From NCBI GenBank assembly GCA_029834535.1, contig JAQMWT010000391.1:248001-312000 (forward strand): 64,000 nucleotides of DNA, read 5' to 3'. Each line of letters opens with the position of its first letter. The stretch's first letter is position 1. Made by a program: the position numbers and the translations under genes. The notes beneath the pieces were generated by a model, which had not been told where the DNA came from, did no database searches, and saw only the letters and a program-made list of their open reading frames with translations. This stretch comes from Chrysophaeum taylorii (Eukaryota; Sar; Pelagophyceae; Pelagomonadales; Pelagomonadaceae). Below are positions 1 to 64,000 of the stretch, one piece after another.

Positions 1-2053
1 CGATAAGGCGGGATGGTTCTTCCGTTCTTTGACCACCGTACTTCAGAATCCTATAGAGGGCACTTTCGCTTGACTTGTTAGATTCCGCATTTTTTTCTCT
101 GAAGACGGAGGTTCGGCGAGTTCGTGATCGAGGGGCGATAGCAAACAGCGGCAGACACGGCTGTATGAAGCAAGCAACCCGACCCGACCCCCGGCGCTTC
201 TATCAGAGCGGTGCTTCTGCTCTCGTTATTGTGCGGTTGATATGAGTCCCGTCCGCCCCTTTTTATCCAGGACTCCACTCCCAACTCGAAAGGCCTGCAG
301 ACCTGCGGTCTCGGGTGCATACTCACAACTGTTTGCGGTAAAAAGTGGGTCGGCTTCTCCGGACCTGCCTAATTGCCCAGTCATTTCCGCTACATTAGGG
401 CCTACTGTCACAGCAACCACCCCGGAATTAATGCCGAAGTGGAGGAGAACGTCCAAGATGATCCCTTGGCACCCACTATCGGGCTGCTGGGGTCGTTCGT
501 CTACATCCAGCTATTTTTATTGCTATGCGAATTCCCGGGTGTTGAAGTTTGCCGTCCGGCGGCCGATTATCATGTCGGACGCGTGCACCGAAGCGAACCA
601 CACTGGAGGCACTTGTACAGTCACCCCCGCGGAGGCCCAAACGAAATTCCAGTGCGGATCCCCCTCCTCAAAAAATGTGGTAAATGCGGGTAATGGTCGA
701 ATCTGGTTTTGAACCACAGTTTGCCCCTCACGAGGTGACCCTGCCCTTGGTCCCCCCAATCCCCTGCACTCTGACTGCACAACAAACGTCTTCCCCTTGT
801 TATTTATTAGCAGTCGACCTTCTTACATACCAGTACAATTGTATTAAAGGAGTTAAACGTTATTTTTAAACATCTCTCGGTGACAGATGACGATTCCATC
901 TGGGCAGCTGGTGTTTATGTGAAGTTTCGTGCAAGTGTACATGCAATGTTTTTCGACGAACGGACCTCCATTTGTATGAAAGCGTTTGCGCGTGCAAAGT
1001 GATGTATAGTTTCCTTCACGAGATGTTGGGTTGCACTTGAACTCAGATTTCGACCATCTGCCGCTCAGTAACCGCCGACGAAACTTCGAGTCCAAGTTAG
1101 CTGTCTCGCTGTCCGAATGGCCATTGCGCAAAGACCCAGCTCCGCCGCCGCCGCTCGGAGGAGAACCAGCCGACATTCAGATAACACGAAGAACGCAAGC
1201 GACGGCGAGGATGACGACGAGACGCCGAAGCTTAGTCCCCTGCCACCCCTCTTGCCTTGCGAATCTGGCGACTTCGGCCTCTTCCTTCCGCTCGCCCCCT
1301 CTCCCGCCAAGCCAACGAGGTTGAGGTGTGCCTCGCGGCGTTAGCGAGCAAACTCGTCCGCTCGATGTCGAAGCCCATTCGTGTTCTATACGCGTCTCCT
1401 GCGCGCTCCATCGGAGGTCTTGTCCCCATGGAAGTGACCTCGGCGGATTCATCCTATCCTAAGCAAAGAAAGAAAACGTGCTAGGTTTTTTTTTTTTTTT
1501 GCAGGCTGCTAGCTGCGGCTTGCTCTTTGGGGCTCGTGCTCTATCATCGCCACGTAGTCTGGTCCACTTACATTTTCCCAAATGACGAAACAGGTTATAG
1601 TTACATTGCCCACGCGGACTGCCACGAACAGGTTACTACTACGCTATGTGCCAATGAGTCTGTCGCAGAGCACACCGTGAATTGGGGGGAAAGACTGCGA
1701 CCTCTATCACGAATGCGCATCCTTACAACGCGAGGTCGTACGTAAGACGACAACGCGAGGTCGTACGTAAGACGCCACGCGTGTCGCGCGGCGAGGTTGC
1801 CGCCGTCCGATCCATCTTAGTGAGTACCACGTTGTCAACGCGCAACGAGCTCATTTGCGTCAGCACAGCGCCGTCGCCGCTAGGACTTGGTGATCCCGGA
1901 AGTTGTCGCACCACCGTCGTCAACTGCCGACTGGACCACCCCCTCCAAAAAAATACAAAACAAAATCCGTTGTGATCCGTTGTTCACGTATCGAGAGGAA
2001 TGTGACGAAGCCGACGAAGGGTAAAATTTTGTGATACAGGCAGAATCAGGAAG
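1..2053. other. Gene-free stretch with repeat traces
   Basis: I see no supportable gene here. Short open frames on both strands lack recognisable motifs and overlap each other. The stretch holds a TTAGCAGTCGACCTT motif near 807-821 that recurs at the 3' ends of the reverse-transcriptase element family found elsewhere in the window, a poly(T) run near 1486-1500, and a 25-bp perfect tandem duplication at 1725-1774. A GC-richer patch at about 1030-1450 has a 75-codon frame from the ATG at 1117, but nothing identifies it as coding. Confidence 0.5.
1725..1774. repeat. 25-bp perfect tandem duplication
   Basis: Two identical head-to-tail units occupy 1725-1749 and 1750-1774, each starting ACAACGCGAGG and ending GTAAGACG. 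It lies about 280 bp upstream of the first gene. It could be a recent slippage product; no function can be read from it. Confidence 0.9.
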
Positions 2054-2884
2054 ATGGCGACGATGTTGTCGACGCGGAATATCGGGCAGAGCTCGGAATC
2101 GGTGGCGCTGTACACCCGGCAGCGGTCATCGATGGACTGGTGCACGCCGCACGGCGACACGTCGCAGTACGACTTTGACGAGTTGATCAAGGCGGCGCGC
2201 GCCGACGGCGTGTCGGTGAAGCGGGAGAAGCTGCGTCGGCAGCTGACGCGCGAAGGCCGCCTGGACAAGAACGGTAAGATCAAGCCGGGGCGGGCGGTGC
2301 GAGGTCGGGTGCGGCGCGTCGACACCCGCAAGGGCCGGAAGCGCGGGAGCGATGACGCGGGTCGCCGGCGTCGTCGGCGGGCGGGGTCGGCGCCTGCCGA
2401 GTGTCGCCTTCGCACCGACCATTTGACGGACGACGAGCTCGTGCGCATGGGGAAGGCGCTCCTGCGCAAGACGGGCGCGCGGGCCGAGCGCCGGGACATA
2501 AGCGCGGAGCGCAAGCACAAGCCCGAAGCGCGCCGCGCGGGGAGCGCCCCACCGCCCAAGGAACGCGAGCCGCTCGAGGCGCCGCGGCAGAACAAGAAGC
2601 GCGTCGAGGCGGCCGAGCGCCGGAAGCTACTTGCGGCGAAGTCCCAGACGAAGAATGATGACGACGACGACGTCGACGATGTCGAAGAGCCCGCAGCTCC
2701 GCCGGCTTGGCGCGGCGCGACCGGGCGCGGCACGGTCGGCCGCACCAACCGCTTCTCACGTCAGGAGCGCTACACCAGCGTCGACGCCGCGCGTGCCGCG
2801 AACGAAGAGTCTCTTGGCTCCTCGTTCGTCACTTCCGCCCTCCGCACGGCACGCGCCGCCTACTACGGCAACTCGACGACGTGA
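2054..2884 (+). CDS. Hypothetical basic, charged protein (276 aa)
   Basis: I do not recognise this protein. It starts at an ATG and ends 41 bp before the converging BRCT gene. The first 70 residues (with CTPHGDTSQYDFDELI and an amphipathic KREKLRRQL stretch) look like a small folded segment. Residues 80-200 are very rich in Arg, Lys and Ala, consistent with a nuclear or nucleic-acid-contacting disordered region. An acidic stretch (DDDDDVDDVEEP) and a Ser/Arg-rich tail follow. GC-rich codon use matches the neighbouring genes, and the opposite strand carries competing open frames, so the coding call rests mainly on composition and on its neat fit between neighbours. Confidence 0.55.
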   Translation: MATMLSTRNIGQSSESVALYTRQRSSMDWCTPHGDTSQYDFDELIKAARADGVSVKREKLRRQLTREGRLDKNGKIKPGRAVRGRVRRVDTRKGRKRGSDDAGRRRRRRAGSAPAECRLRTDHLTDDELVRMGKALLRKTGARAERRDISAERKHKPEARRAGSAPPPKEREPLEAPRQNKKRVEAAERRKLLAAKSQTKNDDDDDVDDVEEPAAPPAWRGATGRGTVGRTNRFSRQERYTSVDAARAANEESLGSSFVTSALRTARAAYYGNSTT

Positions 2885-2925
2885 AGTTTCTTCAGTCCTA
2901 ATCACCACCATCATCATCATCATCA

Positions 2926-3429
2926 TCATCTCGAAGAAGGTGCAGCAGGTGCGTGAGCGTCCGCGCACCACGCGCAGCTGGGTGCACCCGAGTCGTGGCA
3001 GGAACAACAGCAGCCGAGGTCGACGGGGACTGGTCGGCGGGATTGCGACGGGGAGACGGCCGTTATGACCTTCTTGTTGTTGTTCTTCTTCTTCTGGGAC
3101 GGCGGGTCGTCTGGGACGTCAGGGATCGCGAGTTCGTAGGGTCCGTGAGGCACTCTAGCCTTGGCGCAGGCGCGAAGAAAGTCGACCGAGACGATCGGGG
3201 TGCCGAGTTTCAAGGCTTTGCGGACGCGCTGCGTCCGCGCCGCCACCGCCTCGGGCGTCGCGAGCAACAAGGCGACGCGGCGGTGGACCGTCGCCGAATA
3301 CGTGGCGCCGAGGTCAGTTGCTCGCTTGACTATGCCGGCGAAGGTCGGGCCCTCCTTGACGGTGCGATGCTCGGCCGAGACGGTCACGGCGCACAGCACA
3401 CCTTCGAGAGGGACTCGCTTCCGCTTCAT
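2926..3429 (-). CDS. BRCT-domain protein
   Basis: Residues 1-90 read as one BRCT domain: a basic start (MKRKRVPLEGVLCAV), a GATYSATVHRRVALLLATPE segment matching the usual 'hard-to-see' strand, and TPIVSVDFLRACAKARVP, which fits the third helix of BRCT folds, where a buried aromatic follows the V-S-x motif. BRCT domains bind phosphopeptides or partner BRCTs in DNA-damage and cell-cycle proteins. I chose the ATG at 3429 because the domain begins right after it and it leaves 56 bp to the divergent PAF1 start. The open frame continues upstream but would run into PAF1. The C-terminal 70 residues (Lys/Asn tract, Cys-rich tail) are odd, and an unseen 3' intron is possible. Confidence 0.65.
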   Translation of the reverse strand: MKRKRVPLEGVLCAVTVSAEHRTVKEGPTFAGIVKRATDLGATYSATVHRRVALLLATPEAVAARTQRVRKALKLGTPIVSVDFLRACAKARVPHGPYELAIPDVPDDPPSQKKKNNNKKVITAVSPSQSRRPVPVDLGCCCSCHDSGAPSCAWCADAHAPAAPSSR

Positions 3430-3485
3430 ATAAGCGAGAGGGTAAGAGTGTTCGTCGTTGGTTCCGCGACCGTCGTCGTCGTCAC

Positions 3486-5102
3486 ATGTCCGCCGAGGCC
3501 CCTCCTCAGGCTCAGGAAGACGCAGCGGCGGCAGCGGCTGATTTGGAGAAAAATGGGGGCGAGGCAAAGAAGGGGCATCGGTCGTCGTCGGAGCGGCGGC
3601 ATTCTACAACGAGCGGGTCGTCGTCGCGGCGGCACCGGTCTGAGCACTCGGAGTCGCGTCGGTCGCACCATCGGTCAGACAAGTCGCACCACCGGCACCA
3701 CAAGGAGAAGCGCAAGGCTCCCTCCTCCTCCTCCTCTACCGAGAGGCCGTCGTTGGGGTGCGTGAAGAAGTACAGGCTCGAGCACGAGACGTTTCCCGTG
3801 GACCTCGAGTTCCGGTCGGGGTACCAGGCGCCGTGCTACGGGCCGATGCTGCTGCCGATGCCCAAGTTGCTCCCGTACTTCACCGCCCACCGGTGGTCGA
3901 CCCTCGACGACCCCAAGTACCGACGGATTTACCCCGAGCCGCTGATGGGGCTGACTATCGACATTCTGAACGAGGACCGGAACGCGGTCGACAAGCCGCT
4001 CGACCCGGCTGACCGTAAAATTTTCGAGCTCGCGCGCGAGGTGGTGGGTGACGAGGAGATCGACGTGATACTGAAGCACGGCCTCGAGGCCCCCAAGATT
4101 CTCGAGGAGATGAAGAAGGGCAAGCAAAAAAAGACGCAGACGGTCGAGGCCAAGTTGCGCGAGAGCGCCGCGCAAGGCGCCGTCTGGCTCAAGAACACGA
4201 CGTATCTCTCGAACAACCTGCACGAGTCGGTGCACTCGTTCAAGAGCGGGGCCGCCGAAAAGAAGGAGCGCGCGATGCGGGGGGCCGCGGTGGACAACAA
4301 GAGCTACGACGACGCCGTCCGCAGCTTCGAGCTCGCCGCGGAGCCGCTCGTTCACGCGACGGACCCCTCGCTCGCCGTCGAGTGGGCCGTCCCCCTCTTC
4401 CCCGACGCCTCGCTCTGGGCCAACACCTACGTCCGCGTCGACGTCGACCGCGAGCCCCCCGAGGCGTCGGTCGGCGGCGCCCCCGAGCTTCTCGCCTCGA
4501 AGATTTTTGACGCGAAGAAGCGTGTCCGTGGTCAGAAGAGCCTCTCGGCCTCCGTCTCCGTACCCACCAAGACGGACGACGACACCATCGAGTATGCTTG
4601 GTCCCGCCAGTACCAGCTCACCATTCGCGACGACGGCCACGCCAACGACCGACTTGCCGTCTTTGTCGGAGACGACGAGGCCACGTACGTCGTCGAGACC
4701 GCCAAGCGCGTCGAACTCGACCACTGTCGCCTCCCGCGGGCGGCGCGAAACGACCGCCTCGACGCCGATATCAAGGCGGGTTACCATTGGAACGGCCAAA
4801 CCACCTTGGTGTTGGACAACCAGATTGCCTTCGACGCACCCGACCGCAACGCCGTCCGACGCAAGCTCAGAGAGGTCAGCGTCGACGTCTCCGACGACGA
4901 AGACGAAGAACAACAAGCCCACCTCGATGATGATGATGATGATGATGATGATGAAGCCCGCCAAGGCCAAGGCGGCGACCACCACCAATTCGACGACGAC
5001 GACGACGACCACCACCGAGGAGACCAAGACGCAGCGACGAAAGAGGCCTTCCCTGCCCTCCCGCCGCCGCCGATCATCGACGACGAAGAAGACGACGACT
5101 GA
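3486..5102 (+). CDS. PAF1: PAF1 homologue, RNA polymerase II-associated factor 1
   Basis: This 538-residue protein matches the Paf1 core subunit of the PAF elongation complex, which travels with RNA polymerase II and promotes histone modification. After a Ser/Arg/His-rich N terminus (about 1-85), the core carries FPVDLEFRSGY, the diagnostic EPLMGLTIDILN followed by LDPADRKIFE, and WLKNTTYLSNN, all in the order seen in Paf1 proteins. The C terminus is highly acidic with Asp runs encoded by GAT/GAC repeats, also typical of Paf1. There is no intron. An AATAAA lies about 60 bp past the stop. It shares a 56-bp divergent promoter interval with the BRCT gene. Confidence 0.88.
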   Translation: MSAEAPPQAQEDAAAAAADLEKNGGEAKKGHRSSSERRHSTTSGSSSRRHRSEHSESRRSHHRSDKSHHRHHKEKRKAPSSSSSTERPSLGCVKKYRLEHETFPVDLEFRSGYQAPCYGPMLLPMPKLLPYFTAHRWSTLDDPKYRRIYPEPLMGLTIDILNEDRNAVDKPLDPADRKIFELAREVVGDEEIDVILKHGLEAPKILEEMKKGKQKKTQTVEAKLRESAAQGAVWLKNTTYLSNNLHESVHSFKSGAAEKKERAMRGAAVDNKSYDDAVRSFELAAEPLVHATDPSLAVEWAVPLFPDASLWANTYVRVDVDREPPEASVGGAPELLASKIFDAKKRVRGQKSLSASVSVPTKTDDDTIEYAWSRQYQLTIRDDGHANDRLAVFVGDDEATYVVETAKRVELDHCRLPRAARNDRLDADIKAGYHWNGQTTLVLDNQIAFDAPDRNAVRRKLREVSVDVSDDEDEEQQAHLDDDDDDDDDEARQGQGGDHHQFDDDDDDHHRGDQDAATKEAFPALPPPPIIDDEEDDD

Positions 5103-5441
5103 CCTCTCTTCCTTCTGCTTCTACCTGTCGCCGTGGTCTCTACGTGCACCAACCGCGGCTCGAAGAATAAAAGGCCGCCGCGGCAATGATGATGATGACG
5201 ATGACAATCGCGCACCGTCAACCAAGGCGCCATGGCGGCGGCGACCACCACCACCACCACCACCACCACCACTCACTCTTCTCTCTCCCTCTCTCTTTTT
5301 TTTTTTTACATGGCGCCGGCGCCCTCACGAGGCGGCGGCCTTTGCACACCTGCTGCTACCACACCGCGTCAATTCCCCGACCACGGCACTTCCCCCACTC
5401 TTTTAAGGGGATCTTTGGAACGACACCACACGCATCGATCG

Positions 5442-6362
5442 ATGCTCGTTCTTTTGATTGCCGCCCGGTGCGGCGGGGCCATGACGGTCACGGCCAGCGC
5501 GCGGCTGCGGACGCTGCTCGCCTCGGAAAAGCTGTCGCTGATGCCGTGCTGCTTCGACGGCCTCACGGCGCGGTTGGTCGAGGACGCGGCGTTCAACGTG
5601 ACATTCATGAGCGGATTCGGCGTGAGCGCGAGCCGCGGATATCCCGACGTGCAACTGACTTCGTACGGGGAGATGCTGAACTCGGCGCAAACTATCGTCG
5701 CGGCTCTGCGGCGCGGCACGCCGTGCATCGCCGACGGCGACACGGGATACGGAAACGCGCTCAACGTCAAACGCACGGTCCGAGGGTACGCCCAGGTCGG
5801 GTGCGCGGGGGTCATGATCGAAGATCAGGTCTCGCCGAAGCGGTGCGGACACACGCGCGTCAAGGGCGTGGTCGAGTTTGACGAAGCGGTAACGCGAATA
5901 CGCGCGGCGTGCGACGCGCGAGACGAGTTCTTCAAAGTCACGGGCTCCAAGCCCGTCGTCGTGGCGCGCACCGACGCCAACTCCGTCGCGGGCTTGGACG
6001 AGGCGCTTCGACGCTGCGCGGCCTTCCGCGAGGTCGGCGCCGACGTGACCTTTATGGAGGCGCCAAAGACGGTCGACGAAATGAGGCGCTACTGCGCGAC
6101 CGTCGACGGCCCAAAACTCGCCAACATGCTCGAGGGTGGCGCCACGCCTATTTTACCCCCCTCGGAACTCGAGGACATGGGGTATACGTTGGCCGCCTAT
6201 CCCTTGACGTTGCTCTCCGCGAGCGTCAACGCGATGGCCGCTGCCCTCGCGGATCTCCGCGGAGGCGAAACCCCGCCAAACCTCACCCCTTTCCCAGATC
6301 TTTGCGAGGCTGTGGGGTTTGACGAATACTGGCAAGAGGATGACCGCTATTTATTTAAGTGA
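5442..6362 (+). CDS. PEP mutase / isocitrate lyase family enzyme
   Basis: The protein belongs to the phosphoenolpyruvate mutase/isocitrate lyase superfamily, which makes or breaks C-C or P-C bonds in alpha/beta barrels. Visible signatures are the N-terminal MPCCFDGLTARLVE strand, the metal-binding DGDTGYG, IEDQVSPKRCGH (the K-x-C-G-H catalytic loop of this family), VARTDA and the NMLEGG strand. Length (306 aa) suits a methylisocitrate lyase or carboxyvinyl-phosphonate mutase-type enzyme, not a full isocitrate lyase; the substrate cannot be decided. I use the ATG at 5442, which adds a short hydrophobic MLVLLIAARCGGA; the next ATG at 5481 is also plausible and would give a cytosolic form. The frame stays open upstream through a His/Thr simple repeat that is probably 5' UTR. 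Its stop overlaps the convergent kinase gene by 8 bp. Confidence 0.85.
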   Translation: MLVLLIAARCGGAMTVTASARLRTLLASEKLSLMPCCFDGLTARLVEDAAFNVTFMSGFGVSASRGYPDVQLTSYGEMLNSAQTIVAALRRGTPCIADGDTGYGNALNVKRTVRGYAQVGCAGVMIEDQVSPKRCGHTRVKGVVEFDEAVTRIRAACDARDEFFKVTGSKPVVVARTDANSVAGLDEALRRCAAFREVGADVTFMEAPKTVDEMRRYCATVDGPKLANMLEGGATPILPPSELEDMGYTLAAYPLTLLSASVNAMAAALADLRGGETPPNLTPFPDLCEAVGFDEYWQEDDRYLFK

Positions 6363-8142
6363 CGTCCGTTTCCCCCGTCCTGCTGGGAAACACGCGCGGC
6401 TCCGAGCTGCGACGTTTTTTTGTTTCCCGTCTCGCGTCAGGGGCGGCGCGCGAGTTCGAGCGTAGGTTCAACGAGGCCGGCGGCGAGGAGGAGGTAATGA
6501 GGCTGAGGAGGCGGTCGGCGGTCGGGCGATCCTTTGAGCGCAAGTGGAGCATGGACGTGAGGATCCCGAGCGTCCACGCGTCACACCGGGTGCGGATCGG
6601 CGCGAGGACGTCGGGGGCGTCGAGGTTTGGCAAGGTGCCCACTGCCATCTCGAAGAAGACGAGGGCCAGGCTGTAAACGTCGGCCTTGGTCGAATAGCTT
6701 CCAGTCTGAACCTCGGGAGCCATGTACATTCTGGTTCCTCCTTTGTGCGTGCGCCTGCGGGTCCGATCGGCGTCGAAGGCGGTCGCGAGGCCCAAATCGG
6801 CGAGGCGAACGTCGCCGTCGCGCGTCAGAAGAATGTTCTGCGGCTTGATGTCGAGGTGGATCAGCTTGGCCGCGTGTAAGTCGCGAACGGCCATCGCGAG
6901 CTGGGCGTAGAGTCCGACGCGTGTCGCGCGGTCGGCTACGCCGATGCCTGGCACGATCAAGTCGGCGAGCGTCCCGGCGCAGAGCTCCATGATCGAATAG
7001 AGGAAAATGGGCGAGCCACGCGACCCAAACACGCCAAAGCTGCCCCAGGCTTCTATAGACACGGTGAACTCGGACGAGGCCGCCGCACGTTGCTGCGCCG
7101 CCATCTCGCGACTCGCGAGCTCCATGGCTCGACACACGGCCTCGGCGGCGCGGTCTATCGTCGACCGCGCGGGTCTGTCCAACGTCACGACGGCCGCGTC
7201 GTTGATGTGTTCGGCCGCTCCGACGAGCGCGTGACCTTGTCTCTCGTCGAGTACGGTGGTCTCACTGGTACTGACGCGCTCCAGATGTTGTTGATGATGC
7301 TGGCGTCTCCCGTCGTCCTCTTCTTCGGTGCTGTCGTCGCCGTCGCCGTCTTCGTGCGGCTCGACGCTGACGCGGATGATTTTGATGGCGCGGAGCTGGG
7401 AGGTGTGGCGATTTTTTACGCAATGGACTTCGCCGTAGGAGCCCTCCCCCTGCTTGCGGATCCAAGTGAAGTCGAGCAGCATCGAATGCGACCCGCACGC
7501 GTGCCAGAGGGCGTAAAAGTACGAGTAGCCTCGCGCAAACAACGCCGCTTCGACTGCGCGGACGGTGGAGATCTTGAAACTTCGCGTTCGCAGCAGCGAG
7601 TCACCCGACGCGTCGTTCCTCAATTTGCAAAAAGGAGGCCTGCTGTCAGTCCCCCGGGAACACGTCGTCAACAGGTCCACGCCCGAAGCTCCTCGCAGCG
7701 CGTCGGCGAGGCGCTCGAGCTCTGGTCTCGCCTGCTTGGCGGCTCGTGCGATGACCTCGTCTCGCAGCCAGGCCTGGACACTCTCACCCGAGCATGCCCA
7801 CGGCTCTTCGCCCTGGACCGCTCGGACGAACGTCAACCGTCGCACCTCGCGCTCCTCTTCGCGGCGCCTTTGGTGGTCGTCGAGGCTCGACCTAGCCGCG
7901 ACGCCCTTCAACCGCCGGAACTCGCGAGCCAGACGCTTCTGTTGCAATACGCTGACCTCGACGGCCCCGAATATGTCTCGAAGGCTCTCCTCCTCCGCGA
8001 GCGTTCCGCCGTCAACGCCATTCTTACGAATTGCCTCCGAGGTTGGGGCATAGTTCTCCCCAAGACCTTCCACCGCACAAGCCACATCGTCGGTCGACCA
8101 CTCTTTGAGAGGCCGCCGCGAAGCTGAAGCTCCGCCGCCCAT
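6355..8142 (-). CDS. SAM-domain serine/threonine kinase, Wee1/PEK-like
   Basis: Residues about 10-78 form a SAM domain (LKEWSTDDVACAVEGLGENY). A protein kinase domain runs from about residue 224 to 575, with glycine loop GEGSYGEV, lysine in RAIKIIRV, catalytic HLDIKPQN, DLG in place of DFG, and MAPEV. HLDIKP plus DLG is the pattern of Wee1/Myt1 kinases, while the roughly 100-residue acidic/basic insert after the lysine is typical of eIF2-alpha (PEK) kinases, so I call it only PEK/Wee-like. The essential Lys, Asp and the DLG Asp are present, so it should be active. The start is the ATG at 8142; a GTG three codons upstream is not used. The 3' end overlaps the convergent PEP mutase-family gene by 8 bp. 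Confidence 0.82.
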   Translation of the reverse strand: MGGGASASRRPLKEWSTDDVACAVEGLGENYAPTSEAIRKNGVDGGTLAEEESLRDIFGAVEVSVLQQKRLAREFRRLKGVAARSSLDDHQRRREEEREVRRLTFVRAVQGEEPWACSGESVQAWLRDEVIARAAKQARPELERLADALRGASGVDLLTTCSRGTDSRPPFCKLRNDASGDSLLRTRSFKISTVRAVEAALFARGYSYFYALWHACGSHSMLLDFTWIRKQGEGSYGEVHCVKNRHTSQLRAIKIIRVSVEPHEDGDGDDSTEEEDDGRRQHHQQHLERVSTSETTVLDERQGHALVGAAEHINDAAVVTLDRPARSTIDRAAEAVCRAMELASREMAAQQRAAASSEFTVSIEAWGSFGVFGSRGSPIFLYSIMELCAGTLADLIVPGIGVADRATRVGLYAQLAMAVRDLHAAKLIHLDIKPQNILLTRDGDVRLADLGLATAFDADRTRRRTHKGGTRMYMAPEVQTGSYSTKADVYSLALVFFEMAVGTLPNLDAPDVLAPIRTRCDAWTLGILTSMLHLRSKDRPTADRLLSLITSSSPPASLNLRSNSRAAPDARRETKKRRSSEPRVFPSRTGETDVT

Positions 8143-8984
8143 GGGTATCACCGTTTCTGCTGCGAAGAACCAGACAACAACACTTCAGCTCATCCCACGA
8201 GACCACTGCTCTACTATGTAGTCTCTAAGAATTTAAAAACAACCAACGGTCAAATGAAAATACGCAACATCCTCGATAGCAAAAAGAGCAACAATAAAAA
8301 ATGGTCTTCTAAACTTCTTCTACAAGGTCCGGACTTGTTGTTGTTGTTGTTGGGACCTCTGGTGTGGTACCGAGAACGTGGCAATGAAGGAAGGCAAGGC
8401 AGCAGCACTATGTGTGTTTTCTACGAAACTCTCAGTAGTAAACCGAGAGGAACGAACTCTAGGAAAAAATTTTATTCACACTTGTCACCCCGATGTGCCG
8501 TGGTGTGAAGCGAAGATCTACGTTGCACTTGTATTATCACACTCACACGCGCTCGATTTTCATCGACCTCCGCAGGATGTCGCCTCTTCAAGTGTCCTAG
8601 GAGGCTGCTTCAGACGGGCAGACAGGCATGGGGGGGGAGGGCGATCGGTCACATTCTGCCGACGACGCTAATAAGAAGGAGTGATCTTCTTTCCGCAGTT
8701 GATACTGTACTTTAAATACAGTCAGGCAGTTGTTGGATTGGGCACGCGCGAAAGGGGGCAGTAGCGGGGAATATTGAGAACCCACAGCAGCAAAAGTAGG
8801 GGCGGGCGTCGACAATCCTAGACGTCGTAGTGGACACCGACATCGTATAAAATAGACAAAGCGGAAATTCGTGGCGCCGTAATAAAATGAAACACACCTC
8901 TCTTGGAACGTGCAGTCGCTGGAAATGCAGTCGCCGGAGAGCAGCAGCAGCGGCAATGAGCGTCAGCCCACGACACAGCATCAC
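8143..8984. other. Intergenic region, no gene seen
   Basis: This 840-bp interval is upstream of the minus-strand kinase and downstream of the minus-strand EF-hand gene. It contains a (TTG) microsatellite near 8336-8352 and AT-richer sequence than the flanking genes. The short open frames within it show no motif. It should hold the kinase promoter and the 3' UTR of the EF-hand gene, but I cannot mark specific sites. Confidence 0.5.
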
Positions 8985-10225
8985 CTACTGATTATCGTCG
9001 GAATCCCCCCCAAGGTCCACAAAGCAGGCGCAGCGCGACATGGATTTGAAGATGCCGTCCTCTCGCCCATATTTTCGCTCGTTCCTGCCGTAGGTCCTGT
9101 CAACGGTGATGGGGTTGACCCACTGGGCAGTGCCAATAATCTTGCCAACAATTTTGCTGTCGTTGTCGAGGACGAGAAGCGGGCCGACGGCGGCTTCGAG
9201 GTTTTCCGAGCGAGGAAAGTCAAATCGAGTGGTTTCGCCTATACGGACTCTAGTTCCGGCATCGTAAAGCTCGGCCCGCACGCGAAACGGTTCGTCGAGC
9301 GTTCTCAGACTCGATGCCTTGATTCTAAGCGGCATCCAGTTGGCGGTCAGAGAGTGCGCGACGACGTCGGTAGAGGCGAGCTCGATACGACGATTCTTCT
9401 TGTCGCCGGCGATGACGACGTAGGGGTCGGCGGTCGTGGGCGGCAGCATCTCGAAGACGTCGTACCTGCGAGCACCATTTACACGTGCGTGGAGGACAGT
9501 AGGCGTCATACCACGCGTGTTCAACCGGCTTGACCGACACGGCGAAGAGCTCGAGCACCAAATCCATCGCGTCGCCCGGCGTCCATTCGTGAATGCTGCC
9601 GACCGTCGTCGCGTTCACGATTTCGGTGTTCACATCGCGATCGCTGTTGCGCCTCACAAGTTCCTTTCCGTGGACGACGCCGATGACAGCAGCGAGGGCA
9701 TTTGCATCCGTGCGCGCGTCGTCGATCAGACGAGACTCGTCTTGGCGCTCATCCTTGAGCTCCGAGTGATGGATGTTCGTTGCGCGCTTCGCCGCCTCTT
9801 CGGCGTGCTTGACCTCCTGACGTCTCTTCGCGAGCTGCGCGATCGCCGCGAGCGCATCGTCGCTGAACGCCACCGGGTCGCGGATCACCGAGCAAAACTC
9901 GTCGCGCGTAATGACAGAGTCGCCGTCCACGTCCAGCATGTGAAACAGTTTCATTTCGTCGAAGATCGATCCTTTTTCTCGAAACGTGTCGTTCGTTTTT
10001 CGGGTCGTGAACAACAACTCGGCGACGCTGATGACCTGCGCATCTCGCGTGAGCACACATTTGGTTCGTATACGGACACTGCCAATAAATGACCCCGTCC
10101 CCGTTCGCGTCGAACAAATCGAACGCGGCGTCGGGCGAAGATCGAATAGCTTCGGGCTTCCATGTGTGGGCTTTGATCGTCGACCTCGGCCGCCGCCGCG
10201 TCTGCGCACTCGCTTTGTCCGCCAT
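8985..10225 (-). CDS. EF-hand protein with C2-like C-terminal domain (3 exons)
   Basis: My model joins exons 10225-10094, 10035-9512 and 9465-8985, with introns of 58 nt (GTCATT...GCGCAG) and 46 nt (GTATGA...CTCGCAG). The first junction rebuilds a complete EF-hand loop, DANGDG followed by VISVAEL; a second loop, DVDGDSVITRDEF, lies wholly in exon 2. The two loops are the only clear calcium sites. The C-terminal half (WYDVFEML...DPYVVIAGDKKNRR...RVRAELYD) has the strand pattern and the DPYV element seen in C2 domains. A calcium sensor or membrane-recruited adaptor is a reasonable inference. The ATG at 10225 starts MADKAS. No ortholog name can be given. Exon continuity is strongly supported by motif reconstruction. 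Confidence 0.78.
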
Positions 10226-10755
10226 CTCTCTCTCCCTGCGCACGGGTTTCTCGATAATTCTGCCTATGAATTATTGAAGTGCCCACTGGTGTAGACAGAC
10301 AACCTTCTAGTGCCCGTTACACCACAACGGCACCGGGAACATTCTCCTTTTAGAGTCCGTTACTAAACTTCAATAATTGAATAGACTCTGCGCGTTTCGT
10401 GGTTGAATTCGTTGTGCTTTTTTTTGAGAATGTCGGGAGTCCCGGCCGGCCGGGGGACCAGACCACCGAAGGGGGTTGGGAGGATAGACCACCTCTGTTG
10501 TAGTAGTTGGGAAGGCCCTAGCCGTCGTAAAATAAAATGTCCGCGGCGCGCGTTCGAAATGTGGTTAGAGTCCCGAACGCGGAGGGCCACGGTGTAGCGA
10601 GCTCACGATGTCCGTCCACACTCCGGCGTTGTGAGAGCGTTGATACGAAGCACGGGTCCTCCTTACTACTACAAGGCTTCTCGAGAGCCTGTCGAACAAA
10701 TAAGAAGCGATAGAGCAGCAGCAGCAGCAGCAGCAGAAAAGGTGATGTCGGGTAG
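10226..10755. other. Intergenic region, no gene seen
   Basis: This 530-bp interval lies upstream of the EF-hand gene and downstream of the sulfotransferase-like gene, both on the minus strand. It contains a GC-rich patch around 10440-10600 and a (CAG)n tract at about 10715-10735. The open frames are short and lack motifs. Confidence 0.45.
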
Positions 10756-11982
10756 CTAGAAGAGAGGTGGGTCTTTTTTTCTCCCCCTCAGAGCTCTTAT
10801 AAATGCCCCATCAGCAGAGAGCGCGGTACCATCGATGCAGTTCTTGACGTCATAGCCGAAGCATCGATAGTCGGGCGTGAGCACATGGCAAACCGCTCGT
10901 CGAATCGTGTCGTTCGTGGCGAGGATCCTCGCCATCTTGGCGCGGGTCTGCAAAGGATCATCGCCGCCGGCGACTTGGCCAAAAACTCGAGGTGGCGGGA
11001 CGTAGTCCATGTATTGTTCCTCGGTCAGCCGGGAGCCGTGGAGCATTTTTTGCCAATCGTCCTCGATGGTGTGAACGTTGCCGATCAAGTCGAACTTGCC
11101 GAAGGCATTCTGGAAGGCGCCCGACATGAGCGACATGTGGACCGCATTTTCGTTTGGCCAGTGCATGTCGCCCGTCACAATCTTCTCGATGACTGCGCGC
11201 GGGTCGTTCTGATCGAGGGCAATCTCCCGTTTGACGCGGTCGACGTCCTCGGCCGACGTCACCTCGCCGTACTCGAGGGCGATGAACTTGTCGTAGCCAG
11301 CCAAAAAATGCTGGAGCGGCTCGCGGACAAAGGTGAAGACATAAATGCTCTCGTAGCACATGTCGCTGACGTCTGGGAGAAAAAACTTTTGAGGTCTCGA
11401 ATTGTCGTCGCGAGAGTAACAAGACGCGCGATCGAGCGTCACGTAATTTCCCTCCTCCACAAACTTTTCGATCGCCATCATACCATCAAGCAGCGTGTCG
11501 CGAATCTCCTCGACGCCCACGTTGACCGTTGGCACGTACAAAGCACAGTGCCCCCGCGTCCCGGCGACCACGCATTGCGGAGGAATGTACCGCCAGAACG
11601 AATACCAGTTCATCGTCTGCGACACGATCCCGTCGGTCGATCGCGTCTTTCCCTTCTCTAACCCGATCTCGACGCGCGCGGCATCGAGCGTCGCCTGGGC
11701 GACATGCTTGGGAGTCCCGTGCTCGCACGTGAGGTGGTCGGGAATTTGGTCTCGCGCTTCGCGGAAGTACGGGCTCGAATCGTACCCACGCCAGAGCACC
11801 GCGTGCGTCAGCATTGCCAACTCGAGACGACCCATCACCTCCTCACGCCCCGCGCATGTTACTATCTCTGATGATGAGGAAGACCACCGCGCGCTGAATT
11901 CAACTCTACAATTCAAGTGTTGGGCAGAAGTTTCTGCTTTTCGCCGAACCTTCGCCTGTCGTATACATTGTCGGAAGTCCAT
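10756..11982 (-). CDS. Sulfotransferase-family protein, possibly divergent
   Basis: The 408-residue frame shows the fold markers of Golgi-type sulfotransferases (Sulfotransfer_2-like). ALYVPTVNVGVEEIR sits where the 5'-phosphosulfate loop (usually with a Lys) should be. IYVFTFVREPLQHFLAGYDKF matches the 3'-phosphate-binding FVR-x-P...S-x-Y element, and DYRCFGYD is a common C-terminal ending. Two expected residues look altered: the loop Lys is not present, and the Ser of the second motif is Ala. The enzyme may therefore be catalytically weak or inactive, or may use another donor geometry. No signal peptide or membrane anchor is visible at the chosen ATG, so an upstream exon carrying a signal anchor may be missing. 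Confidence 0.6.
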   Translation of the reverse strand: MDFRQCIRQAKVRRKAETSAQHLNCRVEFSARWSSSSSEIVTCAGREEVMGRLELAMLTHAVLWRGYDSSPYFREARDQIPDHLTCEHGTPKHVAQATLDAARVEIGLEKGKTRSTDGIVSQTMNWYSFWRYIPPQCVVAGTRGHCALYVPTVNVGVEEIRDTLLDGMMAIEKFVEEGNYVTLDRASCYSRDDNSRPQKFFLPDVSDMCYESIYVFTFVREPLQHFLAGYDKFIALEYGEVTSAEDVDRVKREIALDQNDPRAVIEKIVTGDMHWPNENAVHMSLMSGAFQNAFGKFDLIGNVHTIEDDWQKMLHGSRLTEEQYMDYVPPPRVFGQVAGGDDPLQTRAKMARILATNDTIRRAVCHVLTPDYRCFGYDVKNCIDGTALSADGAFIRALRGRKKDPPLF

Positions 11983-12931
11983 GCTTGCCTGTTCTTCTCA
12001 AACCAGAGTGTCCCCAAAAGTTGTGGCGGAAACGTTAAAGGGCAGCCACGTCAGCGCCGAAAACGCCCGAAAAACAACACACTCGTGACTGACTGACTGA
12101 CCCGCGGGTTTTAGTTTGTTCACCTGTCTCGTCGGGGACCGTGTGGTGAACGGCTGCTGAAACGCGTTGAAATTGGCCACTCAAGTCGGCCGCTTTCAGA
12201 GATGCCTTCGTGGTGTTTACTTTTTTTTTACGAAATAGCGTAGCGGCAACAGATTCGGGCCAAACCAACGAGCCTCCTCCACGTTCTTTGGAAAAAATTT
12301 CGACACGAGGCTTCCATACTGGACGACGCTTTCGCGACATGGGACGACTGTCGGTGCGGTATGACCGTCGTCTGAAGTTATTATTATTTTTTTGGGTTGC
12401 ACTCCTCATCATCTAGTTCCCAGAGTTAATGAATGGCCCTCGAGGCGACGCGGGCTGCCGGCACGTCGTCAAGACCGACGCGGTCTTCGACGCGAAACAT
12501 TCCAACGACGTTGCTTTCGCGCGCACCGTGCTTGGCGAGACTGTTCGCCCGACTCGGGCGGTCGAAATGGCCGCGCGACGCCTCCTCCGTCTCCAGGAGC
12601 ATCTCTCTCGCGCCCCTTCAGCGACGCGACGCGACGCGACGCGACGCGACGCCGTCTTCCCCCCGATGGAGTCCATCGAGTTCTTCTGGCTCGACTTGGG
12701 CGCCTCCCACAGACAATAAATATAACCGCTGTCCGAACCCCCCGCGCTAGCGGCTGTGTCGTCATCCATTCCGCGCTCACACCACGTAGAACGTCGAGAC
12801 CCTCGAGAAGGGATGGCGCGCGGACACCCCCCCACCATGCGACTCTCCTCCGAACAACAAAATTCTATCACCATCCTCCAGAAGCGACGCAACTTGGGCG
12901 CTCCCTCTGCACTAGACAAACGACGATCAGG
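11983..12931. other. Intergenic region with a pentamer minisatellite
   Basis: About 950 bp separates the sulfotransferase-like gene from the 3' end of rotatin. It contains poly(T) runs near 12221 and 12385 and a (GCGAC)6 minisatellite at 12621-12650. Overlapping open frames on both strands across 12390-12920 are driven by the GC-rich repeat and show no domain. I see no gene. Confidence 0.5.
12621..12650. repeat. (GCGAC)6 minisatellite
   Basis: Six perfect copies of GCGAC run head to tail. The unit is five bases, so it breaks reading frames and argues that the surrounding open frames are not coding. Confidence 0.92.
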
Positions 12932-15900
12932 TCAGGTCAGATCGTCGCCGGCGAGGATGTGGGTGATAGCGAGGATGGCCCGCTGGCCAGTTTCCTGGAG
13001 GTCGGGATCGACTTGGTCGTCGGTGGTGGCGAGGCGGCGATGGGCTGCGTCGAGGCGCTTGGAGGCCGTGGCGTCGCGTCTTAAAATCGCGCGGGCCTTC
13101 TCCGAGTGGTGGAGGAGGGCCCAAAGGGCCGAGGCGGCCGCGGCGAGGACGGATAGTGGTCGGGAGGCGAGCGCGCGGACGAGAAAGTCGAGGAGCGGGG
13201 GCTGCGCGAGAACGCGGCCCTTGTTTCTTCGGAGGAGCGAGAGATTTCGGAGCAAGAGGGCCGCGAACTGCGCGAAGCGGTCGTCGTCGTCGTCGTCGTC
13301 GTCGTCGGGGGGTTTTCGACGACTCATTTTTTGGAGGTGTTGTTGCGCGACCGAGGTCGGCGAGCGGTTCTCGTCGCACTGCGAGTAGTAGTGGACCAGA
13401 TCCAGGAGGAGCTCGGGGGTCTGCTCGTGGGCCAGAACCTTTTTCTGGGCGTCGGCGAACATGGTCGCCGAGACGAGGAGACGGAGGAGCTCGAGGGCTC
13501 GACTCTTCGCCGCCCGACGGAGCTCGAGGCTCTTGTCGTCGACGCCGAGCGCGGCTCCCGCGGCCGCGAAGCGTCGGAGCGCGACGATGACGTCCCCGAT
13601 AAAGGTGCCTTGGAGCAGCACGCAGCGCGACGGCGAACTCGCGAGGTGTCGAAGGCAGGCGGCGGCCGCGTTGGCGAGGCGGGCGTCGTCGCGGGGGCAC
13701 GACGGCTGACGTCGCCTTCTGCTGGCTCGGACGGTCAGGTCCATGAGACGATGCGCGAGCGACGGCTCGCGGCGGCCCTTGCGGTGTTGGTGGTGGGGTT
13801 GCTTTTTCGCGACGCCCGCGGAGAGGAGCGATCGCTTCGCGTCGTCGTCGCCCGACGCGAGATTAGTGGCGGCGCCGACGAGCAAGTCCACGAGGACGGG
13901 AGATGTTTCTTCTTCGACCGTTTCGAGCGGTTGCCAGGCGGTCGCGAGCGCGTTTGCCACCGCGTCCGGCGAAAGCCCCTCCCGCGCGAACGGGCGACTT
14001 CCCGAGGAAGGGTCGAGGAGGAGGAGGGATCGCGCGAGGAGGAGGGACCGCGCGGCCGCGCGCGTCGCTGCTCTCCTTTCGCGCTCGCGGCGACCGGCGA
14101 TCTCGGTCAGATTCGCGGCGGCGCTCTCGAGGCGCTCGACCGACTTTCGCAGCAAACTCGCGTCCAGAGCGCGTTCCCGAGCGCGGCTGCTCGCGTCGAG
14201 CAAACACGCGAGCGCGGCGCTCGCGACGTCGACGGCCGGGTTAATATGATGATCCTCGTTCTCGTCGTCTGGGCCTTTGCGGCGGCGTCGCCCCGCCACC
14301 ACCTCCGAGTAGTCTTCGAGACCCTCCACTCTCGCGATCAGTCCGTCGCAGAGTTCGGTCGAAACGAGGTCTTCCGTCTCGCGACGACGACGACGACTAT
14401 GATGATGAAAGAGGGAATGCACGAGCCTGGCCGCGGCGCGCGTCTGCGAGAGGGTCGCTCGGGGGTCGTTGAGCGCGCGGCTCGCGGCTCGCGCGACGAG
14501 GTCCGGGTGCTCGATCGGCTCGTTCGTCGCGACGAGATCGGCGACAAAGTCCGCGGCCTCGACGAACACGGCCGCGCTTCGTCGTTGGCGTCCGAGCGCC
14601 GCGACGGCCGAGGCAACGAGTTTCGTCTTGGTCGCGAGCGAGGACCGCGCGGTCGGATCGCGCGCCGCGACCACGCGCGCGCATCTTAGCGTCGTCGCGG
14701 CCGCGGCGTCGGCGACCGCGGCGTGGCTCCGCCAGCGGCGTCGCGCGACGGCCGTCCAGCCTTCGCCCGCGAGCAAGGTCCGTTCGGCGGCGGCCCAGGT
14801 TCGGAGGGCGTGGTGGGTCGACGTCGCGTTCGCGTTGGCGGCGACGAGATCGATTCCCGCGCACCTCGCGACGTCCGAGACGTATTTTTCGCCGTGAAAA
14901 TTCGATGGATCGGCCGCGTACGGAGCTATGGCGGCGACGCCGCGCGCGGCCAGGTCAGACGCCGACGGCCCGAATGTTTTTTTTTTGTCATCCGTCGTCT
15001 CCTCGAGGGTCGCGAGGGCCAGGCACAGCTTGGCCGCGCCGAGCCAGAAAACCGGCGCGAGGAAGCAGGCGGTCTTCTCCGAGCCGCCGCCGTCGTCAAA
15101 GTCGTCGCCGCCGCCGCCGCCGCCGCCGCCGCCTAAGAGGGTCCGGAGCGCGGCAGCGGCGGGCTCGAGGGAGAAGCCGCGAGAGGTCGTAACGGCGAGA
15201 TAGGCCATCGCCGCGCCGCGGACCGAGGGCGCCTCGCAGAGATCGGCGGCCGCCTTGGCCGCGAGGTCGCACAGGTCGTCGTCGGGCTCGACGACGACCT
15301 CGGCCGCGAGCGCGAAACAAGTCGCGCGGACGTCGGCGTCGCGGTCGCGCGCCAACTCGGAGACCAAGGCCGCCGCCGGAATCCTCGCGGCGTCCGTTTC
15401 GCGCGCGGCGCGAAACAGACACCGCGCCGCGAGCCGGAGCGGTCCCGAGCCGCGAAAGGAATCGTTTGGCGACCGCGGGCGCGCGAGCCGCTCGAGGCTC
15501 GAGACGACGACTCCGTCGTCGACGAGAAGCCCTCGCGAGGACGCGTCGAGGACGCGGTCCAAGGCCGCGAGCGCGGCGGCGGCGACGCGCGGCGACGGGC
15601 CCGCTTGAATCGCGAGCGCCAGAAGCGTCGCGGGCGATTTTTGGGAAACGAGGTGCGGCGCGGTGTCGCACGTCAACATCACGAGCCCGCAGCACGCGGT
15701 CGCGACGTCGTCGTCGACCTCGTCGTCCTCGCGAGACCGACGCTTCCGGCGGTGCGCCCGAAGTCGCTGGTCGAAGGCCGCGGGCGCCACGACCTCCACC
15801 ACCGAATCCCACAACGACTGCCACCTCGCGTCCTCGAGGTCGAGACTCCCTGCTATCGCGACCAGCAGGAGGACCGCGTACCTGAGCGCCCGGCGCTCCT

Positions 15901-18865
15901 TGCGGCCGCGCGGCAACGAGCTCAGCGGCCGCGCGAGGGCCTCGTGCCAGTCGGCTTTGGCCAGCTCGGCGCGCGCGAGGGCGCCGCGGCACGCGAGCCA
16001 GCGCCGCGCGTCGACGAGCATCTCGCAGAACTCGGCGCGGCTCGTCGCTCGCGCGAGCCGCTCGCACAGTCGCTTGGCCCCGGGAGTCCACGCCTCTTCG
16101 CCGCCGCCGCGGCCGAGCTGGGTCAGCGCGGCGCGCCGTCCCGCCTCCCGCACGGCGGCGGCGTCCTGCTGGTCCTCCTGCTCGCCGTCGTCGTTGACCT
16201 GGTGATACGGCCGCCATCCTATCCGAACGTCGCCCCAGAGCGCGTAGCCCGAGGCTGGCGCGAAGACGCGCGCGGCGACGTCGTCCAGCAGCAGCGCGCC
16301 TCTGCCCGTCGTCGTCGTCGTCGTCGTTTCCGCGTCGTCGTCGTGCCAGCGGCGCGCGTCGAAGACGAGGGCCGAGAGTGCCGCGGCAGCGCAGGCGCGG
16401 TCCCCGGCGTCCTGGAAAACGGTCTTCGAGGCGTCGTCTCCCTTTAAAACTAACTTTGGCAGGAGCGCGTCGACGATCGCCTCGTCTACGTCCAAGAGCG
16501 AAGCGGTCTCGCGCCAGGCGAGGGCGAGGAGAACGCGGAGCGCGGCGGAGGTCGCCGAGGGCGGGGCATTTGGACTCGAAAGGGCCGCGAGGGTTGCGGG
16601 CAAGAGCTCGGGCGGCGGCGACGGCAGGTCGCAGCCGTCCAGGATCGCGTCGCGGGCCGCCGCGGCGAGGTCGTCGAGGCCGCCGCCGCCGCCGCCGCCG
16701 CCGCCGCATTGCAGGGTGGCCTCGAGCGCTGCCGCGAACTTATTGCACACATCCTCGATGTCCCCTTTGTCTTCTCGAAAGGGCGGCGGCGCGGGGTAGG
16801 TCGTAGGGTCGTCGACGACGATCTCGGCGTCGTCGTAATCTTCGCCGGGGAGAAGGGCCGAAGCGGCCGCGCGGCGGGAAGCGGGGTCCCGCGAGAAGAG
16901 CGCGCGGACGAGACCGGACTTGGCGGGCGCGCCAGGGCCCTGGCGAACGTCGAGAATTTCGAGCCAGGGCGCGTCGGCGGCCGACCAGACGGAGTTGTTG
17001 AGGATCGGAGGCGCGGCGGACACGAGCTGAGCGACGAGGTGTCGAGCCGCGCGCCAGGTCCTCGGGCGCGGAGAAAACGCGCCAGTCCGCAGGACCCAGG
17101 CGCGAATGGGCCGCGCGCGCTCCGAGACGAGGAACCGCACCGTAGCGCGGCGCCAGGTCGCCGTCGCGAGGGCAATCCCCGGGCCGCCGAGCCTCTCGTC
17201 GCAGAACCACCGGTCGTCGCCGAGCGCGTCGACGAGCCGCGCCGGCGCGCTCCTCGCGAGGAGAGCCTCGCAGCAGAGCCGCGGGAGCGGACCGTCAGCC
17301 ATGGTGAGGAGCGAGAGGACGAGGGCGACGGCATCCTCCACGATGACCCTCTTGTCGTCTTCGGTCGGGGTGCCGACGGCGACGCAGCCGAGGACGAAGG
17401 CCGCGGCGTCGGCGACCAAAGCGGGCCCGAGGCGCTCCTTTTTTCCCTCCGAGGGCGGCGCGAGCGCGCGCAGGGCCCGGAAACGCGCCTCGACGTCGTC
17501 GTCGTCGCCGTACAGGAGCGTCGCGGTGAACGCGTCCGGCTCCTCGTCGTCTTCGCGACAACGAATTCCGCCGACGCGCGAAAGGGTCTCGAGCGTCGCG
17601 CGGGCGGCGGCGAGGACGTCGGCGAGCGTGGTTGGGGGGTCGGTGGCCCTCGCGGCATCCGAAAAGGCCGCGTCCGCTTCGGCGAGGACCGCGGGATCGA
17701 CGAGGGCGGCGATCGCGTCGCGGAAGACGGGATCGGCGCGGCGAAGCGAGGCGTCCGAAACGGCGAGGCGAGCGAGCGCGTCGAGCTTTGGCGGGAGGTC
17801 TGGCCGGCGTATCGCGCAGCAGAGCCGGAGCGCGAGGGCGTGGGCGTCGGGATCGGTCGGGGCGTCCAGCGCGAGCAAGCAGGTCCCCACAAGATCGTCG
17901 GCGGGCGCGGGCTCCACGAGGAAGGGAGCCACCGCGACGAGGATCTCGGCCGCCGCCGCGCGCGCCTCGCGCTCGGCGAGGGTTTTCGCGGGACCGACCG
18001 CGATCGGCGCCGCTGCCCGGAACACGAGACCGCATGCCCCCGACACCGAAAGACCGTCGTCTTGGTCGTCGTCGTCACCGCCCTGGAGGAGAGCGTCCTC
18101 GCGGGCGGGCGGGTGGCGGCGGCGCGCGGCCCGAACGTCGCCGTTAGACGCGCGCGCGCACGAGGGATCGAGGGCCGCGTCCATAGCTCCTCCGAGGGCC
18201 GCCTTGACCACGGCCAGGAGGGTCTCCAGGGCGCGGTGGCTCTTAGCCTCCTCCTCGAGGAGCGCGAGGACGCACCCGGGCCGCGCGAACCACGTGGCCC
18301 CCGGGAGCACGGCGATCGCGCGTCGAAGCTCGGCGAGCGAATTTTCGTCGACGCCAGAGGCGAGCGCCGTCTCGAGCTCGATGACGTACCGCTCGTCGGA
18401 CCGGCACAGCCAGCTCGCGGGGAGCCGCCAGCCCTTGCGCGCGGCCTCGACCTCCTCGTCCTCCTCTTCTTCGGGAATGGGCTCGAAGGCGCTCGGCGGC
18501 TTTTTCGAAGGTAAAGGTCGTTCGAGCTTATCGAGGATCGCGGCGAGGGCCCGGGCGAGGGGTTCGGTTTTGGCCAAGGCGCGCCGCGCCCGCTGCAGCC
18601 TCGAGAAGGCGTTGGATTCCACCAGCATCTCCTGGGAGGAATCGGACTCCGAGTCGACGAGGCCCGCGAGGGCTGAGAGGGCAGCCGAAACGGTGTCGCG
18701 CCGGACCTCGTCGCGGACCGGGGCCGCGGCCTCGATTTCGATCAACCCCAGGAGACCCGCAACCAGGTTATCGGGGGGGTCGGTCGTCCGCAGCTTGAGG
18801 GCCACCCCCCGCATCGCGCGGCTCCGGACGTCCGCGACGGCGTGAGTTAAGCCAGGGACGTCCAT
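12932..18865 (-). CDS. RTTN: Rotatin (RTTN/Ana3) homologue, centriole-assembly HEAT/ARM protein
   Basis: A single uninterrupted frame encodes 1,977 residues of helical repeats. The N terminus (GLTHAVADVRSRAMRGVALKL) matches the conserved rotatin start, where an E/D-I/V-R-x-R-A-L motif opens the armadillo-like domain. The C terminus (LLLRNLSLLRRNKGRVL, then SALWALLHHSEKARAIL) matches the diagnostic A-L-W-A-L...K-A-K end of rotatin. Human rotatin is somewhat longer (about 2,200 aa). Rotatin and fly Ana3 act in centriole and basal-body assembly, so the organism should build flagella. It starts 90 bp from the divergent CUE gene, suggesting a shared promoter. Large opposite-strand open frames are shadows of the GC-rich codon use. 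Confidence 0.85.
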   Translation of the reverse strand: MDVPGLTHAVADVRSRAMRGVALKLRTTDPPDNLVAGLLGLIEIEAAAPVRDEVRRDTVSAALSALAGLVDSESDSSQEMLVESNAFSRLQRARRALAKTEPLARALAAILDKLERPLPSKKPPSAFEPIPEEEEDEEVEAARKGWRLPASWLCRSDERYVIELETALASGVDENSLAELRRAIAVLPGATWFARPGCVLALLEEEAKSHRALETLLAVVKAALGGAMDAALDPSCARASNGDVRAARRRHPPAREDALLQGGDDDDQDDGLSVSGACGLVFRAAAPIAVGPAKTLAEREARAAAAEILVAVAPFLVEPAPADDLVGTCLLALDAPTDPDAHALALRLCCAIRRPDLPPKLDALARLAVSDASLRRADPVFRDAIAALVDPAVLAEADAAFSDAARATDPPTTLADVLAAARATLETLSRVGGIRCREDDEEPDAFTATLLYGDDDDVEARFRALRALAPPSEGKKERLGPALVADAAAFVLGCVAVGTPTEDDKRVIVEDAVALVLSLLTMADGPLPRLCCEALLARSAPARLVDALGDDRWFCDERLGGPGIALATATWRRATVRFLVSERARPIRAWVLRTGAFSPRPRTWRAARHLVAQLVSAAPPILNNSVWSAADAPWLEILDVRQGPGAPAKSGLVRALFSRDPASRRAAASALLPGEDYDDAEIVVDDPTTYPAPPPFREDKGDIEDVCNKFAAALEATLQCGGGGGGGGGLDDLAAAARDAILDGCDLPSPPPELLPATLAALSSPNAPPSATSAALRVLLALAWRETASLLDVDEAIVDALLPKLVLKGDDASKTVFQDAGDRACAAAALSALVFDARRWHDDDAETTTTTTTGRGALLLDDVAARVFAPASGYALWGDVRIGWRPYHQVNDDGEQEDQQDAAAVREAGRRAALTQLGRGGGEEAWTPGAKRLCERLARATSRAEFCEMLVDARRWLACRGALARAELAKADWHEALARPLSSLPRGRKERRALRYAVLLLVAIAGSLDLEDARWQSLWDSVVEVVAPAAFDQRLRAHRRKRRSREDDEVDDDVATACCGLVMLTCDTAPHLVSQKSPATLLALAIQAGPSPRVAAAALAALDRVLDASSRGLLVDDGVVVSSLERLARPRSPNDSFRGSGPLRLAARCLFRAARETDAARIPAAALVSELARDRDADVRATCFALAAEVVVEPDDDLCDLAAKAAADLCEAPSVRGAAMAYLAVTTSRGFSLEPAAAALRTLLGGGGGGGGGDDFDDGGGSEKTACFLAPVFWLGAAKLCLALATLEETTDDKKKTFGPSASDLAARGVAAIAPYAADPSNFHGEKYVSDVARCAGIDLVAANANATSTHHALRTWAAAERTLLAGEGWTAVARRRWRSHAAVADAAAATTLRCARVVAARDPTARSSLATKTKLVASAVAALGRQRRSAAVFVEAADFVADLVATNEPIEHPDLVARAASRALNDPRATLSQTRAAARLVHSLFHHHSRRRRRETEDLVSTELCDGLIARVEGLEDYSEVVAGRRRRKGPDDENEDHHINPAVDVASAALACLLDASSRARERALDASLLRKSVERLESAAANLTEIAGRRERERRAATRAAARSLLLARSLLLLDPSSGSRPFAREGLSPDAVANALATAWQPLETVEEETSPVLVDLLVGAATNLASGDDDAKRSLLSAGVAKKQPHHQHRKGRREPSLAHRLMDLTVRASRRRRQPSCPRDDARLANAAAACLRHLASSPSRCVLLQGTFIGDVIVALRRFAAAGAALGVDDKSLELRRAAKSRALELLRLLVSATMFADAQKKVLAHEQTPELLLDLVHYYSQCDENRSPTSVAQQHLQKMSRRKPPDDDDDDDDDRFAQFAALLLRNLSLLRRNKGRVLAQPPLLDFLVRALASRPLSVLAAAASALWALLHHSEKARAILRRDATASKRLDAAHRRLATTDDQVDPDLQETGQRAILAITHILAGDDLT

Positions 18866-18955
18866 TTTTTTGAATTTGTGAGCCGTCCTCGGCTAATAAC
18901 AATCAAAAACAACAACAACGGAAAGTACTGACGCCAGACAACTTACTGCAGTGCG

Positions 18956-19217
18956 ATGAGCGAGGCCGAGCTGACGATGCTGGCCTCGATTTTTCCGAAC
19001 ATCCCGGCGGAGCCGATCCGCCGGGCCGTCGAGATCACGGGCTCGGCCGACGCGGCCTCGGGCTGGCTTCTGGAGAACGACTGGCGCGAACTCGTGGGTG
19101 CGCAGCCGCAGCTGCCAATCGGCCTCGCGGGGGGCGAGGAGGAGGACGACGACGAGGAGGAGGAAATGCTCCCCGCGGCGGCGGCGGCGGCGGCGGCGGC
19201 AGATTCTTCATCTTTAC

Positions 19218-19257
<40 letters not shown>

Positions 19258-20251
19258 CTCGTCCCGGCGGGGGGGGGATGAGCCTGCGGCCAAGAGGGCC
19301 CGGAAAGTCGTGACGCAGGACGGAGGATCGCCCGCGGTCGACGGCGCGGATTCGTTCTGGTGCGCCTTCGACACGACCACGGTCCACAAGGGCCACCTCC
19401 AACTCATGAATTTGAGGCCGCGGACCCTCGGCCACTCGCGCATCGTATTGTCGACCAAGACGCGCGATTCCGAAGCGAGAGCTTCGGCCGAGCGGATGCT
19501 CGCGGACGTCTGGACCCATTGCGTCGACCTCGAACCCGGCTACTGGCTCGTCCCCGTCACCCTCGGAGACCTCGACGACGTCTGGTGGAAGATCCTCGAG
19601 CCCCATCTCCTCAAAAAGTCCTTTGGCGACGTCGTCGTCTTCGAAACCCTCGCGCCTCGCCAGACGACGGCAGCGACCGCGACCCCGAACGCCGCCCCCC
19701 AGCCCGCCGAGAGGACCGTCTCCTCGCGCGCTCCGCGCTTCGACGAGATCGAGGAGCGCGCCGCCCTCGAGCAACGCTCCCTCCGGGCCTCGTACCGCCG
19801 CGCCCCGACCGCTCGCGAAACCAACGCCGCCGTCGCCTGCGTCGTCGTCCTCGCTTCCGCCTCGCCCCCCGAGCTCGAGCGCGTCGGCGAGTACCTGGCC
19901 GCGCTCTTCCCCGCCAAGACACCTCTCTATTTCCGCAAGCTCCGCGCCACGGCCGCCGACGCCAACTCCTCCTCCAAACACTCCTCTGCCTTTGCCCACG
20001 ACCCCAGAGCCGATCCAAACTGCCTCCACCCCGACTGGCATCACAAGCACGCCGACTTCCGCGTCTCCCGCCACGTCGACAAGCCCGATCACCCCGATAA
20101 GCCTGCCTTCCTCGCCGGACCCGTCGTCCCCCGCGCCGTCAAGTACGTCCTCGAGCGACATCCCGACGCCTCTTCCTCCTCCGACTGGACGCCCATCCCC
20201 AAGCAATCCTCCTCGCAACAACAACAACCACTCCTACAAAGCCCCAAATGA
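18956..20251 (+). CDS. CUE-domain protein of unknown function (431 aa)
   Basis: Residues 1-45 (MLASIFPNIPAEPIRRAVEITGS...LLEND) fit a CUE ubiquitin-binding domain, including the F-P motif and the C-terminal di-Leu. An acidic, Ala-rich and Thr-rich low-complexity linker (about 60-115) follows, encoded by GCG and GAC repeats. The conserved-looking part, SFWCAFDTTTVHKGHL to about residue 240, contains WLVPVTLGDLDDVWWKI and a YLAALFPAKTPLYFRKL strand-helix pair. This recalls DUF1917/BLES03-type proteins, but only weakly. A role in ubiquitin recognition is inferred from the CUE domain only. There is no intron, and the gene is divergent from rotatin. Confidence 0.65.
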
Positions 20252-20665
20252 CGGGGCTGTAATGCACGCTCGCTCGCTCGTTCGTTCGTTCGTTCTCTCT
20301 CTCTATCCCTTGTGTTGCGCACTTTCTCTGATCTTCGCTTCTTCCCTGCTCTTGTTGGTGCTTTACTAACGGTCACGCGCGGATGGATCCCGCCGCCGAT
20401 CAAGCAGCTGTCTCCTCGCCACCACCATTGTCCCCTGCGCCGCCGCCGCCGACACGACGACGTTGTGTCGTCACGACGTCGCTCCTCCGTTGACCACCTG
20501 GTACTCGCCCGCTCGCTCGCTCCTGCGGTGATTGATTTGATTTGCCTGTTTGTTTTTTTCCCACCAGAAGCCTGAAAAAAGAAAAAGGGCGCAAATTTAT
20601 TAATAAGGGTTTTTATTCAACAAAACACATAATCAAAATAAAACTTGTTCGTTTAGTCTCGTCAG
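20252..20665. other. Intergenic region, no gene seen
   Basis: This 414-bp interval holds a CTCG/TTCG-type simple tract (20268-20300), pyrimidine-rich sequence and an AT-rich section just before the next start. It probably contains the CUE gene's 3' UTR and the promoter of the small gene that follows. Confidence 0.45.
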
Positions 20666-20956
20666 ATGGAGGAGAGCGATCCGCTGGGCACGGTCGGTCG
20701 CGTCTGGTCGGTGTTGGAGACCGTCGAGAACAAGTACAGGACCGAAGTGTTCGGGGAGCTGGTGCGGGAGCTCGAGTCGCTGAGCGAACGGATCGACGCG
20801 GAAATCAACGGAATTCGCGAGACCTCGGTCGAGTTCGAGAGCCACTTCTCCGAGAAGCTCGAGAGTACCGAGGAAAATAACCACGACACCGATGAAAAGG
20901 CCGAACCCGGCGACAACCGACGACGACGACCTAGCTCCGGTCGAGTCTGGGCGTAG
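20666..20956 (+). CDS. Small coiled-coil protein (96 aa), unknown
   Basis: The ATG opens a 96-codon frame whose first 70 residues (VWSVLETVENKYRTEVFGELVRELESLSERIDAEI) form an acidic amphipathic helix with regular hydrophobic spacing, consistent with a short coiled coil. The C-terminal tail turns basic (NRRRRPSSGRVWA). I recognise no family. Clean helical periodicity and the absence of low complexity make it more likely coding than the shadows around it. It lies tail to tail with VKOR-thioredoxin, 46 bp apart. Confidence 0.5.
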   Translation: MEESDPLGTVGRVWSVLETVENKYRTEVFGELVRELESLSERIDAEINGIRETSVEFESHFSEKLESTEENNHDTDEKAEPGDNRRRRPSSGRVWA

Positions 20957-21002
20957 GAAGACAGAAAGAAAGAAAACGAGCCACTACCGAGATATGTAAT
21001 GA

Positions 21003-22172
21003 TTAAAAGCCGGGGCCGGCCGGACTTGAGGGCGGCTTGGTAGCGTCGAGGCCGGAGAGAGCCTCGAGCTCCGCGATAGACTTCTCGCCGGGATAGAGCT
21101 TGCCGCCGATCTCCCAGGTCGGGTACCCGTTAATGCCGCGGGCCTGGCACGCAGCCCGTTGGGAGTTGAGGCCGTCCTCGGCGCACTCGATGTACGCGAG
21201 CTCGGCGGCGGCCTGCGGGTCGAGTCAACAAAATATCGCAAGAAAAAAAAAGCGCACCTCTGCGCCAAAGGCCTGCTTCTGCGCGAAGCAGTGCGAGCAC
21301 CAGTAGGCGCCATACATCTTAGCCCCCGAGAGTTTGAGATGTCGCGCGAGGCGGAGGGTGCGGGGCGTAGAAACGGTGTCGACCGCGGGCGGTGCGAGGC
21401 GCAGGTCCTGCTGTTGTTTGGTGGCCGCTACGAGAGAGGTCTCGCCAGACAAGACGGCGACCATTTGGCGGGCCTCGTCGAGGGCGATGCCGGTCTCGAC
21501 AAAGTAGAACGTCGCGAGGGCCATCGCGGACGCGGCGACGAGGCCCGAGAGGGCGGGCCCCGCCGCGTCCTGGGAGGAGGAGGAGGAGGAGGAGGAGGAT
21601 CCAGAGGCTGCGCGCTGCGTGAGCGCAAAGTTGGACCAGGACATGGCGGCCGAGGCGAAGCAAAAGGCGCAGAACGCCTGGAGCTTGAGAACGAGAAGCG
21701 CGACGAGCCAGGCCGAGAAGGCGGCCATCGCCGCCGTCACGAAGACGAGGGGGGCCCGGGTGCGGCGCTCGAGGTGTGAACCGAGAAGAGGCGCGCAGCA
21801 CAGGCCAACGACCGTCGCGTAGGCGGCTAAGCCGAGCGCGCAAACGGGCACGCCCCCGATCGACGAGTACGGTCCCGTAAGAACCGACGAGCAGTCGGCT
21901 GCGCACGTGGGGCCAGCCCCGAACACCTTCTGCGCCGTCAGGTAGGAGGTCTCGACGACCCCGAGCGTCGCGAGCCCCCCAACCGTCCGTCGCGTCCAAG
22001 CCCAGGACGCGGCGTCGGTCTCGTCCTCGAACACGTCGTCCACGATCTGCGAGAACCCACGCGTCAAACGTCGTCGTCCCCGTAGCCGCAGCGCCGTGGG
22101 GCCGCGCACCGTCGTCGGACTAAAACACGCAACCTCGACCAGCCCCACTAGTGCGAGAACTTTCATCATCAT
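21003..22172 (-). CDS. VKOR-thioredoxin fusion, plastid disulfide-forming oxidase (2 exons)
   Basis: Exon 1 (22172-21258) and exon 2 (21212-21003) are separated by a 45-nt intron with GTGCGC donor and CCGCAG acceptor. The 374-residue protein has a signal with a VACFSP junction resembling the complex-plastid ASAFAP motif. It then has a VKOR four-helix region with loop cysteines (PTCAADCSSVL) and the CAFC redox pair, and a C-terminal thioredoxin-like domain with YWCSHCFAQK. Exon 2 supplies the rest of the thioredoxin fold including the cis-proline strand INGYPTWEIGG. Plant LTO1 and cyanobacterial homologues of this fusion oxidise thiols in the thylakoid lumen, supporting photosystem assembly. 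The thylakoid role is inferred from those relatives. Confidence 0.88.
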
Positions 22173-22252
22173 CGCTCGACTAAGATCGGCAACTGCGTGG
22201 CGCTTCTTCTCTTGATATAGGGGGTCGGTGGGGGGGGGGTTCTGAGTGTTTA

Positions 22253-23551
22253 TCAAGAAGAAGTACTTGGGCTGCCGAGCCACGCGTCGAGATCGTCGAA
22301 GAGTGCGTCCACCTCCCCGAGCCACTGGTCCCGCGGCACCGAGAGGATCGGGTCCGCAAAATCTGCCTGGGCGAGCCTCGCGACCGTCGACGCCGGAAGG
22401 AAGATGTCCTGGGTCAACGGCGTCAGGTGCGTGCCCGCGAGCGTCTTCAGCTCGACTCGTGGCGGTGGTGGTGGTGGTGAGACCGCCGCCTCCTCTTCGG
22501 GTGGCGGCGGGGGGGCCTCCGCCTCGATCTCGGTGGTCGCCGCCTCGGAAAAAACATCACGATCATCATCATCTTCATCATCTTCGTTTACGACCGAAGG
22601 CAGCGGAGTCTCGTCATTTTCCGTGGGGGGCGCGGCTTTGGCTGCCGCCTGGGAGACGTCGCGGAGGACGGCGTAGAGGTCGTCTGACTCGTCGATGTCG
22701 TCGTTCTCGAACTGGATGACGAGGGAGTCAGAAGCCTTGAAGTCGCTGCGGAGCATGGCGCGCACGGCGCGGGGGGTCGGATCGAAGTCCCGCGCACCGT
22801 CGGCGACCTCGCGCAAAAGGTCGGGAAGCTGGTCGGCGAGCTGGAGGCTCTGCCGCGCGGCGGGGACGACCTCGCGCCTCGCGAGGTCCGCGAGGCCAGT
22901 CAAGGGAGTCTGGTCGGCGAGCCTGGCGAGGGGTGTGTCTCGGGACTCGGCGAGGTCGAGGGCGCCGCGCGCCACCTCGCGCGCCGCGCCCAGGGCCTGC
23001 CGCAGCAGAGGCGCCGGCGAGCCGTCGTCGTCCCTCATGGCCTCCGTCGCGAGCGGCACGACGAGCTCGTCGAAGAGCGGGACGGCGTCCTGGACGCCCT
23101 TATTGTTGAAGGAGATAAAGGCGAGGCGCGATCTTTTCTCGTCGCGCAGGGAGAGGAGTGCGTGGAGGAGGGCGCCGCACGAGTGTCCGATCCCGATGAT
23201 CTCTTCCGCCTCCTCGTCGAGCGACGACATCGCGGAATGAAACGACGCGTCGATCGCGTCGCACACGCTCACGTAGTCGAACGAGAGGCGGTACGGCGTC
23301 GCGATCACGACAAAGCCACGGTCCGCGATCTTCTCGAGGAGATACCTGTACGTCAGCTGGCTCGCCGCGCCCACGAAGGCGCCACCGATGAAATGCACGA
23401 CCTTCTTCGACGGCGCTGGCGGCTCGAGCACGTAGGACCCGCCATTTACGGGTTGCCAGTCGCCGTAGACCGACGCGACGACCGTCCGCCTGGTCGGCGG
23501 CGCCATTCGATACGCGCTCGCGCCAACAACGACGACCAGCAGCAGCATCAT
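22253..23551 (-). CDS. DUF1350 alpha/beta-hydrolase-like plastid protein
   Basis: The N-terminal 200 residues match the DUF1350 family of cyanobacteria and plastids: VVHFIGGAFVGAASQLTYR, LLEKIADRGFVVIATPY and the GIGHSCGALLH nucleophile elbow. The C-terminal 200 residues are an acidic, Pro-rich extension (DEDDDD, PPPPPP) not usual for the family, ending in a short conserved-looking helix. The ATG at 23551 gives a hydrophobic signal, MMLLLVVVVGASA, then YRMAPP, close to the ASAFAP plastid signal with Tyr at +1. An ATG at 23635 would add 28 basic residues but overlap the divergent glycosyltransferase start, so I prefer 23551. The gene ends 80 bp before VKOR-thioredoxin in the same direction. 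Confidence 0.78.
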   Translation of the reverse strand: MMLLLVVVVGASAYRMAPPTRRTVVASVYGDWQPVNGGSYVLEPPAPSKKVVHFIGGAFVGAASQLTYRYLLEKIADRGFVVIATPYRLSFDYVSVCDAIDASFHSAMSSLDEEAEEIIGIGHSCGALLHALLSLRDEKRSRLAFISFNNKGVQDAVPLFDELVVPLATEAMRDDDGSPAPLLRQALGAAREVARGALDLAESRDTPLARLADQTPLTGLADLARREVVPAARQSLQLADQLPDLLREVADGARDFDPTPRAVRAMLRSDFKASDSLVIQFENDDIDESDDLYAVLRDVSQAAAKAAPPTENDETPLPSVVNEDDEDDDDRDVFSEAATTEIEAEAPPPPPEEEAAVSPPPPPPRVELKTLAGTHLTPLTQDIFLPASTVARLAQADFADPILSVPRDQWLGEVDALFDDLDAWLGSPSTSS

Positions 23552-23621
23552 CAGCCACGTCAGTGACGATTTCGGGCCACCCCACAGACGACGACGACGA
23601 CCTTTACCCTGGTGGTAAAGG

Positions 23622-24950
23622 ATGTTGTGGGCCATTGTGGTGGTGGTGGAAGCCGCTTCGGGGTTGTTGACGTGGGACGACTCGTTCTCTCGCGCCGACG
23701 TCGCCGAACTGTGGGCTCTGAATCGGAGCGTGGCAGGGCGGCACCACCACCGCGGCGCCGTGTCGCAGTGCGCATCCCTCGATTCCTTCGCGCCTCGACG
23801 GTCACCCCTTGCCGTCGCCAGCACGACCACAGATACGGCCGAGCGATTCGCGTGGTTCATGAGCATCGCCAAGCCCGACGACGCCATGTCGCGGACCTAC
23901 GTCGATTTCGCCAAGGCGGCGACGACGTCGGCGAAGCTCAACGCGCCGAGTCTCGCGCCGTACTTCCTCTACACGTTTTTGCCGCACCAGGACGTCTCGG
24001 GGCCCGACGACGAGCTCGCCGCCTGGCTCAAACGCGCCGGAACGCGCGTCATTCGATGGCGGCTGAGCTTCTGGGACGATATCCCCGCAAAAGTTTCGAC
24101 CAGCCGCCAGGGTCACATCAACGTCGGCGCTTTCGGTCGCCTCGACGTCCCGCTCGTCGTCGCGACCGTCCTCCGCAACGAGCTCCGCGCCAGACGGCTC
24201 TCGCAGGACTATGTGCTCTACACCGATGCCGACGTCATGTTCGCGCGGGACTGGCCGCCGCGATCGCGCCTCTTTAGGTGCGTCGACTGCGCGAGGGGCT
24301 GGCCGCACCCAAAGTGCTGTCGCCATCCGCTCGGGAAAAGCGACCCCGAGGTCTTTATGGCGGGGACCGAGGTCTTCGCGATCTGGGGTCTCAACTCGGG
24401 GATAATGTTCATGAACGTCCCGAGAATGCTCGCCGATCGCGATCGCTTGATAGCGCACGCCAACGCCAACAACTGGAACTTCTTGATGTACGACCAGGGC
24501 TTGCTCGAGTCCTTCTACCGCAAGCTCCCCGAAAACCGCACGACCGCGAGCGCCTTTCGTCGTCGAGGCAACCACGCCTGGGATTCCTTCGACGACGCCC
24601 TCTACAACGCCAGGGGCTTTATGACGGCCGCCGTTTCCCGCGAAAACGACGCTTCGCCCGTCGTCTGGCACTGGCACGGCTTCAAGCCCTACGACGTCGA
24701 CTGCTGGCTCGACCAGCTCGTCGCTGGCAGATGGAACCTCGACATCGACATCAAGAGCCTCGTTAGAGACTCCAAGACACAAGGTTGCCGAGGCCTCCTC
24801 AACCCGCGCATGCTCCTCCCCGACTGCAGCCTCCACCTCTACCTGATGTTGTTTGCGCAGTATGTCCGCCTCCTCCGCGTCGCCGCCGCGATGTACTCCG
24901 CGCCTCGAGGAGGAGACGACACCGCATCATCCTCGTCGCTCGAACAATAG
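23622..24950 (+). CDS. Secreted/Golgi glycosyltransferase-like protein
   Basis: A signal peptide (MLWAIVVVVEAASG) begins the 442-residue protein. The core shows a nucleotide-sugar transferase pattern: LNAPSLAPYFLYTFLP, a Rossmann-like segment, the metal-binding LYTDADVMFARDW (DxD motif), LNSGIMFMNV and MYDQGLLESFY. This is the typical order in GT8/GT-A type enzymes, where the N-S-G and D-Q elements follow the DxD. HWHGFKP near the end matches the C-terminal metal ligand H-x-x-G-x-K-P seen in GT8 enzymes. The sugar and acceptor are unknown; the secretory pathway is inferred from the signal. It is divergent from the DUF1350 gene, about 70 bp apart. Confidence 0.75.
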   Translation: MLWAIVVVVEAASGLLTWDDSFSRADVAELWALNRSVAGRHHHRGAVSQCASLDSFAPRRSPLAVASTTTDTAERFAWFMSIAKPDDAMSRTYVDFAKAATTSAKLNAPSLAPYFLYTFLPHQDVSGPDDELAAWLKRAGTRVIRWRLSFWDDIPAKVSTSRQGHINVGAFGRLDVPLVVATVLRNELRARRLSQDYVLYTDADVMFARDWPPRSRLFRCVDCARGWPHPKCCRHPLGKSDPEVFMAGTEVFAIWGLNSGIMFMNVPRMLADRDRLIAHANANNWNFLMYDQGLLESFYRKLPENRTTASAFRRRGNHAWDSFDDALYNARGFMTAAVSRENDASPVVWHWHGFKPYDVDCWLDQLVAGRWNLDIDIKSLVRDSKTQGCRGLLNPRMLLPDCSLHLYLMLFAQYVRLLRVAAAMYSAPRGGDDTASSSSLEQ

Positions 24951-25382
24951 TTTGTAGGGCTTCGAATTAAATTTCCCGGGGCGTTGATGATGGCAGCGCG
25001 CTGACTTGTCGCGGGTCCGTCCGTCCGTCCGTCCGTCATCTACGAGTTTTTTATATACTACTACTATTATTATTATTATTATTATTATTATTACGTCCAC
25101 CTCCCATCCCGAGCCGCGGTCGTGATGGCCTCCGGTTGAAGCCCGGCGATTCCAACCCACTCCTCTCCCTCCTCCTCCTCCTCATCTTAGGGATGGCGTG
25201 CAGCGTGGTTCCGGGTAGTGCTCTCCTCGACACGAAGTTTCCTCGAGTCTCTCGTCGTACGAGATAAATTCGCGCCGCGGCCATGGTGCCGCCGTTCGAC
25301 GGGAAGAACCGCCGACACAATGTCTTAAAGCGCCTGCCATTTTCTCTTGCCACCATTGAAGAAGACCGTTGAAGGTCGTGGT
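24951..25382. other. Intergenic region rich in microsatellites
   Basis: The interval contains (CCGT)n at about 25016-25036 and (ATT)n at about 25066-25093, then a pyrimidine-rich (CTC)n section near 25160-25185. No gene is seen. It separates the glycosyltransferase from the UBX gene on the same strand. Confidence 0.6.
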
Positions 25383-26322
25383 ATGGCGCGCAAAAAAAGG
25401 TGCGAGCTCGGCGCGTCTTGTCCCTACCAGCACGAAGGCCAGCACCAGGCGGAGTACTATCACACGGCGTCCCCGGCGCGCCGCGAAGGTCGCCGCGGCC
25501 GACGCCTCGGAGGCGCGGGAGCGACGACGACGGCGAGGCGAGGAGCGACGACGGCGGCGAGGCGAGGGTCTTCCCGGCAGACCCCTCAGCGCACGCCGCG
25601 CGCGACGTCGCGTCGATCACCGATTGTGATCGACGACTCGCCAGACCGGACCGCCAGCCTCGACGACGACGACGTCGAGTTGATTTCCCCTCCGCCAAGA
25701 GCGAGAAGCGTCCCCGAGGCACCTAAAGGCAGAAGTTACGAAGAGGACCTCGCCAAGGCCCTCGCCCTGTCGAAAGCGGACAACGACCGCGCGATCGCGC
25801 GCGCGCAAGACGCCGAGTTCGAAGCCTCTCTCGCAGAGGACCGTCGCAAGGCCTCGAAGCGCGATCGCGACGACCTCGAGCGACGGGAGCAGGCAGAACT
25901 CGAACGCGCGCTCGCCGCCTCCAAGGAGGAGGACGACCGCGCCCGCGACACGCGGAAGCGCGCGAAGAAAGCCGAATTCCAAACCGTTCAGGAACCAACC
26001 GACGACGTCGTCCGCGTCCGCCTTCGCCTCCCGGTGCGTTCCGGACCATCTCGACTCGACGACCTCGCAGGACGGCCGCGCGCTCGAGCGTCGATTCGAC
26101 CGCTCGACGGCATCTCTCGCCGACCTCCGAGATTTCGTCGAGGCCATGGCTTCCACCGCTCCCAAAAACTTTGCCTTGGTAAGTCCGCTCTCGCCTCCAC
26201 CCCCGACTTCCTCGACTCAGGTCGACGCGGCTTCTCGAAACCGAATCACCGGCGACGGCTCCCTCGCAACCTTGGCTTCCGGTGCGTCGATCGCCCTCCT
26301 CGTCGTCGACGTCGATGCCTGA
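25383..26322 (+). CDS. PBZ-like / UIM / UBX domain protein (3 exons)
   Basis: Exons 25383-26033, 26071-26178 and 26221-26322 are split by introns of 37 nt (GTGCGT...CTCGCAG) and 42 nt (GTAAGT...ACTCAG). The 286-residue product opens with a Cys2-His2 finger, CELGASCPYQHEGQHQAEYYH, resembling the PAR-binding PBZ finger but with one extra residue between the second Cys and first His. The middle carries two or three ubiquitin-interacting motifs (EEDLAKALALSKAD; AELERALAASKEED). After splicing, the end forms a UBX domain: DVVRVRLRLP, DGRALERRFDRS, LADLRDFVEA, PKNFAL, LATLASGASIALLVVDV. UBX domains bind the CDC48/p97 ATPase and UIMs bind ubiquitin. The protein could recruit CDC48 to ubiquitylated and possibly PARylated targets. 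Confidence 0.8.
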
Positions 26323-26652
26323 TGACGCACAATCGAGAAAAAAAAACGTTGAACAGCAGAGATATGCGGCGGCGGCGGACCTCTGCTTCTTTCGTCGAGA
26401 TCTGCACCCCCAAATGACGGCGGTCCTCCGTCGGTCGGACCTTGAGCGTGCTGTGTTCCCTTGAGTTTGAGTCTTCGCGCCCGACTGCTTCAACGTAGCA
26501 ACACGGCGGAGGCGGCCGGTCTTTTTGTTTTAAATTTAGTTCTTCGGGGTGAGGCCGAGACCAACTCGTATATATATGCCTGTCCCCTGCCAATCAAGCG
26601 CTTAGAAACGTGATGATATCCAGAGTTAGGTGTGTGGTGACTGATGAAGCGC

Positions 26653-26687
<35 letters not shown>

Positions 26688-28072
26688 GACATTATCGACA
26701 CATATTTTACAAGCGGCGGGCGGACTGCTATAATGCCATTTCATAACCATATTTCTCCACCCCCGACGGGATTATATTCATTCGGGATGCGAATAGCCCC
26801 CACCGATTTGACAACAACAACAACAACAACCGTGCGGTATATTAGGGTGCTGTCTTGTCCACGAATCCACTCTCCTTGCCGAACTCATGATGATATTATG
26901 GCCTTGCCGCGGACTACGCGAAGGCCGCGACAACGACGTCCAGTCCCTTGCGAGCTTGGGTCCAACGATCGTTCGTCCTCCACGTAGTCGATGTCGATTC
27001 TTGATCCATATTGATCAACGTGGTCCCAGACGCCGCTTCTACTCTTCGAGCCGCGCATGCTATATATTCAAGTTCGCCTTAACGTCCTTCATACCACCCC
27101 GCGGCTGTAAATCCTACTCAGACGACGGTGTTTCCAGGGGAGCTCGAAGAAACCCAGGGCCCTCCCCCTAACGGCGCAACGTCGGGCTGTTGTGGCTCTG
27201 AGGTGACGTAGCATATGGCCCTAATGCAAGAAACCACATACTTCAATTCGATTCACTCCTAGGGAGCAGACTGTGGTTTGCCACTCTTCTTGATAGACGG
27301 ACTGTCAAGAATGGGCGTAGATGGCATCATGGTGCCGGCCGCAAGCCAGTCTACATCCACCAGCCCGCCTTTACCCACCAGACTAAGTCGCCGTGCTAAC
27401 GCCCCTATCCCCGCGTCGTCCGCTCTTGTTGCAACTCTATCCCAGTGTGCGCGTGTGAAGACTACTGCCAAAGGTCTTTTAAAGCAAGTGACCTTGGCCG
27501 CCGAAGCGCGTGTATCAGATCTAACTTCCCTGCTGCTGTGGCCTTCCGTCTCCTCGTTGAACCGGTGCGGTGGCTTCCGTCTTTTTTGAAGGTCGACTGC
27601 TAGGAGAGTGGGGGCTTGAAGGTGCTCCCCGCTGGGTTTCTTTCTGGTGCCAGCAGAAGAAAAAAAAATGACGTAGTGGTAATTCAAGGAAGGAGCACTG
27701 TTCTGACCGAAATATTTTATGATTCACGACCGGTGTCGCGAATGAAGAATCAAGAGTCTGTTTATTATTTATGTATTTGGATGGTCTTATTTAGGTGATC
27801 CATTAAAAAAAAAACAACAATAAGTCTGGGCGGGTTGTGGGTCCAGGCATTGATGTCACGTTCTGACACGCCCAACTGCAATATGAACAGCATATCTTTT
27901 TTTTGTGGAAAGTAGGAGTGGCGTCAGATGCATTAAAAGAAGTACCAAAGAAGGTGTACATGAAGATTGCGTTCCCGGCTCCTTACGTCCTTCCTTAGAT
28001 GATGACTCGAAACAATCCGCGACGTTTTCGTGAATTCGTAAAGTGGAACGTGCGAAAAGTTTAAAGTAGCGG
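26323..28072. other. 1.75-kb gene-free region
   Basis: No gene is supported. A (GTC)n tract occupies about 26656-26684 and (CAA)n about 26813-26830. Frames at 27259-27687 (minus) and 27278-27589 (plus) overlap each other and match no family. The minus-strand sequence at about 27589-27610 carries the CTAGCAGTCGACC motif shared with 3' ends of the reverse-transcriptase element. Sequence from 27690 to 28070 is AT-rich and probably holds the protease promoter. Confidence 0.5.
27589..27640 (-). mobile_element. Short 3'-end fragment of the RT-element family
   Basis: Reading the minus strand, CTCTCCTAGCAGTCGACCTTC followed by an A-rich run matches the terminal motif of the larger element ending at about 33780 and of the copies ending at about 44096 and 44345. 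Only the end is recognisable, so this is a heavily truncated copy whose 5' limit I cannot place exactly. Confidence 0.4.
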
Positions 28073-30141
28073 ATGATGATGATGCTATTGCTGCTATTTA
28101 TAGTCGCCGTGGCGGCGCGGCCGCGCGATCCAGCGAGGCGACGCGATGATCCAGCGCCCAGGCGGATCATTGGAGGCGTCGACGCGAAGAGCGGAAAGTT
28201 TCCCTGGAGCGTCTCGCTGTTAGCGTTGGAGTTCAACGCCTCTGAGGTACCGAGCCTTTGGGCGTATCAGATTTGCACGGGCGCATTGATAGCACCCGAG
28301 TGGGTCCTGACAGCGGTCAGTTTTGATGTGTGAAGTTGACGCCCTGCAGCCACTTTTGTGCTCGCTGCAGGCGCACTGCGTCGACGACGGCAACGCGCTG
28401 AGCGTACTCGTGGGTGCCGTCAGCCTCGACACCTGGTTCAAAGAGAAATTCGAGCGGAATTGCACGAATTATGAGCCCGAGTGGATCGACGTCGAAGAAA
28501 TTTTCGTTCACCCCAACTTTTGGCCTCGTCAATATTACTTGTTCAAACCAGGAGGTTATGACATCGCACTCTTGAAGCTGGGAACCGAGTCCAAGTTGCC
28601 GACCGCCAAACTAGCCACCGAGTCTCCAGACCCCGGCACTCTTGCCACGATTTTGGGATGGGGCGACACGATTGCGGCTGACGACGATAGAGTCGTGCCG
28701 TCGGTCTCGTTTCCCAACTCGCTTCAGTGGGCGCAAGTTCCAGTCGTTTCGGACGACGTGTGCGACGCGGCCGTGGACGGGATTGACCCCGAGGTCGAGA
28801 TATGCGCTGGCTTTGCCGAGGGTGGTGTCGACAGTTGCCAGGGCGACAGCGGCGGACCTATGCTCGTGAACGACGACGAGATATTTGGCGTTGTTTCGTG
28901 GGGCTTTGGTAAGTAAGAGAAAAAAAAAACGCCACCTTAAATGAACTCGAATGTCCGTAGGCTGCGCCAATCCCGATAGCTATGGTGTCTACAACGAGGT
29001 CCCGGCACTCCTCGAGTACATTGAAAATGTCTTGAATCAACCATTCGACTCGACGGTGGGTAAGTCGTGTGCGTCGAGCAACTCGACGACGACCGCGAAA
29101 GGCAATACCGCCGAGGACTGTTGGGCCAACTGTCGCAGCGTCCTCGGCGTCGGTCGTGTGTTGGCGGTCGAGTTACGAAGCAACGACGAGTGTACTTGCC
29201 ACGAGAGCTGTCCTTGTCTGAACACCGACGACGACGTCATCGAGATGTTGACGCGCGTCGAAGAGACGCCGTCGTCTTGCGCCGGCGATTTGGAATCACC
29301 AGCCAGTCAACTCGTGGGGACCGACTGTTTCAGCTCAGACGTCGTATCGACATCTGCGAGCGTCTCGTCTGTTGATGATTGTTGGACAGCCTGCAACACG
29401 GAGTACGACAACGTCGTCGCCGCGCACTTTATAGACGAGCGTTTCTCGACGATTTACAACGACTGCGCTTGCTACTTTTCCTGCGATTGCATCTCCTCGT
29501 TTGATGGTGACCTGTTGACCCGCGATGACCCCCCCGACGAGTGCGATGGGTTGAACACCACCTACGGCTACTACTACTATTATTACGCGGGCATCGACGA
29601 CGTCGAGCATCCCGAATTCGTGCTCGCGTCGTCCAACGAGACGAAATTTTGCGATTCGGATTTCGGGTCGTTGTTCGCTGGGATTTCGTCAATCGAAAGC
29701 TGCGTGGATACGTGCTACTTTTATTACGGTGACCCTATCCAGGCCGTCAACTACATACCGAGCATCGGATACTGTTTCTGCGAGTCGTCGTGCGACTGCC
29801 TCCGGGAATCGCCGGGGGGGTTCTCGTACTTCATTAAACTCAGATCTGATTTGTCTTTGCCGTCGCCTTGTGACTCGTACGACGAGGACGCGCTCACCGC
29901 GATCCAGGGGCTTTACTGCAAGAGTAATCTTGACGCGGTACTCGACGCCGAAATATACATCTGGCAAGACTGCTGGGATGGTTGCGTTGCGGAATACCAG
30001 GACACGGTTGCAGTTGACTATTTCGCCGACACCAAGCTTTGCTACTGCCAAAATTCCTGCGATTGTCTGCTGCAAGCCGACGATGCCGTTTTGCTCATCG
30101 AAGACGAGTCTCGACTCCCCGATTCCTCCCACTACTGCTGA
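28073..30141 (+). CDS. Secreted trypsin-like serine protease with four Cys-rich repeats (3 exons)
   Basis: Exons 28073-28315, 28371-28908 and 28961-30141 flank introns of 55 nt and 52 nt (GTAAGT...CCGTAG). The 653-residue product has a signal peptide (MMMMLLLLFIVAVAA), a propeptide and the activation site RRIIGG. It carries the complete S1 triad: His in LTAAHC (rebuilt exactly across intron 1), Asp in GYDIALLKL and Ser in CQGDSGGP. Asp six residues before that Ser predicts cleavage after Arg/Lys. The chymotrypsin fold closes with FGCANPDSYGVYNEVPALLEYI. The C-terminal 360 residues hold four tandem repeats of about 55 residues with the pattern C...DCW-x2-C...C-x-C-x3-C-x-C. They are probably disulfide-rich adhesion or substrate-binding units. 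I do not recognise the repeat family. Confidence 0.87.
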
Positions 30142-30168
30142 CCGATCACCGTCCTACACGTGGTGGCT

Positions 30169-30208
30169 GCCCCGCCCCGCCCCGCCTCGCCCCGCCCCGC
30201 CCCGCCCC
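30169..30208. repeat. (CCCCG)n minisatellite
   Basis: A near-perfect tract of CCCCG units with one T interruption lies about 30 bp past the protease stop, between the protease and the TBC gene. Confidence 0.9.
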
Positions 30209-30333
30209 AAGTAGTACCGACAAAAAGAGTTCGGCGTCTCCAGCAGCCAGCCAGCCAAAGCGCGTTGTTTGACTCGAATAACCCTCCATCACGTCTGCTG
30301 TCCCAACGACCGATTGGGTAACGGCGTGAAAAA

Positions 30334-31859
30334 ATGGAGGCCACGAAGTCGGCGATGGTCGCGTCGCACGCCGTGCTGCGTGCGAAGAAGGCCGTGGGCG
30401 ATTGCTTATTGGCGCGACAGGGGAACCAGGAGGAGGTGTCGAGGAAAAAAAGAGGCAAGGGGACGGAGAAGTCGTTGACGGTGTCGACGCTGCGGAAGGC
30501 TCTGGAAGAGGGAGGCTGGGCGAAGCTAGTGCGACTCGAGACATACGCGACGGTGCGTCGGTTCGAGCGACGCACCCGCGAGGAAGGCGAGCTGGAGGGT
30601 GTCGCGGTCGCGCGCGACGCATGGGAGAGATCCGTCGCCGACGAACTCGCGGCCGTCGAGAGCGAGGAGCCGAGCGAGCCACGGTTCTTGTACGACAGCG
30701 ACGATCTCCTCGAGGTGATCGCCAAGATAGCCTCGCCGGCAGCGCGACGGGGATCGTTGGGCGTCGTCGGTCTTCATTTACGCATGCCGCGGCTCGACGA
30801 TCTGAGAAAGACGTTCGCCGAGCTCGAACCCTCAAAACGACAGTACGGCGTAGACGACGTCTTTTCGGCCAAGCCCGGTCGCTTCGCCGACGAGTGGCAC
30901 GCCCTCGGACGCCGCTGCCTCGACGCCGGTCACGTCCCTGTCGTCCGCGCCTTTGCGACGCGCGGCGTTCCGCCCGCGCTCCGGCCGACGCTCTGGCGAG
31001 TTCTCCTCGGCCTCCCGGCGGTCGGCGGCAGGGCCGAGCAGGACTACTACGCTGTGCTCAGCCAAGCGACCGAGAAGAAGCAGGTCACCGATCACCTTCA
31101 CGAAATGGACGTCCAGCGCGTCGCCGACACCGACTACTACTTTCCCTTCGAGGAGGCCCTCAAGCACGTCGTCCTCGCCTTTTCTCGCGACGACAACTGG
31201 ATAGTCGACAATTGTGGTGGCGACCTCCCGCGACCCCATCGCGGCTTTGTGAGCTATGCGGCCCCCCTCACCTTCCTCTACGACGCCGAAGAACCTCTCT
31301 ACTTCGCGCTCCGCGCGATGTATGCCCGGTACTGGGCCCGCCTCAACCTCATCTCCTCCAAACCCGACACCCTCGTCCCGCTCTGCAAGCTCTTCGAGCA
31401 GCTCCTCGTCGACCACCATCCCCGCCTCTTCTTCCACCTCGTCAAAATCGGCATCGCCCCCCTCGCCATTGCCCTCCCCTGGATCCACTTCGCCTTCGTC
31501 TCCCTCCTCGACGTCGACCAGGTCCTCCTCGTCTGGGACCGCATCCTCGGTTTCGACACCCTCACCGTCCTCCCCGTCCTCGCCGCAGCCATCTTCCTCT
31601 ACCGCTCCGAGCAGCTCCTCGAGGCCACCACCGTCGGCGACGTCAAGGACATGTTCTCAGACTGCTCCATGCTCGCCGCCATCCCCCTCCTCCAGTGCGT
31701 CGACTCGCGTCGAAGAAGGGCTTGTTTGTTTTGTATTTCGTTTTGTTTTTGTTTTTTGTGGGTGTGCGAAAAAAAAAGAAAGCTTTCTTTTTGTTTGTTT
31801 GTTGCAGGCTCTTTCTGTGGCCCACGACCTCGTCGTCGTCGTCGTCGTCGTCGTCCTGA
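30334..31859 (+). CDS. TBC (Rab-GAP) domain protein, TBC1D19-like (2 exons)
   Basis: Exon 1 (30334-31694) and exon 2 (31808-31859) are joined across a 113-nt intron (GTGCGTC...TTGCAG), the longest in this window. The junction gives IPLLQLFLWPTT, the usual TBC1D19 ending, then a Ser run. N-terminal helices (residues 1-190) precede the TBC domain from GVPPALRPTLWRVLLGLP to the end. The TBC arginine-finger motif (I-x-x-D-x-x-R) appears degraded to DNWIVDNCGGDLPRPHRGF, as in TBC1D19-type proteins, so GAP activity is uncertain. Its stop lies only 38 bp before the next gene on the same strand. Confidence 0.8.
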
Positions 31860-31897
31860 GACCGTCCGACCGGCAGTCCGAGCGTGCAATACGGATC

Positions 31898-33145
31898 ATG
31901 CGCTGCGTGTTGCGCGGGATCTTCGGGACGACAACGACGCTCGCTTTGCAGGCATGGACAACGACGACGACGACGCGATTGGCGACGCGACGACATTCGA
32001 CATTCCTGGAACAGGCCGAGGCGTGGGGTGGTGCCTACCGGGCCGAAGTCAAGGAGGCGGCGCTCATCACGCAGTGTGCCGTGCGACTGTGCATGGACGT
32101 GGAGGAGTCGCTCAGCGTGGCGCGATCCGAGGCGGCGAGCGTCGGAACGGGGGTGTCGACGACGGTTTCCGGAACCGCGGCCGTGAAAGGTGACAGCACG
32201 CCCGTCACGGCCGCCGACTTTGGGATCCAGGGCTTCATCTCGGCGTCTCTGCAGCGCGCCTTCCCGTCAGACTTGTTTATGGGCGAGGAGGACGCGAGCG
32301 CGCTCCGGTCGGACGACGCGCTCCGCGAGAAATCGCACGACATGGCGGCGCGCATGGCGCGAGAGCGCGGTTTCGACCTCGACCAGACGACCTTTCTTGA
32401 TGCCGTCGACCGCGGACGCCTAGAGCTTTCCCCGGGAAAGCGAGTCTGGATCCTCGACCCCATCGACGGCACCAAAGGCCTCGTCACCGGCCAGGAGTAC
32501 GCGATCGGTCTCGCGCTCGTCGTCGACGGAGATCCCGTCGTCGGCGTCCTCGCCAACCCGAACAGGCCCGTCGTGCCAATCATGGTCGCCGTCAAGGGCG
32601 CCGGTATCAGGTTCTGGCCCTACGCCGGCTTTGGCTACATGCAGGACGAGTACCAACCCCCTTGGCAGCGCCAGAGCTACGACTACTCGAAGCTCGCGCC
32701 AGACGCCAAGGGCTCATGGGGCGAGCTCGGCTCCGCCCCCGCCACGCCCGCTGTCGACTACCCCCCCTTTCTCGTCAGCAGACCCGTCGACGCGGCCTCG
32801 CCCCTCCCCTTCGGCCCGATGGCCGCCCCTTCCGAACTTTGCTGCGGCGCGCTCGTAAAGTACTTTGCGGTTGCCAGCGGAGAGGCTGCCGCCTTCATCA
32901 TGTTCGAGGCCAACCTCAAATCCTGGGACCACGCCCCCGGCGTACTCTGCGTCCTCGAATCCGGCGGCACCTGCGTCGACGCTCGAAACCAGCCTATCAA
33001 ATTCTACGACCGCGCCTTCGCCGTCGACGGCGCTATCGTCGCTTTCGCCAAAGCCGCCGACACCAAGACCCGCCAGCTCGTCACAGCCTCCGTCCTCGAC
33101 GCTCTCCGAGCAACATCATCATCGTCAAGCGCTCCTTCGGACTAG
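31898..33145 (+). CDS. PAP phosphatase / inositol monophosphatase family enzyme (SAL1/HAL2-like)
   Basis: All metal-site signatures of the lithium-sensitive phosphatase family are present in order: DSTPVTAADFG, GEEDAS, WILDPIDGTKGLVTGQEYAIGLALV and WDHAPGVLCVLESGG. HAL2/SAL1 proteins remove the 3'-phosphate of 3'-phosphoadenosine 5'-phosphate, the by-product of sulfotransferases. The DPIDGTKGL form and the long insert before it favour that assignment over a plain inositol monophosphatase. The N terminus (MRCVLRGIFG, Thr/Arg-rich) looks like an organelle-targeting presequence. The start is the ATG at 31898. The frame stays open upstream through the TBC intron region, which I do not count as coding. 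Low-complexity Ser near the C terminus is encoded by a TCA/TCG repeat. Confidence 0.83.
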   Translation: MRCVLRGIFGTTTTLALQAWTTTTTTRLATRRHSTFLEQAEAWGGAYRAEVKEAALITQCAVRLCMDVEESLSVARSEAASVGTGVSTTVSGTAAVKGDSTPVTAADFGIQGFISASLQRAFPSDLFMGEEDASALRSDDALREKSHDMAARMARERGFDLDQTTFLDAVDRGRLELSPGKRVWILDPIDGTKGLVTGQEYAIGLALVVDGDPVVGVLANPNRPVVPIMVAVKGAGIRFWPYAGFGYMQDEYQPPWQRQSYDYSKLAPDAKGSWGELGSAPATPAVDYPPFLVSRPVDAASPLPFGPMAAPSELCCGALVKYFAVASGEAAAFIMFEANLKSWDHAPGVLCVLESGGTCVDARNQPIKFYDRAFAVDGAIVAFAKAADTKTRQLVTASVLDALRATSSSSSAPSD

Positions 33146-33779
33146 AGTTTACCGCGGCTCGCTTCTCGCGCAACGTAATCGCCGTTCGTTCGCTCGGTCG
33201 AAGGTTTCTGCAGTCCCCGTCTTCGCGCGTGTGAACGTTCCCGCTCGCGCAACGACCTCTATATCGTCCGCTGTTTGCTGTTCATGTACTCTGGCTCCTA
33301 TCAGAGTAGGCTGTAGCACGCATGGAGATTGGTCGTTAGCCGTGGTCGCGAGAAGATCCCTCCCGCCTGGTGTAGTGATATAATACTTGAATTGGAGTAG
33401 CTAAAGAAGATCTCCCTGGTAACTATCGAGAGCAAGTCGGCGCGCGAAGCCGAGCTCGGATTTTTGGTATTTGACTTTTGTCTCGAAGTCGTTCGTTCGT
33501 TCACGGGACCTCCTAGGCCGGGAAAAGGACACGGAAACGGATGGAGCAAAGGAGGGACACGCAAGGCAAAAAAGATGGTCGATGCAGAGGGAAGATATTA
33601 TTGGAATGGGGAGGTCGAGGCCATCGCCGGAACGTGGGGATTCGAATAATAGTCGACTGCGACATATCAAAGGTGCGGAACGCGGAGCGAAGTGTTGGGG
33701 GGGAATAGAGGGCACAAGAGAGTCGCATTAGAGGCTGACTGGCTAGTTAGGTGGCAGCCCGACAGCACCTGGTTTGTTT
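33146..33779. other. Intergenic region, no gene seen
   Basis: This 630-bp interval lies between the PAP phosphatase-like gene and the 3' end of a reverse-transcriptase element. Short open frames on both strands lack motifs. It marks the left border of the transposon-rich block. Confidence 0.45.
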
Positions 33780-36700
33780 TTAAAAGGCGACTGTTAAAAT
33801 GGGGCGGGTCGTAGCAACCACTAAATATAGGTTTGGAGGGTGGCAAGGGAGTGAGGGCAGCACGTACCCGGCAGACGTCTGAGCGGGCATCCCCGGAGAG
33901 CTAAAGCGGGGCCGTCCCCGAGTCGTGGGGGGAAGGCGAAGAGAGGAGAGGGCCTGCCTACAAGACGTACACGTCCTGCCACTAGATGTACGAGCGACAG
34001 GGGGTGGATGGAGACCTGGTGAGCAGGCGGGCTGGGTTGGGCTGCAACCCCAGGCGGCGACGTGGCTGACTCGGAGAGCGGTGAGGGCGCAGCGAACCTG
34101 GCCCAAGGCTGCAGCGGCCGAGGTAGCCTCCGTGACGTCAGCGCAGCCGCTATTCACCCGCGTCCGCTCAGCACAACGCGTGGCACGAATGTGTAGGAGC
34201 TTGAGGCACGCCTCGCTGAAGGCGCCGAAGGCCGTGGTCGTTGCCGTAGGTGCGAAGGCGCTGCGCGACAAAGAGACCGTGGTGCCTGCCTGCCTGCGCG
34301 AGAGTGTCGTCGACGTCGTAAGGGCGGCGAACGCAGTCGCCGAGGAATAGAAACCGCGCAGAGAGCTTGTCGACAGTGGAGGGATTGAAAAGGTGGAGAG
34401 CTCCTCGTGGCCCGGGCGTCTTGAATTCGTGGACGTGCTCGCGGTTGAGCGCGACGAGGATGTCGCAAACGGCATGGCGCTAGGTAAGGTTTTCACGGCA
34501 CCAGCTGTGACCTCTCGCACCAGCCGTAGAGGTGCGAGCGTACGGCAGGAGCGGCGACGACGACAAATTTGCCGAAGACTTTGGATTGGAACACCTGCCT
34601 CGCAACGATGAGGTAGAGCATGTCGTCGCGCCAGACTGTCAGCACTGGGTCGCGATTGACGTGGAGGTTGTGGATGGGGATGAGGCAACCGCGCGCGTCA
34701 AATAGTACATCGGTGCCCTGAATGCAGGTGGTAACCACGATGCCCTCGCGCGCCCGAGACTGAAACCAAAGTATCAAGCGGTCATCTCAGCCCTTCACCG
34801 GTAGGGGAAACAAAACGAGGTTGGGTAAAGAAGTGATCCCAAGACGACGCTGCAACCCGCATCGTCGATCGAAAGCGAGGCCACCCGTCGCCAGGGGCTC
34901 AGCTCCGCGAGGCGCCTCGCGCTGAAAGACGAAACAACGCTGGAGCTTGGGAACGAGCATGGGCGCCTGAGCAGCAGCCGGGTGAACTTACACTTCGGCG
35001 GGTTGTTGTGCGCCGAGGGCGTCTCGAAGGTCGACGAGGACGCCCATGAAGACGATCGAGCTCGCGGGCCAGGTCGTCGACGGGGGGGTCGTCGACGAGC
35101 TGGGCGTTGGCGAGATCTCTTATCGCCACCGTGCAAAGTATCGACGTACGGAGGCAGCGCCGGTCCCATACATCCTCGAGGGCCAATGCCAGGCCACAGC
35201 CGAAGACGACGAGGTGGCGCCACCAGCGCATCTTATTGCCGGCACCGGAAGAATCGGCGCCCAAGACCGTAGCGAGGCAGGGTAGATATCCAGGGGCCTC
35301 GATGACGCCAGCTGAGTTGACGCGGTCAATGAGGTGCTGGAGGGCCTTCCGACAAAGGCGGCAGGGGCGAGAGCGGATACCACTGCCGCCAGCTCACGCG
35401 AGAATACAGAGGCGTCTGACGACTGACATCAAAGATCCGAAAGGCCGCGGCGCCGAGGGCGGCGACGACGAAGTTGAGGACGGCGTTGTCGAAGCGGCGG
35501 AGCGCGCCAATCGTTGGGTAGCAATGCAGCTCAGCGTAGTCCATGCGCCAGGCCGGACTGGCAGGAGCCGGTACGGAATCACAGAGGAAAATCACGCAGT
35601 TGGGGCAGAGGCGAGGGACGAGGACGGACTTGTTGATGTTGGACTGCCACCGCGCGCGGTCTTGTGCGAGGTCGTGCAAAAGCGTCGCAGGCCGCGGACG
35701 TGTTGGTCCACGAACAATCGACCTGTCCGTCGCGTTCTGCCCAATCGAGCGAACCCCTTCCCAGCGCGGACTTTCCGAGTGCTAACCGGCCAGCCCGGGA
35801 GGCGAGCAGGCACCGTCTCACTCCGGGACGGCCGGGGCCGCCGCAGGGAGCAAGCGTATTAGGCGCCGTCCTCCATCGCAACCAACGGTTAGCGATGGCA
35901 GGGTTCAAGTAGCTCGCATTATCGTCGACTTCGCGCGGCAAAAAGGATACGACATTCTTGTCCACGGCGGGCCCACGACAGGCACGTCGTACACAACGAC
36001 GCCGTTGGCAACAACAGGGATGCTGGAAAACGTGCGCGGGGTGGGTATGGAGACCTGCACCAAGCGCCAGACATAACGCCGCGCACTCATACGGGCGGAC
36101 TTCCTCGCCGGTAGATTGGATGAAACGGGCACGCCGCAGGAGAGTCTCGACAACTTCACGATGAGAACCAGAGGAGACGCAGTTGTCCACACCAAAACGC
36201 ACGTAGCCGCCACACGCACACAAGCAGAAATCGATGGCCCGTGTCGGTCGTCGAGCAGCGTAGGTGCCGGCCACCTTCCTAGAGTCGAAATGTACGCGAG
36301 CGAGGCCTATCTGGCCGTAGACCGCTACCTTGGACGTCGACCGAAGTTGCTCGAACATGAAATGGCTGGAGGCCCGCAACTTGGTATTGGCATTGTGGCC
36401 GAGCTTGTCCACGAGACTTGAGCTTGTTGAAGGCATTGCGTTTGTCGCGCTTGATGATGACCTCGTCGGGATACTGCTCCGGACGACGCTAAAGACCTGG
36501 CACGAGGGACCGCCCTCAAAACACACCGCGATGTCAATCAGATACAACGCCTCAGAAGACAACTCAGAGTGGAAGGTCTCGCACGAGGCGACATCCCCTG
36601 GCATGGCGGAAGACGGTACCCATACCGATAGGGCGCACGTCGGGCGCGCGGCTAGAGTCGGCGGCGGGGTGTTCGACCAGCGGTTTTAGAGTCACGGCGG

Positions 36701-37205
36701 CGGCTGTGAAGAAGTATAAATCGGGCAACGGTCCACGAACGAACAAGGTCTCAAAGTCGTCGATTTTCTCTGTCACCTAGCGCGCCCGGACGTTGCTCAG
36801 AGAGGAATTCGTTGCGGCGCTGGTCGGAGCCTATGCTCACCTTTGCCGGAGCGTTCAATAGGATTCGCGTTAGGCAATGGAGTTGTGTCGCGAGTCCCTG
36901 CGAGTGGATGGGAAATGTATCGATGACCTCCTTACGCGCGGAATGCTCAAAGATGAGAAGACGTTGGGGTGGCACGCGTCGGCGACAACGAGGCTGCTGG
37001 CATCACGCCCGAGAGAGGTTGCCAGATTCCGCCAGCGCGCGAATGCCGCCGTGCTGGCGGGCGCACATGGGAGCGCACGCGAGGCACGTCGTCGAAAAAA
37101 ACGTCAGTGAGGAGGTCATAGCGCCGAGCTGCAAAGGCCGCAAAATGGTAGGCGAGCACGTCAGGCCAACGACGATTACCAGTTTGTTATTGTGTAGCAC
37201 AGAAG
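33780..37205 (-). mobile_element. Degenerate reverse-transcriptase element, non-LTR (LINE)-like
   Basis: Minus-strand frames carry scattered reverse-transcriptase signatures: PDVRPIGMGTVF (about 36615-36650) resembles the R-P-I-A-V-G motif of certain non-LTR reverse transcriptases, and IIKRDKRNAFNK (about 36420-36470) matches the catalytic D-x-x-N-A-F-N motif A. A downstream section ending at about 33780 (CALTALRVSHVAAW...) is shared with the nested copy at 43654-44096. The element is broken with many breaks and looks old. No long terminal repeats are seen. The 3' end reads TTTTAACAGTCGCC on the minus strand. Family assignment is uncertain, and the 5' limit near 37205 is only where coding traces stop. 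Confidence 0.55.
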
Positions 37206-37989
37206 AGGGTAACTGTTCAGGATGAGGACTTGTTCCGTAGTACTACGTAGAGGTTAAGGATAAAGAGGCACAATAGGTACTTCTAGGGACGTGCAATTAT
37301 GAGCGTTGGTGTTGCTGTTTGGCGATAGGTGTCACGATAGTGCCGAACAATTCATGGGTAGGGTGACAGACAATTCGGACAAATTCGACAATCCCGACCA
37401 TGTGGAGGACTCAGCAGATAGTTAGAGGGGGTCGACTTCGGCCGTTGCCGCTACAACTCGAGAGAGAAAGCGCCGTCGGAACCGACAACCGACTCGAGCA
37501 TCGCCAAATCTAACAAAAAACCTCCAACGACTCTTAGCGGATAGGGAATTCTGATTCCCAACGGAACACCGAATCAGAACTGCGTCAGGATACAATTAAT
37601 ATATATTGCATGGAGGAGGGGTCACGAGATGTGGCCTTTATCTTCCGTTGAAAGATGGCAGATGTTCAGGATATTTCTTGAGCAGATGATGCAGTTCACT
37701 GGTCGATTATTTGCTCTTCTGAATTATGACGTCAAGCTAAGTTAAGGATACGAAGGCTCCTTTGTATACTATCCCGAGAGGAGTTGGCTAATTCTGGAGT
37801 ATAGTACTTTGATGCTTAACTGCCGCTAACATGTCTACTTGGATTCGTCAATGCCCTCAACTGTACGTACGGTAGGTATTTCCGACGGCCGCCGACTCCC
37901 TGCATAGCAGCGGCGCACTGTAACCTATCTCGGAAGGATGTGCACTCATCGCTCGGTGTGAGGTACGCGGCACGTCGGCTCGGGAGGAC
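37206..37989. other. Intergenic region, AT-richer, no gene seen
   Basis: About 780 bp upstream of the AP2-domain gene. Composition is less GC-rich than the host genes, and open frames are few and short. It should include the AP2 gene promoter. I see no recognisable repeat or RNA gene. Confidence 0.45.
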
Positions 37990-39603
37990 ATGGACGGCTC
38001 CCGGGTTCCTATCGACGCCGAGGATTGCTTCGCGCGACACGCCGATGACTCGGAACAAGAGATCGCGCGAGGGGAGGTGTTGAATTCGGAAGAGGTAATG
38101 CACGAGGCGAAGAGGCGTCGCTGTGTCGCCGGAGACGATGGTACGCGAACACTCGCGTCTTTTGTTGATTCATTCTTTGGCGCCGCCGCCTCTCACGCGT
38201 CGCGCTCTCAGGAGATGCTATCGAGCGTGGAAGCACGGGTACGGAGGCACAAGTCTCCGTCGGCGGCGCGTCCAAGGACGACGCTGCGCACGCCGAAACA
38301 CAACAAGGGGATCCTCCTCCGAGGCCTCTTGGAAACTCGGCTCCCATGGAATCGCGAGCAAAATGCGGAGCGAAACGCCTCGACGACGAAGACGACGACG
38401 AGAGGAGCAAGGACGTTGCGAACGTCGCGCGCGCGATGTGCCTGCTCCCCAGCTCGACGAGGCCTCCGGCTTCGCCTCAATACTCGGGCGAGTCGACATC
38501 AGGTATGTCCGCGCGTCGCGCGTTGCTCGCGCGTCTACGCGCGTGACGCCTCGCAGGAGCGGCCCCGAAATCTGCTGTTTCACAAGGGACGGCATCCGCG
38601 TCGCCTGAGGTTCAAAAATCAAACAAAGTCGCCGCAAAGCGCGAGGTGCGTTGCCTTTCCTTGCTGCTGCGAGTTGGTCCATGCTTTCTCGAGCGCAGGA
38701 CTCGCTGCGCACGCTCGTCGCCCTCGGGTTCCATCGCGATCCGTTTCACGATGGCAAGCAGATGCCACAAAGCCGTTTCAAGGGATGGTACGTCGAGGAG
38801 CGAGGGTTGCTTGTTGTGTGAGCCCCCTTCTCTCGCAGCTACTACGTGCTCGGTGGCCGATGGGAGTCCAAAATCACGTACAAATCGAAGACCCGACACA
38901 TTGGAACGTTCGACTCCGAGATCCAGGCCGCGCTCGCGTACGGGTTCCAGCGTAACATAATAAAAGTCGCAAAGTGGAGTGTCATGCGTCTCCTTTGTTG
39001 CTTTAGGTTCGACGCGAAAGCTCACGAGCTGGGCGTGCCGCAAAGGAGCAACTTTCTTTACGATCAAGAAGGCAACCTGATAGCCGAAGATCCCCAAGGA
39101 GGTACGATGTCATGATGCTTTCGTCGATTCTTCGACGCCCGTATGACGCAGGTGCTCGCCGCGCTCGTAATCGCATGGTGTCCCGACCTCCGCCCGTACG
39201 CGCTCGCCGACCGAACGACCCGATGCCGATGCCGCCCCCGGCCAGCGCCCATCATCCGCATCATCATCACATGCATCGTGGCATGGGGGGCTACATGCCG
39301 CACGCGCACTATGACATACCGCATCCACCACCGGCCGCGTGGGGGTACGAACGCGCGAGACGAGTCAACCACGCGGCCATCATCCCGCACCCGATGCCGC
39401 GGGGCGACTGGCCTCAGCATGCTAGGATGCCTGAAGTTCCGGTGCGTTGCGACGACTACTCGCGCCAGCCACCGAGCAGCAAAGTTCATCCGATAGTCGC
39501 AAACGCTGGGGACGAGTGGATGCCTGCTGATCATTCCGGCGCGAGATTCCACGGGCCCCCGAGCTACCCATCGAATCAAAGCTCGCGAACCTTCGTCATC
39601 TAG
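37990..39603 (+). CDS. AP2/ERF-domain transcription factor (7 exons)
   Basis: My model joins 37990-38140, 38212-38502, 38557-38645, 38699-38787, 38839-38937, 39007-39101 and 39152-39603. All six introns (50-71 nt) have GT donors (GTACG, GTATG, GTGCG) and AG acceptors and keep frame. The junctions rebuild one AP2 DNA-binding domain: SRFKGCYYVLGGRWESKITY, then KTRHIGTFDSEIQAALAFDA, then KAHELG, where Y/F-D-A-x-A follows the third strand as in plant and algal AP2 domains. The N-terminal half is acidic and Ser/Ala-rich. The last exon is rich in His, Met and Pro, consistent with an activation region. It sits between transposon remnants, unlike most host genes here. Confidence 0.8.
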
Positions 39604-41632
39604 GGCCGCATCTTTGTCTGACTCGCCCTCTCGTCATCTTAATACTTCGCGCAATACCTTGCTGGGAATCACAGCATATCCGCGGTCGGCAACTTCACAT
39701 CGCCAAGTAGTTTCGAAGTCGCTATAGCTCTCGAGCTCAATGGCCGGCCCGGGTTCAACGACGTTTCCTCGCCACATTCGCTTCTCCCCTTCTCAAGTTA
39801 CGTGCTCACGTGGTCAAGCCCTATCGAAACGCACGGAGCAAGAATAGACTGCCTGCTCTAGGTAGCTAGATTTGTATTTTAGCGCGGATAGCCCTCTCTG
39901 TAGTAAAGAAGCTTACTTTTGCCTGCCAACCTGGGGGACTTGCTTGGCCCGGGACTTTCTATTTGCGCGTCAAAACCCAACCCCACCGAGCGAACTCGTA
40001 AGACACATACAAGTTTGACACGGGTGCTCGTTTCTTCGCGTGTACGTAAGTTAATATTTTCACTCGTGCGCACCACAAAGTGCACGTTCGGGTCGCCTAT
40101 AGCCAAAAAAAGACTGTATATATAGAGCGCCAGCGGCTGACATGATAATAGTCGGAATCTAGGAGATACCCACGATCGCGAGCATGATGTGTGATCCTAT
40201 GACGGCTAGACCACAGCCTTGCCGTCGTCGCTGGAACTTCCAACGTCATGAAACAACGAATGCGCAAGGAGAGCACATTTTTGTATTTTGAGGGGCGACT
40301 TATGGAGATAGATAACCCCTCAGCTGATCAGACACGTTCTGAACCACTGCCTTTAAAGAGGAGCGACTTGACCAGGCCACTTGCTGATATACATTTTGTG
40401 GTTGCAATAGCCTACGGTCGTCGAATGAAGGGTAAACTAAGGTGCCCGCGTACCTCCGGGGTTTCGTTCGAGATACCGTTGGTGACCCGCGTCGGCCGCG
40501 AAGAATGGCCCAGCTTTACGGACGACCGTCACCACTCGGTTCTTGCGGAACCGGTGGCCTTTCTTGTCCATTGCTGCCTGCAATTCAGAGATGGTAACTT
40601 CCGCGATTCGTCGCTGTCTTTCTTCGGTCACAAAAATCGTCGAGGCATACTGGGTACCGTGGTCGTTCCCCTGGCGGTCCTTTGTTGTCGAGTCCTAAGA
40701 GCAGCTGCGAGTGTGGTCTCACATGATGCGAACGCTCACGTGGAATGAGAAGAAGAACCTTAGCATTTCCGCAAACATTTTGTTGGGACCTTGGAACTGG
40801 ATTTTGCACACCTCGACGTGGCCAGTGTCACCATTGCAAACTTGGTTGTACGTCGGGTTTTTTACGCGACCGCCCATGAATCCGACCTCCGTTGCGACTA
40901 TCTTGCCATGCTCGAACACGTGTCGTCGAAAGAACTTCTCGGTGCCCCTGACAAATCTATGTGTGATTCCACCGCCAACAGAGTGCAGCCGACCAGAAAC
41001 ACCCCGCGCCCAGGTACGTGATGTGAACCGACTCGGCGGGATCAGGAGGTGTCAAATCGCGGGCCGGTTTCGTCGACAGCTTGGCCAACACTTTGCCCAT
41101 GGAGATGTTCTGCACCTCGAAAGCTCGCGAGTTACCACCGCTCGCGCCGGCCAGTTGCTGGGAAGAGTACTATCGTTGCAAAAACAACACCGAAATTATT
41201 CCGTTCAATATGATGAAACTGCGGCCAGTGTTCCCTGGTCTGTGGGATCACAAACCACAATTATACACGCACCGCCGCAAAAGTTTCGTGCGGTTATTAT
41301 TACAGCTTGTCCACAAGACAGGACATGACACGACAGGAGGGCAAGCGGCACAATGGGGTCAAGAAGATCCACACCAAGTCTAAGAGGGAGATCGTGGGGC
41401 CCGCTGCGGCACAGTTCCGCCGACGAGAACGGACAGGGGCGATTGTCGCCCGGATGAATGGCACGCAGAGGAGCATGGGCAGCACGCGGGACGCATCGAG
41501 TAGGAGGAACAATCACACAATAGCCGGCCGTGGTGGTGGCTCGTTCACGAATACAACGTCCGAATTGTCCAGTGTCCTGGGAGCGAGCGAAGCGAACCAA
41601 ACAGCGAGTGGTGCTGGTTCTTTCTTTTTCTC
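39604..41632. other. 2-kb region with unresolved, probably transposon-derived frames
   Basis: From 39604 to about 40200 I see nothing. Between about 40250 and 41380 several frames on both strands are open but short. The minus strand near 40437-40700 (TEERQRRIAEVTISELQAAM) weakly recalls the spacing in mariner-type transposases before the second catalytic Asp, but no DDE/DDD signature can be confirmed. A decayed DNA transposon is possible, and a host gene seems unlikely. Confidence 0.3.
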
Positions 41633-42589
41633 TCACGCGCGCAGGCGCATTGTGATGAGTGGTCGAGTGACAGAAGAGCGCACGCCCGATGTCGGGCGAA
41701 AAGGTTTGCGGTCTTTGAGGTTGTGTGGAATCTCCTTGAACGCTTCTTTATCGGGTTGTCGTCGAAGCGGGAGGACGGCGAGGCGACGCTCGCGGTCGTC
41801 GAACTGCTCGGGCACACTCTCCGGGAAGGGGCTGATCGTGCCGCTGTAGCCAGTCTTATTCGGGCTGGTTGGGCGGAAGATCTTTCGCCCTGAAGAAGCC
41901 CGTTGGCCGCGGCTGTCTTCTTGCTTTGGAAGGACGCTATAGCAAGGTTGGGAATTGGCGCGGATGTTCGGATCGAAGAGGTCCGACCTTCTAGTGACGG
42001 ACGAAAAGGGCCTCCTCTGGCCGACTCCATCGCGGTGAATCTTGTGCTCGACCTTGAGCATCTTGGTGTAGGCGTCGTAGTCGCTGCTGACGTACTCGAT
42101 GTTTTGGCCGCCGATGAGCGTCCCCGAAACGCCGGCTCCGCCGCGCTTGGGTGGCACGATCTGAATGTTGCGTCGCGAAGTGGCGTCGACGTCGATTTTT
42201 TTCTTCGGGCCTTGTGCCTTGTTGTTCGGCAAATACTCGATCCGTCCGGCGAACGTGCCCGCCGAGTCGCCGGGCGTCGACGAGCGCTTGGTCGGCGACG
42301 CGTACGCAAAGCCGTTGGGCGTGCGAAACTTGCGGCAGCCCGCCTGTCGGCTCTTGGCGAGGACTTTGTAGGTGTCCTGGTACGGGTCCTTGCCCTGGAG
42401 GTGCGAGGGCGTGTAATTGAGCGGCCCGTACCCGACTGTGTTGGCCGTTTGTCCTTTTTTTGGGGGCGCCGTCTGGAACTGGGGAGTCCCTTTGGCGCAC
42501 CCGTGTTGGTAAGGGTTGCGCGGGGGGTCGAGGTACGGATCTCCGAGGCAGTTGAAGTCGGGTTTGGAGAACAAGTAGTCCATCGCCAT
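41633..42589 (-). CDS. CFAP96: CFAP96 (C4orf47/UPF0602) homologue, axoneme-associated protein
   Basis: The 318-residue frame reads like the CFAP96 family throughout: MDYLFSKPDFNCLGDPY at the start (family F-x-E-x-x-x-I-x-x-G-D-x-Y), GKDPYQDTYKVLAKSRQAGCRKFRTPNG, SSDYDAYTKMLKVEHKIHRD, PFSSVTRRSDLFDPN, and KIFRPTSPNKTGYSGTISPFPE near the end. These short Pro/Gly-rich proteins associate with ciliary microtubules and centrosomes. It agrees with rotatin in pointing to a flagellate. I start at the ATG at 42589; the frame stays open upstream only because it runs into the Helitron end 65 bp away. Disordered composition makes domain limits hard to define. Confidence 0.8.
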   Translation of the reverse strand: MAMDYLFSKPDFNCLGDPYLDPPRNPYQHGCAKGTPQFQTAPPKKGQTANTVGYGPLNYTPSHLQGKDPYQDTYKVLAKSRQAGCRKFRTPNGFAYASPTKRSSTPGDSAGTFAGRIEYLPNNKAQGPKKKIDVDATSRRNIQIVPPKRGGAGVSGTLIGGQNIEYVSSDYDAYTKMLKVEHKIHRDGVGQRRPFSSVTRRSDLFDPNIRANSQPCYSVLPKQEDSRGQRASSGRKIFRPTSPNKTGYSGTISPFPESVPEQFDDRERRLAVLPLRRQPDKEAFKEIPHNLKDRKPFRPTSGVRSSVTRPLITMRLRA

Positions 42590-42662
42590 GCTGCGCGATT
42601 TCGTCAAGATACGTAACGAATAGCTTTTCTTGGTAGGATTGGGTTTAGGAGTAAACAAGTGC

Positions 42663-43010
42663 AGGCCAGTAAGTTCACCTAGTCCCAATCTCTAACCCCA
42701 GTAAGTTCACCTCGTCCCGTTACGTTCACCTGGTCAGTAAGTTCACCTAGTCCCAATCTCTAACCCCAGTAAGTTCGGCGTAAACCCACTCGTGCTCACA
42801 CCCACTCACCCCACTGCTCGTCGCTCTCACCCCCGCCAATCCAAGCTGCTTTGATCCGCACGCGCCGCCAACCCTTGAGTTTACTCTAAAAACCCCAGTA
42901 AGTTCACCTGGTCCCAGTAAGTTCACCTGGTCACTCAGCTCACCTAGTCCCAATGTCCAACCCCAGTAATTTCACCTGGTCCCAGTAAGTTCACCTACAG
43001 TGCGCGTGTA
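42663..43010 (-). repeat. Helitron subterminal minisatellite, copy A
   Basis: About eight degenerate copies of GGTGAACTTACTGGGACCA (minus-strand sense) are interleaved with GGGGTTGGAGATTGGGACTA spacers and a 110-bp unique insert. The array directly precedes the CFAP96 start and matches the array at 54303-54570. Confidence 0.85.
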
Positions 43011-43653
43011 GACGCCGGGAGGGGGCTTATCGGTATTGCGCAGCACGTGTGGGGTAGGGTGGAGTCGTCGACTCAGAAGAGCATATCCTCGGGGTTGCCG
43101 ATCGACAGAGAGCCACGTAGAGCTGGACGTGACAGAAGACGGGCTTGGGCGAGAGGACGCCGACCTCGCGGGGCGTCTGGCCCTGGCTCTCGTTGATCGT
43201 TTGGCGTCGGCGGGCCTTAAGGGATACAGGTTGGAGGAGCCTCGGTGACACGACACGATCGATCATGTATCTGGTACCGTTGCAGTGGCCGTGCGACGGG
43301 TCGAGGTTGCGAAGACTTTAAGCTCGCGATCAAAGTCAGCATGCCGTTGGTTGTCAGGGAGTTGAAAACTCGACTGTTAAGAGCAAGGCGTTGGCTTCCG
43401 ACCCAACCTAGTCGGCCGAAAAGAACTCCGACGCCTCGTCTCCGGGAAAAAAAGGCCGCGGTCATGCGCGCGTTGTCAGCATCGACAACATCGTTTCGAC
43501 GGGGCGTGAGAATGGCGCGCTGAAAGAGCCGCCGCGGGTCGTGGAAACAGTCTGCGAGGTCGCCGTAGACGGCTTGGAGGATCAATGCCTGCCTGGCTCG
43601 CGGGCTTACCTGATCCTTACCCTAAATCGGGAGACAGACAGACAGACAAACAG

Positions 43654-44096
43654 CGCGGCGTGCCACGCTCTCGCCCAAACATGCGCAGAGCGCATCGCTG
43701 CGCGAACCTGGGTGGCAAGCGGCTGCGCCAACTTCACAGAGGCAAAGGCGGCCCAAACTCGCCGCATCTACCGTGAGTGGGGGGTCGCCAACGCATTAGG
43801 CCGGGCTCGCTGTGCCCTCACCGCCCTCACCCATGTCGCCGCCTCGGGGAACCCCACCCAGGCCGCCCGATCCCAGCAGGACGTCACCCTTCGTCGCACA
43901 TACGTCCGGCGGCAGCATGCGTACGACCTACGGGCGGGGCCCGTCCTCTCTTCGCCTGCCCCACGCCTCGGCGATGACCCCGACTAGGTCCCGCGTACTT
44001 ATCTCCGCCCGTCAGGCACATCCCTCAGACCCCACAAACCCACCCACATCCTTCATGCTCCCCCCACACACCCCCCTCTTAGCAGTCGACATTTAA
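43654..44096 (+). mobile_element. RT-element 3' fragment nested in Helitron copy A
   Basis: This 443-bp segment is absent from Helitron copy B and is flanked on both sides by AGACAGACAAACAG (43640-43653 and 44097-44110), a likely 14-bp target-site duplication, though it lies in a simple repeat. It shares a CALTAL-THVAASG-PTQ coding trace with the larger element at 33780-37205 and ends in CTCTTAGCAGTCGACATTT. It is a 5'-truncated copy, as expected from non-LTR retrotransposition. Confidence 0.65.
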
Positions 44097-44344
44097 AGAC
44101 AGACAAACAGACAGACAAACATCTGTCGATTAGTAGTAAGGACTCAAAAAAGCTTAAAGGACGGAGGAGTCGAATGCGTTGATTAAAGCCGCTTAGATTA
44201 TTGGCGGGGTGGAGCGCAAAGGGTTAGTGATTGGTGCGTAGTCTTAGAATTTGAAATCAAGGGGTAAGGCTTGCTCTAAGGGTAATAAGTAAGGGCATGA
44301 CGGATGTAGCAAAAAAGACCAAAGGGATGCTGTATTGTCTTTAA

Positions 44345-44508
44345 ATGTCGACTGCTAAGAGGGGGGTGTGTGTGGGGAGCATGAAGGATGTGGGTCGGTT
44401 TGTGGGGTATGAGGGATGTGCCCGAGGGGCGGAGATAAGTACGCGGGACCTAGTCGGGGACATCGCCGAGTCGTGGGGCAGGCGAAGAGAGGACGGGCCC
44501 CGCCCGTC
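44345..44508 (-). mobile_element. Second short RT-element 3' fragment
   Basis: The minus strand repeats the last 165 bp of the nested copy at 43654-44096, including TAAGTACGCGGGACCTAGTC (44430-44449 on the plus strand) and the terminal CTTAGCAGTCGACATTTAAA. The two copies face each other 240 bp apart. Homology stops at about 44508, so this copy is strongly truncated. Confidence 0.65.
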
Positions 44509-44649
44509 CCCTCGACAAGACGGTGGCGGGAGGTCTTAGGGGTAAACTCAAAGGTTGAGGGTAGAGCAGGCGCTGATAAAGCAGGTCAGATTGGCGGGGA
44601 TCGGAGCGTCGAGCGGTAAGGAGAGCTGATTGTAGAGGACGACGCCGTA

Positions 44650-44904
44650 GGGTCGGATAAGAAAGTTCGTACGAGCCGTTAACTATGTCTCAGTTTGTAC
44701 TAAGACATACTCAACGGATCGCTGAGCTATGTTCATTTGTACTCAAGCAGTATGTGCCGCCACGCCGCGAGATCGTCGCGATGGAATTAGTCCCCATAGT
44801 GAAGTCGGCATCCTTTCGTCCCCTCACGCAAAAAAAGGAAAAAGCCCACGCGTTGTAGGACCCGTCGTTGCGGCGCGGGCTAGTCTCGTTTTCTTATCCG
44901 ACCC
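44650..44904. mobile_element. Non-autonomous TIR element (MITE), TA-flanked
   Basis: GGGTCGGATAAGAAA at 44650-44664 is repeated as its exact reverse complement at 44890-44904, and TA dinucleotides flank both ends (44648-44649 and 44905-44906). The 255-bp interior has no coding capacity. A TA duplication and short perfect terminal inverted repeats are the pattern of Tc1/mariner-type MITEs. The intact ends suggest it is not very old. Confidence 0.75.
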
Positions 44905-45123
44905 TATTAATAATTGTCCGAGAAACCTACATTTGGGATTTTACAGCATTGTAGGCTGAACGTCAATTAAGCGAAACGCGGCATGTATTGTTAGATTTAG
45001 GCGGAGGTTTGGGGGGAGTGTTAGGGGATACTGTGAATGACGTCATCCATCCTCCATCCTCGGACCCTAACGACGGCTGAGAGTGCAAGGAAGGACGTTA
45101 AGGGTAAGAGTGATGAAGGCACT

Positions 45124-47010
45124 ATGAGCAAAGCCCTCGAAGATGACAGAGACGACGACGACAAAGACGCGCCCCAGAGCCCGGGACGATTTAGCGAGAG
45201 CGGCGACGGCAACAATGACGGGGACACCGCCACCGACTTGGATGCGGCGACCAACAACAAAACCGTCGAGGGGGGCGACGAGGAGGAGAAGAAGAAGAAG
45301 AAGAAGGAGACCATAACGAGAAAGACAACAAAGGCTGCGCCGGCGGCGCCTCAAATGGAACCGCGCGCACGGATTCCGGCGCCGCCAGGAAATATGATCG
45401 TGCTCACTCAGTTCGCAGGCCGCAGCATTGTTAAAAGCTATCGAGGGGAAGTGGATGGGCATCGCGTCGCGAACGATTTCGCGCGAAGGTCTCGACGTGG
45501 ACACGGTGCTCACCCCCGACGGCGAGACCGGCGTGCACGCGCGTTCGTGTGCCGGCGTCCCCTAAAGCACCGCGCAGGTGTGCATCCGGTTCCAGGGCGA
45601 CCGCGAGGACCCGTACTACGAACCAGTGCTGCGGTGCCTGCTCCGACACGGCGCTAGCCCTAACGTCAAGACGATGCGCGGCGCCACGCCAGCTCACTGC
45701 GCGGTAGGGGACATAGTTATTTTTTTTGCGTTGTTGTTGTTGTTGTTGTTGTCAAGGGTACTCTTCAGGCGAGCTACAATCTGACATCCGTCCTGAGCTT
45801 GCTCCACGAGTTTGGCGCCGACGTGGACGTCGAAGATAGAGAGGGCTACGCGCCGGCGCACATCTGCGCCGGGTGGGGCAAAACCGAGGCGCTCGAGTGG
45901 CTCCTCACCAAGGGGGGCGTCGGCGTGGAACGCGAGCACACCAACGGCATGTCGCTGGCGATGTTCGCCGCGACGGCCGGCCACCTCGACACGCTCAAAT
46001 GCCTCAAGACGCTCGGCGCCAACCTCCGCAAGCCGTGCCGAATAGAACACGAGCTCATCCGGGGGCAACGCGTCATGGCCTCGGTGATGGCTATGGCGTT
46101 GTACGAGGGTCGCAACGACATCGCCGACTGGCTGGTGGCCGAGTGCGACATCGGCAAGCACGAGTCGGAGATCGTCGTGTGCTATTCGCCCGAGGACGAG
46201 GAGGCGGCCCTCGAGCGCGAGAGGTTGCTGTTCGACGCGCCCGACGAATCCACCTACTCGTCGTTCGGGTTTGCGGACGACGAAGAGGGCACGCCCGAAA
46301 CCAAGGGCAAGTGGCCCGAGCCGCCGCGGAGTCCGCGCGTGGCCGCGGCGTGGCGCGACTTGGACGAAAACGACGTCGTCGCCGACTGGCGAGAAGACAA
46401 CTTTCCGGAGAAGATGCCGCCGCCGCCGCCGCCGCCGAGGCACGATTCCGACGAGCCGCCCCATCACGATTACCCCTCGCCCGGCGGGGGCTTGGTCGAC
46501 CGCGAAGACGCGAGTGAGGACGAGGATTCCGCTGCCGAGCGCGGCGCGTCGCCGCCGCGGCGCTACGTTCCGCGCGTCGACGACACCATTTCCGACGACA
46601 AACCTGACGCCGCCTCCAAGCCGCCCGACCTCAGCTTGCCGCGCCGCATGCACCAGGTCTTTTCGCGCGTCGACTACGTGGGCCGCGACGACCTGCACGG
46701 CATGGCCGACACCGCGCAAGTGCGGGAGCCCGACGCGAGCTTGTTGAGCGCGACACACCCCGCACTCTCCAGGGTTGACTACGTTGCTCGTGACGACGAC
46801 CTCGATTCTCTCGACGACGTAGTCGACGACGACGACGACGACGAGCCCGCGGATGACTCCTCAGCGGCCAACACCACGGACGTACCGTGCCCGCCGCCTC
46901 CCAGTTCTCCGGTGGGAGACGCCGTCGTGCTGCCCGATGGCGAGGCGACGCCCATGGTGGAAGCGCCGGCGCCCGCCGTGCCCCCTGACCAGGACGATAC
47001 TATCACGTGA
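45124..47010 (+). CDS. Ankyrin-repeat protein with acidic disordered tail (multi-exon)
   Basis: Two introns are well supported: 45533-45577 (45 nt, GTGCAC...CGCGCAG) and 45704-45768 (65 nt, with a long TTG tract). They join DGETG to VCIRFQGDREDPYYEPVLRC and TPAHCA to ASYNLTSVLSLL. The product has about four ankyrin repeats (VLRCLLRHGASPNVKTMRGATPAHCA; LLHEFGADVDVEDREGYAPAHICA; EWLLTKGG...HTNGMSLAMFAATAG; LDTLKCLKTLGAN), then an acidic Pro/Asp-rich tail to residue ~590. The N-terminal Lys/Glu-rich region (from the ATG at 45124 or 45037) reaches the ankyrin frame only if about 19 nt near 45400-45418 are removed; otherwise translation may start at the ATG near 45453. AATAAA-type signals follow the stop. 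The function is unknown; protein binding is likely. Confidence 0.7.
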
Positions 47011-47143
47011 TGCTTGCTTCTATTGAGGGCTGTTGTAATAAATAATAAATAAATAACCCTCCCGCGAGCGCGCCCCCTTTGTTCTCATTCCCGAACCCTC
47101 TTCCGCTCCCTTAGGGTTGACCTCCCAACCCTCCCGAGAAGAG

Positions 47144-47701
47144 ATGATGCTGATGCTGATGCTGGCGGTCGCCGCTGGCTTGCAAATCGCGTGGAGGCCG
47201 GGACAGGGGGGGCATCGACGAGGGGTGGCCGTAGAGATGGCGAAGAAAGGGAGGTTGAAGGAGCTGCGCGAGGCGTCGCGCGGAAAGAAAAATAAGAACC
47301 GGAAGAATCTCGTACGTGTACCCGGGATCAGTGCGCCGGCAGACGGCAAGCTGAAGGGCTGGGAGCTCGGAAACGAAAAGCGCGTGCGTCTGACCGCAGC
47401 GCGCGTAGGCCATAAGCTATACGCGATGGAGTCTTCGTGCAGCCGGTGCGGATGGGAGCTCGAAAAGGGATCCATCGTGGACGGATCCTCCGTTGCCTGC
47501 GCCCTCTGCGGCCAGTCCTACGCCCTCGCGACGGGGAAGCCGGGTGCGGTCGTCAACGAAAAAGGCTGGCTTGCCAATCTCGCTCGCAACGCCCCCACAA
47601 CCAAGCCAGCGACGACGGCGAGGACGGTAAGCGCCGCCCTCCAGGGCGACGAAGTGTGGCTTGACATTTCTGGTTCCTCCCTTGCGCAGGACCTTGCGTG
47701 A
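47144..47701 (+). CDS. Plastid Rieske-like protein with four cysteines (PSB33/TEF5-like)
   Basis: The frame from the ATG at 47144 has a Met/Leu-rich signal ending LQIAWRPG, resembling a complex-plastid targeting junction with Trp at +1 and Pro at +3, then a basic transit-like region. The folded part is YAMESSCSRCGWELEKGSI followed by VACALCGQSYALATGKPG, with the layout of a Rieske fold (two metal loops, the second ending in S/T-Y-x-L-x-T-G). Each loop has C-x2-C instead of C-x-H and C-x2-H, so a Rieske [2Fe-2S] cluster is unlikely; zinc or another centre is possible. Plant PSB33/TEF5, a photosystem II stability factor, is similarly atypical. That assignment is an inference. Confidence 0.68.
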   Translation: MMLMLMLAVAAGLQIAWRPGQGGHRRGVAVEMAKKGRLKELREASRGKKNKNRKNLVRVPGISAPADGKLKGWELGNEKRVRLTAARVGHKLYAMESSCSRCGWELEKGSIVDGSSVACALCGQSYALATGKPGAVVNEKGWLANLARNAPTTKPATTARTVSAALQGDEVWLDISGSSLAQDLA

Positions 47702-48331
47702 TCCATTAATTATTACTGCGGCCTCGTCGACGAGGACGCGTGTTCCTTTTTTTGCAAGAGGAGGCGCGCCGCGCCGTGTGGTTACGAAAGGCTCGGAATC
47801 ACGCCGGGAGGGAGGGAAATTATGCGAACAACGACGCCGCGATGCGTTGGCCCGCGACGCGGGCAACGGTCGTCGTCGTCGAGCTGGTGTTTGGGCCATG
47901 CTGCGCCAAGAAACGAAACAAAAGTGTCTTTTATAGAGGTCATCATCACCAATGCGGCGGTCCCTGCGACGAGAAAAAATCGGCAGCTGATGGACATCCT
48001 CGCCGCTCGACGAGGACACTGCAGAAAAGACGACGCTCAAATGCCGTCGAGCCGGAATTCGCGAGCTCAAATGCCGTCGAGCCGGAATTCGCGCAGCGAC
48101 GCGTCCCGATCACACTCCCTCCTCGTGCCGGCGACGTCCGCAGGCTTGATACTCCCACTCGAGCGCGTCGACGATGAGGAGAACGTCGTTCGGCGCCCCT
48201 TCCCCATTCCAGAAAAAAAAGACGGGTCCGCAGGTACGACTGGATGGACTCGCTTCCGCGCAGGAAGGAAGGAAGGAAGGAAGGAATCGCGCGGCGGCGG
48301 CGGCGGCGGCGGCGGCTCATTAAAAGCCACC
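47702..48331. other. Intergenic region with tandem repeats
   Basis: The 630-bp interval contains a 30-bp duplication (48035-48094), an (AAGG)n tract at about 48261-48285 and a (GGC)n tract at about 48291-48315. The open frames here are short, overlap on both strands and depend on the repeats. I see no gene. Confidence 0.5.
48035..48094. repeat. 30-bp tandem duplication
   Basis: Two identical units (48035-48064 and 48065-48094) begin GCTCAAATGCCG and end GGAATTCGCG plus one base. Because 30 is divisible by three, the open frame across it is preserved, but no coding function is apparent. Confidence 0.85.
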
Positions 48332-49786
48332 TTACGGCACCAACCGGTCATGATGTGCCCGAGCCTCTTCGGGCGTGGTAGGACCCGAACCACGGAAGGG
48401 CGCCTTGGTCTCTAAGACGGGGTCGAGAAGGCCGAACCTAAAGGGAAGGCCGAGGATGGCCTCGAGGGCGGCGGCCGCTTCGAGGAGGAGGGCGTCCTTG
48501 CCAGGGGCGGCGACGAGCTGGATGCCGACCGGGAGACCGTCGACGTCGCCGCAGGGGAGCACCAGGGCGGGGCAGCGGGTGATCGAAACGAGGGAGGTGG
48601 GGGCGAGCCACGCGCAATAATCCTCGAAAGGCGCATCCGCGAGAGTCGCGCCGTAGTGATGAACAGGGTAGCGAATGTTTTTGTCGAAGGGGAGGTCGAG
48701 CGTTGCCGGGGTGGCGAGGAGGTCAAAGTCGCGGAAGAAATCGTCGACGGCGGGCGATATTACGGTACGCGCGAGGCGACGCGCCTCGTCGGCGTCGCCC
48801 AGATCTGCCGCGCGAACGTTCCACTGAATCTCGGGCTTGAGTAGATGGTGGTCGGGGACTGCCTCGAACTTGACGGCAAATTTCTCAGCACGCAGCGCGT
48901 AGAAGCATCGTTTGGCCGTCGCGATCGGCCAAGGGTCGTCCTTCTCCGTCGCGGCGCCGCCGGCGAGCGCGTCGGCCGCGCGAGACGCGACGGCGACGAG
49001 GTCTTTGTGTACGGGACAGCCGAGCGTCGAGAAGGCCGTTCGAGTAAAGGTGGGTCTCCTCCGCGCGCCGCCTTCGGCGACGGCGCGCCACGACGTCGCT
49101 CGCGGCGCGATAGCGTCGAGGAAGAGACCGAGGTCCTGGACGTCGCGTGCCATGGGCCCGTCGATCGAGTTGAGGTCAACGACGGGATCGAGGCCGCCCA
49201 CGACCCCGGGCGTGGTGCGAAAGCCGCACACGCCGCAAAACGCCGCGGGCGTGCGCAGCGATCCCCCGAGGTCCGAACCGGTCGCGAGCCACGCCTGCCT
49301 GGACGCGAGGGCGGCCGCGGATCCGCCCGATGACCCCCCCGAGGTGCGGCGCACGTCGTAGGGAGTGCCCGTCGTCGGAAAGAGCCCGTTGAAGCACTGC
49401 GCGCCCGCGGCAAACTCGGGGACGTTCGTGAGGCCGCACGCGACGCCGCCGGCCGCCTCAAGGGCTTCCACGATCGGCGCGCTCGACGTCGCCACCCGGT
49501 CCTTGTACCCGACGAACCCCTCGGTGTGCGGCAGCCCCGCGACGGGTGTCGTCGCCTTGACGAGCACGGGCAGCCCGCATAGCACCGACGAGGGCGACGC
49601 TTTGTGCCGCCGCGCGCGGTCGAAGCACTCGACGGGCGTCGACGCCACCACACTGTCGACGGCGGCCCGCCGCAGCGCGCACACCTCGACCAACTCCTCG
49701 ACCGTCGTCCCGCCGGTGCGCAAGAGCTCGACGACCTCGCGCGCCGCAAGAGACGCGAGGCCCTCGTCTGGGGGTCGACGACGCAT
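48332..49786 (-). CDS. Amidase-signature (AS) family hydrolase
   Basis: This 484-residue protein has the amidase signature core: LCGLPVLVKATTPVAGLPHT (catalytic Lys), AAGGVACGLTNVPEFA, RRTSGGSSGGSAAALASRQ (Gly/Ser-rich signature with the cis-Ser) and TGSDLGGSLRTPAAFCGVCGF (nucleophilic Ser). The conserved C-terminal strand PALVLPCGDVDGLPVGIQLV is also present, so the Lys-cisSer-Ser triad is complete. Such enzymes hydrolyse amides such as fatty-acid or indole amides, or act in tRNA amidation; the substrate is not predictable. The start is the ATG at 49786, immediately before the conserved region. The frame upstream to 49966 uses no ATG that adds conserved sequence. Confidence 0.85.
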   Translation of the reverse strand: MRRRPPDEGLASLAAREVVELLRTGGTTVEELVEVCALRRAAVDSVVASTPVECFDRARRHKASPSSVLCGLPVLVKATTPVAGLPHTEGFVGYKDRVATSSAPIVEALEAAGGVACGLTNVPEFAAGAQCFNGLFPTTGTPYDVRRTSGGSSGGSAAALASRQAWLATGSDLGGSLRTPAAFCGVCGFRTTPGVVGGLDPVVDLNSIDGPMARDVQDLGLFLDAIAPRATSWRAVAEGGARRRPTFTRTAFSTLGCPVHKDLVAVASRAADALAGGAATEKDDPWPIATAKRCFYALRAEKFAVKFEAVPDHHLLKPEIQWNVRAADLGDADEARRLARTVISPAVDDFFRDFDLLATPATLDLPFDKNIRYPVHHYGATLADAPFEDYCAWLAPTSLVSITRCPALVLPCGDVDGLPVGIQLVAAPGKDALLLEAAAALEAILGLPFRFGLLDPVLETKAPFRGSGPTTPEEARAHHDRLVP

Positions 49787-50146
49787 TGTAAGATGATCTG
49801 AAAGACCCTTCTTTTTTTTTCTTCTTTCTAGATCTTTCAATTCGTTTTTGTCGTCACGCATGGGACGCACGTGGGTGGGAAAACGGATCTTTTTGGGAAG
49901 GTGCAGTTCTACGCAAGATTTTGTGGAGTGGGGCTTGCACCTGGCGCTCGCCGAAACCCAATACATCTAGGCGCCTATAGCAATCACTGCAAGTTGCGTC
50001 CGCCAGAACAGTTTATTTGGCTGTTGCCGCAGGCCATGTACACAATCCCCAGTACACCAAAAGCTGCAGCTTTTGCATCGCGCGATCTATAGAAGCAGGA
50101 CCGTTCCCCTCAAGACGGACATGGCGTCCATGTGTTGAGCTCGTCG
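49787..50146. other. Divergent intergenic region, no gene seen
   Basis: About 360 bp separates the divergent amidase and the first MSL-PPP paralogue. A poly(T)/CTT tract lies at 49811-49830. It should contain both promoters; no element is identifiable. Confidence 0.4.
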
Positions 50147-50638
50147 ATGAGCCTTTTCCCGCCCCCCCGCCTGGCACGCTCCTATGCGACGACTCCAGAG
50201 GACTTCGTCGCCCGCCGCCGAGAAGCCGCCGACGCCATCCTTCGCCAGGTGAAGACGGCCTACTCGAATCTGCCCTTCAAGGGCCAGCCCTTGGTCCTGC
50301 CCGGAGGTATCGAGGTTGCCGACGACCTCTGGCGCTGCGAGCTCGAGGATCTCCTCGAGAACTTGGACGAGACAGAGCTCAAGGCCTTTTCGCTCGAGGA
50401 ATGGCTCACGGCCAAGGTCGACGCCGAGGGCACGCCCTCGCAACGCGACGACCTCCGCAAGCTCCTCCGCAGCCTCGACGACCACTACGACATGGAAGAC
50501 GACTTTCACTACGGCCTCCCGACCGACATCATGTCGGTCGTGCACCAGCCGCTCACAGAAATTGAGGTATATCGTGACCTCCCTGACATTGACATCGACG
50601 ACGACGACGACGACGACGACAACGACGCCGAAAAGTAG
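50147..50638 (+). CDS. Unknown-family protein, paralogue 1
   Basis: I do not recognise the family. The 163-residue protein and its convergent neighbour at 51066-51581 are clear paralogues. Both begin MSL-(F/L)-PPP with a basic, possibly mitochondrial or plastid, presequence (RLARSYATT), and share LPFKG-LVLPGG, W-R-LEDLLE, FSLEEWLTAKV, DDLRKLLRSLD and LPTDIMSVVHQPL-EIEVYRDLPD. This supports the ATG at 50147 over an upstream GTG. The C terminus is an Asp run. Conserved acidic helices with one Trp per motif suggest a small helical, soluble organelle protein. Confidence 0.68.
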   Translation: MSLFPPPRLARSYATTPEDFVARRREAADAILRQVKTAYSNLPFKGQPLVLPGGIEVADDLWRCELEDLLENLDETELKAFSLEEWLTAKVDAEGTPSQRDDLRKLLRSLDDHYDMEDDFHYGLPTDIMSVVHQPLTEIEVYRDLPDIDIDDDDDDDDNDAEK

Positions 50639-51065
50639 ACCGCGCGCTTGACAGAGCGCACGAACACGCCGTCCCCCTCCTCCTTCTCATCCTCCTCGTC
50701 TGGATGTTGCTCTTGCTCCTGTCCGGCGATCACTTTCGCTCGACGGACACTTACGCATGCCTTCAAAATCCCCACCCGCCCCCAAAAAAGCCCGCGACAT
50801 ATTATGATCCTTGTGTCCCTGCGCGTTTCATTGCGCCATATGTGCCTAATTTCGGGACCTATTTCCACTGAAGGTGAATCAGAACGCGACGATGATGACA
50901 AAGGTGATCATTTAGTCGTTTACGATTACACGACGTAATGCCCAGCCGCGAATGCATCTTGCGTTGTCGTCATCGTCTTCTTAACAAGGAAAGGGAGAAC
51001 TAATAAAAGGAAGCTATGGTGGCCTGCTGACACAACACCACACACATGCCGATAATGATGATGAT
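50639..51065. other. Convergent intergenic region between paralogues
   Basis: About 430 bp holds the 3' ends of the two convergent paralogues. No motif-bearing frame is seen. The sequence is less GC-rich than the genes and contains possible 3'-end signals (AATAAAA at about 51001-51007). Confidence 0.4.
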
Positions 51066-51581
51066 TCACGGGGAGTCGAGCGGGGCCTCGGAGGAGTCGT
51101 CTTTTGTGGCGGGCTCGTCCTCTGCGTCGGGGACCGGGAGGTCCGAGATTGAGCGGTAGACAGGAATCTCCCGGAGAGGCTGCTGGACGACCGACATGAT
51201 GTCGTTCGGCATGCCTCCGTACTCGGAAACGATCTCGAAGGACTGCACCCGCTCGCGGGCCTCGACCTCGTCGAGGTTGCGGAGGAGCTCGCGCAGCTTG
51301 TCCTTCTGGTCTTGGGTCCCCTCCAGCTCGACTTTGGCTTTGAGCCACTGCTCGAGGTTGAAGTCCTGAGACGCCGACAACTCGAGGTCGTCCTCGAGCG
51401 CGTCGCGCCACGTGTCCTCCGAAACAACCTCGCCACCGGGCAGCACTAGCCGGGGGCCCTTGAACGGCAAGGTCGCGTAGGCACCGAGGACGCGCTGGGC
51501 GACCTCGGCTCCTTGGGTGCTCTTGGTGAATATCGTCGTAGTCGCATGAGACCTCGTCAACGGCGGGGGCAGCAAGCTCAT
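51066..51581 (-). CDS. Unknown-family protein, paralogue 2
   Basis: This 171-residue protein is the convergent paralogue of the 50147-50638 product, sharing MSLLPPPL, LPFKGPRLVLPGGEVV, WRDALEDDLE, FNLEQWLKAKVELEG, DKLRELLRNLDE and MPNDIMSVVQQPLREIPVYRSISDLP. It lacks the long Asp run and ends in an acidic Ser/Pro tail. Its N terminus (RSHATTTIFTKST) is again Ser/Thr/Arg-rich as in targeting peptides. Inverted arrangement of near neighbours suggests duplication with inversion. Function unknown. Confidence 0.68.
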   Translation of the reverse strand: MSLLPPPLTRSHATTTIFTKSTQGAEVAQRVLGAYATLPFKGPRLVLPGGEVVSEDTWRDALEDDLELSASQDFNLEQWLKAKVELEGTQDQKDKLRELLRNLDEVEARERVQSFEIVSEYGGMPNDIMSVVQQPLREIPVYRSISDLPVPDAEDEPATKDDSSEAPLDSP

Positions 51582-53589
51582 AGCTCTCTAGTGTGGACGT
51601 CGCGTCCGGAGCTCTAGCACTCTGCTTTAGCCATTTCTCTTTCACTCTCGCTTGGGTGTCGGTCGTCGAGGCTAGGTCTCTCTTGTTGCTTCGAGATGGG
51701 TCGACGCCGTCTCAGCGACGTGCAGGCGGAGCGTTCCGTGCAATGTATCGCGTACGGTAAAAATGTGCCAAACTTGAAGAATGTTCGCTGAACGATGCGC
51801 TTGGAGACGGATACATGAAAGCATTGTGTTTGAGATACGATGAGATATTAAGCCGGGAAATGCACCGGTAATTTGGTACAATGCAATAAGCAGTAGAATT
51901 TCTCCTTTTTGCGAAAGACGGAACAGGACGCCCAACAAGGGTTTAATATTATTTGCCTTAGGCCTCGAGACCTCTGCGTGCGCGCGAGCGCGTGCACTTG
52001 GTGGGGGCAGCGGACTACAAATAAAGTCGAGGTCAATCAAATGACAATGTCGGAGCGGCATACATTCCAGTGCCCTGCGAAGAGCCCTCGATCGAATAAG
52101 AGGAATAGGCTGGACGCAGTCTCTAAAATTATAACGCTGCAGGTGGTTCGGTCCGTACAGGGTTTTTTTATCCGTCGTCCCAAGACTCAGCGTACGCGTT
52201 TCCGACGTCACCGTTTGATTTCTTTTTCTGAACCGTTAACCTACTGTCTACGAAAAAGCCGGAAACTCTTGGGACCTCAACAAGCCCAGTACGAATGTAC
52301 CGAATTATCCGGTTGCCGTTCAAACTGTTGCTATCGGAAAAAAAACACACGCACTTGAAGAAAAGATGTTCGCGATGGAGAAGACAGCTGGAGAACCAAC
52401 AGGTTGGTTGTCACGCGGGAGAGGCGAACCGACAACTGAGGACCTGGTTGGTGTCACACGGAAGGCATCGAGGCGCAGGATGAAGAGGGGAAATGAGAGC
52501 CGAGCTTGTCGCTTCTGAGGACATCCGTGGGGGCGCAGCTCTCGGCGCGTACCTTTTTTTCGTGGCTTTTGATGGCGCGACCTGCCTTGAGCACAAAAAC
52601 CACCGAACCCAACGGACCAACTCATCGATTTCCCCGCATCCGGGGGATTTTCCGAGAAAGGCGGCTTGGTAGGGTAAGTTTTGAACTAACAACAAAGTTC
52701 TCCACACCGCTCGTAAAAACACTCGACCCAAGCCCGCTCGCTAAGTTCACGTGCACACCTGCAGCAGAGGCTGGCTGTGTTTTGAGCCGCAGTACTGCGC
52801 GATGACGCCGTATCGATCGACTTGCTCGGACTTGGAGCATCCAGGGAGCAAGGGCGGGCGTCCTCAGAGTGCGATACACGCCGACGTGTGCAAACCCCTG
52901 CGCTCACCATCTTCGGTGTGTCGAAGCAGAACAAAATGACCTCCTCCTCCCCAAATGGCGCGTCATCGACCGCAACAGGTTCCCAAGATCGCTCCCATCG
53001 CCGAGCGCATCGACATGTTCACTATGCCAACGTCGAGCGCGCCTTGAGATGGCCATCAGGTTATCCACGCCATGGCCCGCCACTTTCTTCATACCTACAC
53101 GGTCCACATGTTCCTCTTCGCCTTCATTAACCACCACCTCAACTATGCGTGCACCGCCGAGATTGGCAACTTGGTCCCGCAATGAGTTGCTCTCTCGAGG
53201 ACGACGGCGCCGTCGCAAAAGATGGTGACGACGACGACGTCGTCGCGATCGTCGACGACCTCGCCGCCACTCCTGCCGACGACGGCGATTCCGCCTGCTC
53301 TGAAATACACATAAAGGCGCAGTTAAGATCGGCAAACACAACACCGGGAAGCACAAGCTTGACACTTAGCCAGCCCCGCTAAATGTTTGTTTAACTCCTG
53401 AGCCCTCTCGCTCCTGTGCCTTCCCTTCCGCGTTTCCTCCTTCATGCTCCTGGCAGATAAGCTTTCTCTTCCTCCCCGTCCAATCTGGCTCTTCGAGCTC
53501 GAAGAGCCTCGGAGTTGCATCAGAATATTCTAGCACTTTTTAGAGCCTGATTGATGAGAGTCGCATATAATCGCCATTATCCTATCCTA
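51582..53589. other. 2-kb region without a supportable gene
   Basis: From 51582 to about 52400 I see nothing beyond short frames. Between 52500 and 53400 several plus-strand frames are open for 80-120 codons, with stretches such as RHFLHTYTVHMFLFAF and an Asp-rich DDDDVVAIVDDLAA run. They switch frame repeatedly and match no family I know. A decayed gene or an intron-rich unknown gene is possible, but I cannot build a model. Confidence 0.4.
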
Positions 53590-53657
53590 ACTACTAATCG
53601 ACAGATGTTTGTCTGTCTGTCTGTTTGTCTCTTTGTCTGTTTGTCCCTCGATTTAGG

Positions 53658-53703
53658 GTAAGGATCAGGTAGGCGCGAGAGTAAGGATCAGGTAGGCGCG
53701 AGA
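53658..53703. repeat. 23-bp tandem duplication in Helitron copy B
   Basis: Two units beginning GTAAGGATCAGG and ending GGCGCGAGA run head to tail just upstream of the helicase trace. Copy A has only one such unit, so the duplication arose after the copies separated. Confidence 0.85.
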
Positions 53704-54302
53704 GCCAGACAGTGATCCTCCAAACCGTCTACGGCGACCTCGCAGACTATTTCCACGACCCGCGGCGGCTCTTTCAGCGCGCCATTCTCACGCCCCGTCG
53801 AAACGATGTTGTCGATGCTGACAACGCGCGCATGACCGCGGCCTTTTTTTCCCGGAGACGAGGCGTCGGAGTTCTTTTCGGGAGACTAGGCTGGGTCGGA
53901 AGACGACGCCTCGCTCTTTACAGTAGAGTTTTCAACTCCCTGACAACCAACGGCATGCTGACTTTGATCGCGAGCTTAATGTCTTCGCAACCTCGACCCG
54001 TCGCACGGCCACTGCAACGGTACCAGATACATGATCGATCGTGTCGTTGTCACCGAGGCTCCTCCAACCTGTATCGCTTAAGGCCCGCCTACGCCAAACG
54101 ATCAACAAGAGCCAGGGCGCAGACGCCCCGCGAGGTCGGCGTCCTCTTGCCCACAAGCCCGTCTTCTGTCACGTCCAGCTCTACGTGGCTCTCTGTCGAT
54201 CGGCAACCCCGAGGAGATATGCTCTTCTGAGTCGACGACTCCACCCTACCCCACACGTGCTGCGCAATACCGATAAGCCCCCTCACGGCGTCTACACGCG
54301 CA

Positions 54303-54570
54303 CTGTAGGTGAACTTACTGGGACCAGGTGGACTTACTGGGGTTGGAGATTGGGACTAGGTGAGCTGAGTGACCAGGTGAACTTATTGGGACCAGGTGAA
54401 CTTACTGGGGTTATTAGAGTAAACTCAAGGGTTGGCGGCGCGTGCGGATTGGATTGGCGGGGGTGAGAGCGACGAGCTCGAAGGAGAGTGGGGTGAGTGG
54501 GTGTGAGCACGAGTGGGTTTACGCCGAACTTACTGGGGTTAGAGATTGGGACTAGGTGAACTTACTGGCC
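54303..54570 (+). repeat. Helitron subterminal minisatellite, copy B
   Basis: Degenerate GGTGAACTTACTGGGACCA units alternate with GGGGTTGGAGATTGGGACTA spacers, mirroring the array at 42663-43010 in the opposite orientation. Unit number and spacing differ slightly between copies. Confidence 0.85.
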
Positions 54571-54580
54571 TGCACTTGTT

Positions 54581-55639
54581 ATAATAATAATTTTAACCAT
54601 ACGACGTTGGGGCGAGATGCGAGAGAAACGAGGCGCGCGGCGGCAAGAGGCTGCTTTGCGGCAGGGGTGGCGCCGGGAAGGCACCTACCTGGAGCCAGGC
54701 GTGCGGAGCTCGGGCGGGGAACCCGCGCGACGACGAATGAGCGGTCCGCAGGAGCGAACGAAAGGCGGGGGAACGACGGGCGGCAGCGAGGGGCTCGTGG
54801 TGTCGGACGTGGAAATATTCGTAAAATAAAAACACACGACGGTGGGGGTACTGTAGTAATGTGAAAAGGGGGGGGGGGGTGGGGTGGTAAGCTGATTTGG
54901 CTGCGAAAAACCGACATTTTGCGCCGCCGCCGCCCGAGTTGGCGGCCACACGAAACAACAACACACCTAGGTAGCTCCAGCAACGCGATTCTGATCCTTT
55001 GCGTCTTGGGATAATAATCATATATCTAGATAGGTAGTTGGTCCCGGTTCTCGCAAGGATTGCCCACTTCTTTCCCTTGCAATAATAATAATAATTTGAT
55101 CATGAATCCCTTGGTTGTTGGTTCCCAAAGCCCCCGGCAGCACCAACTCGAAGCCACTCGAAGCCGCAGTCCGCGGGTCTCATTTTGTAGAGTAGATAAG
55201 ATGCCGGCGGAAAAAGACGAGTGGTGCCGCGGTGATGAACCGTCCCTACGACGGATCATCAGGAAGAGGAGGAGAGGTCGTTGATGTTGCGTGGCGCGCC
55301 GATAATGTGATGTGGACTTGATCCAAAAAAAAGCACGCGGAGAGATGGACGGGCCCTTGGACCTCGAACAAAATAATCTCGAAGGGCGCAACAACAAGAA
55401 GAAGGAGATGGCAATTTTGCAGGAAAGGATGAGCAGGGGGTGCGAGGGTGGTGGCAACAAGAAAGGCGGGAGAGCGCGTCGTCCCTTCCTTTCGGCAAAG
55501 GCCGCGCGTCGCTCTCGAGAGACGACGGCGACGAAGGGTGGGCACCACCCTAGCATGGTGTACACACAAAAGTAGAAGAAGAAGAAGAAGAAGAAGAGCG
55601 CACGTTCTGTTTTTTTTTTTTTTGTTTTTCTAAGCGGAG
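54581..55639. other. 1-kb intergenic region, no gene seen
   Basis: This stretch between the Helitron remnant and the 3' end of the giant gene contains a poly(G) run at about 54868-54877, (AAT)n at 55081-55095, (AAG)n at 55575-55595 and a poly(T) run at about 55611-55623. Overlapping frames on both strands show low-complexity sequence only. Confidence 0.5.
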
Positions 55640-58600
55640 TCAGGCGGCGGCGGCGGCGGCGTCAATACGGTCGTGGTCGAGGGGGGTATCGGGGGAACGG
55701 TCGGCGGCGGCGTCTTCGGGCGTCGGGGCGGCGAGGTCGAGGAGCTGCTCGAGGCCGGCGCGCGAGATGTCGAAGGCCCTCGCGACGATGTCAGCGGGGA
55801 AGCCGTTGCCGAGGGCGGAAAAGACGCGACGCTCGCGGGCGCCGAGAGGTTTGGAAGAAGAAGAAGAAGAAGAAGAGGCGTTGTTTCTCGAGGAGGGGTC
55901 GCGGGGATGGTCTGCCACGAGGTCGAGGAATTTGCGTCTGTCGACGGCCGTGTGGAGGTGGGGGCATTGTCGCGCGAAGAGGCGGGCGGCCGATTTGAGG
56001 GACAAGGGGCCGACGTGGACGACCGACTCGGTCGCGCCCGATTCTAGAGCGAGGTGCGCCTTTCTAAAGAGGGGCGTGCGCGAGGTGAGGAGGACGCAGA
56101 CGGTCCGGGCCTCGTCGAAGAGCTGGTTGAGCATGATGCGGAACTGCGCCTTGTCGACGGCCTCGACGCCGTCGAGGACGAGGAGGCAGCGCGCGTGTCG
56201 GAGGACCTCGATCGGAGAGGTGGTCGCGGTCGTCGCGGCGGCATTGGCGGCACGACCGTCGTCGTCGTCGTCGTCGGTTTCGTCGGTTTCAGGCTTGTGC
56301 TTTCTCCGGCGCGCCGTCTTTCCGGCGGCCGCGCGGAACACGTCGCGGAGACCCGTCTCGAGTTCGTCGACGGTCGCCGCGCCGTGGAGGCGGAGGTAGA
56401 CGATGCCGTCCGGGAAGAAGCGTCTTTCGGCCGCGTAGCGGGCGACGGCCGCGACGAGGGCCGACTTGCCGACGCCGGTGTGTCCGACGATCGAGACGAG
56501 CTTGCGCTTGGCGGAAAGCTTGTCGACGACGCGGTATATGTCGACCTGGCGGCCGAGGAAGTCGTCGGGCGGAGGCGGTGGGGGCGGGAGGCCGGCCGCG
56601 TAGCGGCGGCGGTAGGCGCGGCGGCCGCGCGCGACCTCGTGGCTGCTCGAGAGGCCGCCGCGGTCGGCAAACGAGTTCGAGGAGGCGTCGGCGTCGTCGT
56701 GCTCGGGGGGCCACGAGGGGGGCGGGAGGGGCCGAATCCTCCTCGAGCCGCGGCGGCGGCGGCGCTCGTCGGCGATGCGCGGGAACACGGGAACGTCGTG
56801 GTCGCCGGTTTCCGGCAGGAGCTCGAATTTGCGCGCGATGGCGCTCGCGCGGCTCGAAATCGCGTCGCTGACGCTCGAGCTCCTCGCCCGCACGGCCTCG
56901 GAGGCGGCCGCGCTGCTGGGGTGGTGCTGCGCGCGCGGGGCGTTGTTGGTCTTTCGACGCTGCTCGTCGTCGTCGGCCGAGGCGTTGACGTAGGGCGAGG
57001 CCGCGACGGCCTCGACGCCGACGGAGAAGGCGTTGCCGACCGTGTCGCCGACCGACAAGGCGAGGTAAAAGGCCTGGGTAAAGGCGAGGGCGGCGCTGTC
57101 GAGGAGGGCCGTGTCGAGGGCGACGGCGACGACGTGCGGGACGCCCGCCTCGACGAAGGCGAGGGCCGCGTTTCTCGAGTGGCAGGCGCACACGAAGACC
57201 AGGCGCGGGCGGCGGGATTCGGCGTCGTCGCCGGCGTTGACGAGCTTGGAGATGCCGCTCGGGGTGACGGGCTGGAGACCTCCGCGGCCGTCCTCGAAGG
57301 TGAGGGCCTGGGGGTGACCGTGCCCCGAGAAGTGGAGAATTTGGCACCGGCCGAGGGTGACGTAGGTCCGGAGGCGCTCGGTGGTCGCGACGTCGAACCG
57401 CACCCGGACGCCGTTCCGGTTCTTGCGCGCGGCGTCCAAGGCCGTCGCGATCGCCTCGCGCTCCGAGTCAAAGTCGAGGGGTTCGATCGGGTGGAGCCCG
57501 TGGCGCGCGTCCTGCCACGCGAGGGGCGACGCGAACAGCGCGCACACCGAATACTTCTCCTCGCTCCTCCTCGGCGCGCGCCGCTTCTCGTTGCTGCGGT
57601 GGTGGTAAAGCACCTCGTCTCCCGTCGTCCGCCTCCTTTTCTTTTTCCAATCCTCCTCGTCCTCGGTCGACTCGTCCTCCGACGACGACGTCGTCGGCGA
57701 CGCGTCGGGCCGACGCCTGCCGTCTTCCGGTCGCCGTTCCGTCTCCTCCTCGGCGCTCCGCACGAGGTCGCCTTCGCTCGCGCACCGAAGCGTTCTCGCT
57801 GCTGCCGCCTCGACGGCCGCGACGACGACGGGAACGCTCGTCGCGCGCTGCGCGAGGGGCCTCCGGTCGACCTCGGGCGTCGGCTCGGGCGACGCCGTCG
57901 TCGCGAAGACGACGCGCGTCGCCTCGACGGCGGCCGCGACAACTTGCGCGCTCGCCTCCGTCGCGCTACTGGTGGTCGTCGCGGTTGCTGTCGTCGCGCG
58001 CTCCGAGGAACTCCGACGCAGAAAGTGTCGTCGCGCGGCCGCGCGCTTCACTCTTCGGGCCCGGTTCCGCCGGAGCTCGTCCCGGATGTTCTGGACGTCC
58101 TCCTTCGCCGCGTGGTTCCCCTCGCCGATCCGCACGAACGAGAGCCGCGAGAGGCCATCTTCCGCCTCCTCGTCGTCGTCGTTTCCACCACCACCACCAC
58201 CACCACCAACCGAAGAGCGATGGGCACCCCCCCCCCCCTCCTCCTCCTCTTCCTCCTCCTCCTCGAGAAAAGCGAGCGGATCCTCGCGCCGCCGCCGGTA
58301 CCGCCGGCGCAACAGTTCCTCCTCGGAGGGCGGCTTTGAGGAGGAGGAGGCGGCGGCGGCGACGACGGCGGCGGGGGGGTCCTCGACCGACTGGGACCGC
58401 GGCGCGAGCGAGGGCATCGGCGGATACATCTTGCCGCGCTCCGTGTCCGACTCCGACTCGTGCGCGGCAAACTCCTCGTCGTTATTCTCGCGGACGCGCG
58501 GCGGCCTCAGCTCGGGAAGCGCGCCGTGCGCGGCCGCGCGCGCCTCGACGAGCCCGAACAAAAGCTCCTTGGCCGCGTCGCTCTGGAGGCGGCAGTTCCG

Positions 58601-61600
58601 GAGATCGAGCTCTTCGAGCTGCCCCGGCGACTTGGCGAGGGAGCGGAGCGCCGCGTTAAGGGACGTGAGCGCGCCGATCGCGCACGGCGGGCCGAGGGCC
58701 GAGTTCTCGAGCGAGAGCCCGCGGAGCGACGACGACCGCGTCGCCGCGCCGTTGTCGACCATCGCGTTCAGCAGTTTGGCGGCCGCGCGCGGCCCGAGGC
58801 CGTTCCCGGCGAGCGACAGGTACCGGAAAGGCGCGCCGCAGAACAGCGCGCCGGCGTACGTCTTGGCGGGCATCGACACCCCCCGTTTTATGTTAATGTT
58901 GTTAACGTTGTTGTTGCTGCTGGGGGGGGGCTCGTCGAGGTCGGCCGCGTCGGCGGCGGATTCGCGCGCGAGCGCGTCGATCGTGCGCGCGGCAAAGGCC
59001 CCGAGGTTGTTGCACGAGACGTCGAGCGACGTCACGCTCGCGTCCTTCCGGTCGAGCGCGGTCAACACGCTCGAGACGCCCGCGTCGCCCAGCCGGTTTC
59101 CCGAGAGGTCGAGCCACCGGAGCGATCGCGTCACCGCGCTCGACGCGTCGAACGGCGGCGGCACGGCCGGGGAGGCCACGCAGGTCCGGAGGTACGCGAC
59201 GAGCGTGTTGAAGTCGTCGGGGCGCAGGTGCTCGTGGTTGATGACCGCGAGCAGAGACAGCGACGGCCCGCCGATCGCAACGGCCGTCGAGGGGATCGCC
59301 CGCGCCGCGTCCTTGGGCGCCGCCTGGTGCTCGTCGGCGAGCTGGAGGAGCTCCTTGACCGCGCGCGCGCGCCGTTCCTCGGCCGTCCGCAGCAATATCC
59401 CCAAGATCTGGAGCGCCTCGCGGCCGAGCATTCGGTCGAGCGTCACCGCGCGGATCGTCGCCGGAAGCGCGCCCACGAGGTAGGCGAGGTTCGTCGAGAA
59501 CGAGGGCGAGAAGAGGTCGTCGGCCGCGTCGGCCGCGCCCCCCCCGAAAAACCCGCCCGGGCCGCCCCGCGACGGACACTCGCCCGCCTCGACCTGCGCG
59601 GGCGTGCAGACGACGGGGTTTTTGCTCCGGGAAAACGCGAGCGACTCGATCGCTGGGAGCTTGGCGAGGCACGACTCGAGCGAGTCCTGGAACTCGCCCG
59701 CGAACCGCCCGTCCTGGAACAACAGAGCCCACCGCCGCTCCTGCTTGAACTGGTGGTGCGTCTCGATCACGCGCGCGAGCACGCGCGCCTCGCGCCGGAA
59801 GCTAAAGTACTGCCGCGACGGTAGCGCGAGCACCCTGGTCGACCGCGGCGACCACGTCGTGCTCCCGCCCGGAACCCGGTGAAGCGGCGCGACTCGCCGC
59901 TGCTCGAGCTGGCTCGGAAAGTGCAGCCGCAGGTGCCGCGACAGCCGCGCCGGGAGCTCCCCGTTGTCGGCCGCCGCCCGGATCGCCTCCATCTCCGCCT
60001 CGGACGGCCCGCCCAAAAACAACCTCGGTTTCTTCCTCCCCGCGGCGGCGGCCGCGGCGGCCGCGGCGGCGGCGCCAAACAGCTTGCCGCCGCCGCCGCC
60101 CAGCGACGACAGCCGCTTGCTGATATTCCGACGACCCCGCGTAACGTCGTCCAGCTCCTCGTCGAGCGCCTGCTCCGCGACCTTGAAAGCCCACCACTCG
60201 GGCAGCCTGCGCGCCGCCGACCAGATCGACTGCCACGCGCGGTTCTCGCCGAGCAGCTCCTCCTCGGCCGGCACCGGCGAGCTCCCGTCCATCGATCCCT
60301 GCTTGGAGCGGTGCAGCGCGCGCCGGAACGCCCGCGTCAGCTGCCCCCCGCCCGACCGTCGACGCGGCGTCTCCTCGCCCGCGCGCGAGGACGACGACGA
60401 CGCCGCCGCCGCCGCCTTGGCGGCCGACGGGTCAGACTTCTTGCGCCGCGGCATCGTCGAAGCAACGCCATCACGGGGCTGCTCGTGTTCCTCCTCGGCC
60501 GTCTCCTTCTCGGTAGTCGCCGTCGTCGTCGTCGTCGTCGACTTGCGCGAGACGCGCACCTCGACGACCCCGCCGCCGATGTTCCGTCGCGCCGCCCCGT
60601 CGTCCTCGGCCTCGAGCGAGCTCCCGCGCGAGACGAGCCCGCCGGCGTCTCCGCACTCGGACCGGTCCATCTCGACGACGCGGTGCGCGCTCGGCGTCGC
60701 GTCGTATGGCGCGAGCGGCGAGACCCGGCCCTCGGCCTTGAGGTGGTGGCCGCCGCCGCCCTCGACCACGCCGCCGCCGCCGTCGTCGTCGACCGGGGGC
60801 GTCGAGGCGCAGAGAAAAAACGAGGGCGCGTGCTGGACGGTGGTCGAGTCGGCGGCGGCGGCCGCGGCGGCGGCGGCGGCCGCGGCCTGCTGCGAGGTCC
60901 CCGCCGCCGCCGCCGCGGCGTGACGCTCGCGCGGGGCCGTGCTCGCGCTCCGGTGACGGGCGCGCGGAGGCAGGTCGTAGTCGTCGGTGCCGACGTCGGC
61001 GGACGCGCAACGAAAGAGGCCGCCCGGGCGCGCGAGCGGATTAGCCGAGGAGAAGACCTTGCGCACGGTGCCGCGAACGGCGTTGTAAATGGGGTGCGGC
61101 GGCGGGTCCCCCCCCCAATGATGGTGGTGGTCGTGGTGGACGGAGGGCTCGGACGTTCCTCTCGCGTGTCTCGCGGGGGCCTGCCGGACGACGGCGGCGT
61201 CCTCGAGCTCGTCGTCGTCGGTGGGCTCGTCGTCGTCGTCGTCGTCGTCGTCGGTGGAGGAGTCGAGGTTCTCCAAGAGGACGGGGTCGGGACCCAGCGG
61301 GGGCGGCCAGGCGGCGGCGAGGGCACGCGCGTAGTCGGCGTGGAGGAGGTCCTGGAGCTCGAGGGCGCGGCGCATCGCGAACCATTCCTCGAGGAGCTTG
61401 TCGTCGTTGCCGCAGAGCTGGAGGTCGCGCGCGCCGCCCTCAAAGCCGAGCGTGACGAGCGCGACCTCGGCGAGCGCGCGGAGCTGGGGCGAGGCGCCGC
61501 GCGCGTCGATCGCGATGCACAGGATGCACCGGAGGGCCCCGCCGACGAGGGGCGCGCGGAGCGGCTCGGCAAAGGCGAGGGCCTTGACGACGCGCACGGC

Positions 61601-64000
61601 CTCGTACAAGAGCTGCTCACTCGCGTCCGAGCCGTCGAGGAGCTGCTCGTGATCACCCTGGAGGTGGTCGTCCTGATGATCGTCGTCGAGTCCGTCGGAT
61701 GATCGCGGATGCTTTTTTTCGGGGCGGTCGCGGAGGCCGCGCGAGACCGAGGCCGAGTCGAGGGCGTCGAGGGCGACGTCGACGATGGCGGCCGCGGCGG
61801 CGGCCGCGTCGTCGATCTCGATGATGTCGTCGTCGAGGGTCGGGAGGCGCGCGGGGGCCGTGAGGAGGGGGGTCGCGATCGAGGCGATGGCGCGCATCGC
61901 GTAGGCGCGGAGGGGGGCCGCGCGAGAGCGCGCGAGGCGGACGAGCACGGGCGTCGCGCCGTGGCGCCACGCGAGACGCGAGGCGAGCTCGCCGCGCGAG
62001 GCGACGTTCGAGAGCACAAAGGCGACGTGCGTGAGCTCGGCGACGATCGCGTCCGAGGCCGTCAGCCTCGGGGGCCCCGGCGGGTCGTCGAGGAGCGCGT
62101 CGTTGAGGGGGACGGCCGCGTCGTCGAGGCAGAGGCGGACGAGCGCGTCGACGGGCGCGGGCGCGCGGAGGCGCGCGTTCCCCGATCGTCGTCGCGCGTC
62201 GGCCGGGTCGTCGTCGTCGTCGTCGTCGCCGCCGCCGCCGTCGTCGAGGCGCGTCGGCAGCGGGACCTCGGCGGCCTCGAAGAAGCAGTGCCAGCGGTCG
62301 GCGCCGCAGCCCCGCTCGTCGTCGGTGAGAAGGGCTAGCCCGCGGACGGCGCGCGCGCGAAGCGAGGAGCCCGGCGCGGCGAGGCACGCGACCGCCGTCA
62401 GGAGCGGGACCGCGCCGTTGTCGACCACGAGGGCGCCGACGCGCATGCCGTCGCTCGCCGCCGGCTGCGCGGGGATTTCGACGACGGCGGCGGCGGGCTC
62501 GGTCGCGGACGCGGGCGGGTCGTCGTGGTTGCGCCGGCGCTTGCTGCGCGCCTCGGCGAGGAAGCCCGCGGCGTCGTCGTCGGCCAGCGCCGCCGTCGTC
62601 TCCTCGGGCGGCAGGAGCTCCGTCTCGGGGACGAGGGTCGCCGCGGGCGGCGGCAAGACGCGGTCGGTGAGCTTGGCGACGTCCGAGCAGAATATGACCT
62701 CGAGCGCGAGCTCGGAGAGCGCGAGGATGGCCGTCTCGGCGAGCGAGGCGGCGGCGGCGGCGCGCGGCGGCGCCCGGAGGTCGCGGACGGCGCGCGCGAC
62801 GATGTCGATGAGCGCGCGGACGCCGCCCGCTGCCACGACGGCCGCGCGGTTCGGGGGTCGCGAGACGAGCGCGGCGAGCGCGGCGACGACGTGGACGCGG
62901 ACGGTCGACACGGGCGCGCTCGCGAGCGGGACCATCGCCTCGAGCGCGCCCGCCGGGGCCGTGACGCGCGCGTCCATCCAGCCGCGCGTGTGGACGTCGG
63001 GGACCTTGAGGGTGGCCGAGAGCGAGGCCATGGCGCCGCTCAGGGGCGGCTCGTCGTCCCAGCCCGCCGGCGTGAGCTTCTTGGACGCGCCGCACACCGA
63101 CGAGAGCGCGTTCGTCGCGTGACGGTGGAGCTCGGAACACGGCCTCGACCGGAGCCACGTCGCGAGCACGCCGAGCGCGCCGCGCTCCACGAGGGGCGGA
63201 CGCGCCGCGGGCAGCTGGGCGAGGTTCGCGATGGCGAACGCCACCAGCGCGCGCTCGCCGCCGTCGACCGCCTCGCCGACGTTTTTGGTCTCTCGACACC
63301 CGACGGCCGCGTCGCACGCGACGTCCACGAGCGCGTCGACCGTGCGCCGCGCGAGCGCCGCGCGCCGCGCCGCGCACGACGACGAGGACGAGGACGACGA
63401 CGAGGACGAGCCCTCGCCGCCCCCGAGCCGAGGCCCCTCGTCCTCCACCTCCTCCTCCTCGCCCTCGTCCTCCGTGCCGCGACTGCGCGCGTCGTCGTCG
63501 TCGTACGCCGCCGCGCGATGATGCGAGCCGCCCGACGACCGCCGCCGCCTTAAAGGTGGCCTGTTGCCGCGCGCCGCGGGCGACGTCTGCTGCTGCTGCT
63601 GCCACGCGAGCGACGACGAGGACGTCTCCTCCGCCGACGGCGACTTGCGGAGGAGCCCCGCGCGCCCGTGCGCCCACGACCGCGGCCGGCCTCGCGGCGC
63701 GCGCCGCGCGGGCGACGACGCCCCGCTCGCGGCGTCTTCGAGGAAGTGCGCGCGGCTCGCGAAATCCTCGGCCGCTGCGGCGAGGTCGTGGACGTCCCCG
63801 ACCCAGCCCTGCTGCAGCAGCACGGTGAAGTGCGCCACCGCGACCGCCACCGCGCGCGTGTCTCCGTCCTCGGCGTCGCGCTGGCGCGCGAGCACGAGCC
63901 GCAGCGCGCCCAGGAGCCTGGGCGCGTGCTTGAGGAGGGCCGTCGGCTCGTGCTCGGCCGGGATGAGGGCCGCGATCGCCGTCGCCGCCGCGAGCTGGAC
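55640..64000 (-). CDS. ARM - LRR - CHAT protease - STAND/NB-ARC NTPase (giant, 5' end outside window)
   Basis: One uninterrupted minus-strand frame of 2,786 codons runs from the window edge to the stop at 55640, so the N terminus is missing. Residue numbers count from the edge. About 1-950: armadillo-type helical repeats. 950-1450: low-complexity linker with Ala, Asp, His and Ser runs. About 1620-1810: leucine-rich repeats of the RNI type (LRWLDLSGNRLGDAGV, VTSLDVSCNNLG, FRYLSLAGNGLG, LEELDLRNCRL). About 2150-2350: a CHAT domain with the His in ILHFSGHGHP and Cys in FVCACHSRNAA, the caspase/separase-like dyad. About 2480-2700: an NTPase with P-loop GHTGVGKSALV, Walker B CLLVLDGVEAV and LLTSRTP (sensor-like). 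Catalytic residues are intact. The plan resembles an NLR in which a protease is the effector. Confidence 0.85.
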   Translation of the reverse strand, partial: VQLAAATAIAALIPAEHEPTALLKHAPRLLGALRLVLARQRDAEDGDTRAVAVAVAHFTVLLQQGWVGDVHDLAAAAEDFASRAHFLEDAASGASSPARRAPRGRPRSWAHGRAGLLRKSPSAEETSSSSLAWQQQQQTSPAARGNRPPLRRRRSSGGSHHRAAAYDDDDARSRGTEDEGEEEEVEDEGPRLGGGEGSSSSSSSSSSSCAARRAALARRTVDALVDVACDAAVGCRETKNVGEAVDGGERALVAFAIANLAQLPAARPPLVERGALGVLATWLRSRPCSELHRHATNALSSVCGASKKLTPAGWDDEPPLSGAMASLSATLKVPDVHTRGWMDARVTAPAGALEAMVPLASAPVSTVRVHVVAALAALVSRPPNRAAVVAAGGVRALIDIVARAVRDLRAPPRAAAAASLAETAILALSELALEVIFCSDVAKLTDRVLPPPAATLVPETELLPPEETTAALADDDAAGFLAEARSKRRRNHDDPPASATEPAAAVVEIPAQPAASDGMRVGALVVDNGAVPLLTAVACLAAPGSSLRARAVRGLALLTDDERGCGADRWHCFFEAAEVPLPTRLDDGGGGDDDDDDDPADARRRSGNARLRAPAPVDALVRLCLDDAAVPLNDALLDDPPGPPRLTASDAIVAELTHVAFVLSNVASRGELASRLAWRHGATPVLVRLARSRAAPLRAYAMRAIASIATPLLTAPARLPTLDDDIIEIDDAAAAAAAIVDVALDALDSASVSRGLRDRPEKKHPRSSDGLDDDHQDDHLQGDHEQLLDGSDASEQLLYEAVRVVKALAFAEPLRAPLVGGALRCILCIAIDARGASPQLRALAEVALVTLGFEGGARDLQLCGNDDKLLEEWFAMRRALELQDLLHADYARALAAAWPPPLGPDPVLLENLDSSTDDDDDDDDEPTDDDELEDAAVVRQAPARHARGTSEPSVHHDHHHHWGGDPPPHPIYNAVRGTVRKVFSSANPLARPGGLFRCASADVGTDDYDLPPRARHRSASTAPRERHAAAAAAGTSQQAAAAAAAAAAAADSTTVQHAPSFFLCASTPPVDDDGGGGVVEGGGGHHLKAEGRVSPLAPYDATPSAHRVVEMDRSECGDAGGLVSRGSSLEAEDDGAARRNIGGGVVEVRVSRKSTTTTTTATTEKETAEEEHEQPRDGVASTMPRRKKSDPSAAKAAAAASSSSSRAGEETPRRRSGGGQLTRAFRRALHRSKQGSMDGSSPVPAEEELLGENRAWQSIWSAARRLPEWWAFKVAEQALDEELDDVTRGRRNISKRLSSLGGGGGKLFGAAAAAAAAAAAGRKKPRLFLGGPSEAEMEAIRAAADNGELPARLSRHLRLHFPSQLEQRRVAPLHRVPGGSTTWSPRSTRVLALPSRQYFSFRREARVLARVIETHHQFKQERRWALLFQDGRFAGEFQDSLESCLAKLPAIESLAFSRSKNPVVCTPAQVEAGECPSRGGPGGFFGGGAADAADDLFSPSFSTNLAYLVGALPATIRAVTLDRMLGREALQILGILLRTAEERRARAVKELLQLADEHQAAPKDAARAIPSTAVAIGGPSLSLLAVINHEHLRPDDFNTLVAYLRTCVASPAVPPPFDASSAVTRSLRWLDLSGNRLGDAGVSSVLTALDRKDASVTSLDVSCNNLGAFAARTIDALARESAADAADLDEPPPSSNNNVNNINIKRGVSMPAKTYAGALFCGAPFRYLSLAGNGLGPRAAAKLLNAMVDNGAATRSSSLRGLSLENSALGPPCAIGALTSLNAALRSLAKSPGQLEELDLRNCRLQSDAAKELLFGLVEARAAAHGALPELRPPRVRENNDEEFAAHESESDTERGKMYPPMPSLAPRSQSVEDPPAAVVAAAASSSSKPPSEEELLRRRYRRRREDPLAFLEEEEEEEEEGGGGAHRSSVGGGGGGGGNDDDEEAEDGLSRLSFVRIGEGNHAAKEDVQNIRDELRRNRARRVKRAAARRHFLRRSSSERATTATATTTSSATEASAQVVAAAVEATRVVFATTASPEPTPEVDRRPLAQRATSVPVVVAAVEAAAARTLRCASEGDLVRSAEEETERRPEDGRRRPDASPTTSSSEDESTEDEEDWKKKRRRTTGDEVLYHHRSNEKRRAPRRSEEKYSVCALFASPLAWQDARHGLHPIEPLDFDSEREAIATALDAARKNRNGVRVRFDVATTERLRTYVTLGRCQILHFSGHGHPQALTFEDGRGGLQPVTPSGISKLVNAGDDAESRRPRLVFVCACHSRNAALAFVEAGVPHVVAVALDTALLDSAALAFTQAFYLALSVGDTVGNAFSVGVEAVAASPYVNASADDDEQRRKTNNAPRAQHHPSSAAASEAVRARSSSVSDAISSRASAIARKFELLPETGDHDVPVFPRIADERRRRRGSRRIRPLPPPSWPPEHDDADASSNSFADRGGLSSSHEVARGRRAYRRRYAAGLPPPPPPPDDFLGRQVDIYRVVDKLSAKRKLVSIVGHTGVGKSALVAAVARYAAERRFFPDGIVYLRLHGAATVDELETGLRDVFRAAAGKTARRRKHKPETDETDDDDDDGRAANAAATTATTSPIEVLRHARCLLVLDGVEAVDKAQFRIMLNQLFDEARTVCVLLTSRTPLFRKAHLALESGATESVVHVGPLSLKSAARLFARQCPHLHTAVDRRKFLDLVADHPRDPSSRNNASSSSSSSSKPLGARERRVFSALGNGFPADIVARAFDISRAGLEQLLDLAAPTPEDAAADRSPDTPLDHDRIDAAAAAA

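Follow-up and report, generated by a model that had tools for sequence, protein, structure and literature searches.

An ochrophyte protein family predicted to combine armadillo and leucine-rich repeats, a CHAT protease domain and a STAND-type NTPase in one chain

The window, i.e., the entire 64,000-nucleotide stretch analysed here (C391:248001-312000 of the 70.8-Mb Chrysophaeum taylorii assembly), carries on its minus strand 2786 codons without a stop (55640-64000, from the open-reading-frame listing), and this frame extends past the window edge to 64708 in the flanking contig, where the open frame reaches 3022 aa. The genome contains 84 matches to the light-harvesting family, identifying its owner as a photosynthetic alga. 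The features of the locus are listed below, with residue numbers referring to the windowed part of the protein; Rpc34 is additionally found among the neighbours of the gene.

55640..64000, minus strand: part of the main 9-kb coding exon lying within the window (stop codon 55640-55642; remainder outside)
61316..64000, minus strand: armadillo (ARM) solenoid with disordered inserts, residues 1-895 (AlphaFold, Foldseek, VIA, family HMM, weak Pfam)
59366..59968, minus strand: conserved pre-LRR region, residues 1345-1545, containing LPSRQYFSFRREARVL (alignment, family HMM)
58511..59278, minus strand: LRR domain, residues 1575-1830 (PF13516, PDB matches, repeat listing, family HMM)
56801..57556, minus strand: CHAT caspase-like protease domain, residues 2149-2400 (relatives, alignment, AlphaFold fold, family HMM; Pfam silent here)
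57320..57322, minus strand: catalytic His2227 in SGHG, invariant in 11/11 rows of alignment A2 including the window protein
57182..57184, minus strand: catalytic Cys2273 in ACHS (alignment, residue survey)
55931..56569, minus strand: STAND/Apaf-1-type P-loop NTPase, residues 2478-2690 (Pfam, AlphaFold fold)
56462..56485, minus strand: Walker A, GHTGVGKS, residues 2506-2513
56171..56185, minus strand: Walker B, LLVLD, residues 2606-2610
55706..55849, minus strand: C-terminal helical segment with a GxP-like motif (LGNGFPADIVARAF), residues 2718-2765 (family HMM)
48332..49966, minus strand: neighbouring frame, amidase
45664..47010, plus strand: neighbouring frame, ankyrin-repeat protein
41633..42691, minus strand: neighbouring frame, CFAP96-like cilia protein

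Just upstream of the main frame, a first exon of 63 bases (64677-64739) is predicted, followed by a 40-base GT...AG intron (64637-64676) and a second exon starting at 64636. The predicted splice joins the exons in frame to yield a protein of approximately 3019 aa, whose N-terminal residues (MLDDExSFQLALxKSRxE) agree with those of P0024, one of the relatives, on both sides of the splice. On this sequence evidence the gene probably has a 40-base intron close to its start codon, and the initial description of the frame as intronless holds for the 9-kb coding exon but probably not for the gene. The GC bias by codon position persists along the whole frame, the window protein shows 65% identity to P0023 and 59% to P0024 over aligned positions, and its alignment to ten long relatives extends from the ARM region through to the NTPase. 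The identity to P0023, the alignment with the long relatives and the codon-position bias confirm, at the level of sequence comparison, that the frame represents a real protein rather than a chance opening. An erroneous fusion of two genes is unlikely: the relatives are themselves single chains, and the one from Pinguiococcus (P0093) has a further entry under the source 'mmetsp', which we take to be a transcriptome collection.

The N-terminal part of the protein (residues 1-905) was modelled by AlphaFold with a pLDDT of 73.5 as an armadillo-type helical solenoid, and a structure search found this modelled fold to be similar to Vac8 and importin-alpha, both of which are housekeeping proteins. 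The corresponding Pfam signal is weak in the window protein (Arm, E 0.62; ARMC5, E 0.011), and among nine scanned relatives the Arm profile is above its cut-off in five (P0023, P0030, P0031, P0032, P0085) and below it in four (P0024, P0025, P0029, P0060). This region may start further upstream than residue 1 of the windowed protein. The LRR domain is directly detected by PF13516 (LRR_6; 31.2 bits against a cut-off of 23.4), whereas the conserved region preceding it could, as a guess, consist of irregular LRRs. A PDB sequence search with the window protein returned LRR matches and weak ARM matches, with no CHAT or Apaf-1-type match. A GAT-like segment (PF03127) near the N-terminus scores 28.1 bits in P0060 (residues 73-139; cut-off 31), and in P0031 (258-311) it lies under the cut-off with an E of 0.023. 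An HMM built from four window-type N-termini failed to reach P0060, so that such an N-terminus is not claimed for the window protein.

The CHAT domain escapes the Pfam profile PF12770 in the window protein, and the genome-wide search with this profile gave seven matches, none of them at C391. Scans of nine relatives placed it above the cut-off in three (P0029, 39.7; P0031, 29.6; P0060, 31.5 bits) and below in the other six, which are P0030, P0032, P0085 and the three nearest long relatives of the window protein (P0023, P0024 and P0025). However, P0004, a member of the window protein's seven-row clade in the CHAT tree, carries a precomputed CHAT label, and the AlphaFold model of the CHAT-NTPase part (pLDDT 78.5, pTM 0.77) finds a solved CHAT protease as its top structural match, with the caspase-haemoglobinase fold. 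Thus, while the CHAT part of the profile check proposed in the initial annotation fails on this chain, the assignment itself is retained since relatives and fold overrule that failure. The proposal of an intact His/Cys dyad ahead of a P-loop NTPase is borne out, with H2227 and C2273 both present in the order claimed. Indeed, both residues occur in 115 of the 119 proteins with a CHAT match, a set which includes the window protein, a paralogue on contig C84 and six prokaryote frames; the exceptions are P0112, with D/P at these positions, and P0013, P0110 and P0113, which are gapped there. The domain was also considered as a separase and this identity was rejected: PF03568 (Peptidase_C50) matches only a separase gene elsewhere in this genome (123.5 bits, C89:24972-25742, L023/L024) with nothing at C391, and 14 control genomes gave no match.

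In the NTPase module, AAA_16, NACHT and nSTAND1 are above their Pfam cut-offs and NB-ARC falls marginally short (23.1 versus 23.5 bits). Together with intact Walker A and B motifs and an AlphaFold fold of the Apaf-1/CED-4 type, this upholds the original reading of an intact P-loop NTPase. Across the proteins surveyed, the Walker A lysine position is occupied by lysine in 73 and arginine in 32 of the 105 rows with either residue. Comparison of the lists by eye shows that the arginine rows comprise all members (31/31) of a Nitzschia-containing clade (P0031/P0098) and P0109. The CHAT dyad is kept throughout this clade, and none of the four dyad exceptions belongs to it. On account of the arginine in 32/105 rows, ATP hydrolysis may not be needed, and the substitution tells against a simple model in which hydrolysis drives all steps family-wide.

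Downstream of the NTPase, the helical segment bears a GxP-like motif comparable to the GLPL of NB-ARC proteins, and the window chain stops 21 residues beyond it. This leaves no room for a winged helix, an MHD latch or a C-terminal sensor, and the window protein indeed has neither the winged helix (ARC2)/MHD-type latch after NBD and HD1 nor C-terminal sensor repeats. Across 66 proteins, the tail after this segment has a median of 12.5 residues; it is at most 130 residues in 60, and the six with longer tails (the longest being 239) could hold more. Since the winged helix/MHD latch is missing, the usual STAND switch cannot apply in its entirety.

Three protein searches with LRR-CHAT-NTPase regions as queries and length limits applied recovered 111 relatives. 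An 11-row alignment containing the window protein served to derive HMMs of six segments, which were run on 112 proteins; ARM, pre-LRR, LRR, CHAT and NTPase were all found in 77, and the order ARM-LRR-CHAT-NTPase holds in 77/77 of these. With the HMM-training rows left out, 74 of 81 homologues of at least 1300 aa contain ARM, LRR and CHAT, and 66 of the 81 have the NTPase as well; the choice of queries, the length limits and the many near-copies mean that such counts are not a census. Named members come from a diatom (Nitzschia sp. Nitz4), a chrysophyte (Ochromonas danica) and a pinguiophyte (Pinguiococcus pyrenoidosus). These sequences argue that the ARM-LRR-CHAT-NTPase proteins are a conserved algal family and not a freak gene. 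The order of ARM, LRR, CHAT and STAND-type NTPase within one frame of a photosynthetic alga is thereby confirmed, but the impression that the architecture is isolated is not sustained, as it recurs in dozens of homologues, some of them from named species in three classes of ochrophytes. One copy was found in this genome among the best candidates scored. Among the best literature matches, we found no published account of this order or of the latch-less C-terminus; CHAT-STAND fusions, ARM and LRR are each known, and what we have not found in print is the order together with the latch-less C-terminus conserved in ochrophytes. A precomputed label, PF27087, is attached to P0030, P0037, P0041, P0085, P0099, P0103 and P0104, and it did not show in our own Pfam scans of P0030 and P0085.

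A CHAT tree was computed by a quick method from 107 of 119 rows, after removal of the 12 whose CHAT match did not exceed 150 residues; 40 of its 104 inner branches are open, and some of the prokaryote and odd rows sit on long branches. It recovers a 91-row branch (SH-aLRT 93, not starred) containing the window protein, all 79 other pre-LRR/LRR/CHAT rows and 11 further ones, some of which are fragments and some of which have different partners, e.g., an FHA label in P0009 and kinase-ANK labels in P0109. The pre-LRR/LRR/CHAT rows require nine label changes on the tree and thus do not form one clean clade within this branch, which implies either that losses or reshuffling also happened, or that the tree is imprecise. 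A prokaryote genome scan yielded six loci related to the core: two from Anaerolineae, two from Theionarchaea, one from a Cloacimonetes MAG and a weak match from Streptomyces. The initial annotation had raised a retro-copy or horizontal origin, and, more broadly, the frame might be a chance product of GC-rich DNA or a newly arrived bacterial gene. The region is GC-rich (0.72-0.77 from 56001 on), with frames of 400-763 aa on the other strand, and CHAT-NTPase relatives do exist in Anaerolineae and Theionarchaea. However, the conservation among algal relatives speaks against these origins, as does the exclusion of all six prokaryote rows from the 91-row branch: far from the window clade being nested among prokaryotes, the tree shows the opposite. 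Further, the two prokaryote relatives that were read fully have, by eye, TPR-like repeats after the NTPase and no ARM or LRR that we noticed. As the architecture is widespread and the likely intron lies within a conserved N-terminus, a retro-copy or recent transfer is rejected, and we regard this whole group of explanations as highly improbable. The simplest account of the sequences is that an old CHAT-STAND core acquired ARM and LRR prior to the divergence of the ochrophyte classes.

These features may be compared with known systems that use a CHAT protease. To our knowledge, neither the bacterial SAVED-CHAT protease chain nor the TPR-CHAT component of Craspase, from bacterial type III-E CRISPR, contains an NTPase. 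The former (PDB 8tl0) is 24% identical to the window protein and has SAVED as its sensor in place of ARM/LRR. Craspase TPR-CHAT shares the CHAT His/Cys dyad and a helical-repeat domain (PMC9729208), but has TPR in place of ARM/LRR and is activated by an RNA-guided partner. Its catalytic His-Cys distance is reported to shrink from about 7 to 3 angstroms upon activation (PMC9729208). Closer in order are the two fully read prokaryote frames, L015 from Anaerolineae (1046 aa) and L016 from Theionarchaea (954 aa), in which CHAT likewise precedes the NTPase; their best segments are 32% and 26% identical, and the matches extend over residues 9-498 and 6-530, respectively, of a 640-residue core. In the Apaf-1, CED-4 and Dark apoptosomes, the protease is a separate protein, whereas here it is fused ahead of an NTPase that lacks the winged helix. 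Among stramenopiles, the oomycete proteins P0020 (Achlya hypogyna; named 'SH2 domain-containing') and P0021 (Phytophthora) share the CHAT-NTPase core but have no ARM or LRR match by the family HMMs.

Fungal NLRs also unite CHAT and a STAND NTPase in a single protein, and certain CHAT proteases activate gasdermins, according to PMC10197012 and PMC12881547. In the former, dozens of fungal NLR and NLR-like proteins with CHAT are described next to gasdermin genes as 'contracted pyroptotic-like pathways'. They differ from the window protein in having the protease as an N-terminal module and WD40, TPR or ANK repeats, with NBS-LRR reported as absent from the fungal genomes analysed (PMC12881547). A search with the gasdermin profile PF04598 found no match in this genome or in any control genome. 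The canonical NLR plan of N-terminal effector, central NOD and C-terminal repeats is not that of the window protein. Hence, the label 'NLR-like' is apt as an analogy but not as membership, given the N-terminal repeats and the missing winged helix and C-terminal sensor; the protein is better described as an inverted, shortened NLR-like plan that may work in part like an NLR without being a canonical one.

By analogy with these systems we favour, with a probability of roughly 0.55, a reading of the protein as a protease switch conserved in ochrophytes, which would combine sensing and cutting in one chain and would serve in signalling of stress or cell death. The N-terminal ARM and LRR solenoids would bind a partner, ligand or substrate; this binding would alter the CHAT active site, directly or via NTPase-driven self-assembly, and the altered protease would then cleave a target protein. 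With sensor, switch and cutting enzyme on a single polypeptide, the protein would amount to a contracted apoptosome-caspase pair. The one copy found, the chain-wide conservation and the ordinary neighbours point to a conserved role in the cell and away from a pathogen receptor that diversifies rapidly. We count against the switch the failures of PF12770, the Walker A arginine clade and the missing winged helix/MHD latch. An immune or death function, as proposed in the initial annotation, is a candidate role drawn by analogy.

The same evidence can be read as that of a housekeeping scaffold protease, the main rival, in which a separase-like enzyme with a fixed task, possibly in the cell cycle, vesicle traffic or nuclear transport, would use ARM and LRR to recruit constant substrates, the NTPase being structural or vestigial. 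A single copy conserved across algal classes, the resemblance of the ARM fold to Vac8 and importin-alpha, and an entire clade with arginine for the Walker A lysine and an intact protease dyad would all fit such a role, as would the structural proximity of CHAT to separase noted in PMC9729208. However, separase is encoded elsewhere in this genome, the Walker motifs of the window protein itself are intact, and STAND modules are found mostly in signalling proteins, and we consider this reading clearly less probable than the switch. A strict NLR-type immune receptor, with LRR/ARM recognising pathogen molecules and an oligomerising NTPase that switches on CHAT and so brings about cell death, draws on a parts list matching that of immune and death proteins and on CHAT precedents in fungal and bacterial systems of this kind. 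Nevertheless, no expansion is seen, with one copy found, the order is non-canonical with the winged helix/MHD absent, and the solenoids appear conserved, unlike the pattern of diversifying receptors; this reading is thus decidedly unlikely.

Phytoplankton such as diatoms show regulated death and caspase-like activity, although we know of no true caspases in them. In this context, the combination in algae of a caspase-like protease domain, an apoptosome-like NTPase and two solenoids is a direct candidate for that activity. It shows the components of NLRs in another arrangement, repeats first and the NTPase last, and includes one clade that swapped the NTPase lysine yet retained the protease dyad. 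A bolder and rather improbable version of the protease switch would see here a long-missing ochrophyte sensor-protease, apoptosome and caspase in one chain, whose ARM/LRR part reads damage or infection and whose CHAT domain accounts for at least some of the caspase-like activity reported from dying phytoplankton. Its novel activation logic would comprise an N-terminal sensor, a latch-less NTPase and, in the Nitzschia clade, a P-loop arginine, a combination we do not know from any NLR.

The genome holds further CHAT genes. A second CHAT-STAND gene (L013, C84:132907-133821, plus strand) has an open frame of 803 aa, and a 696-aa piece of it scores 29.7 bits for CHAT and 24.2 for NB-ARC, both over the cut-offs, with no ARM, LRR or TPR listed in that Pfam scan; in the CHAT tree it branches outside the 91-row branch. 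A strong canonical CHAT match of 152.5 bits occurs with equal score at C25:69915-70691 and C521:69905-70681 (L001, L002). Given the equal scores, the near-identical coordinates and a light-harvesting gene likewise at matching places, these two contigs look like haplotypes. Light-harvesting genes also form clusters on C88, C539, C518 and C390, with equal or near-equal scores and a spacing of about a kilobase, suggesting tandem duplication.
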